From Nitrospirota bacterium (lineage in GTDB: Bacteria > Nitrospirota > Thermodesulfovibrionia > UBA6902), in contig JACRHD010000014.1 in assembly GCA_016234115.1 (NCBI GenBank), positions 1 to 61,880 on the forward strand: 61,880 bases of DNA. Reading direction: 5' to 3'. Under the pieces are notes generated by a model, which worked only from the letters and a program-made list of their open reading frames with translations, ran no database searches and was not told the DNA's origin. The stretch's first letter is position 1. The number at the start of each line of letters is the position of its first letter. The position numbers were made by a program, and so were the translations under genes. Shown in pieces: positions 1 through 61,880 of this stretch.

Positions 1-699
1 CCCAACAGCAAGTCCTGCATTTGAAATCGACGCATTTGCGCCCGCATTAACTATCTGGTTTGCGTTGACGCTTAGCCCAATACCTTCCCCTATCAGCTTC
101 TGACCGCTCAGAAGGGTAATGCCGTTATTCTGGCCGGTTGCTGTACCGTTTCCAGCAAAGACAAAGATAGTGTCGTTTACGTCAGAGGCTGCGCCGGCTT
201 GTGCAAGAGTGAGAAATGGCGCCTGATCATTCCCCTGGTTTGCGCCTGCGTCATTGTTGCGGACGTACCAGACACGCTCTACAAGGTTTATGGTCACCGT
301 TACAGGCGTGCTGCCAGCAGTGTAAGTGAATGTGTCGGCCTGGTTCTGCGCACCTAACGGCGGATCGTAAGTGAAGGCGCCGGTTGCCGTGTTTACGTTG
401 ACAACGCCCCCCAGCGTCGTAGCGGTGTCGGCGGCGCTTATGACGGTGTTTGCCGGGTCATTGGCCAGCACGCCATTAGCGGCTGCTACCGTCATACGCG
501 TGTTGCCGGTCCAGTTGAAGGCGTCGGCCTGAGGCGTAGTCACGGCCTGCTGCCCGCCTCCAGGCGGCGGATTTCCACTGCCCGGCGGGGGCGGATTTCC
601 TCCTCCGTTGCCTCCTCCTCCGCCTCCGCAAGCGTTCAGGGCAAGAAGCCCTAAAATGAGAATACCTGTTAGTGTCTGTCTCTTCAGCAATTGATACAT
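1..699 (-). CDS. Partial lipoprotein with cadherin/VCBS-like and beta-helix domains
   Basis: This gene starts at 699 and runs off the left edge, so only 233 codons are visible. The start is fixed by a strong AAGGAGG site just upstream of ATG. Residues 1-24 form a lipoprotein signal (LLALNAC lipobox), followed by a Gly/Pro/Asn-rich linker to about residue 50. Residues 55-135 resemble a bacterial Ig/VCBS repeat (AANGVLANDP, FTYDPP, DTFTYTAG). From about residue 140 a segment with VWYVRNNDAG looks like the start of a right-handed beta-helix, as in secreted pectate-lyase-like proteins. It is probably anchored in the outer membrane with a long exposed part. Substrate and function are unknown. Confidence 0.75.
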   Translation of the reverse strand, partial: MYQLLKRQTLTGILILGLLALNACGGGGGGNGGGNPPPPGSGNPPPGGGQQAVTTPQADAFNWTGNTRMTVAAANGVLANDPANTVISAADTATTLGGVVNVNTATGAFTYDPPLGAQNQADTFTYTAGSTPVTVTINLVERVWYVRNNDAGANQGNDQAPFLTLAQAGAASDVNDTIFVFAGNGTATGQNNGITLLSGQKLIGEGIGLSVNANQIVNAGANASISNAGLAVG

Positions 700-872
700 T
701 TTCTTCCTCCTTGTCTATCACGGACAAACCATACTGCAGAGCTGTCCGGAAATGTCTCGTGAGTGATATCGTTAATACCAGAATACCACTCTCAACGAAA
801 GTGTCAACCCTTTACGGCAGGATCTTCTGACGGATTCATTAACTGCGGGAGGGCGGAGGAATTCCTACAGGC

Positions 873-1373
873 CTAAAGCTTCTTATAGGCCAAAAGCTTT
901 TTCTTCTCTTTTTTTGAAAGCCGCCTCGGATTGCCGCTTCGCCGTGAAGTCATAACATCTTCATCGGAAGCCGCGCCTGCTGTATTCGTTCCCTTAAAGG
1001 ATGGAACGGCATAAAGCCTGCTTTCAAACTCGGCCGATTTAAAAGCCACGAAGTCTTTCTTCTCGGCGAAATCGGATATTTCCCTGTCGGAACTCACGAC
1101 GATCCATTGCTTTGCGGCAGACGACGCCAATATCTTCTTGATCACGTTATCGGCCTTATCCCCGAGCCTTGAATATATAACGGTCAGGTTTCCAGTGACG
1201 GTCTTTGTCTCTTCCCTCTTCCCGCTCTTCCAGCCGTCAAAGACGACGGTGATCCGATGGTCTCTTGAGTTCGCATATTCATATATCGTCCGGACCAGAT
1301 CTTCCCGCGCCCTTTCGAGGTCCCTGTGGGCTACGCCTATAAGGTTGTAACCGTCTATGAGGATATGAGCCAT
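873..1373 (-). CDS. NYN-domain (YacP-like) nuclease
   Basis: A 166-residue protein beginning MAHILIDGYNLIG, the typical opening of the YacP/NYN (PIN-like) family, in which the early Asp and later acidic residues bind metal. VVFDGWKSG and WIVVSSDREISDFAE match the other conserved acidic blocks. Family members are small ribonucleases implicated in rRNA and mRNA processing. The C-terminus is basic (RRLSKKEKKKLL). A GAAGGT ribosome-binding site lies about 11 bases before the start. It is the next gene downstream of the HAF-repeat gene on the same strand, but a terminator separates them. Confidence 0.85.
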   Translation of the reverse strand: MAHILIDGYNLIGVAHRDLERAREDLVRTIYEYANSRDHRITVVFDGWKSGKREETKTVTGNLTVIYSRLGDKADNVIKKILASSAAKQWIVVSSDREISDFAEKKDFVAFKSAEFESRLYAVPSFKGTNTAGAASDEDVMTSRRSGNPRRLSKKEKKKLLAYKKL

Positions 1374-1460
1374 GAATTATTATACCTTCTTTCAATATCG
1401 TACTGCGCCGCGCAATGGACAAATTTGCGTCAATCGAAACGGAGTTCGTCGCACCAAACA

Positions 1461-1492
1461 AAAAGGCATCCCGGCTGAACGGGATGCCTTTT
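1461..1492 (-). terminator. Intrinsic terminator after HAF-repeat gene
   Basis: A perfect 13-bp inverted repeat (1461-1473 with 1480-1492) with a six-base loop. Read on the minus strand it is followed by a run of T. It lies 20 bp past the stop codon of the HAF-repeat gene. Confidence 0.85.
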
Positions 1493-1511
1493 CAAAAAAG
1501 CAGACTGAAGC

Positions 1512-3356
1512 TTACGGGGTCACAGCGTTGATTATATTGCCGGAGCTGCTCGGTCCCACTGTAATCGAAAATGACTTGTGCGGCACTCCGACTCCTGATC
1601 CGAAGTTGTACAGGTGCTTTGACACGAAGAGATCATACGCGCCGGGTTTGAGGTTCCCCGCCGTAAAAGTCCCATCGGCCCGGACGAACACAGTATACAC
1701 CACGGTCCCTGTTACGGCTTTCCTGATCTGCACCCTAACAGACTGCGCCGGGGTCGTCCCATCGTGTTTATAGACCGCTCCGCTTATGGCGAAAGGCGCG
1801 GCAACAACGGTAGCCATCTCGGCCGCGCTGGTCTGGCCGATTGTGTCTACGGCCGTGTGGCTGATCAGCTTGATGCCCGCAGTCGTAAAGGTGTGCGAGG
1901 CCGCCGCAAACGGGGCCGCGGCGTCTACATAGTTCGCCGTGCCGTCATTCCACTTGATTATCTCCTTGGCTACACCGTTGTCGTCTGTTGACGCAGGGTC
2001 GCAGCTAAAGGTCCAGGTGTTGGCGTTCCATGTGTATTCACCCTCTCCGCAGCCGTCGGCTGACGGCCGGAAGTCGGGAGCGTAGACATTGACATTTACA
2101 GACCTGGATGCGGTAGACAAATAGACCGCGTCCTTCACTGTAAGTGTAACTGCGTATGTCCCTGCAGCCGCATAAGTATGAGAGGCGGTGGGACCACCGG
2201 AAAAGGGGTCCGTGTCTCCGTCTCCCCAATTCCATTCATACAGGCATGAGCCGCTCACGCAGTAAGAACCGGAGGCGTTGACATTGACAATAAGTGTATT
2301 GGGAGAGCCATATGTGAAGCCGAATGAAGGTGACGGGTCCTGGTCCGGGGCCATGAGGAAGGCATGATTTTGACCGTTGATAATTCCCGTGCCGGCTGCC
2401 TGGCCGTTGTCCCTCAGATCAGCCGCGTAAATCAATATCCAGCCCGATTCCGGGGACAATAAGCTGTTAAGGTCTGTCATCACTCCAGCCCTCCAAAGAA
2501 AGGCGTGCCGGGCCGCGTCTCCTGCTATGTCCGAATAGCCGACCACCTGGCCGGCGTCGTTGATGTCAATCGCATAACTGTTTGTTCCGCCGAGGGTGCC
2601 CAGGTCGATCATCACTCCGTCCCTGTAAATAAAAGCATGCCGGGCCGCGTCTCCGGGCATGTCGGAATCACCCACTACCTGACCGGAGTCGTTGATGCCG
2701 TTTGCGCTGCTGCTTGTCCCGCCGAGGGTCCCCAGGTCGGTCATTATTCCCCCGCTATAAAGAAAGGCATGTCGGCCCGCATCTTCGGCTATGTCGGAAT
2801 CGCCCACTACCTGACCGGAGTCGTTGATGCCGTTTGCGCCGCTGTTTGTCCCGCCGAGGGTCCCCAGATCGGTCATTACTCCCCCGCTGTAAATAAAGGC
2901 ATGTCGGGCAGTGTCTCCGGCTATGTCCGAACCCCCCACTACCTGAGCGGAATCGTTAATGCCGTTTGCGCTGCTGCTTGTCCCGCCGAGGGTCCCCAGA
3001 TCGGTCATTATTCCCCCGCTGTAAATAAAGGCATGTCGGGCAGTGTCTCCGGCTATGTCCGAATCCCCCGCCACCTGAGCGGAATCGTTGATGGCGCTTG
3101 CGCCGCTGTTTGTCCCGCCGAGGGTCCCCAGGTCGGTCATTACTCCCCCGTTGTAAAGAAAGGCATGTTGGGCAGTATCTCCGGCTATATACGAATAGCC
3201 GACAACCTGTCCGGAGTCGTTGCCGCCTTCGGCCCCGCTTTCCGAGCCTCCGAGGGCGCCCAGGTCAACAATCTTGTAGTCTTCCGCAAAAGAAGCGCTT
3301 GTTAAAAAAAGTACGGCAAAAAGAAAAACGATAAATCCGCCTGCCAACTTCTTCAT
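1512..3356 (-). CDS. Secreted HAF-repeat / PKD-domain protein
   Basis: A 614-residue protein. Residues 1-24 are a signal peptide (cleavage near SASFAED). Residues 26-283 hold six HAF-type repeats with the signature MTDLGTLGGT...INDSGQVVG...HAF; five of them are exactly 44 residues. Residues about 335-420 are a PKD domain (WNWGDGD ... SHTYAAAGTYAVTLTVKD). A second PKD-like segment follows (TWTFSCDPASTDDNG), then a carboxypeptidase-regulatory-like domain at the C-terminus (GAVYKHDGTTPAQSVRV). It is exported and probably extracellular; HAF proteins have no firm biochemical role. The start is supported by GAGGAGG upstream of ATG. Confidence 0.85.
   Translation of the reverse strand: MKKLAGGFIVFLFAVLFLTSASFAEDYKIVDLGALGGSESGAEGGNDSGQVVGYSYIAGDTAQHAFLYNGGVMTDLGTLGGTNSGASAINDSAQVAGDSDIAGDTARHAFIYSGGIMTDLGTLGGTSSSANGINDSAQVVGGSDIAGDTARHAFIYSGGVMTDLGTLGGTNSGANGINDSGQVVGDSDIAEDAGRHAFLYSGGIMTDLGTLGGTSSSANGINDSGQVVGDSDMPGDAARHAFIYRDGVMIDLGTLGGTNSYAIDINDAGQVVGYSDIAGDAARHAFLWRAGVMTDLNSLLSPESGWILIYAADLRDNGQAAGTGIINGQNHAFLMAPDQDPSPSFGFTYGSPNTLIVNVNASGSYCVSGSCLYEWNWGDGDTDPFSGGPTASHTYAAAGTYAVTLTVKDAVYLSTASRSVNVNVYAPDFRPSADGCGEGEYTWNANTWTFSCDPASTDDNGVAKEIIKWNDGTANYVDAAAPFAAASHTFTTAGIKLISHTAVDTIGQTSAAEMATVVAAPFAISGAVYKHDGTTPAQSVRVQIRKAVTGTVVYTVFVRADGTFTAGNLKPGAYDLFVSKHLYNFGSGVGVPHKSFSITVGPSSSGNIINAVTP
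2508..3167 (-). repeat. Five in-frame 132-bp tandem repeats
   Basis: The HAF units are repeated at DNA level as five consecutive 132-bp copies. Some stretches, for example around 2885-2930 and 3018-3064, are almost identical. Units with TNSGA and TSSSA variants alternate, which points to past duplication of unit pairs. Copy number is probably variable between strains. Confidence 0.8.
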
Positions 3357-4023
3357 TTAACTTCCTCCTCACAGTTTAACTGGTTCCCGGTTTCCCGCCG
3401 AACAGGGCCGTCTGAAGTCCATTTCCCTGTCCGGGGATTTAAAAGCAGGTTGCGTACTGTTTTTGTGGCTACATTATCACCCTCCCTTTCTTTAGAAAGC
3501 CTGAATGCCCTCTGCTGTTGTCGCGAGCCGGAATAAATTTCACACACCATGTTTCCGGCCGCAACAGATTTCATTGAACAAATCCCGTTTTTCATTTTCC
3601 TGACACCGATGACCTTTCGGCACACCTATTCCTGCCTTTGCAAGGATATGAAATACCTTTCAAGATGTCTAATTAATTCTTTTTATAAATGTGTTAAGCC
3701 GGATTATTAATCCGGCTTATTCATAAACTCCGGGAAGTATGATTCAAAAACATGTTGCCGCAATCCCTTATCCGGAATTTTCGCGAGGTCGAAAAAGTAC
3801 ACTCTGTAAAAGCAATAACTTAAAGAGCGAAAAGTCCTTACAAATAATCTCATTGCTTTCAAGATGTTTTTGAAGCATGCCTCCCGGAGTGCGATATTTA
3901 TGAATAATCCGGGTTAAAAGAGCATAAGGCATGGCGTTTTGTGTTTCGGGGGTCCTGATTGAAACCGGTCAGGTGAGGCATGCTTGCATCGGAAGCGATC
4001 TCGGGAAGGAACCCCGAAATGCA
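3357..4023. other. Long spacer with a perfect inverted repeat
   Basis: No convincing gene is seen. The first 120 bases are the leader of the HAF gene and can fold a 10-bp stem (CCGGACAGGG with CCCTGTTCGG) just before the ribosome-binding site. At 3696-3718 there is a perfect palindrome with 11-bp arms (AAGCCGGATTA) around one base. It may be a terminator or protein-binding site, but no long T run follows. The rest holds nothing I can name. Confidence 0.4.
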
Positions 4024-4665
4024 TCAAAGAGGCGGATTTATGATGCAGGAATTTTTCATGTCCCCTCTGACAATCACCTTGCGGCCCTCCACGGAAAGCC
4101 TTCCTTCGGAGTAAAGCCTGATTGCGTACGGGAAAACCTTATGCTCCTGCAGCAATATTCTCTCCGAGAGCGTTTCTTCCGTGTCGTCGTGATAGGCGGG
4201 GACCGCGGCCTGTACGATTATGGGCCCCGTATCCATGCCTTCATCTACGAAATGGACCGTACAGCCTGATATCTTCACCCCGTAATCGACAGCCTGCTTC
4301 TGTCCGTGAAGACCGGGGAATGACGGAAGCAGGGCCGGATGGATGTTCATTATTTTGTTCCGGTACTCATCGATGAGCGGCTTGCCGGCCACCCGCATGA
4401 AACCGGCCAATATTACTAATTCAACCCCTCTCTTCTTCAGCGCCCCGGCGACCTGAGAATAATACGCATTCCTGTCGGCGAAATCCTTCGGCTTCAGCAC
4501 GAGCGCTTCGATGTTATGCTTCTTTGCCCTTTCAACGGCATATGCGTCAGACTTATCAGTTATAAGAACGGAGACAGTCGCTTTCAGATAGCCGGATTCA
4601 ATACTGTCGATGATCGACTGGAAATTGGACCCCCTGCCGGAAGCGAGTACGCCAAGTGTCAACAT
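4024..4665 (-). CDS. purN: Phosphoribosylglycinamide formyltransferase
   Basis: A 213-residue GAR transformylase, which uses 10-formyl-THF to formylate GAR in step three of purine synthesis in the cytosol. LGVLASGRGSNFQ is the phosphate-binding opening. MNIHPALLPSFPG carries the catalytic Asn and His, and GCTVHFVDEGMDTGPI the catalytic Asp. A longer reading frame extends upstream to 4806, but those residues are not family-like; the start at 4665 has GGGAG just before it. purM lies separately at 10.7 kb, so the purine genes are scattered. Confidence 0.92.
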   Translation of the reverse strand: MLTLGVLASGRGSNFQSIIDSIESGYLKATVSVLITDKSDAYAVERAKKHNIEALVLKPKDFADRNAYYSQVAGALKKRGVELVILAGFMRVAGKPLIDEYRNKIMNIHPALLPSFPGLHGQKQAVDYGVKISGCTVHFVDEGMDTGPIIVQAAVPAYHDDTEETLSERILLQEHKVFPYAIRLYSEGRLSVEGRKVIVRGDMKNSCIINPPL

Positions 4666-4842
4666 GTCATTCTCCCGATGCTGTAAGACATGGCATTGAT
4701 TATAGATTAACGGCATAAATTCGTCCACATAAATAGCTGATAAAAAGTGACGCCGGTGAAGGGCGGGGACCGTCCGATCAGGCGACCGGCAAAAACTGCG
4801 ACACATCTGGAATCGGGGACGCCGAAGAATTGTTCATTATGT

Positions 4843-5517
4843 TTAAAACAGCCGCAATAACGTCATGAACATGTTCACAAGAGGCATGACAAAATAATTT
4901 GCAAGTCCCGTTGCGATAAGCGCAATCAGTATTATAAATCCGTACGGCTCGATCCTGCTGTATGCAACGGCCTGTTTATGCGGCAGCAGACCCACGAGCA
5001 CCCTGCCCCCGTCAAGCGGAGGGACCGGTATCAGATTGAATGAAGCAAGGACGACGTTGAATATGATACTCGAGGTAAGCATGAGGGTCAAAGGCGCAAG
5101 CAGGGATTTGTAGACAGAGGCCGGAAGGAGCACTGACGCCGGGATTACAATGAATTTGAGAACCAGCAGGCTTATTACGGCAAGACCGAGATTGGTAATA
5201 GGCCCCGCCGCGGCAGAGACGGCCATGTCCCTTTTCGGGTTCCTGAAGTTGGCCGGATTAATCGGAACAGGCTTTGCATATCCGAAAATGAACTGACCGT
5301 TGGTAAATATAAACAGCATGACCGGCATCAGCACGGTGCCGATAGGGTCTATATGCGCAAGGGGGTTCAATGTGAGCCTTCCCATGAACTTCGCGGTCGG
5401 ATCTCCGAGTCTGTTTGCCACGAGTCCGTGCGATACCTCATGAAATGTTATCGCGATAAGTATCGGGAGCGCCGATATTATCAACTGTCTGAATATATCC
5501 GTATCCATATGGGTCAA
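4843..5517 (-). CDS. Site-2 protease-family membrane protein (M50B)
   Basis: A 224-residue multi-spanning protein with the zinc-protease motif HEVSH in the first membrane segment, followed by GYAKPVPINPANF and the second active-site segment NLIPVPPLDGG, whose Asp is the third metal ligand. This is the short, PDZ-less type found widely in bacteria, with no known substrate. It probably cleaves within membrane segments. A second ATG three codons in (5508) could be the real start. It lies upstream of purN on the same strand with a 177-bp gap. Confidence 0.88.
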   Translation of the reverse strand: MTHMDTDIFRQLIISALPILIAITFHEVSHGLVANRLGDPTAKFMGRLTLNPLAHIDPIGTVLMPVMLFIFTNGQFIFGYAKPVPINPANFRNPKRDMAVSAAAGPITNLGLAVISLLVLKFIVIPASVLLPASVYKSLLAPLTLMLTSSIIFNVVLASFNLIPVPPLDGGRVLVGLLPHKQAVAYSRIEPYGFIILIALIATGLANYFVMPLVNMFMTLLRLF

Positions 5518-5681
5518 GCCTCACTATTGTAACCTACCGATGAGGTCATAAGTAAAGGCACATTGAAAATAAAGACGCCGGCTCCCGGCCCGGTTTATAC
5601 ATGGCCTCAGGAATAATGCCGGTCAGGCTGAAGCGGACCGCTCAACTCGCCGGGCGACTGCGGCTGAGGGAAGGGTAAACG

Positions 5682-6413
5682 TCAGAGAGATGCCGGCCCA
5701 TGCCCGGCAGGAGGACCGGAGACTGGTTGCTCCCCGGCAGAATCTTCATCCCCGGGTCCGGGTTCATTGATAATAAGATATATTTCCTTATTTTTCTCCC
5801 GGGCCTCATCGGGGGCCGATTGCGGGACCAGTATGAATTCCTTTTCAAACTGCTCCATGATCCTGTCGAGTGAAAGTCTCGCTGCTTCGTCGGCCGTTTT
5901 CACGAACAGTCCGGTCAGTTCGGAACCGCCTCTATAATTGTAGTACGCTTTCCACAGGTTATTGGCCTCGCCATCGGTAATAGTTAAAACTGCAGCGCTG
6001 TTGTGCCAGGATAACTTGCCGCCGGGTCCGATCTCCGTCCCAGGGGCCTGATAATACTTGGCCGCCCATGGGGCGTCGTCACCTGTATACCATGAGTCGC
6101 CGTAGATAATATTCCCGGCATACCCGGCGGTCGAGCCGGACAAACTGTTTTTAGACGCATTGGAAAATACGATTTCCACATACCCGTTGAACGGCCCCTT
6201 GTCGCTTATGCGCAGGTATTCTCCGAATTTCTTTGAGGCATAATCATAAATGAGCCTGTCCAGAAAAATATTCCCCGAGCGCACCCTCAACTGATAGGTC
6301 TTGTCCGAGGTAATTTCAGAAACGCCGGAAGCCTCTCCGGTCGTGCGTATGGTTGAACAGCCCGCGATGAGCAGGACAAAGATCAGCGAAACCGATAATT
6401 TTAGATATTTCAT
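5682..6413 (-). CDS. Putative lipoprotein of unknown function
   Basis: 243 residues starting at 6413, where GGGAAGG precedes ATG; the frame is open further upstream but without a signal. Residues 1-20 give a lipobox (LIAGC), so the protein is predicted to be lipid-anchored. A middle segment with SWYTGDDAPWAAKYYQAPG and NLWKAYYNYRGGSEL contains no motif I recognise. The tail (from about residue 215) is acidic and Pro/Gly-rich. It follows the htrA remnant on the same strand. Confidence 0.6.
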   Translation of the reverse strand: MKYLKLSVSLIFVLLIAGCSTIRTTGEASGVSEITSDKTYQLRVRSGNIFLDRLIYDYASKKFGEYLRISDKGPFNGYVEIVFSNASKNSLSGSTAGYAGNIIYGDSWYTGDDAPWAAKYYQAPGTEIGPGGKLSWHNSAAVLTITDGEANNLWKAYYNYRGGSELTGLFVKTADEAARLSLDRIMEQFEKEFILVPQSAPDEAREKNKEIYLIINEPGPGDEDSAGEQPVSGPPAGHGPASL

Positions 6414-6483
6414 TTGCCTTCCCTTATCTTCTATATACGGCAGAACCCGGAGGAAAATTGATACTGACCGTTTCATGACTCCG

Positions 6484-6934
6484 TCACCCCGCTTCTTCCA
6501 GTTTTATCCTGACTGAGATCCTTTTGTCATTGCGAAGTATTCCCAATGTCACTTCATCGCCGGGAATGGTCGGCGAGAGTCACCTCAACGCGGCCTGCGT
6601 CTTCGATGACATGATAATTGGTGACAATCCTCCCCTTTTCGTCCCATATGAATCCCGAGCCGGTGCCCTGGGGTATCTCATAAACATTCAGGCTGAAAAG
6701 ACTGCGGCGCACTTCAATGCTGGTTATATAGACGACCGATGCGGATATTGCCTCGAACAGTTCGATCGTATTTTTTTCGTCCGCCGCGAGGTCCCCCCTT
6801 GCCGTAACGGGTCGGGGCTGAGCGTCCGGTTCATGGGACGGTTTGGGCCGTGAAATATACCACCACATCCCCGCAAGTAAAAACATGAGAAGCAGCCAGG
6901 GCAGCAGGGTCGCGCTTCTTTTCCTGTTATTCAT
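6484..6934 (-). pseudogene. Internally deleted HtrA/DegQ-type serine protease
   Basis: The first 126 codons encode an N-terminal membrane anchor (LLPWLLLMFLLAG) and the start of an HtrA protease domain ending soon after the catalytic His (IVTNYHVIEDAG). The frame stops at about 6554. In another frame, directly joined, the sequence reads IPGDEVTLGILRNDKRIS..., which is the final strand of an HtrA PDZ domain and ends in a stop at 6484. The catalytic Asp and Ser and most of the PDZ region are missing, roughly 200 or more codons. Inference: a deletion scar around 6565-6580 with loss of frame, so no active protease is made. Confidence 0.8.
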
Positions 6935-7011
6935 GATAGGCCGGCCTCAACCTGTTGAGGGCCTCCTGAATCCAGCCGGAATACATCCTGCAAAATATAT
7001 TTCAATCAAAA

Positions 7012-7049
7012 AAATCCCCCCTCGCCCACCATTTTCAAAGGGGGGGATC
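7012..7049. repeat. Short inverted repeat (AAATCCCCC family)
   Basis: AAATCCCCC and its complement face each other about 20 bases apart with TTTCAAAG between. Related copies lie at 27975-28066 and 33222-33325, always in spacers, so this is a dispersed palindromic repeat. Confidence 0.6.
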
Positions 7050-7092
7050 ATTGGTAACATCACCCGTAACTGAAAGCTTACATTATTTTACC

Positions 7093-7275
7093 CCGGATTC
7101 ACCATCAAAAGACAAACCACAGAGACCACAGAGAAAGAAATAAATATTAATCCACAGATTACACTGATTAACACAGATGTATTTAGAAATAATTTTTCAA
7201 TCTGTGAAATCTGTGTAATCTGCGGATAAATTAATCTTTTCTCTGTGCCCTCTGTGGTTAGAGGGTGGATCCTGG
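7093..7275. repeat. 183-bp near-palindromic dispersed element, copy 1
   Basis: The two halves are imperfect inverted copies of each other: CCACAGAGACCACAGAG and ATCCACAGATTACACTG on the left, their complements on the right. The ends are CCGGATTCACC and GGTGGATCCTGG. A second, closely similar copy is at 18136-18320. It has no reading frame and would fold into a long hairpin. It sits upstream of fabG; most of the 6935-7380 spacer is this and the smaller repeat at 7012. Confidence 0.8.
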
Positions 7276-7383
7276 TTTACTCTATTATATTGCCTAATTA
7301 AAGACGAAACTTTATAATATTCCGTTATTCATTTAACCACGGCAGACACAGAGAAGGAAGATGAGAGATAATATGGAGGCATG

Positions 7384-8124
7384 ATGAAACTGCAAGGTAA
7401 CAAGGTGTTTATCACAGGCGCGGCGCAGGGAATAGGCAAATCCATTGCTTTAAGCATGGCAAATGAAGGGGCCGACATCGGGATTGCCGACGTAAACCTT
7501 GAGAGCGCGGAAAAGACCGCGCAGGAAATCAGGGGGCTCGGCGTAAAAAGCATTGCAGTCAGACTGGACGTCTCAAAGCAGGACCAGGTCGTTCACGCCT
7601 TTGAGGTCTTCATGAAGGAACTCGGCGCGCCCGATGTGCTTGTCAACAACGCGGGCATTACAAGAGATACCGTGCTGCTCAGAATGAAAGAGGACGACTG
7701 GGACGCGGTGCTGGATATCAACCTGAAAGGTTCTTTCTTATGCTGCAAGGAGGCCGTAAAAATAATGGCAAAACAGCGTTACGGGAAGATAATCAGCATA
7801 TCGTCCGTGGTGGCCTTCATGGGGAACGCCGGCCAGATAAACTACAGCGCCTCCAAGGCCGGCCTCATCGGCCTCACCAAGACCATCGCAAAGGACTACG
7901 CGAGCCGGGGCATACGCGCCAATGCGGTCGCCCCGGGATTTATTCAGACCGCGATGACTGATATACTATCCGATACGGTAAGGGAAGAGATGAAAAGGGC
8001 GATCCCTCTCGGCCAGTTCGGGACCCCGGATGATGTTGCGGACGCGGTCTTGTTTCTGGCCTCGAAGGCCTCCGATTATATAACCGGACAGGTCATACAT
8101 GTAAACGGCGGCATGTATATGTAA
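7384..8124 (+). CDS. fabG: 3-oxoacyl-ACP reductase FabG
   Basis: A 246-residue short-chain dehydrogenase that reduces 3-oxoacyl-ACP with NADPH in fatty-acid elongation. The Rossmann glycine motif TGAAQGIG is near residue 13, NNAGITRD near 87, and the catalytic Ser, Tyr154 and Lys158 lie in SSVV and YSASK. The C-terminal GQVIHVNGGMYM is typical. Two adjacent ATGs exist (7381 and 7384); GGAGG is only one base from the first, so the second is better spaced. It starts a fab block with acpP and fabF. Confidence 0.93.
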   Translation: MKLQGNKVFITGAAQGIGKSIALSMANEGADIGIADVNLESAEKTAQEIRGLGVKSIAVRLDVSKQDQVVHAFEVFMKELGAPDVLVNNAGITRDTVLLRMKEDDWDAVLDINLKGSFLCCKEAVKIMAKQRYGKIISISSVVAFMGNAGQINYSASKAGLIGLTKTIAKDYASRGIRANAVAPGFIQTAMTDILSDTVREEMKRAIPLGQFGTPDDVADAVLFLASKASDYITGQVIHVNGGMYM

Positions 8125-8367
8125 CGGCTGTCGGGCTTCAGGCCCGGCCTGCGGGTTGCGTAAAGAAATTTTTATTGTAAAAATGTATAATCTATCTTCT
8201 GTAATAAGTGGCTGTTTATGGACCGGATTCATTGTCATCCGTACTGCCGCTACGGCGCCGGGATACTTCCGGGAAAAGGCCGGGGGCGGGGGTGACGGGA
8301 GAAGCCGCCTCATAAACAGACTTTAGTCGGCATTGAACTGTAAATTATTAAAAAGCGGAGGTGCTTG

Positions 8368-8604
8368 ATGTCAGTTGAAGCAAAGGTAAAGGAAATAATA
8401 GCGAAACAGCTTGGCGTTGACATGGAGAAGGTAACTTCCGGGGCGTCGTTTATCGACGATCTCGGCGCAGACTCTCTGGATACCGTTGAGCTGGTAATGG
8501 CGTTTGAAGAGGCCTTTAATATCGAGATCCCCGATGAGGATGCGGAAAAAATATTAAAGGTGCAGGACGCCGTCAAGTACATAGAAGATAAATCAGGAAG
8601 CTGA
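8368..8604 (+). CDS. acpP: Acyl carrier protein
   Basis: A 78-residue acidic four-helix carrier. [10 protein letters not shown] holds Ser36, the site for 4'-phosphopantetheine. It carries growing acyl chains between the fab enzymes. The start is ATG 8368, with GGAGG six bases upstream; an in-frame TTG directly before it is not needed. It lies between fabG and fabF, as in many bacteria. Confidence 0.95.
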
Positions 8605-8754
8605 AATCATTTAACTCAGAGGCCGCGGAGACTTCCATTGAGAGTCCTGAGTTTAGAGTTTAGAAGACAGGGACATGACTAAACTCCGGACTCTGAACTC
8701 TATTCTCCGCACTGCTTCTGTGTTCTCTGTGGTAAAAAAAATCGTCAGGAAAAT
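8605..8754. repeat. Dispersed-repeat debris between acpP and fabF
   Basis: The spacer holds an inverted pair, GAGTTTAGAGTTTAG facing ACTAAACTCCGGACTC, and a TTCTCTGTGGT end like the arms of the 183-bp element at 7093. No gene is seen. Confidence 0.5.
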
Positions 8755-9999
8755 ATGAAAAGAAGAGTCGTGATAACAGGAGTGGGAATGATAACCCCGC
8801 TCGGTACGGGAACAGAAAAATCATGGAACGGCCTCATCGAGGGACGCTCCGGCATCAGAAAGATAACACACTTCAATCCCGAAGGTCTTCCCTGTCAGAT
8901 AGCGGCGGAAGTCCCCGATTTTGAAATAGACCGGTTCATAGAAATAAAAGAGCAGAAGAAAATGGACAGGTTTATTCATTTCGGGCTTGCCGCGGCGACC
9001 ATGGCAATGGAAGATTCCGGGCTCAAGGTCACGGAAAGCAATGCCGACAGAACAGGCGTTATCGTCGGAGCCGGCATGGGCGGCCTTTCCTCAATTGAAC
9101 ATTATAACCAGGTATTGCTTGAAAAGGGCGCCAAAAGGGTCTCCCCTTTCTTTGTCCCTATGACGATAATCAATCTTGCGGCAGGGCAGATATCCATCCG
9201 CTTCGGGGCCAAAGGTCCCAATTTAGCCGTCTCTACAGCCTGCGCTACCGGGACCCATGCAGTAGGCGACGCCTTTAAATTGGTCCGGCACGGGACCGCG
9301 GATGCCATGATATGCGGAGGCGCGGAGTCCGTGATATCTCCGCTCGGGATCGCAGGGTTTACTTCCATGAAGGCCCTTTCCACGAGAAACGGGGAGCCTG
9401 AAAAGGCGAGCAGGCCGTTTGATAAGGACAGGGACGGATTTGTAATGGGAGAAGGGGCCGGGGTCCTGGTCATCGAAGAACTGGAGCATGCCGTAAACAG
9501 GGGCGCAAGGATTTACGCTGAACTGATCGGCTACGGCATGAGCTCGGACGCGTATCATATAACCAGTCCGGCGCCTAACGGCGAGGGCGCGGCCAAATGC
9601 ATGGGATACGCCCTGAAAGACGCCGGGATCCGCCCGGACGAAGTCGATTACATCAACGCGCACGGGACCTCTACAAAATACGGCGATGAACTGGAGACCA
9701 TCGCGATCAAGCATGTATACGGTGAGCACGCCTATAAATTATGCGTGAGCTCCACTAAATCAATGATCGGTCATCTCCTCGGCGCTTCAGGCGGCGTGGA
9801 GGCCGTCATATGCGCCCTCGGCGTCTATAACGGGATTGTGCCGCCGACAATCAATCTGGACAATCCGGACACGGAATGCGATCTTGATTATGTTCCTCAT
9901 AAGGCAAGGCCTCTCGATGTAAATATTGCAATGTCCAATTCATTTGGTTTCGGTGGAACGAATGCGTGCATCATCATTAAAAAATTCAGCCGCTATTGA
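8755..9999 (+). CDS. fabF: 3-oxoacyl-ACP synthase II
   Basis: A 414-residue condensing enzyme that adds malonyl-ACP units to acyl-ACP. The catalytic Cys163 lies in [10 protein letters not shown]; the two His residues lie in [11 protein letters not shown] and [14 protein letters not shown]. The length matches the family. The last codons overlap the start of rnc by 38 bp, so translation may be coupled. Confidence 0.95.
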
Positions 10000-10684
10000 G
10001 AGCGCTCTCGGGTACAAGTTCAGAAAGAAATCTCTGCTTAAAGAGGCCCTCACTCACAAATCGTACGCTCACGAAAAGCAGAAAGACCGCGCGTCCTTCA
10101 ATGAGCGCATGGAATTCCTGGGCGATTCGGTCCTTGAATTGATCGTCAGTGAATATCTCTTTACGACACATCCGGAGTATACTGAAGCGGACCTGTCGAG
10201 GGTCAAGGCGTATATGGTGCAGGAGGCGACGCTGGCGGAGACGGCCAGGACCATCGATATAGGACCGCATCTCCTACTCGGCAAAGGCGAAGAATTGACG
10301 GGCGGCAGAAAAAAGCCCTCTCTCCTTGCCGACGCCCTTGAGGCGATCATTGCCGCGATTTACCTGGACAGCGGTTATAAAAAGACCAGGGAGTTCATTT
10401 ACAGGCATCTGACCCATAAGTCGCATGACCTGACGGAAAACAATGTTATTTTCGATTTCAAGACCAAGCTCCAGGAGGTGGCCCAGGCGCAGTTCGGCGT
10501 GCTGCCTTCATATGTCATGCATAAAGAGGAAGGGCCCGAACACAAGAAGACCTTTGAAGTGAAGGTCTTCATCAATGAGCGCTCCTTCGGACAGGGAAAG
10601 GGAAAGACCAAAAAAGCCGCGGCCCAGAAGGCCGCGGAGGCGGCGTTGAAGAAGATCAGGAAGAACCATGAAATTGACTTATAA
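9962..10684 (+). CDS. rnc: Ribonuclease III
   Basis: A 240-residue double-strand-specific RNase used in rRNA and mRNA processing. The signature [14 protein letters not shown] and the second acidic helix [16 protein letters not shown] give the metal-binding Glu and Asp residues. A double-stranded-RNA-binding domain follows ([12 protein letters not shown] ... [14 protein letters not shown]). The chosen ATG (9962) lies inside the end of fabF; an upstream in-frame ATG at 9926 would add residues unlike the family. Confidence 0.93.
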
Positions 10685-11702
10685 AACATCAGGCGTGGAT
10701 ATTGAGAAAGGCGACAGGCTGGTCGATATCATCAGGCCCCTCGCGCGCGCGACTTTTTCAAGAAATGTCGTCAACGAAATCGGGTCCTTCGGCGCCTTCT
10801 ATAAAATAGACAAGTCCGCTTATCGCGACCCCGTCCTTGTCAGCGGCACGGACGGCGTGGGCACAAAGCTCAGGCTCGCGTTCCTGATGAACAAACACGA
10901 CACGGTCGGCATAGACCTCGTCGCGATGTCGGTAAACGACATCCTCACAAGCGGCGCGAGGCCGCTTTTTTTTCTCGACTACTTCGCGACAGGAAAGCTG
11001 TCGGTAAAGACCGCCGGAGACGTAATCAGGGGCATCGCCGAGGGATGCAGGATGGCCGGCTGCTCACTTATCGGCGGCGAGACGGCTGAGATGCCGGGAT
11101 TTTACGACGCGGGAGAATACGACCTTGCGGGTTTCGCGGTCGGCATCGTGGACAAGAAGAAGATCATAAACGGCTCGGAGATCAGAAACGGCGACGTCCT
11201 GATAGGCCTTTCTTCAAGCGGGCTTCACAGCAATGGATATTCCCTGGCGAGAAAACTCTTCTTTGACATGAAGAGATTCGCCCCCCGGAAAAAGCTGAAA
11301 GAGCTGGGCTGCTCTGTCGGAGAAGAGCTCCTGAAACCCACAAGGATTTATGCGGGGAGCGTGTTGAACGTCATGAAGAGTTTTAAGCTTAAAGGGATGG
11401 CCCATATAACAGGCGGAGGAATTACAGGAAACCTGCCCCGGATCATCCCGCAAAATAGAAACCTGAAGTTTATTGTCGAGAGGGGAAGCTGGGAGTCCCT
11501 TCCGGTATTTGATCTTATCCGGGACCTCGGCAATGTTTCGGAAGACGAGATGTACAGGACGTTCAATATGGGCCTCGGTTTGATAGCGGCCGTCGACGAC
11601 TCCGACGCCCAAAAAATCGTGAAGAAGTTCAACCGGCTCGGGGAAAAGGCGTTTATCATCGGGCGGGTGGAGAAGGGCAAACAAGGCGTATTGTACATTT
11701 AA
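10668..11702 (+). CDS. purM: Phosphoribosylformylglycinamidine cyclo-ligase
   Basis: A 344-residue AIR synthetase, which closes FGAM to AIR with ATP in step five of purine synthesis. GTDGVGTKL, VNDILTSGARPLFFLDY and LIGGETAEMPGFY are the family blocks for phosphate and nucleotide binding; GLSSSGLHSNGYSL follows. It overlaps rnc by 17 bp, so it is part of the same transcript as the fab-rnc genes. Confidence 0.95.
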   Translation: MKLTYKTSGVDIEKGDRLVDIIRPLARATFSRNVVNEIGSFGAFYKIDKSAYRDPVLVSGTDGVGTKLRLAFLMNKHDTVGIDLVAMSVNDILTSGARPLFFLDYFATGKLSVKTAGDVIRGIAEGCRMAGCSLIGGETAEMPGFYDAGEYDLAGFAVGIVDKKKIINGSEIRNGDVLIGLSSSGLHSNGYSLARKLFFDMKRFAPRKKLKELGCSVGEELLKPTRIYAGSVLNVMKSFKLKGMAHITGGGITGNLPRIIPQNRNLKFIVERGSWESLPVFDLIRDLGNVSEDEMYRTFNMGLGLIAAVDDSDAQKIVKKFNRLGEKAFIIGRVEKGKQGVLYI

Positions 11703-11797
11703 GGCCGTGAGACAGTACGAAAGAGTGTTCAATGTTTTCGACATATATACTTAATGCAATGCGTTTGGGGTCATTATAACCTCAGGGAGAAACAACT

Positions 11798-12784
11798 TTG
11801 TCTGAACAGCGGGTGTTAAGCGGGATCCAGCCCAGCGGCAGGCTGCATCTGGGCAACCTTGTAGGCGCCCTGCAGAACTGGGTCAGGCTGCAGGAGCAGT
11901 ATGAATGTTACTATTTCATCGCGGACTGGCATGCGCTGACGTCTCAATACGCCGACACCTCAAATTTAAAGGAATATACCAGGGACGTCCTCGTAAACTG
12001 CCTCGCCGCGGGACTCGATCCCGAAAAGGCGACGATCTTTCAGCAGTCCCGGGTTCCCGAACACGCGGAGCTGCACTTGCTGCTTTCGATGATCACCCCG
12101 CTGAGCTGGCTCGAACGCGTCCCGACTTACAAGGAGAAACAGGAGCAGGTGACCGACAAAGACCTCGGCACCTACGGCTTTTTAGGCTATCCCCTGCTTC
12201 AGACGGCGGACATACTGATTTACAGGGCGCATTATGTCCCGGTGGGCGTCGATCAGGTCCCGCATCTTGAGATTACGCGCGAGATCGGCAGGAGGTTCAA
12301 CAATTTCTACGGCGAGGTGTTCCCCGAGCCTGAAGCGCTGCTGACTGAATTTCCCAAAGTCGTGGGCACGGACGGCAGGAAGATGAGCAAGACATACAAC
12401 AACTGTATCTACCTCTCCGATTCTCCGCAGGAAGTCGAGCAGAAGATCAGGACCATGATGACAGACCCGCAGAGGATAAAACGCACCGACAGGGGCGACC
12501 CCGAAAAGTCCCCGGTGCACCATCTTCACAGGATTTTTTCATCCACGCAAGAGCAGGAACATACGGCGCAGGGGTGCCGCAGCGCCTCCATAGGGTGCAT
12601 CGACTGTAAAAAGATTTTGATAAAAAATATCTTTAAAGTCCTGGAGCCTATCTGGGAAAAAAGAAGATACTTCCTTGAAAATCCTTCTCTCCTCGATGAC
12701 ATCCTCGCGTCAGGGTCCGCAAGGGCCGGGAAGGCGGCTTCAGAGACAATGAAGCTTGTCAGAAAATCGATGAACCTTCAGTAG
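11798..12784 (+). CDS. trpS: Tryptophanyl-tRNA synthetase
   Basis: A 328-residue class I synthetase that charges tRNA-Trp. The HIGH-type motif is HLGN near residue 18 and the KMSKS motif is KMSKT near 195. The likely start is TTG at 11798, with AGGGAGA upstream; MSEQRVLSGIQPSGRLHLGN is the normal beginning. The length is normal for the bacterial enzyme. It follows purM with a 95-bp gap. Confidence 0.94.
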   Translation: MSEQRVLSGIQPSGRLHLGNLVGALQNWVRLQEQYECYYFIADWHALTSQYADTSNLKEYTRDVLVNCLAAGLDPEKATIFQQSRVPEHAELHLLLSMITPLSWLERVPTYKEKQEQVTDKDLGTYGFLGYPLLQTADILIYRAHYVPVGVDQVPHLEITREIGRRFNNFYGEVFPEPEALLTEFPKVVGTDGRKMSKTYNNCIYLSDSPQEVEQKIRTMMTDPQRIKRTDRGDPEKSPVHHLHRIFSSTQEQEHTAQGCRSASIGCIDCKKILIKNIFKVLEPIWEKRRYFLENPSLLDDILASGSARAGKAASETMKLVRKSMNLQ

Positions 12785-12822
12785 GCGCGTGGACGCAACG
12801 CCCCCCACCGTGAAGCGCTTTA

Positions 12823-12850
12823 TTGAAATATTATATTAACTTCTTATAAG
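12823..12850 (+). promoter_or_regulatory. Possible sigma-70 promoter upstream of secretion ATPase
   Basis: TTGAAA (12823) and TATAAG (12845) are separated by 16 bases in an AT-rich stretch. The remaining 245 bases to the next start hold nothing else I can identify. Confidence 0.35.
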
Positions 12851-13095
12851 ATAACAATATGGTTATGGGACCGGCTTTTCTGTTGACCTGCTGTGAGGCA
12901 ATGCGTATTCGGTTTTCCGTCAGGGGTTCTTACAATCAGGGTATCAGTTACTCCTTTTGCATATGAGTTTTACCGGAACTACCCACTCGTCTCACATCGA
13001 AAGAAATGTCAGAGCAATTGGCCATTGAGCAGGAAGCCGCCCCAGGGCAGGATTGAGGTCAAATTTACGCGTGAATTCAAGGAGACATAACATAT

Positions 13096-14259
13096 ATGTA
13101 TACGAAGCATTTCGGCCTTAAGATACTACCCTTTGAAAACGTGCCTGATCCGGTGTTCTTTTTTGATCAGGGCGAACATTCCAGGATCCGCATCCGGATC
13201 GTGGAATCTCTGAAATCAGGCAGGGGACTTATGGTAATTACAGGGCCCATAGGGTCGGGCAAGACGACCCTCAGCCAGATGATCAAGTCGGATTTCCCCG
13301 ATAATATTAAACTCATATGGATGGCTGAGCCCCCCGCGACCGCCCTCGACCTTTTTATGTTTATTGCCCAGGAGCTCGGTATAACGCCGTCTACCGCCGA
13401 GAGGGTATTCGTACTGCGCGACATCAAGGAAACTCTTTTAAAGATGACCGCCGAAGGCGGAAGGTGCATGCTTATAATAGACGAGTCGCACCTTATATCG
13501 GATGATACTCTCAACGGCATACGCCTGCTGAATAATCTCGAGGAAGGTTCGACCAAACTAATTCAGATCCTGCTTCTCGGGCAGGAGGAGTTATTGACGA
13601 TAATCAACAGGCCGGAGATGGAGCCCTTCAGGCAGCGCATTGCGACGCTCGATATTTTAGGCAAGATGAATGACGACAGGATACGCGAGTATATATCCCA
13701 TCGCATTCAGGTGGCCGGGGGCCGGCCTTCAATATTCGAAGACACGGGATGGGAAGCGATACTTCTCGCCTTTGACTCCGGAGGCGCTCCCCGCGTAATC
13801 AATTCATTATGCGACAGGACCCTCAACGCTGCCTTTGAAAGAAATAAATCCTGTGTAGACGCCAAGGACGTCTACGAGGCCGCCAAGACCCTGGGGATCG
13901 GGCAAAAGGTGTTTCATTACATTATTGCCCTCAATACCATGGAGAGAAAGACCCAGTCGCCCTCCGCCGGGGAGAATGCCGCTGTACAAAAACCCGGATC
14001 GGGCGACAACGGGAGCCGGCCCCCTTCAGCCGGGCCCGGTATGACGCATGGAAACAGACTGCCGGCGGTATTTCAACCCGCGAAGAAGACAGCCGCAGCA
14101 GGTAAGGCTGATTTTCCACGGGAGGGAAGGACACTGAAAGTCCCTGCGCTGGTCCTTTTATCTTCTTTGGCGGCGCTCATTGCGGGCCTCTTCTTCTATT
14201 GCCGCGGCATCGGCTCCGACGGCCTCATGACCTGTATGCTGGAACTAATCGGTCTTTAG
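13096..14259 (+). CDS. GspA/ExeA-like secretion AAA ATPase with C-terminal anchor
   Basis: A 387-residue protein. MYTKHFGLKILPFENVPDP is the usual opening of the ExeA/GspA and PEP-CTERM-locus secretion ATPase families. Walker A is GPIGSGKTT (residues 50-58), Walker B is MLIIDESH; LLLGQEEL and RQRIATLDIL follow in the AAA-22 core. After residue 285 comes a low-complexity linker, then one membrane segment (LVLLSSLAALIAGLFFY). Such ATPases help assemble envelope secretion or exopolysaccharide machinery. The peptidoglycan-binding domain of classical GspA is absent. Its 3' end overlaps the convergent citrate synthase gene by 4 bp. Confidence 0.8.
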   Translation: MYTKHFGLKILPFENVPDPVFFFDQGEHSRIRIRIVESLKSGRGLMVITGPIGSGKTTLSQMIKSDFPDNIKLIWMAEPPATALDLFMFIAQELGITPSTAERVFVLRDIKETLLKMTAEGGRCMLIIDESHLISDDTLNGIRLLNNLEEGSTKLIQILLLGQEELLTIINRPEMEPFRQRIATLDILGKMNDDRIREYISHRIQVAGGRPSIFEDTGWEAILLAFDSGGAPRVINSLCDRTLNAAFERNKSCVDAKDVYEAAKTLGIGQKVFHYIIALNTMERKTQSPSAGENAAVQKPGSGDNGSRPPSAGPGMTHGNRLPAVFQPAKKTAAAGKADFPREGRTLKVPALVLLSSLAALIAGLFFYCRGIGSDGLMTCMLELIGL

Positions 14260-15599
14260 CGTCGGCACAGGGGAACATAATTGTTTTTCCCTTTAAGCGA
14301 CGAAAGATAAGAAGGCCTTATTATCCTTCCCTGTATCATCTCCTCGATCCTGTGCGCGCCCCAGCCGGCGACCCTCGCCATAGCGAATATCGGCGTGAAG
14401 AGCTCCTTCGGTATCCCCATGCACTGGTAGACGAAACCGGAATAAAAATCCACATTGGTGCAGACGACCTTGCCCTTCTTGTCTCTGACGAGCTTCGGGG
14501 CCATCTTTGCGATTTTCCGGTATAACGCAAACTCCTTCTCTCTGCCGTGCATCCTCGCGAGCTCTTCCCCCCTTGCTTCCAGAAATACCGCCCTCGGGTC
14601 CGACAATGTGTAGACCGCGTGCCCCAGGCCGTAAATCTTCCCGCTCTTGTCGCCGGCCTTTTTATCAATCAGCCTCTCAAGACAGGCTTTCACCTCTTCA
14701 ACGCTTTCCCAGTCTTTGACTCTCTTCTTGATGTCGTCCATCATCCTGACGACGGCCTCGTTCGCCCCTCCGTGAAGGTGGCCTGAAAGAGAAGCTATAC
14801 CCGCGCATATGGCCATATATGTGTTGGCGCCGGACGAGGAGACGCACCTTGTAGTGAACGTCGAGTTGTTGCCCCCGCCGTGCTCCGCGTGGAATATCAG
14901 CATCGTGTCGAACATCTCGGCCGTAAACCTGTCCGGGGCCTTTCCGGACAGCATGTAGAGGAAATTCTCCGAAGCGCTCAGGTCCGTGTCGGGCTCCACC
15001 AGTTTTATACGGTTGTTTTTCTTCATCAGCTTCCTGCAATAGTTGTAGGCGATGATCGTCGGCAACTTTGCGATCAGGTCTATGCACTGCCTGGTCACGT
15101 CCTTCAGGTCCGTTGAATTGGGGTCCCTGTCAAAAAGGTGCATGGCGGACACAATAGTATGAAGCGAACCCATCTGATCGTCGTGCTGCGGCCTGTTGAG
15201 AATTATCTCTTTCGCCTCCCCGGGGAGAGAGCGTCTCCTTGCAAGTTCTTTCGAAAAGCTCTTCAGGTCCCCCTGTGAAGGGAGCTCTCCGGTCAGGAGA
15301 AGATAGACCGTCTCTTCAAATCCGAACCTCTTTTCCTTTTCCTTGCCCGCCACCAGGTCCGCGACGTCGTAGCCGCAGTAGTATAGCTTCCCGGGGACCG
15401 GACGTAATGTTTCCACGCCTTCGCCGTCTATAATCTTCTCATAACCTATCACCTGCCCCTTGCTTGTAATGCCGACAAACACACCTGAACCGTCTTCATT
15501 TCTGAGGCCCAGCTTGATGTTTTTTTCCTTGACCGTTTTAATATCTATCTTGTCATGCAGTAAAGCAAGCTCTTCAACTTTTTTGAGAACACTCTCCAT
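14256..15599 (-). CDS. Citrate synthase
   Basis: A 447-residue citrate (Si)-synthase family enzyme, which joins acetyl-CoA and oxaloacetate. The catalytic His residues are in SGHLHGGANEAV and GLGHAVY, and the catalytic Asp in NVDFYSGFVY. The N-terminal 60 residues precede the usual fold. A start at 15599 is supported by CGGAGG upstream. A 2-methylcitrate synthase role cannot be excluded from sequence. No other TCA gene is nearby; the gene is transcribed toward the secretion ATPase and away from cvpA's promoter side. Confidence 0.85.
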   Translation of the reverse strand: MESVLKKVEELALLHDKIDIKTVKEKNIKLGLRNEDGSGVFVGITSKGQVIGYEKIIDGEGVETLRPVPGKLYYCGYDVADLVAGKEKEKRFGFEETVYLLLTGELPSQGDLKSFSKELARRRSLPGEAKEIILNRPQHDDQMGSLHTIVSAMHLFDRDPNSTDLKDVTRQCIDLIAKLPTIIAYNYCRKLMKKNNRIKLVEPDTDLSASENFLYMLSGKAPDRFTAEMFDTMLIFHAEHGGGNNSTFTTRCVSSSGANTYMAICAGIASLSGHLHGGANEAVVRMMDDIKKRVKDWESVEEVKACLERLIDKKAGDKSGKIYGLGHAVYTLSDPRAVFLEARGEELARMHGREKEFALYRKIAKMAPKLVRDKKGKVVCTNVDFYSGFVYQCMGIPKELFTPIFAMARVAGWGAHRIEEMIQGRIIRPSYLSSLKGKNNYVPLCRR

Positions 15600-15655
15600 G
15601 CCAGTTTGCCTCCGGAGTAATTATTGAATTTTATATTTTATATTTTTATGTAAAA

Positions 15656-16204
15656 CTATTCCACGCCCTCTTCCCCGCCGGGCGCGGGGTCCGTCGGCCG
15701 TGAAGGTATTAATTCTTCAATTTTCCCGTGGATCCTGTCCTTTATATGCTCAGGTATGAGAAAGCGAGAGGTTTTCGAGACAATGACCGCATAGGGAAGG
15801 AGCCTTGATTCAGTCAAAAGCCTGCTTCCGGCAGGCAGGAAAGCGAGCAGGACGACAGTAACGATCATTACAATCAGGGCGCCCTTTAAAAGGCCCAACG
15901 CCCCCCCGCAGGTCCTGTTTATCCAGTTAAGGCGTACGCCCTTCAGCAGACTCTCCATCAACCATCCCGCAATGGTAAACAGCAGGACCACGGAAATAAA
16001 AATCGCCGCAAAGCCGGCAATCCTTCTGATGCCGGGGTCGCCGGCGGTAATAAAGCGCGCAAGCCGTTCATAATAATTCGCGGCAATAATATAACCGAGA
16101 ATTACGCCGCCCAGAGAAACGACCTGTTTTATGAGGCCCTTCCAGACCCCTGCGGCTGTCGCAATACAGAGGATTGCCGTAATTATCATATCGAGGGCAT
16201 TCAT
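15656..16204 (-). CDS. cvpA: CvpA-family membrane protein
   Basis: A 182-residue protein with four hydrophobic segments, beginning MNALDMIITAILCI, then GLIKQVVSLGGVILGYIIA and GALGLLKGALIVMIV, the CvpA/colicin V production family pattern. The C-terminal 25 residues are acidic and Pro-rich. Its molecular role is unclear in all bacteria. It lies 56 bp upstream of the citrate synthase gene and may share its transcript. Confidence 0.85.
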   Translation of the reverse strand: MNALDMIITAILCIATAAGVWKGLIKQVVSLGGVILGYIIAANYYERLARFITAGDPGIRRIAGFAAIFISVVLLFTIAGWLMESLLKGVRLNWINRTCGGALGLLKGALIVMIVTVVLLAFLPAGSRLLTESRLLPYAVIVSKTSRFLIPEHIKDRIHGKIEELIPSRPTDPAPGGEEGVE

Positions 16205-16369
16205 TGCCGTTCTCCCGCAACTGTTATAAGTGATGCGTTATATGTTATACATAAAATCACGGAAAGTCATGCCCCGTTTCTTCCGGACAACTTATAATAT
16301 CTTCCGTCCGACTTCTTATCGGGGATATCCCTATAGGCCGGAACAAATATATTTATTACAAGATTTTAA

Positions 16370-16397
16370 TTGACAATTTATGTGAAAAGCCTAAAAT
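16370..16397 (+). promoter_or_regulatory. Sigma-70-type promoter for the 40-residue protein
   Basis: A perfect TTGACA at 16370 and TAAAAT at 16392 with a 16-base spacer, about 40 bases before the start codon at 16438. Confidence 0.6.
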
Positions 16398-16437
16398 GTA
16401 AGCTAACGATTCACATTCCCTTAGAAAGGAGGTCTAC

Positions 16438-16560
16438 ATGCTGTTTCTGCTCGGTTTAATACTGGGAGGAGTCACAGGTATTCTCATAATGGCAATATTG
16501 ACTGCCGGAAAAATGAGAAGCCAGAGCGAGGAATTGTCGAACCCGCTTCTGAAATTATGA
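16438..16560 (+). CDS. 40-residue membrane protein (DUF3789-like)
   Basis: A very short gene with an almost ideal ribosome-binding site (AAGGAGG, six bases before ATG) and a good promoter upstream. It encodes one membrane helix with a glycine pattern (LLGLILGGVTGILIMAIL) followed by a short polar tail with basic residues and ending in LLKL. The pattern resembles DUF3789 small proteins. It stands alone between cvpA and the EF-hand gene. Function unknown. Confidence 0.7.
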   Translation: MLFLLGLILGGVTGILIMAILTAGKMRSQSEELSNPLLKL

Positions 16561-16761
16561 GGCGGGGTTGACGTTCCGGTATCTCTCCACACAAACTATG
16601 CCGCTTTATCCGGCATCAATATAGTTATCGCCTCTTCGTCACAAACCTCTTATCCCCTCTCGCATCGTTGCATCCTGTTATGTGAAAATCATAAATACAC
16701 ATGTGGGAAAGCAGTTATATACCTGGTCTTGCATTTTTTTGACAGTGCAATTCCTTTTTTG

Positions 16762-16851
16762 TCGTCATTCCCGCAGTCCTTAAGCGGGAATCCGGAAACG
16801 GTTAACTATCAGAGGATACTGGATTCCCGATAAAGACCTCGGGAATGACAT
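16762..16851. repeat. GTCATTCCCGC-type inverted dispersed repeat
   Basis: GTCATTCCCGCAG at the left end faces CGGGAATGAC at the right, with inner copies GCGGGAATCC and GGATTCCCG. Relatives are at 29382-29480 and 58898-58926. No coding sequence is seen in 16561-16948. Confidence 0.6.
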
Positions 16852-16948
16852 CTTTAGTATAACCGTTGTTCCTTCAATCTGATATTCAATTATGATTATT
16901 ACAAAATGTCTATATATGATTCTTACGTAACATCGCATCCTTGCGTAC

Positions 16949-16977
16949 TTGTCAACCCATTCAAAAGCAACTATACT
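16949..16977 (+). promoter_or_regulatory. Sigma-70-type promoter for EF-hand gene
   Basis: TTGTCA (16949) and TATACT (16972) with an ideal 17-base spacer, 37 bases before the start codon at 17014. Confidence 0.6.
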
Positions 16978-17013
16978 TTGATTAACGATCATATGACAAA
17001 GGAGACGGGGAAC

Positions 17014-17451
17014 ATGAAACACGCAGTCACCAAATTTGCCGTATCAGTCTCACTTGTTATCTCTCTTGCGGGGACCGGCGGGGCAGCCCATGATTTTTTC
17101 AGGCAAATGGACGCCGACAGCAACGAAAGCGTTTCACATGAAGAGTTTGAGAGGGACATGGGAAAAGACGCCTTTGACAGACTGGACAGAAATAAAGACG
17201 GTATCCTTTCTCCCGACGAGTGGGACACGGTGGACTATTTCGCGGAACACGAAGGGACGCAGGAGGTCTTCAGATATATTGACAGGGACGCGGACAAGAG
17301 AATCAGCTTCCCGGAATTTACGGATTACATACATAAATATTCAAATATAGAAGAGGCGTTTATGATAACGGACAAAAACAGGGACGGCAGACTCTCCCCT
17401 GATGAGGTCACGGCGCGACCGCTCTTCCGGCTGATCAAGATACGTTTTTGA
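17014..17451 (+). CDS. Exported four-EF-hand calcium-binding protein
   Basis: 145 residues. Residues 1-24 form a signal peptide (cleavage near GGAAH). Four EF-hand loops follow: DADSNESVSHEE, DRNKDGILSPDE, DRDADKRISFPE and DKNRDGRLSPDE, each with acidic residues at loop positions 1, 3, 5 and 12. It is probably a periplasmic or secreted calcium-binding protein, perhaps a buffer or sensor. The start at 17014 follows GGAGACGGGGAAC; the frame is open upstream to 16906 but that part is not signal-like. No partner is evident nearby. Confidence 0.85.
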   Translation: MKHAVTKFAVSVSLVISLAGTGGAAHDFFRQMDADSNESVSHEEFERDMGKDAFDRLDRNKDGILSPDEWDTVDYFAEHEGTQEVFRYIDRDADKRISFPEFTDYIHKYSNIEEAFMITDKNRDGRLSPDEVTARPLFRLIKIRF

Positions 17452-17472
17452 TTACGTGACCGTTGAGGCGGT

Positions 17473-18030
17473 TCAAGCCGGCTTATTTTTTTTCTTATGC
17501 CCTATTTTATTAAGGGCGTATGGAAAGTCGACGACAAACTGCATTTTGCGGATGAAGGCCTCGTCGATGCTTGTACTGTGGCGCGTCGCCAGGATCACGA
17601 TACCGTTGTACTCCTCTATTTTCCGCAGGAGGAGCTTAAGTTCCATATTGGCATAGCGGGCATCCAAATCATTCGCTTTCGCCCTTTCTCCAAAAAGCGC
17701 GTCGGCTTCTTCAAAAAAGAGAATGGCATTCAATGCCGCCGCCGCGTCAAATATCCGGGCCAGGTTCTTTTCCGTTTCTCCGATATATTTACTCACGACT
17801 GCGGAAAGGTCGGCCCTGTACAGCTTAAGGCTGAGCTCGGCGGCTATGATGTCCGAGGCAACGGTCCTCCCGGCGCCGTGAGGGTCGGAAAAGAGGACCG
17901 GAAAGCTCTTGCCGGTATACGTCTTAAAACGCCTGATCAACTCCTCAAAGCCGTCACTGCCGTAAATTACTATTCTGGGAATTTTATTTACTTTTTCCTC
18001 GTCCACCCCGGCCCCCTGCTGAACCTTCAT
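17473..18030 (-). CDS. Short, degenerate AAA-type ATPase
   Basis: 185 residues from the ATG at 18030 (the frame is open to 18102). It matches the C-terminal ATPase half of FtsH/Cdc48-like proteins: YRADLSAVVSKYIGETEKNL, ILFFEEADALFGERAK, RYANMELKLLLRKIEEYNG, ATRHSTSIDEAFIRKMQF. Similar ATPases accompany contractile injection systems, but those are much longer at the N-terminus. The Walker A is degenerate (DPHGAGRT, Arg for Lys) and Walker B has Glu for the first Asp (FFEEAD). ATP hydrolysis is doubtful; it may be a decaying remnant or a regulatory pseudo-ATPase. Confidence 0.65.
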   Translation of the reverse strand: MKVQQGAGVDEEKVNKIPRIVIYGSDGFEELIRRFKTYTGKSFPVLFSDPHGAGRTVASDIIAAELSLKLYRADLSAVVSKYIGETEKNLARIFDAAAALNAILFFEEADALFGERAKANDLDARYANMELKLLLRKIEEYNGIVILATRHSTSIDEAFIRKMQFVVDFPYALNKIGHKKKNKPA

Positions 18031-18135
18031 CTCATCTTCCTGATTTCTCGACTTCACATCTCCGGCCCTGTGTGCGCCTGTGAAGATGTGATTATATATC
18101 AAAGCCGAACGTTTAATCCATGAAACTGTATACTC

Positions 18136-18320
18136 CCGGATTCACCATCAAAAGACAAACCACAGAGACCACAGAGGAAAAAAATAAATATTAATCCACA
18201 GATTGATACTGATTAACACAGATGTATTTAGAAATAATTTTTCAATCTGTGAAATCTGTTTAATCTGCGGATAAATAAATCTTCTCTCTGTGACCTCTGT
18301 GGTTAGGTGGTGGATTCCGG
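18136..18320. repeat. Near-palindromic dispersed element, copy 2
   Basis: Closely similar to 7093-7275 along its full length, with the same inverted arms and the ends CCGGATTCACC and GGTGGATTCCGG. Only scattered base changes and short insertions or deletions separate the two. It sits between the degenerate AAA gene and glgB. Confidence 0.8.
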
Positions 18321-18360
18321 ATACTTGTCCCCGCTTGACAGTGTTACGAAAGGTGATAAC

Positions 18361-20349
18361 ATGGATGATAAGAAATCGGGAAGTCGGGACGGAGGGACCA
18401 TGACGATAACGAATTACAGGATCAGCGAGAAGGTCATTTATGACGCAGGCCTTCTGACCGAACACGATATTTATCTCTTCAGGGAGGGAAATTATTTCAG
18501 GCTTCATGAAAAGATGGGCGCGCACCTTATGAATGTAAACGGCATAAACGGCGTTCACTTTGCCGTATGGGCGCCCAATGCCGAAAGGGTTTCGGTGACC
18601 GGCGACTTCAACAGTTGGGACAGGGAATCACACCGCCTCATGCCGAGATGGGACGGCTCCGGCATATGGGAGGGGTTCATCCCGAATATGAAAAAAGGCG
18701 ATATTTACAAGTACCATATCATTTCCAAAGTTGACGGCTATAAGGTCGATAAGGGAGACCCCCTCGCCTTTTCCTGGGAATTGCCTCCCCGCACCGCCTC
18801 GGTCGTATGGGACCTGGAATATGAATGGAAAGACCGGGAATGGATGGCAGGCAGGCGCAAAATAAATTCCCTGAGCTCGCCGATTTCAATATATGAAGTC
18901 CATCCCGGTTCGTGGAGGCGGGTCCCTGAAGAAGGCAACAGGTATCTCACTTACCGCGAACTCGCGCATTACCTTGCGGACTATGTGAAAGAAACGGGGT
19001 TCACCCATGTCGAGTTCCTCCCGGTGATGGAGCACCCCTTCTACGGTTCATGGGGATACCAGACCGTGGGGTTCTTCGCCCCCACGAGCAGGTACGGGAC
19101 CCCGCAGGATTTCATGTACCTGATCGACCATCTCCACCAGAGCGGTATCGGCGTGATTCTTGACTGGGTGCCATCGCACTTTCCCACTGACCAGCACGGA
19201 CTGTCCTACTTCGACGGCACCCACCTGTACGAGCATCAGGACCCCAGGAAGGGCTATCACCCCGAGTGGAACAGTTCGATATTCAATCACGGGCGCAACG
19301 AGGTAAGAAACTTCCTCATCAGCAGCGCGCTGTTCTGGCTGGATTACTATCATATCGACGGCCTCAGGGTGGACGCTGTGGCATCCATGCTCTATCTCGA
19401 TTACGCGAGAAAAGAAGGCGAGTGGATACCGAACATCCACGGCGGCAAGGAAGACCTCGACGCCATAAGCTTCCTCAGGAGGTTGAACGAAATGGTCTAT
19501 GACGCCTATCCCGACGTGCAGACCTTTGCGGAGGAATCGACGTCCTGGCCGATGGTATCGCGCCCGGTATACGTCGGCGGACTCGGCTTCGGCATGAAGT
19601 GGAACATGGGCTGGATGCACGATACTCTCAAATATATTTCACATGAACCGGTCCACAGGAAATACTGCCACGACCGGCTCACCTTCAGCATCTGGTACGC
19701 GTTCTATGAAAATTTCGTCCTCCCTCTTTCTCACGACGAAGTCACGCACGGCAAAGGCTCCCTTATCGGGAAAATGCCGGGCCACGAGTGGCAGAAATGC
19801 GCAAACCTCAGGCTCCTCTTCGGATATATGTGGGGGCACCCGGGCAAGAAGCTCCTCTTTATGGGAGGGGAATTCGCACAGTGGAGAGAATGGGTGCATG
19901 AAGAGAGCCTTGAGTGGCACGCGCTGCAATACCACTTTCATCAGGGAGTGAAAAAATGGGTCACGGACCTCAACCGGTTCTACAGGAACGAGCCCGCTCT
20001 TTACGAGCTCGATTTTGCAAACGGCGGGTTTGAGTGGATAGATTTTCACAACTGGGAAGAGAGCGTGATCAGCTTTATACGGAAAGGGAAAGACACTGAA
20101 GATATCATTCTCGTTGTCTGTAATTTTACGCCTGTGCCGAGACTCAATTACAGGCTGGGGGTCCCGCGCGGCGGGTGGTGGAAGGAGGCGCTCAACAGTG
20201 ACGCCGGCATTTACGGCGGAAGCAACCTGGGCAATTCAGGAGGCGCGACGGCAGAGGAGATACCGTCTCACGGAAGGGGCCATTCGCTTTCGCTCACACT
20301 GCCGCCGCTTGGGGTGGTGTTTCTTAAAAGCCCGCGGGGCGGGTTTTAA
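18361..20349 (+). CDS. glgB: 1,4-alpha-glucan branching enzyme
   Basis: A 662-residue GH13 enzyme that makes alpha-1,6 branches in glycogen. An N-terminal CBM48 domain ([20 protein letters not shown]) is followed by the catalytic barrel with [19 protein letters not shown] (nucleophile Asp338), FAEESTSWP (acid Glu391) and LPLSHDEV. Two starts are plausible: 18361 (AAAGGTGAT upstream) and 18400 (GGAGGG upstream). No other glycogen genes are nearby. The stop codon lies inside a GC-rich palindrome (20336-20358) related to dispersed repeats. Confidence 0.93.
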
Positions 20350-20358
20350 ACCCGCCCC
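20336..20358. repeat. GC-rich palindrome at the end of glgB
   Basis: GGGGCGGGTTT and its exact complement around one base. It encodes the last residues and stop of glgB. The same class of hairpin occurs at 21301-21333. It could also act as a terminator. The 20350-20609 spacer holds nothing else clear. Confidence 0.6.
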
Positions 20359-20609
20359 TGCATGAGGAACAATTTAAAATCCGCAGCCCAATCCGCGGGC
20401 GATCACAGGATAGATTTAATAATCGTCAAACGCGCCCTGCACACTCTGTTGTTCTTTGGCCGAATCGCTCTGAAAAGTCGCATTGCCCGCGACAGGTCCG
20501 CTCGCCCTATCAAAAATAACATCATCAAGACGTCGTTCCCATCCCCGGTTGCCGCCGCCCCGTCTTCCTTTGCCGAATTAGGGAGCTATGAGTATTATAT
20601 AGAGTATTC

Positions 20610-21353
20610 ATGAAACAGCAGATCGACTCTCTAAGAAGGGAACTAAAGAAAAATGCCGATCCGGAGCGGGCTGTTCAGGAAAAGCGATACCTGAAAAGTC
20701 CGTACAAATTCTTCGGCACATCACTGCCGTTAGCGGACCGGATAGCAAAGGAATTCAGGAAGACTCACGACGATGCAAGCCGTGACTGTATATTGGGGCT
20801 CGCGCAAAAGTTATGGGCTTCAAAATATCATGACGAAAAAAGGCTCGGACTGAGGTTACTCCAGTTCTACCCGGAGTACCTCGACCTTTCCGTAATGCCT
20901 GTGCTCGAAGGGATGCTCTCGCAGTCGCCGACATGGGACCTTGTTGATGATATATCGATCCACCTTGTAAGCGAGGTCCTTGAGAAAGATAAGAAGGCGT
21001 TCAGCTATCTGAAGAAGTGGAGCAGGTCTGATAACTTCTGGATGAGGCGGGCGTCGTTGATTTCACAGATACTCCTGTTCAGACAGAACAAGGGCGACAA
21101 GAAACTTTTTTTTGAATTTGCGGAGCGCATGATTACGGAGAAGGAGTTCTTCATCAGAAAGGCCATAGGCTGGGGTCTCAGGGAGATGTCGAAGACCGAC
21201 CCTGAAGGCGCGTTCCGCTTCCTGATAAAGGTCCGCGACAGGGCCTCCGGGCTTACGCTTCGGGAAGGGGCCAAGAGGCTGCCTGAAGATAAAAAGGCGC
21301 GTGTAGGGGCGACCCGGCGGGTCGCCCCTACACGGTGTCGTATATGGTCATAA
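20610..21353 (+). CDS. AlkD-like DNA alkylation repair protein
   Basis: A 247-residue alpha-helical HEAT-like protein. Family landmarks include LWASKYHDEKRLGLRLL, TWDLVDDI (the Trp and catalytic-type Asp), NFWMRRASLI (Arg) and FIRKAIGWGLREM (Trp). AlkD enzymes remove bulky 3- and 7-alkylpurines without base flipping. The natural C-terminus ends near residue 228; the last about 18 residues (ARVGATRRVAPT...) are encoded by a dispersed hairpin at 21301-21333 that has been inserted in frame. The following gene begins inside this tail. Confidence 0.82.
   Translation: MKQQIDSLRRELKKNADPERAVQEKRYLKSPYKFFGTSLPLADRIAKEFRKTHDDASRDCILGLAQKLWASKYHDEKRLGLRLLQFYPEYLDLSVMPVLEGMLSQSPTWDLVDDISIHLVSEVLEKDKKAFSYLKKWSRSDNFWMRRASLISQILLFRQNKGDKKLFFEFAERMITEKEFFIRKAIGWGLREMSKTDPEGAFRFLIKVRDRASGLTLREGAKRLPEDKKARVGATRRVAPTRCRIWS
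21301..21333. repeat. Perfect 16-bp-arm hairpin repeat
   Basis: GTGTAGGGGCGACCCG and its exact complement around a single G. It is a palindromic repeat of the REP type that here supplies the C-terminal codons of the AlkD-like gene. Confidence 0.75.
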
Positions 21354-22231
21354 AGGCAATTAAGGGAGATGTGAAAGCAAGGGTATTGCTCGCGCTGCTT
21401 GCGGTCTATTTCTCATGGGGTTCGACATATCTGGCGATACGGATAGCGCTGAAGAGTCTTCCGCCTTTCTTCATGATGGGGATACGGTTCTTCGTCGTGG
21501 GGGCGGGGCTTTATATCTTCCTGAGGATGAGGGGCGACCGGCCGCCCGACCGTTCACAGTGGATAAACTCCTCTTTGATAGGAGGACTTCTGTTATTAGG
21601 CGGTAGCGGCGGAGTCGCGTATGCCGAACAGTGGATTTCATCAGGACTTGCGGCTTTGATGATCGCGACTACCCCGCTGTGGACGGTATTGTTCTCCGGG
21701 ATATGGAAGCACAGACCCACCCGGCTCGAATGGACAGGGCTTATACTCGGTTTCGCGGGGGTCGCGATATTGAATCTCGAAGCCGATCTTAAAGGCAACC
21801 CTGCCGGAGCAATCGCATTGATGCTTGCGGCAATGTCCTGGGCCTTCGGCTCGGCATGGAGCCGTCAGATATCGCTTCCTTCGGGAATGATGGCGAGCGC
21901 GGCAGAGATGATTACCGGGGGCGCGCTGGTACTTTTAGTCAGTCTGTTTGCCGGTGAAAGAATAAGCGGGGTCCCGACATGGGATTCAGTCGCCGCCGTG
22001 CTTTATCTGGCGATCTTCGGATCGCTGGTGGGGTTTATCGCCTACATGTACCTGCTCGATAAAGTGCGTCCCGCTCTTGCGACGAGTTACGCGTATGTAA
22101 ACCCGATAATCGCGATCATATTGGGCGTATGGTTTGCCGGAGAAACGATCAATGCGGAAGGTGTCGCCGCGATGGTTGTAATACTCGCCGGCGTCGTCCT
22201 GGTGGTAATGGGGCAAAGAGGGCAAAGGTAG
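21335..22231 (+). CDS. EamA/DMT-family transporter (YedA-like)
   Basis: 298 residues with about ten membrane segments in two EamA halves. FSWGSTYLAIRIAL, AEQWISSGLAALMIATTPLWT and LATSYAYVNPIIAIILGVWFAGE are typical. These export amino acids or other metabolites; the substrate is unknown. The start is uncertain: GTG 21335, ATG 21344 and GTG 21371 are possible, none with a well-spaced ribosome-binding site, and the gene overlaps the tail of the AlkD-like gene, suggesting coupling. Confidence 0.85.
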   Translation: MSYMVIKAIKGDVKARVLLALLAVYFSWGSTYLAIRIALKSLPPFFMMGIRFFVVGAGLYIFLRMRGDRPPDRSQWINSSLIGGLLLLGGSGGVAYAEQWISSGLAALMIATTPLWTVLFSGIWKHRPTRLEWTGLILGFAGVAILNLEADLKGNPAGAIALMLAAMSWAFGSAWSRQISLPSGMMASAAEMITGGALVLLVSLFAGERISGVPTWDSVAAVLYLAIFGSLVGFIAYMYLLDKVRPALATSYAYVNPIIAIILGVWFAGETINAEGVAAMVVILAGVVLVVMGQRGQR

Positions 22232-22437
22232 ATGGAACAATCCGGCGACTGATGTTTTTTTAATACTGGGCGACAGTATTTTTCTTCAATCGGTTCCATT
22301 CTAAACAATACGTAACATTCAGCAAGTTAATACATTTCAACGATAGCCAACAATATTGTCATCTCTTCAATTTAAGGTTTCCTTTAAGGAAAATACCAAC
22401 AAGATCGTTGCCAACATAATTGTTTGCTAATTCTTAT

Positions 22438-22466
22438 CGGCTTTACTTAAAGCCGTTCTATTTTTT
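22438..22466 (+). terminator. Terminator-like hairpin upstream of the MBOAT gene
   Basis: CGGCTTT and AAAGCCG form a 7-bp stem with loop ACTT, followed by TTCTATTTTTT. A second stem (TTTCC with GGAAA) lies about 60 bases before it. This AT-rich 288-bp spacer could hold a small RNA or an attenuated leader for the acylation operon. Confidence 0.5.
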
Positions 22467-22519
22467 AAACTAATACAAGTTTGTTCTTTGCTGTCCGGAC
22501 CGGCTGAAACGCGTCATAA

Positions 22520-23938
22520 ATGTTATTTAACAGTTATACATACCTTGTTTTCCTCCTCATCGTATATCTCCTTTATCGTATATTAAAGCACCGGCAGCAG
22601 AATTATATGCTGCTGATCGCCGGTTATGTCTTTTACGGGTTCTGGTCCGTCAAATTTCTCAGCCTTATCCTGTTTTCAACCATCGTGGACTTTCAATTCG
22701 GGAAGCTTATAGCGGAGGCGCGCGGGGTAGACGATACCAGGAAAAGGAGGCTGCTGATCGTCAGCATAGTCATCAACCTCGGCCTGCTCGGGTTCTTCAA
22801 GTACTACGATTTCTTCGCCTCTTCTTTAGTCGATCTGGCCGCGGTATTCGGCATGAATCTTTCCCTGCCGTTACTGAAGGTCATCCTCCCCGTGGGCCTC
22901 TCTTTTTACACATTTCAATCCATGACATACACAATAGACATCTACAGGGGGAGACTGGAGCCCGCGCGAAATTTTTTCGATTATGCCCTGGTAGTCGCTT
23001 TCTTCCCACAGCTCGTGGCCGGACCAATCGAACGCGCCGCCCGCATGTTGCCGCAAATGACGTCCGGGCGCGTAATTGATTGGGACAAAACCAGACTCGG
23101 CTTGTGGCTGATAGTCGTCGGCCTTTTCAAGAAGGCTGTTATAGCGGACAACCTTTCGCTTATCGCCAACGACGTCTTCAACAATATCGAGGCGCACAAC
23201 GGCCTTTATGTCCTGACCGGAATATACGCCTTTGCCTTTCAGATATATTGCGATTTCTCGGGATACTCGGACATCGCCAGGGGCACCGCCAGGCTCCTGG
23301 GGTTCGAACTGATGGTGAACTTCAACCAGCCGTACCTGGCGACCAATCCCCAGGACTTCTGGCGTCGCTGGCATATCAGTCTCTCCACATGGCTCCGTGA
23401 TTACCTGTATATCCCGTTAGGCGGCAAAGAGAACAAAGTATACCGGAACCTGATGATTACGATGCTGCTGGGGGGCCTCTGGCACGGCGCTGCGATGCAT
23501 TTTGTCGTCTGGGGGGCCTTTCACGGCGCTCTGCTGGCGGCTTACAGGTATCTCAGACCCGTCTGGGGCAAAATGGAAAACCTGTTCGGCGATCACAAGA
23601 AACTGTGGCGCGTCGTATGCATCGGTTTCATGTTTCACATTACCTGTATCGGCTGGATTTTTTTCCGCGTCAATACTCTCTCGGACGCCTCACTGATTTT
23701 TTCAAAGCTGTTCGAGTTCGCCGTACCGTCGCCGCCTGAAGCAAAAGCGGCCTTACTGCTGATTTTCCTGTCCGTACCGCTTCTTGTGATGCACCTTTTC
23801 GATGAATGCAATGATAATTGCTATATCTATAAAAGAGCCCCGTACTGGCTAAAGGCCAATGTCATGGCATTTTTGATGCTCATGATTACGTTCTGGAGCG
23901 CCCATGATAATATTCCCTTTATATATTTCCAGTTTTAG
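22520..23938 (+). CDS. MBOAT-family O-acyltransferase (AlgI-like)
   Basis: A 472-residue polytopic membrane protein. The MBOAT core is FFPQLVAGPIERA, YCDFSGYSDIARGTARLLGF, then FWRRWHISLSTWLRDYLYIPLGG and LLGGLWHGAAMHFVVWG, with the catalytic-type His in the last motif. AlgI-like proteins move acetyl groups across the inner membrane to a periplasmic acetyltransferase acting on a polysaccharide. Twelve bases downstream begins the first of two SGNH-type proteins, the expected partners. There is no clear ribosome-binding site. Confidence 0.88.
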   Translation: MLFNSYTYLVFLLIVYLLYRILKHRQQNYMLLIAGYVFYGFWSVKFLSLILFSTIVDFQFGKLIAEARGVDDTRKRRLLIVSIVINLGLLGFFKYYDFFASSLVDLAAVFGMNLSLPLLKVILPVGLSFYTFQSMTYTIDIYRGRLEPARNFFDYALVVAFFPQLVAGPIERAARMLPQMTSGRVIDWDKTRLGLWLIVVGLFKKAVIADNLSLIANDVFNNIEAHNGLYVLTGIYAFAFQIYCDFSGYSDIARGTARLLGFELMVNFNQPYLATNPQDFWRRWHISLSTWLRDYLYIPLGGKENKVYRNLMITMLLGGLWHGAAMHFVVWGAFHGALLAAYRYLRPVWGKMENLFGDHKKLWRVVCIGFMFHITCIGWIFFRVNTLSDASLIFSKLFEFAVPSPPEAKAALLLIFLSVPLLVMHLFDECNDNCYIYKRAPYWLKANVMAFLMLMITFWSAHDNIPFIYFQF

Positions 23939-23950
23939 GAATAGCAATAC

Positions 23951-25024
23951 ATGAGACTGAATTTTATACTCAAGGCGACCGGCTTATTATTATTTTTGAC
24001 AATTCAATTCTTTGCCCTTGAGCTCTTTGAAAAAGTCTACTACCAGTTTGAAGAAAGATATATGGTGGGAAAGGAGAGGCTGAAGGACAGGTCGTTAATC
24101 AACATAGCGAACCCCGCAATATACAGATTGACGTTTCCGGAAAGTGAGGATGAACCACTCTACAGGGAGGACGGGTTCGGCTTCAGACCGTGGAACATCG
24201 ATTACGAGGTAAAGCGCGGCAAACGCTTTTTATTCGTCGGGTCCGTCTCAATGGGCTTCGGAACTGGCGTGACCGTCGATAAGAATTTCCCTTCGGTATT
24301 TTTCAGCGAGCTTAAAAAATTGAGGCCCTCGGCCCCCTTTGAGGTAATCAACGCCAACAGGGGCGAGTTGTCCCTTTCAGCGACTTTCCATGAGCTGCAG
24401 GACGTCCTGTTTACAAAGTTCAGGCCCGACGTCGTCGTTCTGGGGACCCACAGGCCTATCGACGGATATCCCCGAAACGAAGGGCGCACTTTAGAGGAAA
24501 GGATATTCGGCAACCGTCAGAAAGAAGCCTACCGCCATGAAGTAAAGAAAGGAGACATGTTGTTTACTTACAAACTGGACCATTCGGATTTCTGGAAGGA
24601 GCTGCACGTAAAAAGTCTCCTGATGGCGAAGCTGCTTACTTATCTCGATTTAAAGATGTTTGAAACACTCTGCTCCATGAAAGGATGCGACAGTGAGACC
24701 GTCGATTATGCAGGCTACCTGTATGACCTGCATGAGTTTCTCGCCCGGCGCGGCATTCCGCTGATCGTTGTGGAGCTCGTCGACCGCCAGATAAATTATG
24801 CCCAAAAGGTGAGTGTCGTCAACAGTCACGTAAGAGAATCGTGCGGCGAATTGGGGGTCCCTTATCTTTCAATCGCCGAATTGAGACCCATTTGGTCCTA
24901 TACGTGGGTGGCCGGACATCACTATTCCGCAAAGTCGAACCGGTTGATAGGGGGCGATATCGCAAAATGGGCGGATGAAATATTAGATGAAAATTTTCAG
25001 TTGAAGCGGAGGGGCCTGAAATGA
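23951..25024 (+). CDS. SGNH-like protein, likely O-acetyltransferase partner
   Basis: 357 residues with one N-terminal membrane anchor (LLLFLTIQFFALELF). FVGSVSMGFGTGV occupies the place of the GDS block, keeping the Ser but not the preceding Asp. A late HHYSAKSNRLIGGDIA resembles the DxxH catalytic block. It is predicted to be periplasmic and anchored. By position it works with the MBOAT upstream, like AlgJ/AlgX. It overlaps the next gene by 4 bp (ATGA), so the two are coupled. Confidence 0.65.
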   Translation: MRLNFILKATGLLLFLTIQFFALELFEKVYYQFEERYMVGKERLKDRSLINIANPAIYRLTFPESEDEPLYREDGFGFRPWNIDYEVKRGKRFLFVGSVSMGFGTGVTVDKNFPSVFFSELKKLRPSAPFEVINANRGELSLSATFHELQDVLFTKFRPDVVVLGTHRPIDGYPRNEGRTLEERIFGNRQKEAYRHEVKKGDMLFTYKLDHSDFWKELHVKSLLMAKLLTYLDLKMFETLCSMKGCDSETVDYAGYLYDLHEFLARRGIPLIVVELVDRQINYAQKVSVVNSHVRESCGELGVPYLSIAELRPIWSYTWVAGHHYSAKSNRLIGGDIAKWADEILDENFQLKRRGLK

Positions 25025-26190
25025 AAGACCGGAGACCGTTCAAGAAGATCCTGCAGGACCTTCTCGTGCTTTTTGTTACGTGTATGCTGCTTCTGGGAGT
25101 ATCTGAAATCTTCCTGAGGGCTTACAATCCCTTTGAGTTCAGGGTCAAGGGGAACAAAATAATATTGCCGGTCAACAAAAAATATACTTTAACCAATGAC
25201 AGGACGGACAAGCTCGACGCAACCATAATTCATACCAAGAACTCTTTGGGGTTCAGGGGCGAAAATCCGCCGGCGGACTTCAAAAGTTATCTGTCCGTCA
25301 TGACTGTCGGGGGCAGCACCACCGAATGTTTTCTTATATCCGACGGAAAGACATGGACCGACATTTTAGGAGAGAAACTCAAAGGCAATTTCGGGCGGAC
25401 ATGGATCAATAACGCGGGACTGGACGGTCAGTCGTCCCTGGGGCACATTGTGTTAATGGAAGATTATCTCGTAAAAATAAGACCCAGGGTCATTTTATTT
25501 CTGATCGGTTCAAACGACAGGGAAAACCGGACGGAATTCAATCAATATGAAAAAAGCATGGTGATGCAGGCGAACAAGTCACGCGGCGTTAAAGCGCTCC
25601 TCAGTTCGCTTGCGGACCATTCCGAGGTAGTCGGGGCCGCAATTAATTTCTACAGATATATTAAGTCCCGCAATATGGGGTTGACTCACGGGATGGAGGA
25701 TTACAAAACGCTGCCGGTTATGGAAATGTCCGAAGACATGATGAACGACGCCAGGCAGGAGATGAAGAAGATCAATTATGACCGCCTCAGGGAAAGATTG
25801 CTGAAGCTCATCAGGTTATCAAGGGACAATGGGACAGAACCCGTTTTTATAACGCAGCCTACTCTTTTCGGCAATGCCGTAGACGATGTAACCGGCATAG
25901 ATTTATCAAAAGTCAAATCGTCGGAGGACTCCCCTGGAGTGCTTGTCTGGGAGCGCCTGGAGATGGTCAACGATGTAATCAGACAGGTCGGGGAAAAAGA
26001 GAAGGTCCCGGTTATAGACTTATCAATTTTATTGCCCAAAAGCTCAAGATATTACTATGACTTTCTCCATTACTCAAATGAAGGCAATGAAAAGGTGGCG
26101 GACATTATATATGAAGAACTCTGCCCTTATTTGACTGAAAAATACGGCGAATATTCAACTAAGGCCTGCAATACTCCGGAAACAAAATAA
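25021..26190 (+). CDS. SGNH/GDSL-hydrolase-like protein
   Basis: 389 residues with an N-terminal membrane anchor (LLVLFVTCMLLLGVSEIFL). The hydrolase blocks are clear: TVGGSTTECF (block I Ser), NAGLDGQSS, FLIGSND (block III Gly-x-Asn-Asp) and YDFLHYSNEGNEKVADII (Asp-x-x-His). It is probably a periplasmic acyltransferase or esterase acting on the same glycan as the upstream pair. It ends the three-gene operon and meets thrC tail to tail. Confidence 0.75.
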   Translation: MKDRRPFKKILQDLLVLFVTCMLLLGVSEIFLRAYNPFEFRVKGNKIILPVNKKYTLTNDRTDKLDATIIHTKNSLGFRGENPPADFKSYLSVMTVGGSTTECFLISDGKTWTDILGEKLKGNFGRTWINNAGLDGQSSLGHIVLMEDYLVKIRPRVILFLIGSNDRENRTEFNQYEKSMVMQANKSRGVKALLSSLADHSEVVGAAINFYRYIKSRNMGLTHGMEDYKTLPVMEMSEDMMNDARQEMKKINYDRLRERLLKLIRLSRDNGTEPVFITQPTLFGNAVDDVTGIDLSKVKSSEDSPGVLVWERLEMVNDVIRQVGEKEKVPVIDLSILLPKSSRYYYDFLHYSNEGNEKVADIIYEELCPYLTEKYGEYSTKACNTPETK

Positions 26191-26242
26191 TCGGACGGCG
26201 TCAGGCCCTGTTCTTTCGCTGCAAATCGCCTCCTGTTTCACG

Positions 26243-27313
26243 TTATATGCAGCACCCTTTCAGCGTGTCTTCCAATGCGGCGAGGTCGGCCTTTATCCTG
26301 ACCGGCTCTGAGGACACCTTCAGGGCAATGTCGGGGTCTTTCAGCCCGTGGCCGGTAAGGGTACAGACTATAGTGTCTCCCGCCCTGAAATAATTCTGCT
26401 TCGACAGCTTGATTACACCCGCCAGCGACGCCGCAGAAGCAGGCTCACAGAAGACCCCTTCCTTTGACGCGATATATTTATACGCCTCTATGATTTCATC
26501 ATCCGTAACGGGACCGATCATACCCCCGGATTCATCTCTTGCGGCCAACGCGCCTTTCCAGCTTGCGGGGTTGCCGATCCTGATGGCCGTGGCGATTGTC
26601 TCGGGCCCTGCAACAGGATGTCCCAGCACTATAGGCGCTGCGCCTGCCGCCTGGAAACCTATCATCTTCGGCAGGCCGCTTGTCCTGCCCGCCGCCATAT
26701 ATTCTTTATAACCTTTCCAGCAGGCTGTAATATTCCCTGCGTTGCCGACAGGCAGGGCATGATAAACAGGCGGCCTGCCCAACTGGTCGCAAACCTCAAA
26801 GGCCGCAGTCTTCTGACCTTCTATCCTGAAGGGGTTCAGGGAATTCACGAGCACAATGGGGTACTTTGCGACAATCTCCTTCACCATGTTCAGCGCTTCG
26901 TCGAAATTGCCGTCGATCTGTATCACCATTGCGCCGTGTATCATCGCCTGGGCGAGCTTGCCCATTGCTATCTTGCCTTCAGGGATGATGACGATGCACG
27001 ATATGCCGGCCCTTGCCGAATACGCGGACGCGGACGCCGAAGTATTGCCTGTTGACGCGCAGATTACGGCTTTTGCGTTCTCCTCCGCGGCCTTTGATAT
27101 GGCGAGCGTCATCCCCCGGTCCTTGAATGAGCCGGTGGGATTGGCCCCCTCGAATTTAAAATATACGTCGACTTCTTCTTTAATTATTTCCCTGATATGG
27201 GCGGCCCTTAAAAGGGGGGTGTTCCCCTCATTGAGGGTAATGACGGGTGTTTTTTCGTTTACAGGCAGGAACGTCCGGTATTGATTAATCAGACCATGCC
27301 AGGGCTGCGTCAT
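26243..27313 (-). CDS. thrC: Threonine synthase
   Basis: A 356-residue PLP enzyme that makes threonine from O-phosphohomoserine. The PLP Lys is in NPTGSFKDRGM; ASTGNTSASASAY and ALPVGNAGNITA bind the cofactor phosphate; NEGNTPLLRA is the N-terminal landmark. It is the short form without a zinc ribbon. Its start overlaps the stop of the NIL gene by one base, so it is the last gene of the minus-strand cluster. A second ThrC-like gene is at 28070. Confidence 0.9.
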   Translation of the reverse strand: MTQPWHGLINQYRTFLPVNEKTPVITLNEGNTPLLRAAHIREIIKEEVDVYFKFEGANPTGSFKDRGMTLAISKAAEENAKAVICASTGNTSASASAYSARAGISCIVIIPEGKIAMGKLAQAMIHGAMVIQIDGNFDEALNMVKEIVAKYPIVLVNSLNPFRIEGQKTAAFEVCDQLGRPPVYHALPVGNAGNITACWKGYKEYMAAGRTSGLPKMIGFQAAGAAPIVLGHPVAGPETIATAIRIGNPASWKGALAARDESGGMIGPVTDDEIIEAYKYIASKEGVFCEPASAASLAGVIKLSKQNYFRAGDTIVCTLTGHGLKDPDIALKVSSEPVRIKADLAALEDTLKGCCI

Positions 27314-27549
27314 TATTCGATTATGTCGCCTTCCACGAGCTCGACGTCTATGCCCCTCATCCTCAGAGACTCTATCCCCTTATCGATGTTTTCCTGTAAA
27401 CCTTCCAGCTCCAGGATCATCTCGCCGACGGTTTCCGTCACGCGGGCCCTCCTGATATTCGGCATGATGTCGAACTTCTTCGCCATTGTGAATATCACCG
27501 GCTCCCTTATGAGATGCGGCGGGAACGTCAGCTTTACTCTCGTCTTCAT
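27313..27549 (-). CDS. Free-standing NIL-domain protein
   Basis: A 78-residue protein consisting of a single NIL domain (LTFPPHLIREPVIFTMAKKF ... MILELEGLQENIDKGIESLRMRG). This ferredoxin-like fold is better known at the C-terminus of MetN importers and next to ferredoxin domains in homocysteine-forming systems. It lacks Cys residues, so it is not itself a ferredoxin. Sitting between the sulfur-carrier gene and thrC, it may be a regulatory or assembly partner in sulfur amino-acid synthesis. Confidence 0.8.
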   Translation of the reverse strand: MKTRVKLTFPPHLIREPVIFTMAKKFDIMPNIRRARVTETVGEMILELEGLQENIDKGIESLRMRGIDVELVEGDIIE

Positions 27550-27570
27550 AATGGTCTCCCCTTTGGACAG

Positions 27571-27623
27571 CGATCAGCAATCAGCAGTCAGCTTTCAGCG
27601 GCTGATCGCTGATTGCTGATCGC
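27571..27623. repeat. CGATCAGCAATCAGC inverted repeat
   Basis: AGCGATCAGCAATCAGC faces GCTGATTGCTGATCGCT across about 20 bases that contain a further CAGTCAGCTTTCAGC. It is a hairpin spacer between the sulfur-carrier and NIL genes, without an open frame. Confidence 0.7.
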
Positions 27624-27626
27624 TAT

Positions 27627-27902
27627 TTATATTCCTCCGGCAATCGCAGGGACTATGGAAACTTCGTCGCCGTCTTTCACTACGGTTGCTTCGTTTTCAA
27701 GGAACCTCACGTCTTCTTCATTAACATATACGTTGACAAACCTTCTGAGTTTTCCGCCTTCCGATATTCTCTCTCCGAGTCCGGGGTACCTGCCGTCAAG
27801 GGTATTAATGAGAGATATAATGGTGCCGGCCTCGCCTTCGACTTCATCCTTCCCCTGTGTCAGTCTCTGAAGGGGGACGGGTATTTTCACCTTTACTGCC
27901 AT
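27627..27902 (-). CDS. MoaD/ThiS-family sulfur-carrier protein with one residue after GG
   Basis: A 91-residue ubiquitin-fold carrier (VKIPVPLQRLTQGKDEVEGE ... VNVYVNEEDVRFLENE ... GDEVSIVPAIAGGI). MoaD, ThiS and CysO carriers normally end in Gly-Gly, which is adenylated and turned into a thiocarboxylate; this one ends Gly-Gly-Ile. Carriers with extra C-terminal residues, such as QbsE and the homocysteine carrier of Wolinella, are first trimmed by a JAMM protease. No such protease gene is in the window. A MoeB-like activating enzyme is close by. Confidence 0.85.
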   Translation of the reverse strand: MAVKVKIPVPLQRLTQGKDEVEGEAGTIISLINTLDGRYPGLGERISEGGKLRRFVNVYVNEEDVRFLENEATVVKDGDEVSIVPAIAGGI

Positions 27903-27974
27903 TCTCTGTTCCTCCTTATAAAATGTATATTTTAAAAATCTCCCCTTACCGCTGCTTAAGGCACCTACTGTTGG

Positions 27975-28066
27975 TCTTTGTCAAAGAGGGGACATACCCC
28001 TACCCCCTCTCAATAGAGGGGAAATTCCCCCTTTGTAAAAGGGGGATTAAGGGGGATTTTGTAAAC
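27975..28066. repeat. AAATCCCCC-type inverted repeat, second copy
   Basis: AATTCCCCCTTTGTAAAAG is followed by its complement AGGGGGATT and a further AGGGGGATTTTGT. This belongs to the same family as 7012 and 33222. It lies between the sulfur-carrier gene and the second ThrC-like gene and may break the transcript. Confidence 0.6.
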
Positions 28067-28069
28067 AAA

Positions 28070-29308
28070 TTATTTTGCATTTATCTTCTTAAGCACTTCT
28101 TCAAATGACTTCATGTTCGACTGAATGTGATGAGGCTCGCCTGTATGGCCCACGATCGCTTCCTTTGTCTTAAGACCGTTGCCGGTAATACAGAGCACCG
28201 TCAGGTCGTCCTCTTTTATATGACCGCTCTTTATCAGCTTTATCGCGGAGCCCAGTGTCACACCTCCGGCCGTCTCGGCGAATATCCCCTCGGTTTTAGC
28301 GAGAAGCTTGATCGCGTCAATGATCTCCGGGTCGGAGACGTCCTCTCCGGACCCGCCGCTCTCTCTGACGACATTCGTCGCATAAAAACCGTCGGCGGGG
28401 TTCCCTATGGCAAGGGACTTCGCGATCGTGTCCGGCTTTACCGGTCTTATAACATCGGTCCCTGCTTTTATTGCAGTAACGATGGGCGAGCAGCCGGTCG
28501 CCTGGGCGGAATACACCTTCGTGCGCAAATCTTCTATAAGCCCCAACTGCTTCATCTCCTTGAAGCTTTTCCATATCTTCGTAAGCAACGAGCCGCTCGC
28601 GGACGGAACGACTACGGCATCGGGCGCCTTCCAGCCAAGCTGTTCGATGATCTCGTAGCCCTGTGTCTTTGAGCCCTCGGCATAGAAGGGCCTGATGTTG
28701 ATATTTACAAAGGCCCAGCGGTATTTGTTCGCCACTTCGCTGCACAGCCTGTTGACGTCGTCGTAAGTGCCGTCAACGGCGATAAGATTCGGCTCGTATG
28801 CCAGGGTCGCTACTATCTTGCTGCGTTCAAGGGTAGCGGGAATAAATACAAATCTTTTGAACCCCCCGGCCGCGCCGTGGGCCGACACCGAATGGGCCAG
28901 GTTGCCGGTGGACGCGCATGCCACTGTGTCAAACCCGAATTCCTTCGCCTTTGAAAGCGCGACCGCGACAACCCTGTCCTTGAAAGAAAGCGTCGGATGG
29001 GTCACCGTATCGTCTTTTATATAGAGTTCTTTTACCCCTATGACTTTTGCGAGCTTGTCCGCCCTTACGAGGGGGGTAAACCCTGAATTGAGTCCGCTCG
29101 TGGGCTCACCGTCAATCGGGAGCAGCTCTTTGTAGCGCCATAAATTCGGCGGCCTCGAAAGTATATTTTCCTTTGTTAAAACCTTCCTGATCCCTTCGTA
29201 GTCGTATATGACTTCAAGCGGGCCGAAGCAGAATTCGCAGACATAAATAGGGTCCACCGCGTATTCTCTTCCGCATTCCCTGCATTTGAGTCCTTTGACA
29301 AAACCCAT
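28070..29308 (-). CDS. Threonine-synthase-like PLP enzyme with zinc ribbon
   Basis: 412 residues from ATG 29308 (GAGGAAC upstream); a GTG at 29341 is possible. The N-terminus has a four-Cys zinc ribbon (CRECG ... CEFCFG), as in archaeal-type ThrC and related beta-replacement enzymes. The PLP Lys is in HPTLSFKDRV; ASTGNLAHSVSAHG and VPSASGSLL bind phosphate. Because a conventional thrC lies in the same cluster, this paralogue may use another substrate, for example a phosphohomoserine or phosphoserine plus a protein thiocarboxylate. That is inference. Confidence 0.75.
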   Translation of the reverse strand: MGFVKGLKCRECGREYAVDPIYVCEFCFGPLEVIYDYEGIRKVLTKENILSRPPNLWRYKELLPIDGEPTSGLNSGFTPLVRADKLAKVIGVKELYIKDDTVTHPTLSFKDRVVAVALSKAKEFGFDTVACASTGNLAHSVSAHGAAGGFKRFVFIPATLERSKIVATLAYEPNLIAVDGTYDDVNRLCSEVANKYRWAFVNINIRPFYAEGSKTQGYEIIEQLGWKAPDAVVVPSASGSLLTKIWKSFKEMKQLGLIEDLRTKVYSAQATGCSPIVTAIKAGTDVIRPVKPDTIAKSLAIGNPADGFYATNVVRESGGSGEDVSDPEIIDAIKLLAKTEGIFAETAGGVTLGSAIKLIKSGHIKEDDLTVLCITGNGLKTKEAIVGHTGEPHHIQSNMKSFEEVLKKINAK

Positions 29309-29364
29309 TTTTTCGTTCCTCGTTTCGTTATTTGTTTTCACTTACTAATCAGTTCGTCATGCCC

Positions 29365-29480
29365 GAAGTTTTTTATCGGGCATCCATGGTTCGACAGGCT
29401 CACCATGACAGCCTTGTCACCCTGAGCCTGTCGAAGGGTGGATTCCCGCTTACTGACTGCGGGAATGACAACTGACGAGA
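29365..29480. repeat. Two nested dispersed inverted repeats
   Basis: GGTTCGACAGGCTCACC faces CCTGAGCCTGTCGAAGG, and GGATTCCCGC with GCGGGAATGAC follows. Both are common intergenic palindromes. They fill most of the 29309-29532 spacer. Confidence 0.65.
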
Positions 29481-29532
29481 CTAATTCATGAACGCCCTTA
29501 TAATTGATCTTAATGATTAGGGATTAACATTT

Positions 29533-30333
29533 TTATAAAGAACAAAACTGTTCAGGTATATCAGACAGTTCTTTGATCTTCGGGTCCTTGCCGCACATCG
29601 GGCAATCGGAATTTTTCGGGATCCTGACCTTCCTGAAGTTGACCCCGAGGGCGTCGTATATCAGCAACTCGCCTTTTAAAGGCTTGCCTTTGCCTAAAAT
29701 CAATTTAAGGACTTCGGTGGCCTGGAGCGCGCCGATAACTCCCGGAAGCACGCCCAACACCCCGGCCTCCTGGCACGAGGGAACAAGCCCTGCCGGAGGC
29801 GGTTCCTCAAACAGACACCGGTAACACGGTCCGTCTCCTGGCATTATGGTGGTTATCTGCCCTTCAAAACGGAGGATCGCCCCGCTTACAAGGGGTTTCT
29901 TCAGCATGACGCAGGCGTCATTGATAAGATACCGCGTCGGGAAATTATCGGTCCCGTCCACGATTACGTCATAATCCCTTATGAGGTCAAGGATGTTTTT
30001 GCTGTTGATCCTCTCTTTTACAGCGACGACGTTGACGTCCGGGTTAAGGGCCTCGAAGGTCTGCTTTGCGGAATCGGCCTTGTTTACGCCGAGTGTTTTT
30101 ACGCTGTGCGCGATCTGCCGCTGCAGGTTGCTGAGCTCGACCTCGTCATTGTCCACGAGCGCCAGCGTCCCGATGCCTGCGGCCGCAAGATAATAGCCGA
30201 CCGGACAGCCGAGCCCTCCCGCGCCCACTATGAGGACCCTGGCGGCGGAGATCTTCTTCTGTCCCTTTCCGCCGACTTCGGGAAGTATGATATGCCTGCT
30301 GTATCTCTTTAGTTGTTCCTCTGTGAATTCCAT
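29533..30333 (-). CDS. MoeB/ThiF-type adenylyltransferase
   Basis: A 266-residue E1-like enzyme that adenylates the C-terminus of a MoaD/ThiS-type carrier. The nucleotide motif is VGAGGLGCPVGYYLAAAG; DNDEVELSNLQRQ and DGTDNFPTRYLIND follow. Zinc is bound by CYRC and CPMC; PSCQEAGVLGVLPG holds the family's reactive-loop Cys. The start at 30333 overlaps the tusA-like stop by one base (TGATG). With the carrier gene it can form a complete activation step. Confidence 0.9.
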   Translation of the reverse strand: MEFTEEQLKRYSRHIILPEVGGKGQKKISAARVLIVGAGGLGCPVGYYLAAAGIGTLALVDNDEVELSNLQRQIAHSVKTLGVNKADSAKQTFEALNPDVNVVAVKERINSKNILDLIRDYDVIVDGTDNFPTRYLINDACVMLKKPLVSGAILRFEGQITTIMPGDGPCYRCLFEEPPPAGLVPSCQEAGVLGVLPGVIGALQATEVLKLILGKGKPLKGELLIYDALGVNFRKVRIPKNSDCPMCGKDPKIKELSDIPEQFCSL

Positions 30334-30581
30334 CAGTCTTCTACCTCTTTTCTGACACGGACAATCCATTCTTTCGGATTTATCTTGTCTACGGTTATGA
30401 CCGAGTGCCCGTAATTATGCATCGCCTTCGGGATACTGTTAGCGGCTTCAGGATAGTCCAGTATGATTTCGAGGATTTGCCCCACCCCGATGTTTTCCAG
30501 GGCAAGTTTTGATTTTACCAGAGTATAAGGGCAAACTTCACCCCTTATGTCCAGATATTTGTCGACCTTTATATCTTCCAT
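30333..30581 (-). CDS. TusA-family sulfurtransferase
   Basis: An 82-residue TusA/SirA fold protein. The conserved Cys is in LDIRGEVCPYTLVKSK; the usual CPxP motif reads CPYT here. TusA proteins pass persulfide sulfur between partners. Located between hom and the moeB-like gene with touching or overlapping ends, it probably delivers sulfur to the activated carrier encoded downstream. Confidence 0.88.
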   Translation of the reverse strand: MEDIKVDKYLDIRGEVCPYTLVKSKLALENIGVGQILEIILDYPEAANSIPKAMHNYGHSVITVDKINPKEWIVRVRKEVED

Positions 30582-30582
30582 C

Positions 30583-31890
30583 CTAATCCTCTCCCCCTTC
30601 GACCCTCAAATAAACGGTTTTTCCGGATACTACCGAGAGCCTGTCGATCTCCTTCAATGCCTGCGCCATGTCCTTTTCCCTCGCCTCATGCGTCATCATT
30701 ACGAGGGGGACCGCTTTTTCTATCTTTCTTCCCTTCTGGATCATGGACTTAATGCTTATATCACGGCCCCCTAATATGCCCGATATCCTGGACAGGACGC
30801 CCGGCTTGTCCAGCGCTGAGAAGCGCAAGTAATAACAGGTCCGTATGTCTTCCATCTTTTTGATCTTCAGATCAGGGTTTTCAGGTATATTCACGCCCGT
30901 TATACTGCCGGCGGAGGTTTTTATGCTTCTGGCTATATCGGCTATATCGCTGACAACGGCGCTGCCGGTCGGCATCTCTCCGGCGCCTTTGCCGTAATAA
31001 AGATGCGGGCCTATTGAGTCGCCTTCAATATATATTGCGTTAAACACACCATTGACGCTCGCGATGAGGTGGTCCTTCGGCAGCATTGTAGGATGCACTC
31101 TCATCTCGATGTTGTTCCCGTCCTGTTTGGCAATAGCCAGCAATTTTATCCTGTAACCGAACTCCGAGGCAAACTGTATGTCAAGGGGCGTTATCTTTGT
31201 TATGCCTTCAGTGTAAATCTTTTTAAAAGAAAACGGTATGCCGAAGGAAAGCGACGCCAGGATAGTCAGCTTGTGGGCCGAATCGATCCCCTCAATGTCA
31301 AAGGTCGGGTCGGCTTCAGCATATCCGAGGGCCTGAGCCTCTTTGAGGGTCGCGCTGAAATCAACGCCCTCTTCGGTCATTTTGGTCAGAATGTAATTTG
31401 ACGTGCCGTTGATGATTCCGGAAATGCTCCGGATGTTGTTGCCGATGAGGGACTCCCTGACGACCTTTATAATAGGTATGCTTCCCGCAACCGACGCCTC
31501 AAACCCGACATCCACTCCGTTCTTTCTCGCCGCCTTGAATATATCGCGTCCTTCAGTTGCAAGCAGCGCCTTGTTCGCGGTCACTACGTGCTTTCCGTTT
31601 CCGATGGCCTCAAGGATAAATTCCTTCGCGGGATGAATGCCGCCCATTAACTCCACGACAATATCGATCTCCGGGTCATGAAGCAGCGCCTTCGCGTCAT
31701 TGATCAAGACCCCGGCAGGGAGTTTAACGCCCCGGTCGCGCTTTGTGTCGAGGTCGGCAATTCTTCTGAGCACGACAGGAAACCCAAGTTTACGCTCAAG
31801 GTCCTTCTGTTTTCGCAAAAGGATCTTTGCGGTCCCCGCGCCTACGGTCCCATATCCGACGATGCCGACATTTACACCTTGTTTCTTCAA
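30583..31890 (-). CDS. hom: Homoserine dehydrogenase
   Basis: A 435-residue enzyme reducing aspartate semialdehyde to homoserine. The NAD(P) motif is VGIVGYGTVGAGT; later AYAEADPTFDIEGIDSAHK holds the catalytic Asp and Lys. A C-terminal ACT domain (LRFSALDKPGVLSRISGILG) suggests feedback control by threonine. The best start is TTG at 31890, which has GGAGAG five bases upstream; longer frames to 31962 lack support. It is the first gene of the sulfur/threonine cluster. Confidence 0.92.
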   Translation of the reverse strand: MKKQGVNVGIVGYGTVGAGTAKILLRKQKDLERKLGFPVVLRRIADLDTKRDRGVKLPAGVLINDAKALLHDPEIDIVVELMGGIHPAKEFILEAIGNGKHVVTANKALLATEGRDIFKAARKNGVDVGFEASVAGSIPIIKVVRESLIGNNIRSISGIINGTSNYILTKMTEEGVDFSATLKEAQALGYAEADPTFDIEGIDSAHKLTILASLSFGIPFSFKKIYTEGITKITPLDIQFASEFGYRIKLLAIAKQDGNNIEMRVHPTMLPKDHLIASVNGVFNAIYIEGDSIGPHLYYGKGAGEMPTGSAVVSDIADIARSIKTSAGSITGVNIPENPDLKIKKMEDIRTCYYLRFSALDKPGVLSRISGILGGRDISIKSMIQKGRKIEKAVPLVMMTHEAREKDMAQALKEIDRLSVVSGKTVYLRVEGGED

Positions 31891-31955
31891 TATCTCTCCA
31901 TGAAAAATTACTAAAGTTTTTTCCGAAAAAATATTATGCGTTAAATAGTTAGAAT

Positions 31956-31984
31956 TATTCAAGAGTTAAAAATTATAATGTCAA
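31956..31984 (-). promoter_or_regulatory. Possible promoter of hom
   Basis: On the minus strand TTGACA (31984-31979) is followed after 17 bases by TGAATA, or after 19 by AATAAT. About 65 bases remain to the TTG start. An 11-codon frame with a strong GGAGGTG site lies just upstream (32045-32010) but has no regulatory residue pattern. Confidence 0.35.
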
Positions 31985-32246
31985 ATAAATTCAGAAAATT
32001 CACGGGATTTCACCTGTTTTTTTCAGCCGTTTCATGACCTTCCATAGTGAGCACCTCCCCGCTGATTTTGAAAAGAAGGATTTTATGTATTGTCCGGGGC
32101 GTCTGAAAATATTTACATGCAATTCCGCGCGACCAAGTCATATCTCCTTGATTTTAATAGTTTATTGCTGACGGCCTTGAAGTAAATCGGAAACAATTAC
32201 ATTTCAGGCTAAATATATTATTATCGAATGCCGTAAAATCAAGTAG

Positions 32247-32262
32247 GGGCATATAGTTTGCT
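32247..32262 (+). promoter_or_regulatory. Sigma-54-type promoter of PEP-CTERM gene
   Basis: GGGCATATAGTTTGCT matches the -24/-12 consensus TGGCAYRNNNNTTGCW at all defined positions except the first base. The start codon is 23 bases downstream. PEP-CTERM genes in other bacteria are often controlled by sigma-54 with the PrsK/PrsR pair. The leader would be short (about 12 bases). Confidence 0.6.
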
Positions 32263-32284
32263 ACATTTATTACAGGAGATTTAT

Positions 32285-32914
32285 ATGAATAAATTATCGA
32301 AACTATCTATGTTCTTCTTCGCGGTCATGTTGCTTTGTCCAGCAATGCCGTGGTCTATTCCGACCGATGGAGGGCCGCATCTCTGGCTCAGCACTGATCC
32401 TGCAAATTTCGACGAGGGCGGCGCGGGATACATTGGGCCTAATGCTGATACGTGGACAACTGACAGTTATATAACTACGAACCATCCATCTGTCCTGTAT
32501 ATTTACAATGCTGACAATAGAGATGCGGCAACGGATATCCGGCTTTTACTCACAGTTCACAATGGAGAAAGCGGCACGATAACTGTCGAGGGAACCGATT
32601 ACACGTCATTTACCGGGACTTCCCTTCCTTCTCAATACGGCGGCGGAAATCACGGGATTTATGATCCCCACGACGGAAGGTTTGCGATCGCTGACCTGGG
32701 TTTTGACCTCGATTCGGAGGAATTCAACAAGGCAGCCATATCCTTTGAGGGATTTTCAGAAGTACATTTTGACGTATTTTCTTCCAACAATTTCTGGAAT
32801 CCGCCTTCACATGACGCTACAGGGACACATGTTCCGGAACCCGGAACCATACTTCTCATGGGGACAGGTCTTTTAGGCCTTGTCCTTTACGGGAGGAAGA
32901 GATTTAAGAAGTAG
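32285..32914 (+). CDS. PEP-CTERM sorting-domain protein
   Basis: 209 residues with a signal peptide (FFFAVMLLCPAMPWS) and a C-terminal PEP-CTERM tripartite signal: VPEPGT, a hydrophobic helix (ILLMGTGLLGLVLYG) and a basic end (RKRFKK). Such proteins are cleaved by exosortase and released or anchored in the exopolysaccharide matrix. The middle (HLWLSTDPANFDEGGAGYIG) resembles choice-of-anchor-type domains. No exosortase is in the window. The start at 32285 is set by AGGAG upstream. Confidence 0.88.
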   Translation: MNKLSKLSMFFFAVMLLCPAMPWSIPTDGGPHLWLSTDPANFDEGGAGYIGPNADTWTTDSYITTNHPSVLYIYNADNRDAATDIRLLLTVHNGESGTITVEGTDYTSFTGTSLPSQYGGGNHGIYDPHDGRFAIADLGFDLDSEEFNKAAISFEGFSEVHFDVFSSNNFWNPPSHDATGTHVPEPGTILLMGTGLLGLVLYGRKRFKK

Positions 32915-32973
32915 TCCATATCTCCCGATATTGCCGATTAATAAGGGAAGCTCCCGCGATCTTCTTTTTTGCA

Positions 32974-33195
32974 TTAATCGCCGCCTTCATATTTATCTTC
33001 TTTCTCAAATTCCTGTAATATCTTTTTTACCTCACCGTCGGTCGCCTTCAGCTTCGCCTTGCAAAGCCTGATAAGATGGGCCGCCCTCTTTACTTTTTCA
33101 GTCAGCACATCGACGTCTACGGTTTCGCCCTCTATTTCTTCGACAATAGCTTCTATCTCTTCAAGCGCCTCTTTGTATGCGGGGGAATCATTCAT
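32974..33195 (-). CDS. xseB: Exodeoxyribonuclease VII small subunit
   Basis: 73 residues; YKEALEEIEAIVEEIEGETVDVDVLTEKVKRA is typical XseB. The start at 33195 has an ideal AAAGGAGG. It lies 136 bp downstream of xseA, with a repeat between. Exo VII degrades single-stranded DNA to oligonucleotides. Confidence 0.9.
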   Translation of the reverse strand: MNDSPAYKEALEEIEAIVEEIEGETVDVDVLTEKVKRAAHLIRLCKAKLKATDGEVKKILQEFEKEDKYEGGD

Positions 33196-33221
33196 TATTT
33201 CGCCTCCTTTACAATGGCCCT

Positions 33222-33325
33222 CAGCAGGGTTATTCCCCCTTTGACAAAGGGGGAGAAAGGGGGATTTTTCAAACAAGAGCATTAATCAAAAAATCTCCCC
33301 CGGCCCCTCTTTCCAAAAAGGGGTT
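33222..33325. repeat. AAATCCCCC-type inverted repeat between xseA and xseB
   Basis: ATTCCCCCTTTGACAAAGGGGGA is followed by AGGGGGATTTTTCAAAC and AAATCTCCCCC. It is the third copy of the family seen at 7012 and 27975. Confidence 0.6.
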
Positions 33326-33331
33326 GCATGC

Positions 33332-34591
33332 CTATCCTCGCAACTGAGTGCTTATAATCTTTCCTGTTTTTTTCCTCCCAACTATACTCGTCATTTCTCC
33401 TTTATGCAATATAGTCCTTACACTGTCTCCTTCTTCAACGTCGGAGGCCGACTTAAGCGGCTTCCCGTTTTTATAGGTAATGCTGTAACCTCTCCCCAAA
33501 ACATTGACCGGGTCCAGGTGCCTGACGGTGCCTTCCATTGCCTTAAGTTTTTCATGTTCGGTTTTTATAAATTTCAAAGAGTATTTCAGCCCTCTCAGAA
33601 GGACGTTCAGTTTATGCCCGTTATCTATCAGGTCCTTCCTGACATAGTTCTCCAGGCTTTTTGACAGGGATGCGATCTTTTCATTCGCGTCCGAGGTCAG
33701 CCGGTATACGCCGTGTATTAAATTGTATCTCAAAGTATTTATCCGGTCCTCGAAATCCTTCACCCTTGTGATGATAAGGTCGGCCACCGCCGTCGGCGTC
33801 TTGGCCCTCATGCAGGAGACTTCATCGACTACGGTAATGTCCCTTTCATGCCCTATGCCTGAAATGACGGGAACAGGCATGGAAGCTATCGCCTTTGCGA
33901 TTTCATAACTGTCGAAGCACTGTAAATCCATCTGCCCTCCCCCGCCCCTGACAATTACAAGGACATCCAGGAATGACGCTTCGCTGAAACTTTGCTGAAG
34001 GGCGTTTACTACGGAGGCCTCGGCCCTGTCCCCCTGCATTACGGCTTCGTATAATTTGCAGGTGAACCGGTAGCCATATGGATTATGCGTCAGGTGGTTC
34101 ATCAGGTCTTCATACCCGGCGGCCGTTGCTGAAGAGATAATGCCGATCCTCTGGGGGACCAATGGAAATTCGATTTCCCTGTTCCGGTCTTTCAGTCCCT
34201 CCCTGACAAGCCTCTCCAGTATCTCTTTCCTTTTGACGGCAAGCTCGCCGATTGTGTATGAAGGGTCGATGCCGAGAATATTCAGCTTCAGGCCGTAACG
34301 CTCGTGGAAACTCACCTCCGCCTCTAAGAGGACCTTTATTCCCTTGCCGAGCTCGATCCCCGTCGCCTTCATGAACTGCCTGGAGATGCTTTTAAAATTA
34401 CCGGCCCATATGACCGCCTTTATCTCGGCGCGGACGGTCTCCCTGTCCTTGTCGACAAGAGTAAGGTAGCAGTGGTTTTTGACATCGTACGAAGCTATCT
34501 CCGCAGTAACGAGAAAGGTCCTGGGAAAGGCCTCTTCGATTGCCGACCTGATCGTCAGGTTAAGTTCGTATAGAGATAAAATTTGCGGCAT
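33332..34591 (-). CDS. xseA: Exodeoxyribonuclease VII large subunit
   Basis: A 419-residue catalytic subunit. An N-terminal OB-fold (residues 1-100) is followed by the nuclease domain with IGIISSATAAGYEDLM, VIVRGGGGQMDLQCFDS and PVISGIGHERDITVVDEV. A coiled-coil region and LGRGYSITYKNGKPL follow near the end. Length and motifs are normal. It shares strand and probably transcript with xseB. Confidence 0.93.
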   Translation of the reverse strand: MPQILSLYELNLTIRSAIEEAFPRTFLVTAEIASYDVKNHCYLTLVDKDRETVRAEIKAVIWAGNFKSISRQFMKATGIELGKGIKVLLEAEVSFHERYGLKLNILGIDPSYTIGELAVKRKEILERLVREGLKDRNREIEFPLVPQRIGIISSATAAGYEDLMNHLTHNPYGYRFTCKLYEAVMQGDRAEASVVNALQQSFSEASFLDVLVIVRGGGGQMDLQCFDSYEIAKAIASMPVPVISGIGHERDITVVDEVSCMRAKTPTAVADLIITRVKDFEDRINTLRYNLIHGVYRLTSDANEKIASLSKSLENYVRKDLIDNGHKLNVLLRGLKYSLKFIKTEHEKLKAMEGTVRHLDPVNVLGRGYSITYKNGKPLKSASDVEEGDSVRTILHKGEMTSIVGRKKTGKIISTQLRG

Positions 34592-34738
34592 GCCGGCTGT
34601 TTTTCCTGCTGAATTATTTTTCAGATTAGATTATCATATTCAGCGGGAATCTGAAACACGATCATATAAAAACATTCAGCCGCGGATGAACGCAGATATC
34701 CACGGATCAAACAAAATCCAATAATGAAAGGGAGACCC

Positions 34739-35737
34739 ATGAAGACGACAAAATTTCTATTCTTAACACTGTCCTTATTTCTGATTTTCAATGTCTGCGC
34801 GTATGCCGGAGCAAAACGCTTATATGTTACCAATGCGGGCAATAACACAGTTTCCATTATCGACACCTCAACCAATAAAATTGTAAATACAATAAGGGTC
34901 GGGGTGTGGCCCGCCCAAATAAACATTGACCCCATCGGCAAGAAAGCGTATGTTGCCAATACAAACGATGCCGACAGCACGATCTCGGTCATTGATCTCG
35001 ACAGCAATTCGGTCGTCGCATCTGTAAAAGTCGGCCCCGGCCCTATGGTCATGGTCCCTGATCCGGGTACCGGCATAGGATACGCCGCCGACACAGAGCA
35101 TATCGTCAACGGTAAAAACGTAAACAAGACCCTCTCAGTGATCGACCTGAAGACGAACAAGGTGACCGGCAAGATCGAGGTCGGAGTAGGTCCGTTCGAC
35201 CTGATGATTTTCGATAAAAAGATATATACAAGCGACACCGGAGACTGGACTGTTTCGGTTGTAAGTACGGAAACCCACAAAGTGATAAGCTCGATCAAGG
35301 TGGCGGACACACCGCTGGGTATTGCTGTTCATCCTGATAAGAAGAAAGTCTATGTGGCTATTCACGGCAAGGGAATGGTTTCCGTGATAGACGCCGCGGC
35401 AAACAAGGAAATCGGCACTATAAAGGTAGGCAAAGCCGCCTGGTACGTCGCGGTCGATCCAACAAAAAACAGGGCCTACGTGACAAGCAGGGAAGACAAC
35501 AAGGTATCGGTAATCGATACCAATACCGATAAAGTGATCGCCACTATCGACACAGGCAAAGAGCCTGTCGGCGTGGCCGTCGATCCTGTGAGCAACAGGC
35601 TGTACGTGGCAAACCACGGAGACGTGACCCTTGCGGTTGTGGATACCACGAACAATAAAGTCATAGAAAAAATCAAACTCACACCGTCGACCGAGAGCAC
35701 ATATTCGGGGTCACCGTGGGGGGTCGCGCTTTATTAG
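34739..35737 (+). CDS. Exported YVTN-family beta-propeller protein
   Basis: 332 residues with a signal peptide (FLFLTLSLFLIFNVCAYAG) and about seven repeats of the form RLYVTNAGNNTVSIIDTSTNK..., ending in a GSPWGVALY closure. It is a periplasmic or secreted seven-bladed propeller with no known reaction; such proteins bind ligands or accompany surface polymers. ATG 34739 with GGGAG upstream is preferred to 34724. A strong terminator follows. Confidence 0.85.
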   Translation: MKTTKFLFLTLSLFLIFNVCAYAGAKRLYVTNAGNNTVSIIDTSTNKIVNTIRVGVWPAQINIDPIGKKAYVANTNDADSTISVIDLDSNSVVASVKVGPGPMVMVPDPGTGIGYAADTEHIVNGKNVNKTLSVIDLKTNKVTGKIEVGVGPFDLMIFDKKIYTSDTGDWTVSVVSTETHKVISSIKVADTPLGIAVHPDKKKVYVAIHGKGMVSVIDAAANKEIGTIKVGKAAWYVAVDPTKNRAYVTSREDNKVSVIDTNTDKVIATIDTGKEPVGVAVDPVSNRLYVANHGDVTLAVVDTTNNKVIEKIKLTPSTESTYSGSPWGVALY

Positions 35738-35760
35738 GACTCAGGAAAATCAGTAAACCA

Positions 35761-35799
35761 AAAGTCGCCGGATGAGGCTTCCTCTCATCCGGCGACTTT
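35761..35799. terminator. Bidirectional intrinsic terminator
   Basis: A perfect 16-bp stem (AAAGTCGCCGGATGAG) with a seven-base loop and T runs on both strands. It serves the propeller gene from the left and the sugar-dehydrogenase remnant from the right. Confidence 0.9.
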
Positions 35800-35806
35800 T
35801 GTATTA

Positions 35807-36096
35807 TCATCTCGGCAGGATGCGGTAAATATGATCGTCCCGTTCCCGCCGGCTACCCCTGCCGTCCGTGTTGTTTGTCAGAAAATAGAGCGCACCGTCC
35901 GGACCTTCGACCACATCCCTGATCCTTCCGTACCTGCTGTTTTCTTTCTTATCCGTAAACCATCTTTCAATCCCGAGGACCCGATATTTATTATCTCCAT
36001 GCGTCAGCCTGATCCTGATAAGCGATTCGCTTCGAAGCGAGGCGACAAAGAGGTCCCCCTGCCCGCCCCCCGCGCTACCGACCCCAGCGCTATAGT
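35807..36096 (-). pseudogene. 3' remnant of PQQ-dependent sugar dehydrogenase
   Basis: On the minus strand the sequence reads GDLFVASLRSESLIRIRL, then ERWFTDKKENSRYGRIRDVV, EGPDGALYFLTNNTDG and DDHIYRILPR before a stop at 35807. This is the C-terminal end of soluble glucose/aldose sugar dehydrogenases of the YliI/Asd type. Family similarity stops near 36096, just before the restriction-modification genes, and no start or N-terminal part exists. Inference: insertion of the R-M island removed the first three-quarters of the gene. Confidence 0.75.
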
Positions 36097-36223
36097 TTTT
36101 GGTGACATGAATCTGTCAAACACACACGACTCCAAGAAGTCTAAAGTACTATTTCTTGTTTTTAATAGGCACAACGTATTATCATTAATAAATTTTTTGA
36201 CGATATGGGGACCGGGTTGGCCG

Positions 36224-36955
36224 ATGGAGACAATTATAAAGGATTTTAACGAAAGGGTAGCAAAAGCGATTTCTCATTACTGGTTGACCCGTGAGAATCA
36301 GGCAAGAAAGCAGGAAGGCGCGGGACGCGCAGACCAAGGGTTAAGAAGCGCGGTAACGGGCGGCGCTCAGATGGATGGCTTTATCGACTTGCTGACTGAA
36401 CTGATAGTTGACGCCGGAATTGATGAGCGCCATGTATTTCATAACAAGAATCTTGAACTTCCCGGCTTTTTCAGACCCACAAAAGAATGGGACCTCCTGG
36501 TAATCAAAGATGGTCAACTGCTTGTAGCGCTTGAAGCAAAATCACAAGTAGGTCCTTCTTTCGGCAACAATTTCAATAACCGCACTGAGGAAGCTATGGG
36601 TAGCGCCCTTGACCTCTGGACAGCATTCAGGGAGGGCGCGTTCAACAAAACAATACGGCCATGGCTTGGGTATATCTTCCTGCTTGAAGACTGCAAAGGA
36701 TCTCAAAGCGCGGTGAGAGTGAAAGAACCCCATTTCAGTGTCTTTGAGGAATTCAGGGGGGCATCCTATGCAAAAAGATATGAGCTTTTCTGCAGGAAGC
36801 TCGTAAGGGAGCGCCACTACAACGCCTCGGCCTTTTTCCTCTCCGACAGAAAAACCGGTCAAAAGGGCGCTTTCAGAGAACCCGCCGAAGACCTGACTTT
36901 CGAGCTTTACGCGAGGTCGCTTATGGCCCAGGTTGCTGCTTTTTGCAGGAGTTAA
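36224..36955 (+). CDS. PaeR7I/XhoI-type restriction endonuclease
   Basis: 243 residues. The opening (ERVAKAISHYWLTRENQARK), GFIDLLTELIVDAGI and the nuclease core EWDLLVI with LVALEAKSQVGPSFGNNFNNR match the PaeR7I family, which cuts CTCGAG; Asp and Glu-x-Lys form the active site. The frame is open to 35831, but that part covers the antisense of the dehydrogenase remnant, so ATG 36224 is chosen although its ribosome site is weak. It meets the methyltransferase gene at TAATG. Confidence 0.85.
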   Translation: METIIKDFNERVAKAISHYWLTRENQARKQEGAGRADQGLRSAVTGGAQMDGFIDLLTELIVDAGIDERHVFHNKNLELPGFFRPTKEWDLLVIKDGQLLVALEAKSQVGPSFGNNFNNRTEEAMGSALDLWTAFREGAFNKTIRPWLGYIFLLEDCKGSQSAVRVKEPHFSVFEEFRGASYAKRYELFCRKLVRERHYNASAFFLSDRKTGQKGAFREPAEDLTFELYARSLMAQVAAFCRS

Positions 36956-36957
36956 TG

Positions 36958-37908
36958 ATGAGCGCACTATCACAGTTGGAGAAACAAATTACAACCCATC
37001 GACTTATCCATGGCGATAACCGCTCGCTGTCTTTTTTGCCTGACGGGTCTGTGCACCTTGTAATAACTTCCCCTCCGTACTGGTCGTTGAAGAGATATAA
37101 TGAACATCAGGCGCAGATGGGCCATATCGTTGATTACGAGAAGTTTCTTGCCGAGTTGACAAAGGTATGGAAGGAGGTTTATCGCGTGCTTGTTCCGGGC
37201 GGCAGACTCGTCTGTGTAGTCGGGGATGTCTGTTTATCCAGGAAAGAACATGGCAGGCATCTCGTCATGCCCCTGCATGCGGACATAGCGGTCATCTGCC
37301 GAAGGCTCGGTTTTGATAACCTTAACCCTATCATCTGGCACAAGATTTCAAATGCAAAATTTGAAGCCAACAACGGCACTAAATTTCTGGGGAAACCCTA
37401 TGAGCCGAATGCCATCGTGAAGAATGATATCGAGTTTATTTTGATGCAGCGAAAACCCGGTGGCTACCGTAAGCCTACTAAAGAACAGCGCAAGTTAAGC
37501 ATGATAGCCAAAGACGACTTTTCGCAGTGGTTCCGGCAGTTCTGGACCATCACAGGCGCCTCCACCCGCAACCATCCCGCGCCTTTCCCATATGAACTTG
37601 CTTATCGGCTTGTGAAAATGTTTTCCTTTTGGGGCGACACAGTCCTTGACCCCTTTTGCGGGACCGGCACAACAATGCTTGCCGCTATGAAATGCGGAAG
37701 ACATAGTATCGGCATTGAGATAGATGAAGAATATTGCCGTATGACTCTCGATCGGCTGAAAGCAGAGGCTCGGGGGTTGCCTGCTGAGGTCAGGATTGAG
37801 TTTTCAATATTGAACGACAAGGACAAGGCTTTTACGGTCCATGAAGAGCCTGCGGCTTATGGGGGGAAAGAGAGGAAGAAGACGGCGAAGAGGAAGGGGA
37901 CAAAGTGA
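36958..37908 (+). CDS. DNA methyltransferase of the R-M system
   Basis: A 316-residue beta-class amino-methyltransferase: catalytic TSPPYW (motif IV) lies near residue 36, before the SAM motif DPFCGTGTTMLAA near residue 230. The SPPY form is usual for N4-cytosine but also occurs in N6-adenine enzymes. It presumably protects the site cut by the upstream nuclease. ATG 36958 is six bases from AGGAG; ATG 36955 overlaps the nuclease stop. The C-terminus is very basic (KERKKTAKRKGTK). Confidence 0.9.
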   Translation: MSALSQLEKQITTHRLIHGDNRSLSFLPDGSVHLVITSPPYWSLKRYNEHQAQMGHIVDYEKFLAELTKVWKEVYRVLVPGGRLVCVVGDVCLSRKEHGRHLVMPLHADIAVICRRLGFDNLNPIIWHKISNAKFEANNGTKFLGKPYEPNAIVKNDIEFILMQRKPGGYRKPTKEQRKLSMIAKDDFSQWFRQFWTITGASTRNHPAPFPYELAYRLVKMFSFWGDTVLDPFCGTGTTMLAAMKCGRHSIGIEIDEEYCRMTLDRLKAEARGLPAEVRIEFSILNDKDKAFTVHEEPAAYGGKERKKTAKRKGTK

Positions 37909-37958
37909 GAAATGGGGATGTGTCCCCATCCCTAACATCTTTTAGACGGTAAGGTTGT

Positions 37959-38348
37959 ATGGAAGAATTAAATCAAAACAAAACCGATAATACTAAAACA
38001 AGTATCACGGAAAAAACCAATGAACAAATTCCATGTATTTTTTGTGATTCTAATATTTCGAGGCGTGCTAAGGTGTGCGCATCCTGTGGTCGTCATCAGA
38101 CATGGTATATTAATTACCTCGAACATTTTAGTTTAGTTATTGCTCTCTTAATGGTTCTTTTGGGTTTTCTTCAATTCAAGGAAGCCCGTAAAGACCGTCT
38201 TGAGTCAAGGGATGCTTTGGAGCATGCCAAGGATGCAAAAAAGATTGCCGAGGATCTTAAGAAAAAAAATAATTTGGCAGCAGAGAAACTCAAGGAAATA
38301 GATAATACATTATTGTTATATATTAAACCCACCCCTCTCCCAGCCTAA
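37959..38348 (+). CDS. Zinc-ribbon / membrane / coiled-coil protein
   Basis: 129 residues, not matched to a named family. A CIFC ... CASC zinc ribbon (residues 26-45) is followed by one membrane helix (FSLVIALLMVLLGFLQF) and a coiled coil rich in Lys, Glu and Ala. Codon use is AT-rich compared with its neighbours, like the restriction gene, which suggests it came with the R-M island. It may be an accessory or unrelated cargo gene. Confidence 0.6.
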   Translation: MEELNQNKTDNTKTSITEKTNEQIPCIFCDSNISRRAKVCASCGRHQTWYINYLEHFSLVIALLMVLLGFLQFKEARKDRLESRDALEHAKDAKKIAEDLKKKNNLAAEKLKEIDNTLLLYIKPTPLPA

Positions 38349-38387
38349 TATTTACGTGAATAAGCATCAAGTCTTTCTTCTTGATTT

Positions 38388-38612
38388 TCAAGCCCCTTCA
38401 AATTTCATCTCTTCTTTCACCCTGTCCACAACACGGCGGACATCGTTTAAACATCAGCGCCCAAGGAGGTTAGTTTCGGCGCAGTTGCAGGCGCCTTTTT
38501 TCTTTTCGGAAAGTATCCGCTCAATGATCAGCGAGCGTCCCTGGTTCTCCCTGACGTCTTTCATGATGTCCGCATCGGTGTAGCCGAAACAGTAACAGAT
38601 AAGGTTTTTCAT
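38388..38612 (-). CDS. CopZ/BFD-like [2Fe-2S] protein, putative selenoprotein
   Basis: Read through an in-frame TGA (38456-38454), this gives 74 residues. The first 52 (ICYCFGYTDADIMKDVREN ... GACNCAETNLLGR) match the iron-sulfur domain of CopZ-type metallochaperones, where GR is followed by two Cys. Here TGA occupies the first Cys place and TGT the second, and the frame continues CLNDVRRVVDRVKEEMKFEGA to a normal TGA stop. A 7-bp stem with a six-base loop (CGUGUU) starts 11 bases after the TGA, as in bacterial SECIS elements. Alternative: a nonsense mutation. No selA/selB is in the window, and the ribosome site is weak. Confidence 0.6.
38423..38442 (-). promoter_or_regulatory. SECIS-like hairpin after the in-frame TGA
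   Basis: On the minus strand UGUCCGC pairs with GUGGACA (one G-U pair) around loop CGUGUU. The loop begins 18 bases after the UGA, close to the position of the apical GGUCU loop in E. coli fdhF. Confidence 0.5.
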
Positions 38613-38694
38613 ACAGATATATTTTACAGGACGGAGGGGACGAGAGTCAGAAATTAGGCAATGACACGAAAGTAAATAAACAAGTCTGCCCCCC

Positions 38695-39357
38695 CTATTC
38701 TGCCGGCAATATATTATCCGGAGCATCATAAGCAGCGGAATTCACTTTCTTAGACACAGAATACCATTCCATTTCATCCGGACTATAGGGTCTCAAAAGA
38801 GACATCAGTTTCTCTCTGTCGTATGAATCAGGATCAAGCCAGCAGTCATAGTCATCTCTTGAAATTATGGCGGGCATCCTGTCGTGCATTGATGATACGA
38901 TCTCATTCGGTTCCGTTGTTATGATCGTGCAGGTGCAGATCTCCTCTCCCTCCGGGGAAGTCCATACGTTGTACAGTCCCGCAAAACCGAATGGCCGGGC
39001 CGATTTGAGGCGGATGTAAACAGGTGTTTTTGTTTTCCCCTTCTTCCATTCATAGAACCCGTCTGCGACCACGAGACAACGCTGATTTTTAAATGCGTCT
39101 CTGAACGCCGGTTTGTCCGCAACGGTTTCCGCCCGCGCATGAATCATGCTGTTGCCTATGCCGGGGTCCTTTGCCCACGAAGGGACAAAACCCCACCTGC
39201 ATTGGGTGAGTATCCTTGTCCGGTCCTTTCTGACTATGACAATCTTCCGGGTCGGCGCGATATTGTAACTGGGTATGTATTCCAGATGGGATTTATCAAC
39301 GCGGAACTCCTCGATGATCGTTTTAGCAGGGCTGCAAAGAACAAAGCGTCCGCACAT
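38695..39357 (-). CDS. SRAP-domain protein (HMCES/YedK-like)
   Basis: 220 residues beginning MCGRFV, where Cys2 forms the crosslink to abasic sites in single-stranded DNA. PSYNIAPT, RWGFVPSWAKDP, NSMIHARAETV, CLVVADGFYEWKK and MHDRMPAII (active-site His) are all present. It shields abasic sites at forks from nucleases. Its length is normal. It lies among several nucleic-acid genes and may be induced by DNA damage, though no LexA site was identified. Confidence 0.92.
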   Translation of the reverse strand: MCGRFVLCSPAKTIIEEFRVDKSHLEYIPSYNIAPTRKIVIVRKDRTRILTQCRWGFVPSWAKDPGIGNSMIHARAETVADKPAFRDAFKNQRCLVVADGFYEWKKGKTKTPVYIRLKSARPFGFAGLYNVWTSPEGEEICTCTIITTEPNEIVSSMHDRMPAIISRDDYDCWLDPDSYDREKLMSLLRPYSPDEMEWYSVSKKVNSAAYDAPDNILPAE

Positions 39358-39383
39358 TGTATTTTCTTTTGAATTATATGCCC

Positions 39384-39500
39384 CTATTTCGATCCGCTTT
39401 TCGGTTGTTTGTCCTTCTTGTCTTTTAGATCTTTTGCGTGTTGGACAGCCTTCTGTTTCCGGTCCTTGTCTTTGTCCTTCTTACCGCCTTTGTCTCCCAT
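39384..39500 (-). CDS. 38-residue lysine/aspartate-rich protein
   Basis: A small gene with an ideal ribosome-binding site (AAAGGAGG, seven bases before ATG). The product MGDKGGKKDKDKDRKQKA... is almost entirely Lys, Asp and Gln and probably unstructured. Similar short proteins are common in delta-proteobacteria-like genomes with no known role. It sits 27 bp upstream of the SRAP gene on the same strand. Confidence 0.7.
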   Translation of the reverse strand: MGDKGGKKDKDKDRKQKAVQHAKDLKDKKDKQPKSGSK

Positions 39501-39665
39501 TGAATGCCTCCTTTGGTGCAGCGTACATATGATTGTCTTTCGGAAACCTGTATTACTTACGATGAATGCTACCAGAAGCATGAGACGAAGGCAAGGGCTG
39601 TGAAGTCGATACCGGCCCGATGTAAGATATAGCATGGATACCGTATTATTGCTCAGGAGTTTAAT

Positions 39666-40460
39666 ATCGTAACAGCACCCATAAAGGACTTTGCCCTTTT
39701 CACGGATGTCAGCGTAAGTCCCGGCCTCAAACTCGGCGTGGGCGTCTATGTTATGTTGCCCGCTTCATTTTTAGAGTCCTCTCCCGCAGCTATTGGAAGG
39801 ACCGAAATAATCGGGCTGTTAAAGGTGAAGAGATTCAAAGGCACTTCCTCGACGAGGCTCGAACTTCAGACCGTTTTATGGGCGCTTGCGGAGAACCGGC
39901 AGGTCCCGCACGGACGCCTGACGTTATATTCCGATTCCCAATGCGTTACAGGCCTTCTCAGGAGAAAACCCCGCTTGCTGGCAGGAGGGTTCCTTTCGAA
40001 AAAGACAAACCGGCAGTTGATCAACGCTTCTCTTTACCGCGCATTTTACGAATTTCACGACGAATCGGGCTTTCAGGTCGTAAAGGTTGCCGGGCATTCC
40101 AAATCCCGCAATCACGACCCCGTTCACCGGATTTTCTCAATTGTGGACAGGGAGGCAAGGAAGGCCCTGAAGATATGGCTGAAGGAATCAACGGAAGTGC
40201 GGATTGAGACGAACAACGGACACTGGTGCGTCTATGCGCTCAGGTGCCGCAACAATTCTCTATACATCGGGATGACGAATAATCTCGAGAAAAGGATTGA
40301 AAAGCACAAGCTCGGGACCGGCAGCAAATTCGTAAGATCGTGGAGGCCGTTCGAGCTGGTCAAGACGATACCGTGCAGGAATGCCGCGGAAGCGAGAAGG
40401 CTCGAGTGCGAGTTGAAGGCCCTCACAAGAAAAAAGAAGATCGAAGCGCTTGAGCTTTGA
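39666..40460 (+). CDS. RNase H-like / GIY-YIG nuclease fusion
   Basis: 264 residues if begun at ATC 39666. The first 150 are an RNase HI-type domain: FTDVSVSP (first Asp), RLELQTVLWAL (Glu), LYSDSQCVTG (second Asp) and IVDREARKAL (last Asp). The last 85 are a GIY-YIG nuclease domain (CVYALRCRNNSLYIGMTNNL ... EARRLECELKALTR). The only standard in-frame start, GTG 39738, would drop the first catalytic Asp. AGGAG sits six bases before ATC 39666, so a rare start codon is likely. Substrate unknown, presumably RNA-DNA hybrids or branched DNA. Confidence 0.75.
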   Translation: MVTAPIKDFALFTDVSVSPGLKLGVGVYVMLPASFLESSPAAIGRTEIIGLLKVKRFKGTSSTRLELQTVLWALAENRQVPHGRLTLYSDSQCVTGLLRRKPRLLAGGFLSKKTNRQLINASLYRAFYEFHDESGFQVVKVAGHSKSRNHDPVHRIFSIVDREARKALKIWLKESTEVRIETNNGHWCVYALRCRNNSLYIGMTNNLEKRIEKHKLGTGSKFVRSWRPFELVKTIPCRNAAEARRLECELKALTRKKKIEALEL

Positions 40461-40474
40461 ATATATATGCGGCC

Positions 40475-42340
40475 TTAAACAGTCAGCAGACCTTCCAGCT
40501 CTTCCTCAAATTCTTTTGTCCTGTCTTCAGCCTCCGTGCGCAGAAGATCAAGATTTGTAAAGAGAGCGTCGAGTCTTGATTTTGAATCGTGGAGTTTTTG
40601 GGTGAGTATTTTAATGGCTTCCCCGTCACTTTTGAGCGAGGCCTCTATAATTTCCCGGTTGTACTGCTCGATCTTTTCTTCCAGCCTTACGATTTCCTTT
40701 TCCGCTTCATCCATGCCCTTTTGCAGGGCGCCCATGGTTGATGATTTTCTTTTCAGCAGCTCTGCCCGTTCACGCCGCAACTGTTTTTTATTGATGGAAT
40801 TATTCCCGGACTTCGGCTTTTTGACGCGGGACACGCCGGAATCAATCTCACTCTTCCAGCCGACGCGGTCCAGGAAGTCCTGGTAAGTTCCTTCAAACAG
40901 AGTCACTTTCCCGTCGTCAAAGACAATCAGGCGCGTGGCCAGGGCATGGAGCATCATTTCACTGTGGGTCACTATAATTACAGAGCCGTTGAAATCGGCC
41001 AGCGCCTCAACCAGGGAATCGTTGGATTCCATATCGAGATGGTTTGTGGGCTCATCCAACAAAAGCATGTTGGAGGGGCTGACAAGCAGCTTGCCCAACA
41101 GCACGCGGCTCTTTTCCCCACCGGAAAGGACGCTGATCTTTTTTAACGCGTTGTCGCCGGGGAACATCATAATGCCGCATATCTTGCGGGCCGCGCCCCG
41201 GCTGCCTTCGGGATGCACGTCGATAATTTCTTCCTCAATGGTCTTGTGCAGGCTGAGGCGGTTTATATTGGTCTGGCCGAAATAGGCCATTTGCAACTGA
41301 TCATGATGACGGACATCGCCGGTCCCGGTCTTCAGTTCCTTTGCAAGCAGATTCAGCAGCGTCGTTTTTCCCTTGCCGTTTTTGCCGATAATGGCTATGC
41401 GGTCCTTCTTTCCCACTGAAAAGGTCAGTCCGTCGATCAGGGGCGGACCGTCATTGTCAAAAGAAAAAGATATATCATCGACCTCCATAAGCTTTTTCCC
41501 TGTAAAAGACGCTGATCTGAACGCGAAATCGAGGTCCTTTATCTCGGTCAGTTTTTCAAGGCGCTCTTTTTTCTGCAGGGCCTTTACGCGCGACTGAACG
41601 GCCCTGGCCTTGCTTGCCTTTGCCCTGAACCTGTTTATGAATTCCTCTGTTTCCCTGCGCTTCTTGTCATCGTTCATCCTGGTCTTTTCGTGTATCTCTT
41701 CCTCCATCAGCAACTGCTGGTATACCTTGTCCGTCGGGCCGGCTTCTTTCCGCATCCTGCACCGGTGTATGGCCATGGTGTGTGTAGTCACCCCGTCCAT
41801 GAAATCACGGTCATGGGTAATAATTATGAGCTCTTTTTTCCAGTTGCGCAAAAACTGCGTAAGCCAGCGAAGAGAGAGAATATCGAGGTAGTTGGTAGGC
41901 TCGTCGAGCAGTAGAAGGTCGGGGTCGGAAACAAGCACCTTCGCAAGATTCAGGCGGACCTGGTATCCCCCTGATAGATCCAATGGATTGGTTCCGAAAT
42001 CTTCCAGTGTGAAACCGAGTCCCATAAGAATGATTTCCGCCTTGTATGTCTCATCGATGCCGTCCTCATTGTCCCGGAGACTCACGCACGCCTCCTTCAG
42101 CACAGTGTCCTCAGAGAAGCTGATATGCTGCGACAGATGGCCTATCATATATCCGTTGGGAATACTGATACATCCTGAATCAGGGTGCTCCTGCCCTAAT
42201 ATCATTTTAAAGAGAGTGGTCTTGCCGTGCCCGTTTCTGCCGACAAGGCCTACACGCTCACCCCGATTAAGGGTAAAACCGGCCTTCTCAAAAATGACCT
42301 GCCGGCCATAACATTTATCTAAGTTAGACACCTGGATCAT
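40475..42340 (-). CDS. ABC-F family ribosome-associated ATPase
   Basis: 621 residues with two ABC domains and no membrane segments. Walker A motifs are GRNGHGKTT and GKNGKGKTT, signatures LSGGYQVRL and LSGGEKSRV, Walker B LLLDEPTNYLD and LLLDEPTNHLD. A charged linker joins the domains, and a C-terminal coiled coil (residues about 530-615) resembles Uup/YheS types. Family members act at the ribosomal E site to relieve stalling. ATG 42340 with GGGA upstream is preferred to an upstream TTG. Confidence 0.9.
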   Translation of the reverse strand: MIQVSNLDKCYGRQVIFEKAGFTLNRGERVGLVGRNGHGKTTLFKMILGQEHPDSGCISIPNGYMIGHLSQHISFSEDTVLKEACVSLRDNEDGIDETYKAEIILMGLGFTLEDFGTNPLDLSGGYQVRLNLAKVLVSDPDLLLLDEPTNYLDILSLRWLTQFLRNWKKELIIITHDRDFMDGVTTHTMAIHRCRMRKEAGPTDKVYQQLLMEEEIHEKTRMNDDKKRRETEEFINRFRAKASKARAVQSRVKALQKKERLEKLTEIKDLDFAFRSASFTGKKLMEVDDISFSFDNDGPPLIDGLTFSVGKKDRIAIIGKNGKGKTTLLNLLAKELKTGTGDVRHHDQLQMAYFGQTNINRLSLHKTIEEEIIDVHPEGSRGAARKICGIMMFPGDNALKKISVLSGGEKSRVLLGKLLVSPSNMLLLDEPTNHLDMESNDSLVEALADFNGSVIIVTHSEMMLHALATRLIVFDDGKVTLFEGTYQDFLDRVGWKSEIDSGVSRVKKPKSGNNSINKKQLRRERAELLKRKSSTMGALQKGMDEAEKEIVRLEEKIEQYNREIIEASLKSDGEAIKILTQKLHDSKSRLDALFTNLDLLRTEAEDRTKEFEEELEGLLTV

Positions 42341-42555
42341 AATTATCCCTTCTTTGTTCCGGAACAAAATTGCTATCGGTTTTAAACAGCCCAGGCGGTT
42401 GAAACAGACGGAACGGACTTTAATTCACGCTTCTTCCGGACATTCGCGGTTTAATTCAGGCAGCAGGTTAATATAACTTAAATCCGATAAAAAAGAAAAT
42501 ACCGGGCGGCATTCATAAAAAACATCCGGGGCCGGCCCTTGTGGTAAAATGGACC

Positions 42556-42918
42556 ATGCCGGAAGAAAAATCCAAACTGGTCTACTCCACCGACATGCTT
42601 GTCCCCCGAAAGGAAAATCGCCGGGGCGATCGGCCGTTTGCACCTACAGCGCCGGATTCTGCCGATCAGAAGGCGACCCATTACAAGGTGATTGTCAGGC
42701 TCGACCGGAAGCGGAGGGCCGGGAAGTCCGTCACGGTAATCGAGGGTCTGCATGGCCGGGCAAAAGACAGGGAAGCCCTGCTTAAGGAATTGAAAACCGG
42801 GCTGGGGACAGGCGGCACAGTCAAGGACACGTCTCTTGAAATTCAGGGCGATCATTGCGACGCGCTCATTGCCGAGTTGAAAAAATTGGGCTACAGGCCG
42901 AAGCGCTCAGGCGGCTGA
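42556..42918 (+). CDS. SUI1/YciH-type translation factor
   Basis: 120 residues. An N-terminal LVYSTDM and basic linker are followed by the SUI1 domain (VIVRLDRKRRAGKSVTVIEGL ... GTGGTVKDTSLEIQGDH ... LKKLGYRPKRSGG). It is the bacterial relative of eukaryotic eIF1, thought to act in initiation fidelity. The start at 42556 is chosen by family length; the ribosome site is weak. Confidence 0.88.
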   Translation: MPEEKSKLVYSTDMLVPRKENRRGDRPFAPTAPDSADQKATHYKVIVRLDRKRRAGKSVTVIEGLHGRAKDREALLKELKTGLGTGGTVKDTSLEIQGDHCDALIAELKKLGYRPKRSGG

Positions 42919-42937
42919 TAATGGGAAAGCAGACTGC

Positions 42938-43261
42938 TTAACCGCTCTCCGACCATACTTTATCGTCATCTATGTCTTTCTGAAAATTACCGATGTTTTT
43001 CCGCGCAAATTTTGAAGTCGTCTTTGCCGCGTTTTCTTTTTTGGCGGCCTGTTCTTCTTTGTGCGATTCCACCTTCTGTTCATAACTCTTCAAACTGTCA
43101 GTGAGGCAGCTCAGTATATTGGTCGCGATACTGATTATCTGGTCCTGGGTAAACCCTTTTTTCCTCAACATGCGATAAAAAATCTTCGCAACCACACGCC
43201 CCCCCCTCTTTGTATCTTTTGACGCGAGAGTTATGATCCTGTCAAACTGTGCATTGTCCAT
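42938..43261 (-). CDS. Hypothetical protein
   Basis: 107 residues, soluble and highly charged. The first 60 (QFDRIITLASKDTKRGG...GFTQDQIISIATNILSCL) look helical; the rest is Lys/Glu/Asn-rich with a possible coiled coil. GAGGT precedes the ATG by about nine bases. No family is recognised. It may follow a 69-codon frame upstream in one transcript. Confidence 0.55.
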   Translation of the reverse strand: MDNAQFDRIITLASKDTKRGGRVVAKIFYRMLRKKGFTQDQIISIATNILSCLTDSLKSYEQKVESHKEEQAAKKENAAKTTSKFARKNIGNFQKDIDDDKVWSESG

Positions 43262-43276
43262 ACTGCGACCTCACTT

Positions 43277-43486
43277 TCAAGAGAAAATTATTTTCCCGTC
43301 GGCCTTCGGATGATCCTTCGGCGCTCTTCTATGTATTATATGCTTTCTTCCGGCTTCGGGATACTGTTGAGACATTCTCTGCTGCATAACCGCTTTTGTA
43401 ACCTCAGGAAACGACATCCATTTCCTGCTGCTATATAGCTTTTCGGCAACTTCAGTGCGGGAGTTGAGCCGGAAGGGCCTGAACAA
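43277..43486 (-). CDS. Possible small basic protein
   Basis: A 69-codon frame from TTG 43486, ending 16 bases before the next minus-strand gene. The sequence is basic (RPFRLNSRTEVAEKLYSSRK ... HIIHRRAPKDHPKADGK) with no recognised motif. An internal ATG preceded by AGGAA is an alternative start. Kept only as a weak candidate. Confidence 0.3.
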   Translation of the reverse strand: MFRPFRLNSRTEVAEKLYSSRKWMSFPEVTKAVMQQRMSQQYPEAGRKHIIHRRAPKDHPKADGKIIFS

Positions 43487-43593
43487 TTTTTTTTACAGCC
43501 CGCCTCTTTTCCCGAACGTATCGGGCAGTAAGCGTGACCTGCTATAATAAGGGCATTCTTGAGCCTTGTGATTACTGATGCGGGGAGGTCTGA

Positions 43594-44580
43594 TTGATTT
43601 CAGTATCGGGCATATTTCATCGCAGTACGGCCGGGGTCCTTGTTGTCGTGCTTGCGGGGCTTTTCATTTTCACGGCTTGCAGCCGCCCGGACCCTGACCG
43701 GACACAGGGCTATATCGAGGGAGAGTTCGTCTATGTCTCGTCTCCTTTTGGGGGCACTCTGAAGACCCTGCATGTGCGGCAGGGCCAACAGGCGCGGGCT
43801 GGCGACATTCTCTTCACGCTCGAAAGCGTTTCGGAAAAGGCAGCGCGGGATGAAGCGCAATGGCGGCTGAAGCAGGCCCGTGAAAATTTAAAAGACGCGC
43901 AAAAGGGCAAACGCTCCTCGGAAATCGAGGCCTTCGAGGCTCAATTGAAACAGGCGGAGGCCGCGTTGTCGCTGTCGGAAAAAGAGCTCGGCCGCCAGGA
44001 AGGCCTCTTTCTCTCCGGATTGATCGCAGCGCAGGACATTGACCGCGCGCGTTCAGCTTACGACCAGGACCGCCAGCGTGTTGCTCAGTTGAAAGCGGAC
44101 ATCAAAACAGCGCACTTAGGATTGCGCAGCGACCAGATCGCGGCGGCAAAGGCAAACGTACAGGCGCTGGAAGCGGCGCTGGCCGGGGCTGAATGGGACC
44201 TGCTGCAAAAGAGGCAGGCCGCGCCCCAATCCGGCCTGGTGTTTGATACCCTTTTCAGGGAGGGGGAATTTGTCCCAGCGGGCCGCCCGGTCGTAACGCT
44301 GCTTCCTGCCGGGAATATCAAGGTCAGGGCGTTTGTCCCTCAGACGAGGCTCAGCGCGATTCATACCGGCGACAAGGTGCGGGTCTTTGTGGACGGCTCG
44401 CAGGGGCCGTCAATCGGTACAATAAGTTTTATCTCTCCCAGGGCGGAATACACTCCCCCGGTCATTTACAGCAAAGAGGGGCGAAGCAAACTGGTGTTCA
44501 TGATTGAAGCGGTCTTCGCTCCTGAGACAGCAGTGAACCTGCATCCGGGCCAGCCGGTCGATATTCAATTCGGAGAATAA
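43594..44580 (+). CDS. HlyD-family periplasmic adaptor
   Basis: 328 residues starting at TTG 43594 with GGGAGG upstream. A signal or anchor (VLVVVLAGLFIFTAC, possible lipobox) precedes a split biotinyl-lipoyl domain (YVSSPFGGTLKTLHVRQGQQ), a long coiled-coil hairpin (residues about 85-200) and a beta-barrel with QSGLVFDTLFREGEFVPAG. It belongs to the YbhG/YhiI type that pairs with ABC-2 exporters; the next two genes are such an ATPase and permease, spaced 3 bp and overlapping 4 bp. Confidence 0.9.
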   Translation: MISVSGIFHRSTAGVLVVVLAGLFIFTACSRPDPDRTQGYIEGEFVYVSSPFGGTLKTLHVRQGQQARAGDILFTLESVSEKAARDEAQWRLKQARENLKDAQKGKRSSEIEAFEAQLKQAEAALSLSEKELGRQEGLFLSGLIAAQDIDRARSAYDQDRQRVAQLKADIKTAHLGLRSDQIAAAKANVQALEAALAGAEWDLLQKRQAAPQSGLVFDTLFREGEFVPAGRPVVTLLPAGNIKVRAFVPQTRLSAIHTGDKVRVFVDGSQGPSIGTISFISPRAEYTPPVIYSKEGRSKLVFMIEAVFAPETAVNLHPGQPVDIQFGE

Positions 44581-44583
44581 TAT

Positions 44584-45510
44584 ATGACTGCCGACCTTGC
44601 CATTGATGTGCGGGGAATGACCAAGCGTTTCGGCGACCTCACTGCCATCGACCATGTCGATTTACAGGTGCGCACAGGTGAAATATGCGGCTTCCTGGGC
44701 CCCAACGGAAGCGGCAAGACGACGTTTATCCGCATGCTCTGCGGCCTGCTCCGGGCAGACGCGGGGGGCGGCATTTGCCTGGGCCATGATGTGATCAAAG
44801 AGAGCGACGCTGTTAAACGCCAGGTCGGCTATATGACGCAGCGCTTCAGTTTTTATGAGGACCTGAGCATTGCCGAGAACCTCGATTTTGTAGCGCGCAT
44901 GTATTCCCTGAAAGACCGCCGCAGCGCCGTGCGCGAAAGCCTCGTGCGATTAGGGCTTGAGCAGCGCCGGGACCAGCTCGCAGGCCAGCTTTCCGGAGGA
45001 TGGAAGCAGCGTCTTGCCCTTGCCGCATGCATGATTCATCGGCCCAGGCTGCTGCTTCTGGATGAGCCCACGGCAGGCGTAGACCCGAAGGCCCGCCGCG
45101 AATTCTGGGAGGAGATACATGTGCTTGCGGGACAGGGCCTGACATTCCTTATCGCCACTCATTATATGGATGAAGCCGAGCGCTGTCACCGGCTCGCCTT
45201 CATCTCCGGCGGCAGCCTGCTCACCCACGGCACGACTGCCGAGGTAATTGATCAGGCGCACCTGACGACATGGTCGGTGAGCGGCCCTGATCTTCTGACG
45301 CTCGCCGGGCGGCTCCGCGCACATCCCGGCGTAGGGCAGGCCGTGGCCTTCGGCAGCGCGCTTCATGTAAGCGGAGACGATGCAGCCTCCCTCGAAGAGG
45401 CCATCGCCCCGTTTCGGACCGGGCAGTATGAATGGAAACGTATCGACTCCGGGCTTGAGGATGTCTTCATTCAAATGATGGAAAAAGCGCGCAGGGACGT
45501 TTCACCATGA
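44584..45510 (+). CDS. ABC-2 exporter ATPase
   Basis: 308 residues with one ABC domain: GPNGSGKTTFIRML, QLSGGWKQRLALA, LLLLDEPTAGVDP and the switch His in ATHYMDEAE. A C-terminal regulatory region follows. It powers the permease encoded next (4-bp overlap). The system resembles YbhFSR-like drug or lipid exporters; substrate unknown. Confidence 0.92.
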   Translation: MTADLAIDVRGMTKRFGDLTAIDHVDLQVRTGEICGFLGPNGSGKTTFIRMLCGLLRADAGGGICLGHDVIKESDAVKRQVGYMTQRFSFYEDLSIAENLDFVARMYSLKDRRSAVRESLVRLGLEQRRDQLAGQLSGGWKQRLALAACMIHRPRLLLLDEPTAGVDPKARREFWEEIHVLAGQGLTFLIATHYMDEAERCHRLAFISGGSLLTHGTTAEVIDQAHLTTWSVSGPDLLTLAGRLRAHPGVGQAVAFGSALHVSGDDAASLEEAIAPFRTGQYEWKRIDSGLEDVFIQMMEKARRDVSP

Positions 45511-46646
45511 GCGGATACGGCTTTTCTCCTTCGCGTTTCTGCGCGATGGTCGTCAAAGAATTCATCCAGATGCGCCGCGACCGTTTGACCTTCGGGATGA
45601 TGATAGGCATCCCTATCGTCCAGCTTATCTTATTCGGCTTTGCCATTAACGCGGACCCGAGACATCTCCCTGCCGCTGTGCTCCTGGCGGACCGCGGCGC
45701 GCAGGGCCGCACGCTGCTGTACGCGGTCCGCAACAGCAGTTACTTTGATTTCGTCCGTGAGGTGAAGACCGAGGCAGAAGGGCAGGACGCGCTCGCCCGC
45801 GGCGAAGTGCAGTTCGTCGTCAATATCCCGGAGAATTTCACGCGCGACCTCCTCCGGGGCGACAGGCCCGCTGTTCTCATTGAGGCCGACGCAACCGATC
45901 CCTCCGCTACCGGCAACGCTCTCGGGGCCTTGCGCACGCTGTTCAGCACCGCGCTCCAAAACGATCTCAAAGGCCCCCTCTCCTTTTTGGCCGACGCCGA
46001 AGGCCCCGTCGAGCTGCGCATCCACGCGCGCTACAACCCTGAAGGGATCACATATTACAACATCGTGCCGGGGCTGATGGGTGTCATCCTGACGATGACG
46101 ATGGTGATAATAACCGGGCTCGCGATCACCCGCGAGCGCGAGCGCGGCACAATGGAAAATCTTCTCTCCATGCCCACGCGCCCGGTCGAGGTGCTGATCG
46201 GAAAGATAATCCCCTACATCCTCGTGGGCTACATCCAGATCGGGCTGGTCCTCGCGGTCGCTTACTTTCTCTTTCATGTCCCAATGGTGGGGAGTCCCAT
46301 CCTCCTGTTCGCCGTCGCGCTTGTCTTTATTATCGCAAACCTGTCGATGGGCATAACCTTTTCCACCGTGGCCAAAAACCAGCTCCAGGCCATGCAGATG
46401 GCGTTCTTTTTCTTTCTGCCGTCGATAATGCTCTCGGGCTTCATGTTCCCTTTTCGCGGCATGCCCCGGTGGGCACAGGCCATAGGCGAAATATTGCCGC
46501 TCACCCATTTTCTCAGGATAGTCCGGGGCATACTTCTCAAAGGCAACGGCGCCGAAGAGGTTGTGCTTCAGCTCTGGCAGATCGCGCTGTTTGCAGCCGT
46601 AGTTCTGACCATCGGCGTGAAACGCTACCGGAGAACGCTGGATTAA
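45507..46646 (+). CDS. ABC-2 type permease
   Basis: 379 residues. One N-terminal helix, a periplasmic domain of about 150 residues (residues 50-180), then five membrane helices. MENLLSMPTRPVEVLIGKIIPY and LSGFMFPFRGMP are typical of YbhS/YhhJ permeases. Related operons often have two such permeases; only one is present, so it may act as a homodimer. A hairpin (CCCCGGT with ACCGGGG, 46670-46694) follows. Confidence 0.88.
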   Translation: MSGYGFSPSRFCAMVVKEFIQMRRDRLTFGMMIGIPIVQLILFGFAINADPRHLPAAVLLADRGAQGRTLLYAVRNSSYFDFVREVKTEAEGQDALARGEVQFVVNIPENFTRDLLRGDRPAVLIEADATDPSATGNALGALRTLFSTALQNDLKGPLSFLADAEGPVELRIHARYNPEGITYYNIVPGLMGVILTMTMVIITGLAITRERERGTMENLLSMPTRPVEVLIGKIIPYILVGYIQIGLVLAVAYFLFHVPMVGSPILLFAVALVFIIANLSMGITFSTVAKNQLQAMQMAFFFFLPSIMLSGFMFPFRGMPRWAQAIGEILPLTHFLRIVRGILLKGNGAEEVVLQLWQIALFAAVVLTIGVKRYRRTLD

Positions 46647-46778
46647 TCATCCTCCGTTAGACGGCATGCCCCGGTCACCGGTAGACAACCGGGGTATTAC
46701 GTGTTATAAATAGAGTATGTAGTCATCCCAACAAGGCCAAACCCTCCGTCAGAGGTGGGAAGCGGCGGGCGCCTGAAA

Positions 46779-49700
46779 ATGGAAAACCAGAGTAAGTCAA
46801 ACATCCTCGGGATAGATATCGGTTCAGTGTCTGTTTCAATTGTTGAAATGGACCTGAACAGGGAAATTGTCACAACCGCTTATGAATTCCATCACGGCAA
46901 CATCATTGAGACCGTCAGAAAGGTCCTGAACGGTTTCGATCTGTCCGGGATACGCGGTATCGCCTCCACATCTTCGACCCCGTCGGTCATTAAAGTAAAC
47001 GGCCAGTATGATAACCGGGTCGCAATCATCACGGCCGCCCGGCATTTCCATGAAAAGACAGGCGCTATTTTAATTGTAGGGGGCGAAAGGTTCGGGCTGA
47101 TTAATTTTGACGAGGACGGCAACTACCTTAATTTCAGGTCAAACACTTCATGCGCGGCAGGCACCGGCAGCTTTCTGGACCAGCAGGCCAAAAGGCTGAA
47201 CCTGAGCGGGATAGAGGAGCTGAGTGAGCTCGCGTTCAACAATAAGGGCGTAATTCCTAAAATCGCTACACGATGCGCGGTATTCGCCAAGACAGACCTT
47301 GTCCATGCTCAGCAGGAGGGATACTCATTGGAGGAAATCTGCGACGGCCTGTGCAGGGGGCTGGCAAAGAATATAGTGGATACGCTGTTTAAAGACGCAA
47401 AGACCAATCCTCCCATTATATTCACGGGAGGCGTATCGAGAAACAGGGCCGTTGCCCGGCATATCCAGTCGATCATCGGGATGGACATTATTGCGGATGA
47501 AATGTCCCGGCTCTACGGCGCTATCGGGGCTGGACTCAATCTTTTGGAAGGGCCGGGCCTGCTCAATAAGGTTGATGTACAGTCCGCGGACGATATCCTG
47601 ATTCAGGCCCCTCTAAAAAAGAAGCACTACTATGAGCCGCTCAGCCTGAAGCTCTCCGGCTATCCGGATTTCAGCAGTGTTGAAAAGTACGACTATGCCG
47701 CATTTGACCCTGAGGACATGTACCCGGTAGAGGTCGATATTTATGAACATCTTGCGCCGTCGAAGAAATATGAAGTTTACCTCGGAATCGATATCGGCTC
47801 TACAAGCACGAAGGCGATACTGATGGACAATGACAGGACGGTCCTTTCCGGATTTTATACAAGGACAGCCGGGAGGCCCGTTCATGCGGTACGGAAGTTA
47901 TTCGCGTCAATTGATGATGTTATTGAAAAAAAGAAACTGGATGTCCGTATCATCGGGTCCGGGACCACGGGAGGCGGAAGGAAATTCTCGGGAAAGATAA
48001 TCGGGGCCGATATGATAATCGATGAGATCACCGCTCACGCGCGCGCTGCCTGTGAACTTGATCCGGAAGTGGACACCATTATTGAAATCGGCGGCCAGGA
48101 CTCCAAATTCACCACTTTAAGAAAAGGAATTGTCACCTTCTCCGCAATGAATAATGTATGCGCTGCCGGGACCGGGAGCTTTATCGAAGAGCAGGCCCTG
48201 AAACTGCGATGCCCCCTGTCCGATTATTCAGAGAGAACAGAAGGCAGAAGGGCGCCCATTTCAAGCGACAGGTGCACGGTGTTTATGGAGAGGGACATTA
48301 ATCACTATTTAAACGAAGGGTACACGGTCGATGAGGCACTCGCGTCCGTGCTCCACTCCATACGTGAAAACTACCTGATGAAGGTCGCTATCGAAAGCAG
48401 CATCGGAAATAAAATATGCTTTCAGGGGGCGACTGCAAAGAACAAGGCCCTCGTGGCGGCCTTTGAACAGAGACTCCAAAAACCGATCCATGTATCCAGG
48501 TATTGTCATCTGACAGGCGCGTTAGGGGTCGCGCTCATGCTCTTGGAGCAAGGGGTGAAAGCAAGCGCCTTCAAGGGACTGAAGCTTTATCAAAAACAGA
48601 TACCGGTAAGGTCTGAAGTTTGCGAGCTGTGCCCCAACCACTGCAAGATAACCGTTGCGGACGTTGACGGCGAAAGTGTCGCCTACGGGTTCCTGTGCGG
48701 CAGGGATTATGATACAAAAAAATATATAAACAATAACCTCTCCGGTTTTGATCTGCTTAAAGAAAGAAAAAAGGCTTTTTCATTCAAGTCGGTCAGGGAA
48801 CATAAAGAACAATGCACCATCGGCATCCCGGCAGCCCTTCATATGTTGGAAGACCTGCCGTTCTGGAAGACCTTCTTTGAAGAACTGTCCATAAAAACCA
48901 TTACCAGCGAGTCATATACGGACGCGGTAAAAGAAGGAAAGCGTCTGGCCGGCTCTGAATTCTGCTCGCCCATGACCTCCCTCTACGGGCATGTGAATTA
49001 TCTGCTGAAGAAGGTGGATTACATCTTCCTGCCCTTCTATCTCGAAAAGCAGTCGAAGGAAAAGGGCGTCAGACGCCAGTATTGTTACTATACCCAGTTC
49101 TCTCCTTCACTCGTTTCCCAAACGGCTTCAAAGGTTGACAAAGACCGGTTTCTCATGCCGCTTGTGAACTATTTATATAATGCTCTTTATATGAAGGCTC
49201 AGCTTTACAAGACGCTGAGACCTGTTTTAAAAGACAGCATCGGCATCTTTGATGTTTCCAGGGCGTATGACAAGGCGCTTCAGTTCAATGATTCATGCTC
49301 GCTGCGATTAAAGGAGATATATAAAAGAGAAACAGCCGGCGCCGATGACATTCACGTCGTATTTTTAGGCAGACCTTATGCGGTCCTTTCCGGGGAGATG
49401 AACGGCGGGGTCCCCGGTATCTTTGCATCGTTAGGCATTAAGACCTTTTTTCAGGACATGCTGTCCTATACCCCGGAAGATGTGGAGTCGATAGAGCCGC
49501 TTTGCAATGAGCTGCTGTGGTATTACGCCTCGGAGATATTAAGGTCCGCCGAGGTCGTTGCGCGATCCGGGAAGGCATACCCGGTATTTGTGACCTCTTT
49601 CAAGTGCTCGCCTGATTCCTTTGCCGTAGAGTATTTCAAGAAGCTCATGGATGCCCATGACAAGCCTTACCTCATTTTACAGCTTGACGAACATTCTTCA

Positions 49701-51011
49701 AAGGTGGGTTATGAGACGAGGATAGAGGCGGCGGTCCGGTCTTTCAGGAACCATCATCGATCTCTTGTTTCGGCCGGAAAAAAGAAGCCCGCTGCATACG
49801 GGTCTTCGCTCGTCCCGGTCAAAGAACATCAGCTTTCCGGAAAAACACTGATCATTCCAAACTGGGACAACCTCAGCATGAACCTGATCGTTGCCAATCT
49901 CAGGAGTGAAGGCATCGACGCAAGGCTCCTCGAAGAAACTCATTCAAGCATTCAAAAGAGCCTGCGCTACAACAGCGGTCAGTGTATTCCCCTCAGCATA
50001 ATCGCCCAGGAGTTTATCGATTATGTTGAAAAGCATGATCTCGATCCCGCAAAGACTGTCTTGTGGATGCTGGATACGACCCTGTCCTGTAATCTCAGGA
50101 TGTATCCTCATCACATAAAAAACATACTGAACACCCATGGAAACGGCATGTCAAAGGCCGGCGTGTATACGGGTAAATTGTCCTTCATCGATATCTCGCT
50201 GAGGCTCCCTGTGGACACGTATTTTGCCTATATGTTCGGAGGGCTTGTCAGGAAAATGGGATGCAGGATACGGCCTTATGAAAAGGTGAAAGGGGAAACT
50301 GATAAGGCAATCAAAAAGAGCATCGATATCCTCTCGGCCGCCTTTTTAGGAAAGCGGTCAAAGGAATCCGCTGTCGCCGAAGCCGTATCGTATTTTGAGG
50401 CCATTGAGACCCGTTATGAAGAAAGGCCCAAAGTCGCCATCTACGGTGACATGTATGTGCGGGACAATGAAGTGATGAACCAGGGCCTGGTGCATTTCAT
50501 TGAAGCCAACGGCGGCGAGGTCATTACTACTCCCTTCAGCTCTTATCTCAAGATGATTTCCGGACAGTATTTCAGGAAGTGGTTTATCGAAGGGAAATAC
50601 CTCGACATACTGTCTACAAAGACACTGATCGCCACGGTGACCATGTTAGAGAAAAATTATTATAAATATTTTGAACGGATATTAAAGGAGCCTGAACTGG
50701 AATATAACGAATCGCCGGAGAAGCTCCTTTCGCAATACAACATCAGGCTGGAAAATACCGGCGAATCCATGGACAACATATTGAAGCTCTTCTACATAAA
50801 AAAGCACTACCCCGACGTGGCCCTCTTCGTCCAGGCAAACCCGGCCCTGTGCTGCGCGTCGGTGATTACCGAGGCGATGGCGAAGGAGATAGAGAAGAAG
50901 ACAGGGACGCCGATGGTGTCGGTGACATACGACGGGACTGGGGGGAATAAGAATGATGTTATTATTCCGTATCTCAAGTATTCGGCCTCGACGCATCTTA
51001 GCGTGATTTAG
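46779..51011 (+). CDS. Giant acyl-CoA dehydratase activase-related protein
   Basis: 1,410 residues. Two tandem BadF/BcrA-type ASKHA ATPase domains occupy about 10-270 (GIDIGSVSVSIVEMD, CAAGTGSFLDQQAKRL) and 335-590 (GIDIGSTSTKAILMD, CAAGTGSFIEEQALKL). Each has a Cys that can hold the shared [4Fe-4S] cluster. A DUF2229 region follows (CELCPNHCKITV, FLCGRDYDTKKY), then a HgdB/dehydratase-like C-terminal half. Such fusions are linked to ATP-driven electron transfer to 2-hydroxyacyl-CoA dehydratases or unknown radical enzymes. It stands alone. ATG 46779 is preferred to 46755. Confidence 0.85.
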   Translation: MENQSKSNILGIDIGSVSVSIVEMDLNREIVTTAYEFHHGNIIETVRKVLNGFDLSGIRGIASTSSTPSVIKVNGQYDNRVAIITAARHFHEKTGAILIVGGERFGLINFDEDGNYLNFRSNTSCAAGTGSFLDQQAKRLNLSGIEELSELAFNNKGVIPKIATRCAVFAKTDLVHAQQEGYSLEEICDGLCRGLAKNIVDTLFKDAKTNPPIIFTGGVSRNRAVARHIQSIIGMDIIADEMSRLYGAIGAGLNLLEGPGLLNKVDVQSADDILIQAPLKKKHYYEPLSLKLSGYPDFSSVEKYDYAAFDPEDMYPVEVDIYEHLAPSKKYEVYLGIDIGSTSTKAILMDNDRTVLSGFYTRTAGRPVHAVRKLFASIDDVIEKKKLDVRIIGSGTTGGGRKFSGKIIGADMIIDEITAHARAACELDPEVDTIIEIGGQDSKFTTLRKGIVTFSAMNNVCAAGTGSFIEEQALKLRCPLSDYSERTEGRRAPISSDRCTVFMERDINHYLNEGYTVDEALASVLHSIRENYLMKVAIESSIGNKICFQGATAKNKALVAAFEQRLQKPIHVSRYCHLTGALGVALMLLEQGVKASAFKGLKLYQKQIPVRSEVCELCPNHCKITVADVDGESVAYGFLCGRDYDTKKYINNNLSGFDLLKERKKAFSFKSVREHKEQCTIGIPAALHMLEDLPFWKTFFEELSIKTITSESYTDAVKEGKRLAGSEFCSPMTSLYGHVNYLLKKVDYIFLPFYLEKQSKEKGVRRQYCYYTQFSPSLVSQTASKVDKDRFLMPLVNYLYNALYMKAQLYKTLRPVLKDSIGIFDVSRAYDKALQFNDSCSLRLKEIYKRETAGADDIHVVFLGRPYAVLSGEMNGGVPGIFASLGIKTFFQDMLSYTPEDVESIEPLCNELLWYYASEILRSAEVVARSGKAYPVFVTSFKCSPDSFAVEYFKKLMDAHDKPYLILQLDEHSSKVGYETRIEAAVRSFRNHHRSLVSAGKKKPAAYGSSLVPVKEHQLSGKTLIIPNWDNLSMNLIVANLRSEGIDARLLEETHSSIQKSLRYNSGQCIPLSIIAQEFIDYVEKHDLDPAKTVLWMLDTTLSCNLRMYPHHIKNILNTHGNGMSKAGVYTGKLSFIDISLRLPVDTYFAYMFGGLVRKMGCRIRPYEKVKGETDKAIKKSIDILSAAFLGKRSKESAVAEAVSYFEAIETRYEERPKVAIYGDMYVRDNEVMNQGLVHFIEANGGEVITTPFSSYLKMISGQYFRKWFIEGKYLDILSTKTLIATVTMLEKNYYKYFERILKEPELEYNESPEKLLSQYNIRLENTGESMDNILKLFYIKKHYPDVALFVQANPALCCASVITEAMAKEIEKKTGTPMVSVTYDGTGGNKNDVIIPYLKYSASTHLSVI

Positions 51012-51091
51012 AAGGTAATTCAAGATCCGTAGGAGCGTATACGGACTTAAACAGCGTGAACCCTCGTCTTTCAAATCTTGTTTGCATCATG

Positions 51092-51100
51092 TGTTATAAT
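51092..51100 (+). promoter_or_regulatory. Extended -10 promoter element
   Basis: TGTTATAAT, a perfect extended -10, lies 70 bases before the ORF6N gene start; no convincing -35 is seen. Confidence 0.35.
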
Positions 51101-51169
51101 CCATCAGTCAAAGCGGGGACTATGGCTGTAGGATTCTTAATCATTTCAAAAAATAGAGGGGGGGGCAAT

Positions 51170-51680
51170 ATGAATGAAATTATTCCGATTGAGGAAATTC
51201 AGCAAAGGATATTCATTATCAGGGACCACAGGGTAATGATAGATGCAGATCTCGCAGTTCTTTACGGTGTAACAACCAAGCGACTCAATGAACAGGTCAG
51301 GCGCAACCTGAATAGATTTCCCTCAGATTTCATGTTTCAATTAAATGATGAAGAATTTGAGGTCGCATTTTGCGACCTCAAGATGGGGAGGTCGTCGTTA
51401 TCTGCCTTATGTCTTTACTGAGTATGGGGCGATCATGCTTGCGAATGTATTAAACAGTCCCGGCGCTGTTCAGGCCGGTATTCAGGTAGTAAGAGCATTT
51501 GTAAAACTAAGAGAACTCCTCTCAACCAATAAAGAACTCTCCATTAAATTAAATCAGCTTGAGGGGAAATTTGAAAAGCATGATGAAGAAATACATCTGA
51601 TATTTAATGCAATACGGCAGTTGATGGCCCCGCCGGAAGAGAAGAAGAGAAAGATTGGATTCAACAGGGAAAAGGAATAA
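51170..51680 (+). pseudogene. Frameshifted ORF6N-domain gene
   Basis: The first frame (from ATG 51170, GAGGGGGGG upstream) encodes the ORF6N DNA-binding domain: IFIIRDHRVMIDADLAVLYG and FPSDFMFQLNDEEFE, then leaves the family and stops at 51421. From about 51357 another frame reads LRSHFATSRWGGRRYLPYVF, then AFVKLRELLSTNKEL and AIRQLMAPPEE, to a stop at 51680. Together they make one normal phage- or plasmid-type ORF6N protein. The break is at TTTGAGG. A loss of one copy of a short direct repeat would explain it. Likely inactive. Confidence 0.8.
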
Positions 51681-51765
51681 TGATGGATTGTTTGAGCGGC
51701 TTTTCTCAGGGGCTGGGGGTCAGGCCTACACATTTTACAAATTATCTGCAAATTAAAGACGACAA

Positions 51766-51821
51766 GGGGTCGGGGCTTGAAAGTGGAATAAAATTAAAGG
51801 ACATTTTCAAGCCCTGACCCC
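51766..51821. repeat. REP-like hairpin
   Basis: GGGGTCGGGGCTTGAAA faces TTTCAAGCCCTGACCCC across about 22 AT-rich bases. A half copy (GGGGGTCAGGCC) lies at 51715. Such hairpins are typical of REP/RAYT-associated repeats; no RAYT gene is in the window. Confidence 0.65.
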
Positions 51822-51863
51822 GAGCCGTATTGCGAGCCGCATAGTTAGATGCGATCCGGGTGG

Positions 51864-52130
51864 TTATTCTTTCAGCGCCTTGAGAAAATTCTCATACTTC
51901 TCTTTATGCCCTTCCTCAAGAGACCATTTCTTTATATCCTTGAGATTGACCTTTTGTGCTTTTGCCACCATAACAGCCTGCCCGAGGGCCTGGGTATAAG
52001 AAACATATTTATTCTTCGTATAAATGGATACACATGCCCCGCCGACCAAAACGGCGTCTATGCGTTTTTCATTAAGTTTATGACAGACAAGCGCCGCGAG
52101 TTCCTTTATTTTTATTTCTCTCCAGTTAAT
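51864..52130 (-). pseudogene. Internally deleted nucleotidyltransferase-like gene
   Basis: The minus strand reads ELAALVCHKLNEKRIDAVLVGGACVSIYTKNKYVSY, the N-terminal part of a DUF6036/AbiEii-like nucleotidyltransferase, and continues directly with TQALGQAVMVAKAQKVNLKDIKKWSLEEG, its C-terminal part. The catalytic middle, roughly 100 codons, is absent. An in-frame stop lies just upstream with no start codon, so the 5' end is also lost. Confidence 0.7.
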
Positions 52131-52184
52131 CTTCGTGCGGGCTTACCCGCCCTTCTCGGTCTCGTGCGCTTACTGTAGAACCTT

Positions 52185-52370
52185 TCTCGTGCTGAATCGC
52201 AGTATGTTATTGAGATCAACGTGTGAAGAAGCTTCGAGGATTTCAATGCCGATGATTTTATCACCTTCTCCGATATCCAGGACAATATCATCGCGACCCG
52301 CTGATAACCATATCTTTTATTTCATGCACCACGTTCCGCGGCTCTATCGAGCGTATGTTGATCGATACGG
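52185..52370 (-). pseudogene. Eroded copy of the DUF2283/DUF4258 pair
   Basis: Positions 52185-52300 closely match 53513-53628 (inside the DUF2283 gene), then the sequence jumps to a match with 53884-53965 (start of the DUF4258 gene), missing the part between. Small deletions break both frames. This is a decayed duplicate of the intact pair at 53491-53972. Confidence 0.75.
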
Positions 52371-52450
52371 TCACCCATTTCACTTGACACCAACCGGAAA
52401 TAGAGGTATAGACCTAATATGGCATACAGGGAAACTATAAAGGAGGGAAA

Positions 52451-52960
52451 ATGACATCAGAAATAAAATGGACCGGGATCATGGCGGCTTTTCTAACGTT
52501 GAGCCTATTCCTGCTCAATGCCTGTAGCGAAAAGAGCTCACAGGAAAAGATGGTTGAGAGAAGCCTCGAGCATGCCACCGGCAAAGACGTGGACGTAAAA
52601 ATGCAGGGAGACAAAATTCAAATTGAACAGAATGGTTCTACGACGGAGATAGCGGAAACGACAACCTGGCCTCCGGAGATGTTTAAGGATGTACCGGAAT
52701 TCACCGCAGGCAAAATCGAGCGCGTAGTCAAATCTCGCGAGGGAGGGGACAAATGGACATTTAATATCTATCTGGTTGATATTAATGGCGATGACATCAA
52801 GAACTATGCCGGTTCGCTGAAGGAGAAAGGCTGGCAGACCGATCTCATGCAAATGGGAGATAAGGGTGGGTACCTTAACGCACAGAAGGGAAATATGGGC
52901 ATGAATTTTGGGTTCAGCCTGGAAAGGAAGGACGGCATGCTGGCGGTTTTCAAGAGATAA
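52451..52960 (+). CDS. Putative lipoprotein of unknown function
   Basis: 169 residues with a lipoprotein signal (FLTLSLFLLNAC). The rest is soluble: TGKDVDVKMQGDKIQIEQNG, WPPEMFKDVPEFTAGKIERV and DDIKNYAGSLKEKGWQTDLM. This pattern recurs in small exported bacterial proteins, but I know no function. A GGAGGG site precedes the ATG. It lies inside the duplicated region but has no second copy. Confidence 0.75.
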   Translation: MTSEIKWTGIMAAFLTLSLFLLNACSEKSSQEKMVERSLEHATGKDVDVKMQGDKIQIEQNGSTTEIAETTTWPPEMFKDVPEFTAGKIERVVKSREGGDKWTFNIYLVDINGDDIKNYAGSLKEKGWQTDLMQMGDKGGYLNAQKGNMGMNFGFSLERKDGMLAVFKR

Positions 52961-52980
52961 GTCGACCGGGGACCCGGATA

Positions 52981-53142
52981 TTAATGTCTTTCTCTGTCCC
53001 GGTCGTGGTGCTCTCCACGATCATCGTCCCTGTGCTCTTTACGATCATGGTCGCCGCGCCGGTCGGGTTCATGCACCCAGATACAGCCGGAACACGCGAT
53101 TAACAGGCCAACAACTAAAATTAATCTTGAAAGTCTGTTCAT
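52981..53142 (-). CDS. 53-residue His/Asp/Arg-rich lipoprotein
   Basis: A short gene with AAAGGAG seven bases before ATG. The first 20 residues are a lipoprotein signal (LVVGLLIACSGC). The mature part is a low-complexity run of His, Asp, Arg and Glu (RRGDHDRKEHRDDDRGEH), which could bind metal ions. It converges with the lipoprotein gene to its left. Confidence 0.7.
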   Translation of the reverse strand: MNRLSRLILVVGLLIACSGCIWVHEPDRRGDHDRKEHRDDDRGEHHDRDRERH

Positions 53143-53224
53143 ATTTTCTCCTTTGTTCTGCCTTTATACTCATATGTGTTTCATCTATCAAAATATCCGT
53201 CATTTGTCAATTTGTGCGGGTGCG

Positions 53225-53387
53225 TCGATGTAGAACACGGCCCTGACCGTGCCCTGCAGCATGAGCGTGCCGGCTTCCACAGGTGTTTGGCTTCCGGCAT
53301 CCAGGGCCTCTTGCGCCGCCATCCCAAAGCGGTAGAGAGGTCTCGGCGTCTCCCCTCCGCATGAAGCGGAAATATCCTTTACACCGG
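53225..53387 (-). pseudogene. Duplicate 3' end of the SIMPL gene
   Basis: 163 bp identical to 54199-54361 except for three bases. It carries only the last about 55 codons of a SIMPL gene and has no start. The near identity shows a recent duplication or gene conversion. Confidence 0.9.
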
Positions 53388-53490
53388 GGGTTGCGAGGTC
53401 AGGCTTGAATGGTGCATTTGAATAGAGACATGGGCATCGCGTCTTTTCTTTTTAAGGGCATACTTTACGACAGCGGGGGATAAGCTGAAA

Positions 53491-53706
53491 TTATGCCGGT
53501 ACTTTAATTCCCTCGTGCTGGATCGGCAGTATTTTATTGAGGTCAACGTGTGAAGAAGCTTCGAGGATTTCAATGCCGATAATTTTATCACATTCTCCGA
53601 TATCCAGAACAATATCATCGGCGACCCGTTTATTGATCACAACCTGTTTGCTTTCATCTAAACGTATATAAAGCAGATCGGACTTTTTGTCATAGGTAAC
53701 TTTCAT
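53491..53706 (-). CDS. DUF2283-family protein
   Basis: 71 residues: VTYDKKSDLLYIRLDESK and ADDIVLDIGECDKIIGIEIL are typical DUF2283. These small proteins are commonly encoded next to DUF4258 proteins, as here (4-bp overlap), in a toxin-antitoxin-like arrangement; DUF2283 would be the partner or antitoxin. Function is not proven. Confidence 0.85.
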   Translation of the reverse strand: MKVTYDKKSDLLYIRLDESKQVVINKRVADDIVLDIGECDKIIGIEILEASSHVDLNKILPIQHEGIKVPA

Positions 53707-53972
53707 TTTGTCTCCTTCCAGCTACCATAAAAAACATAAACGGTTATGGTTACAATTGTATCATTTTCAACAGTATAAATCACTTCAAGTCTCTTTTGTT
53801 TATAGAATGTATTCAGCCGCTTCTGATTATAGTTATAGACTTTTGCCCTGCCTTTTCGATTCCCCTTTACCGGGATATCAACCCCGCTGATAACCACATC
53901 TTTTATTTCATCTTCGCTTGCACCACGTTCCGTGGCTCTATCGAGCGTATGTTGATCGATCCGGATTCTCAT
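53703..53972 (-). CDS. DUF4258-family protein
   Basis: 89 residues: HTLDRATERGASEDEIKDVV and RLEVIYTVENDTIVTITVYV match DUF4258, a RelE-like-sized family often paired with DUF2283. First gene of the pair. A decayed second copy lies at 52185-52370. Confidence 0.85.
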   Translation of the reverse strand: MRIRIDQHTLDRATERGASEDEIKDVVISGVDIPVKGNRKGRAKVYNYNQKRLNTFYKQKRLEVIYTVENDTIVTITVYVFYGSWKETK

Positions 53973-54188
53973 CAGCCTGTCCCCGTTAAGAACTCAGTGA
54001 TGATTATAGCATATTGCCCCAGGGGCATTTAGCGGGCGGCATATTCTTTAAGGTCCACACCGGTTTTGTCGATATGTCCATAAGCTGGATACATAGAAGG
54101 ACATGGTTCAATTTAACTCTTGCCTTAATAATCGGTTCTATTGCACAAGGGACAGGGGCACCCATTTAAATGGGCGCCCCGGGAGCGG

Positions 54189-54926
54189 TTACTGAGCATC
54201 GATGTAGAACACGGCCCTGACCGTGCCCTGCAGCATGAGCGTGCCGGCTTCCACAGGTGTTTGGCTTCCGGCATCCAGGGCCTCTTGCGCAGCCATCCCA
54301 AAGCGGTAGAGAGGTCTCGGCGTCTCACCTCCGCATGAAGCGGAAATATCCTTTACGCCGGCGATCCTCGTCCCGAGCGACTGCGCGACGACGTCCGCGT
54401 CGGACCTGGCCTGTTCCGTCGCCCGCTGCAGGAGACTCTTGCAGGACCCCTTCGTGTCCGACAAACTGAAACTGATATTATCGACCCTGTTTATGCCCTG
54501 CTCTACAGCGCTGTCGATGAATCCGCCCACATTCGATATCTGTTTTGTCCTGACCGTTATCTGGTTTACGGCCCTGTAACCGAGGAATTTATTTTTTCTC
54601 GTAACCTGATCATATTCATGAACGGGCTCAAGAGAATATGAAGAAGTCTTGATTTCATCGCCCGCGTCCGGCTTAAGGAGCTTCTTTATCCCGCTGATCA
54701 CTCTTTCAGATATCACATTATTTTTATGGGTCGCCTGCGATACGGTGGCCGAGGTATTTTCAATTGCGAGAACAAGTACGGCGGTATCAGGAGGATAATT
54801 ATCAGTTGCCGCGCCTGTTACTGAAACAGTCCCCCTCCTGTCTTCTCCCTGCGTATCCGCCGCAACGGCAGTCCCGGTCAGCATTGTCCCGATAAAAAAT
54901 AAAAAAATGCATTGCATTATCTTCAT
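54189..54926 (-). CDS. SIMPL-domain (DUF541) exported protein
   Basis: 245 residues with a signal peptide (CIFLFFIGTMLTGTAVAA), then the SIMPL/DUF541 domain: GTVSVTGAATDNYPPDTAVL, TSSYSLEPVHEYDQ and YRAVNQITVRTKQ. Members, such as BP26/OMP28, are periplasmic or surface oligomers of unclear function. ATG 54926 has GGGAGG upstream. Its 3' end is duplicated at 53225. Confidence 0.88.
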   Translation of the reverse strand: MKIMQCIFLFFIGTMLTGTAVAADTQGEDRRGTVSVTGAATDNYPPDTAVLVLAIENTSATVSQATHKNNVISERVISGIKKLLKPDAGDEIKTSSYSLEPVHEYDQVTRKNKFLGYRAVNQITVRTKQISNVGGFIDSAVEQGINRVDNISFSLSDTKGSCKSLLQRATEQARSDADVVAQSLGTRIAGVKDISASCGGETPRPLYRFGMAAQEALDAGSQTPVEAGTLMLQGTVRAVFYIDAQ

Positions 54927-55063
54927 ATTCTCCCTCCCGGAAAGATTTTTATGATAATACGCTATGCCGCTCTCCCTTATCAAGGTGACCGCTCACACCC
55001 GCGTTTTGACCCCCCGCGTTTTGACCGCCGTCAATGTTTTGATATACTAACGGTAGGTAACCG

Positions 55064-55423
55064 ATGAATATACTGAAAAGATGGCTGATATCAGGTCTTT
55101 CCCTTTTCGCGGCCGCGTGGCTTGTTCCGGGCATAAGGGCGGAAGGCAATGAGCTTGCCGTCTATTTCGTGATGGCCGTCATCCTGGGGCTTGTCAATCT
55201 GACCGTGAAACCGATACTCATCCTGCTCTCCCTGCCGATTACCATTCTCACACTCGGGCTGTTCATGCTTGTCCTTAATGCGCTCATGCTGTGGTTTGCC
55301 TCTTCCATAGCGGTCAAACTCTTCAATATAGGGTTCTACGTTGACGGGTTCCCGCCCGCATTCCTGGGCGCCCTTATCGTAAGCGTTGTCTCGCTGCTCC
55401 TGTCGTCCCTTATGCGGGACTGA
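55064..55423 (+). CDS. Four-helix membrane protein (phage holin-like, PF04020 type)
   Basis: 119 residues with four membrane segments. LVPGIRAEGNELAVYFVMAVILGLVN, LSLPITILTLGLFMLVLNALMLWF and FLGALIVSVVSLLLSSL are typical of the mycobacterial-type holin family, a widespread chromosomal family that is not usually phage-related. The 344-bp spacer after it (55424-55767) shows no gene or clear repeat. Confidence 0.88.
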   Translation: MNILKRWLISGLSLFAAAWLVPGIRAEGNELAVYFVMAVILGLVNLTVKPILILLSLPITILTLGLFMLVLNALMLWFASSIAVKLFNIGFYVDGFPPAFLGALIVSVVSLLLSSLMRD

Positions 55424-55767
55424 CTCCTGCCCGGGGGGATGGGGTCGCCCCCGCAGTCGGCAGACCTCGCCTTCGTATTCTCCATCGATTCTGATCCGTT
55501 TGTTATCGGGTCGCGTCCCCGTCCCCGATGGTCCATTACCCGCCAGATGCCGATTGATATTTAATTGCGTAAAACATATAATAGCCTCATCCTGTTCTTA
55601 TACTATTATGTAGTGATTTTACATGAGAGACCTGTCCCCGGAAGACTGACACGTTAAAGGTAACCGCATTGTGTTTTACCGGCATCCGGCCGTCCTTACC
55701 GTAACGTTTTCCACGCGACAGCGAGATAGACAGGATTTTCAATAGCGGAGAAATTACGGGGTCATCA

Positions 55768-56844
55768 ATGGCGACTGATTACAGAGATCTGAAGAAATAT
55801 TGCTATTTTTCCCATCTTTCGGATTCGGCCCTGAAGGCCGTCGCAGCGCGCCTTCATACTGTTGAATTTCCGGCGGGCACTGAGATCATCAGGGAAGACG
55901 CCGCGGCCGACGCCTTTTATCTCGTAAAAGAAGGGGAGGTTGAGATCTTCAAGAAGACGCAATGGGGACAAAAAGCAAAGCTCTCCGTAATCAGTCACGG
56001 AAAGGGTTTCGGAGAAATGGCCCTTTTGACATGCTCACCCCGCTGCTGTTCCGTCACCGCAAAGACCGACGTCAGGCTTCTGGCTTTGATGAAAGCGGAT
56101 TTTGAAGAGATTGTCCGCCTCGATTCAGCTTTTTCGATGCTTGCTGAAAAACGGGTAAAGAGCTATGAACAGTACAACCGGATGAAGACCCTTCAGCCCT
56201 TTGCGCTTCTTGAGCCTGAGAAGATGGCGGCCGTCCTGGACAAGCTTGAAGAGCGCAGTTTCCGGGCGGGCGAAGATATCGTCGTTGAGGGCGCTAAAGG
56301 CGATCTGTACTTTATTGTCAAATCTGGATGCGTTGAGGTCATCAAGAAAAATCTCGACGGCAAGGCGGAGCGCGTCGCCGTCCTGCGTGAGGGGCAGGGC
56401 TTTGGAGAAGAAGCGCTTATTACCGGGGCCCCCCGCAGCGCTACCGTCAGGGCCTCTGACGACGTGATCGTCTGGACCCTGTCTCAGGACGCCTTCCTTG
56501 ACGTTATGAGGTCCGCCTTTCTGGAAGAGATATCGTCTGAAGACGTCCTGAAAAATGAACACCCCTCGTACCTCGATGTACGCATGCAAATGGAGGTTGC
56601 CGAGGAGCGTATCCCCCGCTCGGTACACATACCCCTTGATGAATTGAGGGGCAGATATCAGGAGCTGGACGGCGCGAAAGAATATTACGTATATTGTCTT
56701 CTGGGAGCGAGGAGCGCCATAGCGGCTTTTCTTTTGAACAGCCGCGGGATAAAGGCCAGGAGCATAAAAGGAGGACTTCTTAACTGGACCGGACCGGTGG
56801 AAGGCAGGTCGGAGGGAGTTCATACGCCTTTTAAGCCGACCTGA
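55768..56844 (+). CDS. Double cyclic-nucleotide-binding / rhodanese protein, paralogue 1
   Basis: 358 residues: cNMP-binding domain 1 (about 12-125, GFGEMALLTCSPRCCSV), cNMP-binding domain 2 (about 140-250, GFGEEALITGAPRSATV) and a C-terminal rhodanese domain (SYLDVRMQMEVAEERIPRSV ... YYVYCLLGARSA). Both phosphate cassettes keep the Glu and Arg that bind cyclic nucleotides. The rhodanese Cys and a nearby Arg are present. There is no DNA-binding domain. Likely a cytosolic cNMP-gated sulfurtransferase or redox regulator. Confidence 0.88.
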   Translation: MATDYRDLKKYCYFSHLSDSALKAVAARLHTVEFPAGTEIIREDAAADAFYLVKEGEVEIFKKTQWGQKAKLSVISHGKGFGEMALLTCSPRCCSVTAKTDVRLLALMKADFEEIVRLDSAFSMLAEKRVKSYEQYNRMKTLQPFALLEPEKMAAVLDKLEERSFRAGEDIVVEGAKGDLYFIVKSGCVEVIKKNLDGKAERVAVLREGQGFGEEALITGAPRSATVRASDDVIVWTLSQDAFLDVMRSAFLEEISSEDVLKNEHPSYLDVRMQMEVAEERIPRSVHIPLDELRGRYQELDGAKEYYVYCLLGARSAIAAFLLNSRGIKARSIKGGLLNWTGPVEGRSEGVHTPFKPT

Positions 56845-56900
56845 GCCTGCGGTTCGCACGAGGCGTGACCTCGGCCGGAGAAAAAAGGAGGAGCGATAGA

Positions 56901-57995
56901 ATGGAAAAACTATCACCGAGTATTCTTAAATTATATTCATATTTCTCACATCTGTCGGACGGCGCGCTGGAGGAGGTCTGCGATAAGCTCGAAGTCGTCG
57001 AACTGCCCGCCGGTTCAGGGATTATAGAGGAAGGCGCTGCGGCCGACTCTTTTTTTATGATAAAAAGGGGAGCGGTGGATGTCCTGAAAAAGACCAAATG
57101 GGGCCAGGACGCGAAAATTACCTCTCTGAAATGCGGAGAAGGGTTCGGCGAGATGGCGCTTCTTACATGTTCGCACAGGTATTCCACCGTCATTGCAAAG
57201 ACCGACGTTACTCTCTATAAACTCTACAAAAAAGACTTCGATGAAATCGTCAGGTGGGATTCCGCCATATCCTGCATGATGGGTTCAAAGGCGCATGCCT
57301 CTTCCGAATACAACAAGATAAAAACGCTTCAGCCTTTTGCGCTCCTCGACCCTGAGAAGATGTTTGCCCTGTCGGACAAATTTGTCGAGAAAAATTACGC
57401 CTTCGGCTCGGACATAATAAAAGAGGGAGAGGTCGGAGACGCGTATTACGTCATTAAATCCGGAAAGGTGGCGGTCATAAAAAAAGAAAACAGGGAGCAA
57501 CCCGAGCAGGTGGCTGTTCTAAGCGAAGGCGAGGGGTTTGGAGAAGAGGCGCTGATCAGCGGAAAGCGCCGGAGCGCCACCTGCAGGGCGATGGAAGAGA
57601 CCGTTGTCCTGTCGCTGTCGAAGGCGGATTTTGAAAAGCTGATGAAGGCCTCTTTTCTTGAAATTGTTTATCCCGAAGACATCACGCCGGAGGACATGAA
57701 GGACATTGTCTTCATCGACACCAGGTTCCCGAAGCAGTTTGAGGAAGAGCATATCGAAGGGGCGGTCAATATGCCGCTTGAATACCTCCGGACCCGCTAC
57801 ACTGAGCTGGACCCGGCGAAGAAATATTACACATACTGCGGCATGGAGGCATGGGGGATGCCGGCCGCGTTCATCCTGAAGAGCCTCGGACTGGACGCCT
57901 CGGGCATAAGGGGAGGTCTGAGCGCGTGGGAAGGCCCGGTCGACGGCACGAAAGACGGCATTCATCTGCCCGAGGCCCCGGCGCCGGACAAATAA
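56901..57995 (+). CDS. Double cyclic-nucleotide-binding / rhodanese protein, paralogue 2
   Basis: 364 residues with the same plan as its upstream neighbour: cNMP domains with GFGEMALLTCSHRYSTV and GFGEEALISGKRRSATC, then a rhodanese domain (IVFIDTRFPKQFEEEHIEGAVN). The rhodanese loop keeps Cys (YYTYCGMEAWGM) but lacks the Arg expected in the loop, so activity may differ. ATG 56901 has GGAGGAG upstream. The pair arose by tandem duplication. Confidence 0.88.
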   Translation: MEKLSPSILKLYSYFSHLSDGALEEVCDKLEVVELPAGSGIIEEGAAADSFFMIKRGAVDVLKKTKWGQDAKITSLKCGEGFGEMALLTCSHRYSTVIAKTDVTLYKLYKKDFDEIVRWDSAISCMMGSKAHASSEYNKIKTLQPFALLDPEKMFALSDKFVEKNYAFGSDIIKEGEVGDAYYVIKSGKVAVIKKENREQPEQVAVLSEGEGFGEEALISGKRRSATCRAMEETVVLSLSKADFEKLMKASFLEIVYPEDITPEDMKDIVFIDTRFPKQFEEEHIEGAVNMPLEYLRTRYTELDPAKKYYTYCGMEAWGMPAAFILKSLGLDASGIRGGLSAWEGPVDGTKDGIHLPEAPAPDK

Positions 57996-58031
57996 CGCCC
58001 GGCCCGGCGAACAGGGAAGATAATTTAATTT

Positions 58032-58751
58032 ATGAAAAAAGAAATTTGTGTCAGGGGAGACGATAAGGAGCTGATTGAAAAGTTTCTGAAGAGGATATCG
58101 CTTTTCAGAAATTTTAATACGCGGAGCCTGCAGTGCGTGCTCGGGGAGTTTAAAGTTATCACCGTCGAAAATAACGAGGACGTTGTCTTTCAGGATGACG
58201 AAGGGACCGACCTTTATATCGTGCTCAAAGGCAAAGTGAAAGTAAGTCTCACAGGGCTGGACGGAAATGAATTTATACTGACGGAGCTGAAAGAGGGTGA
58301 TTTCTTCGGGGAGATGAGCCTGATAGACGGAAAATCACGGTCCGCCAATGTGATAGCCCTTGAAGATACGACCCTGGGAGTGTTGCCGAGAGATATGTTC
58401 ATATGCACAATGAAGGAGAACAACGCCATTGCCTTCGATCTGCTTGAGGCGCTTATTCAGAGATTAAGGAAATCAAACGATATGATCGAGTCGCTGGCGT
58501 TTCTGGATGTTAATGAAAGGCTTGTGAAATTCCTGATTGACGACGCAAGGAAACACCGCGAAACAGTAAAAGGAAGTCATTACATTGCGAGAAAACGGAC
58601 CCATCAGGAGATGGCCTCGCACATCGGGGTATCGAGAGAGGCAGTGACAAAGGCGCTCAAGGCCCTGTCTTTCAGGAAAACGGTGATTGAGGAAGACGGA
58701 TATTTCCTGATCTCATCCGACGCAGCAAGTGAATTCTCGGTCGACAAGTAG
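58032..58751 (+). CDS. CRP/FNR-family transcription regulator
   Basis: 239 residues: cNMP-binding domain (GDFFGEMSLIDGKSRSANV with Glu and Arg kept), a dimer helix and a C-terminal winged helix (THQEMASHIGVSREAVTKAL). No FNR-type Cys cluster, so it is CRP-like. It follows the two cNMP/rhodanese genes by 36 bp; all three may respond to the same nucleotide. Confidence 0.9.
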   Translation: MKKEICVRGDDKELIEKFLKRISLFRNFNTRSLQCVLGEFKVITVENNEDVVFQDDEGTDLYIVLKGKVKVSLTGLDGNEFILTELKEGDFFGEMSLIDGKSRSANVIALEDTTLGVLPRDMFICTMKENNAIAFDLLEALIQRLRKSNDMIESLAFLDVNERLVKFLIDDARKHRETVKGSHYIARKRTHQEMASHIGVSREAVTKALKALSFRKTVIEEDGYFLISSDAASEFSVDK

Positions 58752-59172
58752 ACAGACCTCATTTATTTCCTCCGCATCTTCTTGTCCCGGGGCGTCCTTG
58801 ACCCGGAGCATTCACGAATGCCGTACTCCGGCAAGCATGCTTCCTGAGCTATTGTAGTGCGTCTTAAATCCTTTTACATTGAAACTCCTGATAATTGTCA
58901 TTCCCGAGGTGGTAAGCGGGAATGACGGCTCAGGACACTCGAAGCATATGTAAAGAAGCGTTGGACGCACTACACTATCGGATCGCAAGCGGCGCGGGGT
59001 CCGACTGTCCGCTGTAATTTTCTCATGACGCAAGGTCTCTGATTAAAGTCCGTGTCATTCGCCGCTGAAGAGTTGCGGCAGATGTGAAAAATACCTTGAT
59101 TCCGGAATTAAGTATATGGATAATAAACAATAAGGTCTTTCTCATCTTTTAAGATCTTCATGGGCCCTCAAA
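58752..59172. other. Spacer containing a MITE-like element
   Basis: Apart from the 120-bp inverted-repeat element at 58854-58973 no gene is seen. Confidence 0.5.
58854..58973. mobile_element. 120-bp MITE-like inverted-repeat element
   Basis: The ends are perfect 10-bp inverted repeats (GTAGTGCGTC / GACGCACTAC), and similarity extends inward to TTTACAT. Nested inside is GTCATTCCCG ... CGGGAATGAC of the repeat family at 16762. No clear target duplication or second copy is seen in the window. Confidence 0.45.
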
Positions 59173-60648
59173 ATGATTGATGGAATAACAGTCCAGATAC
59201 TCGGCGATTCAGCTCCCTTTTCAAGAATGGGCAAGAGCATCGGTTATCTGGTGACTATCGGGGAGTCGTCCTATCTTATCGATTGCGGAGCGCCCCTGTT
59301 TCAGCAGTTAGGGGGGCATGCCGTCAGAGACTTAAAGGGGATCATCATCACCCACTGCCACGACGACCACAAGAGATGGTTCAGCGATATTGCCATATTT
59401 TACAAGTACGCAACGGACATATTCCACAAAATGCCCCTCATTGCGTCGGAAGCTGTGCATAATGAAGTGAAAAAATCCGCGCAGGCCGCTCTGGACAGGA
59501 GCCTTTCCGACGACTCTAAAAGGGTCATAGATATTGAATATGATGAATACGTTGACTATAAAATATTGGGGCCCAGGGCAAAATACAGGATAGCCGCCGA
59601 GGATGAAAAAGACGGGAATACGTCCCTGCGCGTAGTTGACGGCAGCGGCGTCCCTGTCGGACCGGATACGGCCAAAATCATTATCAGCGGCAAGACCGGA
59701 AGGCCGCGCATGCTTTTCAGGGACCCCGATTACAATGAATGGATCGAGCCGGAGAGTTTTTATCCTTTCTCTTCGGACGTATTTTATGAAGAAGAAAAAA
59801 ACGCGCACAGGAGCTCCGAGGGCTTTTCAATTGAGGCGATCAATGCGCCCATATGGCACGGCATTCCCAACATCGGGATAAAGATCACAACGTCAAAAGA
59901 GACCCTGATCTTCAGCTCCGACACGGTCCATGACCTGGACATATGGAAGCAGCTTTACACCAAGAAAAGGCCCCAGCGGCTTTACATGCCGAAAAAAGAA
60001 TTCGAGGCTATGCCCGTCATTTACGGCGACATCAACGACTACATAGAGAGAACGTGGAGCGAGGAGCGTTACAGGGAGGCCGCCGGCGTCTTTAAGGACG
60101 CCGTGGTCATACACGATGTAGCGGTACGGGACCCTGTTGTTCACACCAGCTATTGCAAACTGGATAAAACGAATTTGAAAAAAGACAAGACCATACTGAC
60201 GCACAGCCCGGACATGATAACGTCGGAATGGGTGTTGTCAAAAACGGACAAAAAAATCAAGATAATCGGAGACGGCTTTTTTGAAATAGTAGGGAACGAA
60301 TTCATGCCCATGAATGCGGATATTTATCACAAAGAAAACGGCAGATATTATGTGGGCTACAAAAACGAAGACGGAAATTATACGGTATACAGCAATAATG
60401 GAATCCTCAGCCTTTCCGCGGGAAACGGCGTCAAAAACGGCCGGGCGCTTTTTAACGTAGACCTGTATGAAGACCTGACAGGCCGGTATTTCCCGAAATC
60501 AGAGGAAGCAGGATCGATGTACATGCTGCGTGATGACGGCAAGGTGGAGCTTGTGCGCTTTACTGAAGACGGCAGCAGGGGCTCGGTGGCGCAGTGCTGC
60601 AGGAAGAAGTTATTGAGAGACAGGGCGGCCTTAAAGGTCTTCCCATGA
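59173..60648 (+). CDS. Metallo-beta-lactamase-fold hydrolase with C-terminal extension
   Basis: 491 residues. LIDCGAPLFQQLGGHAVRDL and THCHDDHKRWFSD carry the HxHxDH metal motif; later APIWHGIPNIGIKI, FSSDTVHDLDIWKQL and VVIHDVAVRD supply the remaining ligand segments. Overall it resembles RNase Z-type or phosphodiesterase-type members rather than lactamases. Residues about 370-491 form an additional beta-rich domain (GRYYVGYKNEDGNYTVYSN) I cannot name. It lies after three cNMP-binding proteins; a phosphodiesterase role is only a guess. The ribosome site is weak. Confidence 0.75.
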   Translation: MIDGITVQILGDSAPFSRMGKSIGYLVTIGESSYLIDCGAPLFQQLGGHAVRDLKGIIITHCHDDHKRWFSDIAIFYKYATDIFHKMPLIASEAVHNEVKKSAQAALDRSLSDDSKRVIDIEYDEYVDYKILGPRAKYRIAAEDEKDGNTSLRVVDGSGVPVGPDTAKIIISGKTGRPRMLFRDPDYNEWIEPESFYPFSSDVFYEEEKNAHRSSEGFSIEAINAPIWHGIPNIGIKITTSKETLIFSSDTVHDLDIWKQLYTKKRPQRLYMPKKEFEAMPVIYGDINDYIERTWSEERYREAAGVFKDAVVIHDVAVRDPVVHTSYCKLDKTNLKKDKTILTHSPDMITSEWVLSKTDKKIKIIGDGFFEIVGNEFMPMNADIYHKENGRYYVGYKNEDGNYTVYSNNGILSLSAGNGVKNGRALFNVDLYEDLTGRYFPKSEEAGSMYMLRDDGKVELVRFTEDGSRGSVAQCCRKKLLRDRAALKVFP

Positions 60649-61016
60649 AGCCGGACTTTATCACGCCGCTGCCCGACAACGCTCTTTCTCCCTGATCAAA
60701 GACCCGCGATCTCCATATTGCTCACCCGGACAAAATCCTGAGAAATAAATTCACCCCCCCCGTGAAGTCGCAGGCAGCGCCCTTACGATGTTGCCCGCGT
60801 CAGTCCTTATAATCCCCCGGGAACAGCCGTGCGTCAATCTTGTATCGGTCCCTGTTAGGTGATACAATGACCGAAAGCGGATATCGCGAGGTCAACCATG
60901 AAGGTATTGATCATAAGCGCCGGCGGCAATTTAATCACGTCCCGTCAGCCCCGGGACCTCCCGGCTTTTATCAGAAGGCTCATGTAAAAAGCAGCGAAGA
61001 AGTAAATCGGCATTAC
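60649..61016. other. Spacer without a clear gene
   Basis: A 29-codon frame at 60898 (MKVLIISAGGNLITS, GAGGT upstream) is the only hint and looks like a remnant start. Nothing else is recognised. Confidence 0.3.
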
Positions 61017-61790
61017 ATGAAAATCTACGTCGGCACAAGCGGGTACGGATACAGGGAATGGAAAGGGAGGTTCTATCCTGAAAAGATCTCTCCCAAAGAA
61101 ATGCTGCGCTTCTACGCTGAACGCTTCAGCGCGGCAGAGATCAATAATACCTTTTACCATATGCCTCAGGAGGGCGTCCTGTCATCCTGGGCGGAACAGG
61201 TCCCAGCCGACTTTGTTTTCGCGATCAAGGCGCCCCAGGTCATCACTCATCTGAAGCGGTTGAGAAATGCAGAGGCGGAGGCCGATTATTTCTTCAGGGC
61301 GCTTTCGGTCCTCGGCAGGAAACTGGGACCGGTCCTTTTCCAGTTCCCCGGCAGTTTTCACGCGGACTATCCGGGGCTGCGGGATTTTCTCGAACTGGTC
61401 CCCGGCCTGTCCTGCGCCTTCGAGTTCCGCCACATCTCCTGGATCGACAATGAAATCCTGGACCTCCTTCGTGAAAGGGGACATAGTTTTTGCGTCGCGG
61501 ACACTGATGAGGACCCGGCGGACGAGATCATCAGTACGGCAACATGGGGATATTTGCGTCTGCGCCGTTCAGATTATACGGATGCTGACCTGTCGCACTG
61601 GATAGAGAAAATTATTTCGCAAAAATGGAAGAAGGCCTTTGTTTTTTTCAAACACGGGGAAGAGGCCAAAGGGCCCGATCTGGCGATGCGTTTTTGCGAG
61701 CTCGCCCGTTCTCAATGCGTCCATGCCGGGAGAAAAAGATTAAACTTAGAAAAAGCAGTTAACCACAGAGGCACGGAGGCACAGAGTTAA
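61017..61790 (+). CDS. DUF72-family protein
   Basis: 257 residues of the YecE/DUF72 TIM-barrel family: IYVGTSGYGYREWKGRFYPE, NNTFYHMPQEGVLSSWAEQ, FAIKAPQVITHLKRL, GPVLFQFPGSFHADY, FEFRHISWID and YLRLRR. Function unknown; some members may be endonuclease-like. The frame is open upstream to 60840, but the family begins at 61017. The last dozen residues (KAVNHRGTEAQS) are encoded by a dispersed repeat that overlaps the end of the gene. Confidence 0.88.
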   Translation: MKIYVGTSGYGYREWKGRFYPEKISPKEMLRFYAERFSAAEINNTFYHMPQEGVLSSWAEQVPADFVFAIKAPQVITHLKRLRNAEAEADYFFRALSVLGRKLGPVLFQFPGSFHADYPGLRDFLELVPGLSCAFEFRHISWIDNEILDLLRERGHSFCVADTDEDPADEIISTATWGYLRLRRSDYTDADLSHWIEKIISQKWKKAFVFFKHGEEAKGPDLAMRFCELARSQCVHAGRKRLNLEKAVNHRGTEAQS

Positions 61791-61880
61791 AAAATAAGAG
61801 AAAAGGCCAATATGAATCATTCACCTAAGTGATGAAGCAAAATTATTCGATAACCTCTTGTTTTCTCAGTGTCTCTGTGC
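61760..61880. repeat. CCACAGAGGCAC-type repeat at the right edge
   Basis: AACCACAGAGGCACGGAGGCACAGAG on the left faces CTCAGTGTCTCTGTGC at the window edge. It is related in base pattern to the arms of the element at 7093 and 18136, and is cut by the window end. Confidence 0.55.

Follow-up and report, generated by a model that had tools for sequence, protein, structure and literature searches.

A short gene encoding a CopZ/BFD-like protein in the genome of a Nitrospirota bacterium carries an in-frame TGA that is most probably read as selenocysteine (Sec). From comparative evidence we put the probability that this is a genuine selenoprotein gene at roughly 0.96, and we consider it highly probable, too, that the protein into which Sec is inserted is of the CopZ/BFD-like kind. 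The gene lies in a stretch of 61,880 nucleotides, which we refer to as the window. What began as a guess from a single genome is now a comparative case involving about 100 TGA-containing homologues from two bacterial classes. The placement of relatives in arsenic-resistance (ars) operons provides a new functional lead for a selenoprotein family that is listed in reviews.

The reading frame and its hairpin

A first-pass annotation of this DNA, which left the strand unstated, had described a TGA within a 74-codon frame, at the place of the first Cys of the CopZ Cys-Cys pair, and 21 open codons from there to a proper stop. Direct translation bears this out on the minus strand: the frame reads MKNLICYCFGYTDADIMKDVRENQGRSLIIERILSEKKKGACNCAETNLLGR (codons 1–52), U (codon 53) and CLNDVRRVVDRVKEEMKFEGA (codons 54–74, the 21 that follow the internal TGA), and after these 74 codons ends at a TGA stop (Table 1). 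The start site is shared with homologues; no clear Shine-Dalgarno sequence was seen upstream of the ATG. Gene callers that halt at the internal TGA would give the N-terminal part only.

Table 1. Positions, in window coordinates, of the gene and of the features discussed in the text.
Feature	Position	Strand	Remarks
CDS, 74-aa CopZ/BFD-like predicted selenoprotein	38388..38612	-	ATG 38612-38610, stop TGA 38390-38388; direct translation
In-frame TGA, predicted Sec53	38454..38456	-	Codon 53; opens the invariant U-C pair (GRUC)
SECIS-like stem-loop	38423..38442	-	7 bp, overlaps codons 57-64; MFE fold, compensatory pair changes, frozen synonymous sites
C6-Y7-C8 (C-x-C), presumed two [2Fe-2S] ligands	38589..38597	-	C6 and C8 invariant (n=73); align with C75/C77 of 2HU9
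C42-N43-C44	38481..38489	-	C44 presumed ligand (aligns with C109 of 2HU9); C42 extra, proposed partner of Sec53; putative roles
C54 (U-C pair, second position), presumed to be the fourth ligand of the cluster	38451..38453	-	Invariant; aligns with C119 of 2HU9

The stem-loop reported downstream of the TGA was likewise recovered. Its 7-bp stem starts 11 nt past the TGA and closes a loop of 6 nt (CGUGUU, 38435-38430), and folding of the 45-nt stretch gives it as the MFE structure (-11.6 kcal/mol; z -1.9, with 9 of 200 shuffles equally good). In one sequence, an open frame and a hairpin are weak evidence and lie within chance: the single-sequence estimate for 21 open codons after a TGA is p = 0.36, and of the window's 2342 TGAs, 128 (5.5%) are accompanied by a hairpin of at least 7 bp in bSECIS-like placement, a number that falls to 47 (2.0%) when at least four G-C pairs are also required. 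An Rfam scan of the whole window returned no match at gathering thresholds; since it was empty everywhere, it is neutral on the hairpin, speaking neither for nor against it. The evidence stands far above chance because it is conserved across genomes, and does not come from the single sequence.

Conservation of the TGA and selection on the RNA

Homologues were sought with a profile built from five sequences in 230 genomes of the host's class. The search recovered 33 intact single-domain homologues in 32 genomes, all 33 with TGA in the same column. A second search covered 291 genomes of the class to which a Desulfobacteraceae relative (L003) belongs: every one of the 74 matches above 58 bits holds an in-frame TGA, and the roughly 40 of these that were read have the U-C motif, with TGA in the same column. 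Neither the 230 genomes of the host's class nor the 291 of the other yielded an intact single-domain form with Cys. Cys occupies the TGA column in longer, full-length CopZ proteins (L058, L060, L061, L062 and L064), as GRCC or GSCC. The U/C exchange that the first-pass annotation had suggested looking for is therefore present, full-length CopZ having Cys where every intact single-domain homologue read has Sec. A FastTree tree of the Sec and Cys forms gave a support of 0.0 and hence no direction for the exchange.

Several apparent Cys or stop-free single-domain copies (L059, L063, L066, L067 and L098) proved to be fragments or frameshifted and were rejected. L066 (genome G158) is a C-terminal fragment with TGC (Cys) for TGA, the N-terminal half being absent in that frame; it is possibly a decayed copy that switched from Sec to Cys. 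In the remaining four, the TGA gene is interrupted by frameshifts or stops, and the genomes of L059, L063 and L098 also carry an intact copy. The existence of decayed copies means that the TGA gene is sometimes lost; in part, they could be assembly errors rather than repeated loss.

Constraint on the hairpin was assessed in 34 intact sequences (the 33 from the host's class plus L003) as the frequency with which a pair of sequences that agree in the amino acid also agree in the codon. At hairpin codons this frequency is 1.00, 0.95, 0.93 and 1.00 (alignment columns 53, 54, 55 and 57), as against 0.41, 0.24 and 0.41 for Val and Arg codons outside the hairpin (range 0.24–0.42). The loop ends on the third base of a Val codon, and that codon is free, at 0.42. 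In the same-class set 97.4% of hairpin cells are paired versus 94.9% in shuffles (0 of 500 as high), and pairing drops to 28–59% when the hairpin is slid along the alignment. Both sides of a pair have changed in 11 cells (0 of 500 shuffles); pair 20-29, for example, is GC in 17 sequences, AU in nine and GU in seven, and never A-C. The Desulfobacteria set, analysed apart, has 90.5% of its hairpin cells paired, against 29–67% when slid, and here pair 18-31 is CG in 27, UA in five and UG in one. The covariation counts are inflated by the kinship of the sequences, yet compensation occurs at different pairs in the two classes. The bSECIS-like element of the first-pass annotation is thus a conserved structure just downstream of the TGA, with compensatory changes and synonymous constraint, and the pattern shows RNA-level selection on a hairpin inside coding sequence.

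All four genes for which a search had been proposed are present in the host genome, which is 3.5 Mb in size and 97% complete: selA (SelA, 617.7 bits), selB (SelB, 359.5 bits, over the cut-off and with no internal stop), selC (tRNA-Sec, anticodon TCA, 72.5 bits) and selD (SelD, 325.5 bits, whose own frame also holds one internal TGA). Judged by this gene content, the host can make and insert Sec. We propose that SelB and Sec-tRNA would decode the UGA at codon 53, directed by the SECIS hairpin in the coding stretch that follows. All 32 class genomes with the TGA gene have selA, a co-occurrence that is low in power because 203 of the 230 class genomes carry selA: at that base rate, the chance that all TGA-gene genomes would have it is about 0.015 (computed for 31 genomes).

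That the TGA is an ordinary stop, yielding a functional 52-residue N-terminal piece or marking the pseudogene of a Cys protein, is very improbable: the open frame and the hairpin are each within chance in a single sequence and decayed family copies are known (L059, L063, L067 and L098), but an ordinary stop would not account for the recurrence, in two bacterial classes, of TGA in one column with UC-L-x-D-V-(R/H) conserved from there on, for the frozen synonymous sites and compensatory pairs of the hairpin, or for the failure to find an intact single-domain Cys form among the genomes searched.

The protein, its family and the place of Sec53

The CopZ/BFD-like identity given in the first-pass annotation holds by profile, though below curated cut-offs: no NCBIfam or Pfam model matches the window protein above its own. 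The model for full-length CopZ (NF047645) gives 46.6 bits against a cut-off of 100, covering model positions 85–137 of 138; NF045877 (Csac_0668) gives 24.1 bits against 190; and Pfam Fer2_BFD (PF04324) gives 17.4 against a gathering threshold of 26. Among 73 family members, all 73 match NF047645 at E ≤ 0.001, 48 match PF04324 at E ≤ 0.01 and 66 match NF045877 weakly. A profile search of the PDB returned a sole match, the CopZ of A. fulgidus (2HU9, E 0.008). AlphaFold produced a confident helical model (pLDDT 92.8), for which Foldseek gave three hits, all to Bfd (PDB 6e6r and 4e6k) and none significant. A BFD-like [2Fe-2S] fold is accordingly likely.

Whether the family had already been listed was a question left by the first-pass annotation. 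In two reviews (PMC13188914, PMC9312934), a '(2Fe-2S)-binding protein (copper chaperone CopZ family) form 1', cd10141, appears as a predicted selenoprotein; Table 1 of PMC13188914 gives it the motif GxUC and the representative WP_245779778.1, and a form 2 is listed with the motif CU. The CopZ family is not named in the main text of the review-cited GOS paper (PMC2398784). The window gene has the domain class and the motif of form 1, with GRUC in a CopZ-like, Fer2_BFD-like domain whose relation to CopZ is seen by profile; likened in this way by motif and domain, it fits as a further member of that predicted family. Form 2 (NF045877, CopZ_Nterm_CU) shares a related BFD-like domain but is a longer model and has Sec at the second position (CU), where the window protein has UC. 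NF047645 (CopZ_Nterm_CC) and 2HU9 share the BFD-like part and its C-x-C; they differ in having Cys for Sec (GRCC instead of GRUC) and an N-terminal part that the window protein is without. Bfd (PF04324) has a similarly small helical [2Fe-2S] fold, but no Sec.

Eight residues are invariant in the 73 sequences: C6, C8, F9, S27, C42, C44, Sec53 and C54. We expect a product of one domain, a CopZ/BFD-type [2Fe-2S] protein that is presumably cytosolic and has one Sec besides its five invariant Cys. In the alignment to 2HU9, C6/C8, C44, Sec53 and C54 fall on C75/C77, C109, C118 and C119. We take the cluster ligands of A. fulgidus CopZ to be C75, C77, C109 and C119; C6, C8, C44 and C54 would then hold the cluster, and Sec53 and C42 would be two extra residues, an assignment that comes from one weak alignment. 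Next to the cluster, these two may act together as a further pair for redox chemistry or metal(loid) binding.

The first-pass annotation had suggested Sec as a cluster ligand or a redox residue. Of these, the ligand is the less likely, since Sec53 aligns with Cys118, beside the presumed ligand Cys119; an additional redox or metal-binding residue is the part of the suggestion that we retain. A selenoprotein in which Sec53 itself replaces Cys as a [2Fe-2S] ligand is nonetheless the most durable of the alternatives, unlikely as we judge it. The U column is among the invariant residues, and Bfd has the ligand pattern C-x-C...C-x-x-C, so that with a C-x-x-C for the last two ligands the register could differ here. 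Set against this, the profile alignment places C54, not Sec53, on C119, of which Sec would be only the neighbour if C119 is a ligand, and the protein has six invariant chalcogen residues, more than the four that a [2Fe-2S] cluster needs. On balance we lean towards Sec53 being no cluster ligand.

Genomic context and possible function

The window gene lies downstream of an SRAP gene (38695-39357, minus strand) and outside any ars operon; the host's one ACR3 gene is on another contig, and no HgcA was found in the host genome. The loci of the class as a whole were more informative. Of 31 read with wider flanks, 16 (a raw count) hold the TGA gene in a same-strand arsenic-resistance operon, and ACR3 is present in 15 of these 16. 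The typical order is permease, ArsR, (ArsC), ACR3, thioredoxin-like protein, TGA gene and CcdA-like protein. These loci belong to families f12, f20 and f21. Most instances of the ars-operon context come from part of the host's class; among 40 Desulfobacteria loci, ACR3 is nearby in only two or three (L164, L166 and, less clearly, L184). NCBIfam hits above cut-off identified the ACR3, HgcA and CDF neighbours. For the permease (SaoE/SO_0444-like) and for the CcdA/DsbD-like and thioredoxin-like proteins the hits stay below cut-off, and ArsR and ArsC were assigned by inspection of their sequences.

Four of the 31 class loci (L116, L121, L122 and L130) have the mercury-methylation gene hgcA no more than about 5 kb away on the same strand, and in L116 and L121 it is directly downstream of the TGA gene. 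ArsR and ACR3 share the gene cluster with the TGA gene and hgcA in all four. That ArsR, ACR3 and ArsC occur beside hgcAB is already known (PMC7438021); the passages of that account consulted here do not mention the selenoprotein. Nor do the consulted passages of the two reviews give an operon context for form 1. We found no earlier report of the ars linkage of the TGA gene, and prior mention in the literature is possible. The recurring neighbours are thus those of arsenite efflux, arsenate reduction and the thioredoxin/CcdA pathway, and four times the gene is found near hgcA.

This context makes metal(loid) or thiol-redox handling preferable, with modest confidence, to copper chaperoning, and we infer a function in cytosolic redox or metalloid-thiol handling. 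The role in copper chaperoning or other copper handling that the name CopZ evokes is improbable. The nearest solved and curated relatives are of the CopZ type, Sec is capable of binding soft metals such as Cu(I), and Cu/Zn efflux proteins of the SO_0444 type are distant relatives of the operon permease; but the window protein is without the remainder of full-length CopZ, and the recurrent neighbours of the family are arsenic, mercury and thiol-redox genes, with no copper ATPase or copper chaperone noticed.

For metal(loid) or thiol-redox handling, the operons of relatives suggest a possible course: the protein may pass electrons to, or carry, soft metal(loid) thiolates (those of As(III) or Hg(II), for example) that are to be exported or reduced, with ACR3, the thioredoxin-like protein and the CcdA-like membrane protein as partners. 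A role in metal(loid) detoxification is a tentative proposal for the family, somewhat short of even odds, and its likelihood is lower for the host's own copy because that copy is outside an ars operon. More speculative still is the full picture: a [2Fe-2S] protein with six chalcogen residues (C-x-C, C-x-C, U-C), in which Sec is close to obligatory, working in arsenic/mercury detoxification operons. There it would connect the cytosol with ACR3 and the thioredoxin/CcdA pathway, either as a cluster-coupled C42/Sec53 selenenylsulfide relay or as a metalloid carrier.

Other genes of the window were noted in passing. An XhoI-type restriction endonuclease adjoins an N6/N4 DNA methylase at 35831-37908 (plus strand), an apparent type II restriction-modification pair. 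A 240-aa ORF at 39738-40460 (plus strand) combines an N-terminal RNase H domain with a C-terminal GIY-YIG nuclease domain, an unusual pairing, and a BadF/BcrA-type CoA-enzyme activase of 1418 aa, with DUF2229, is encoded at 46755-51011 (plus strand).
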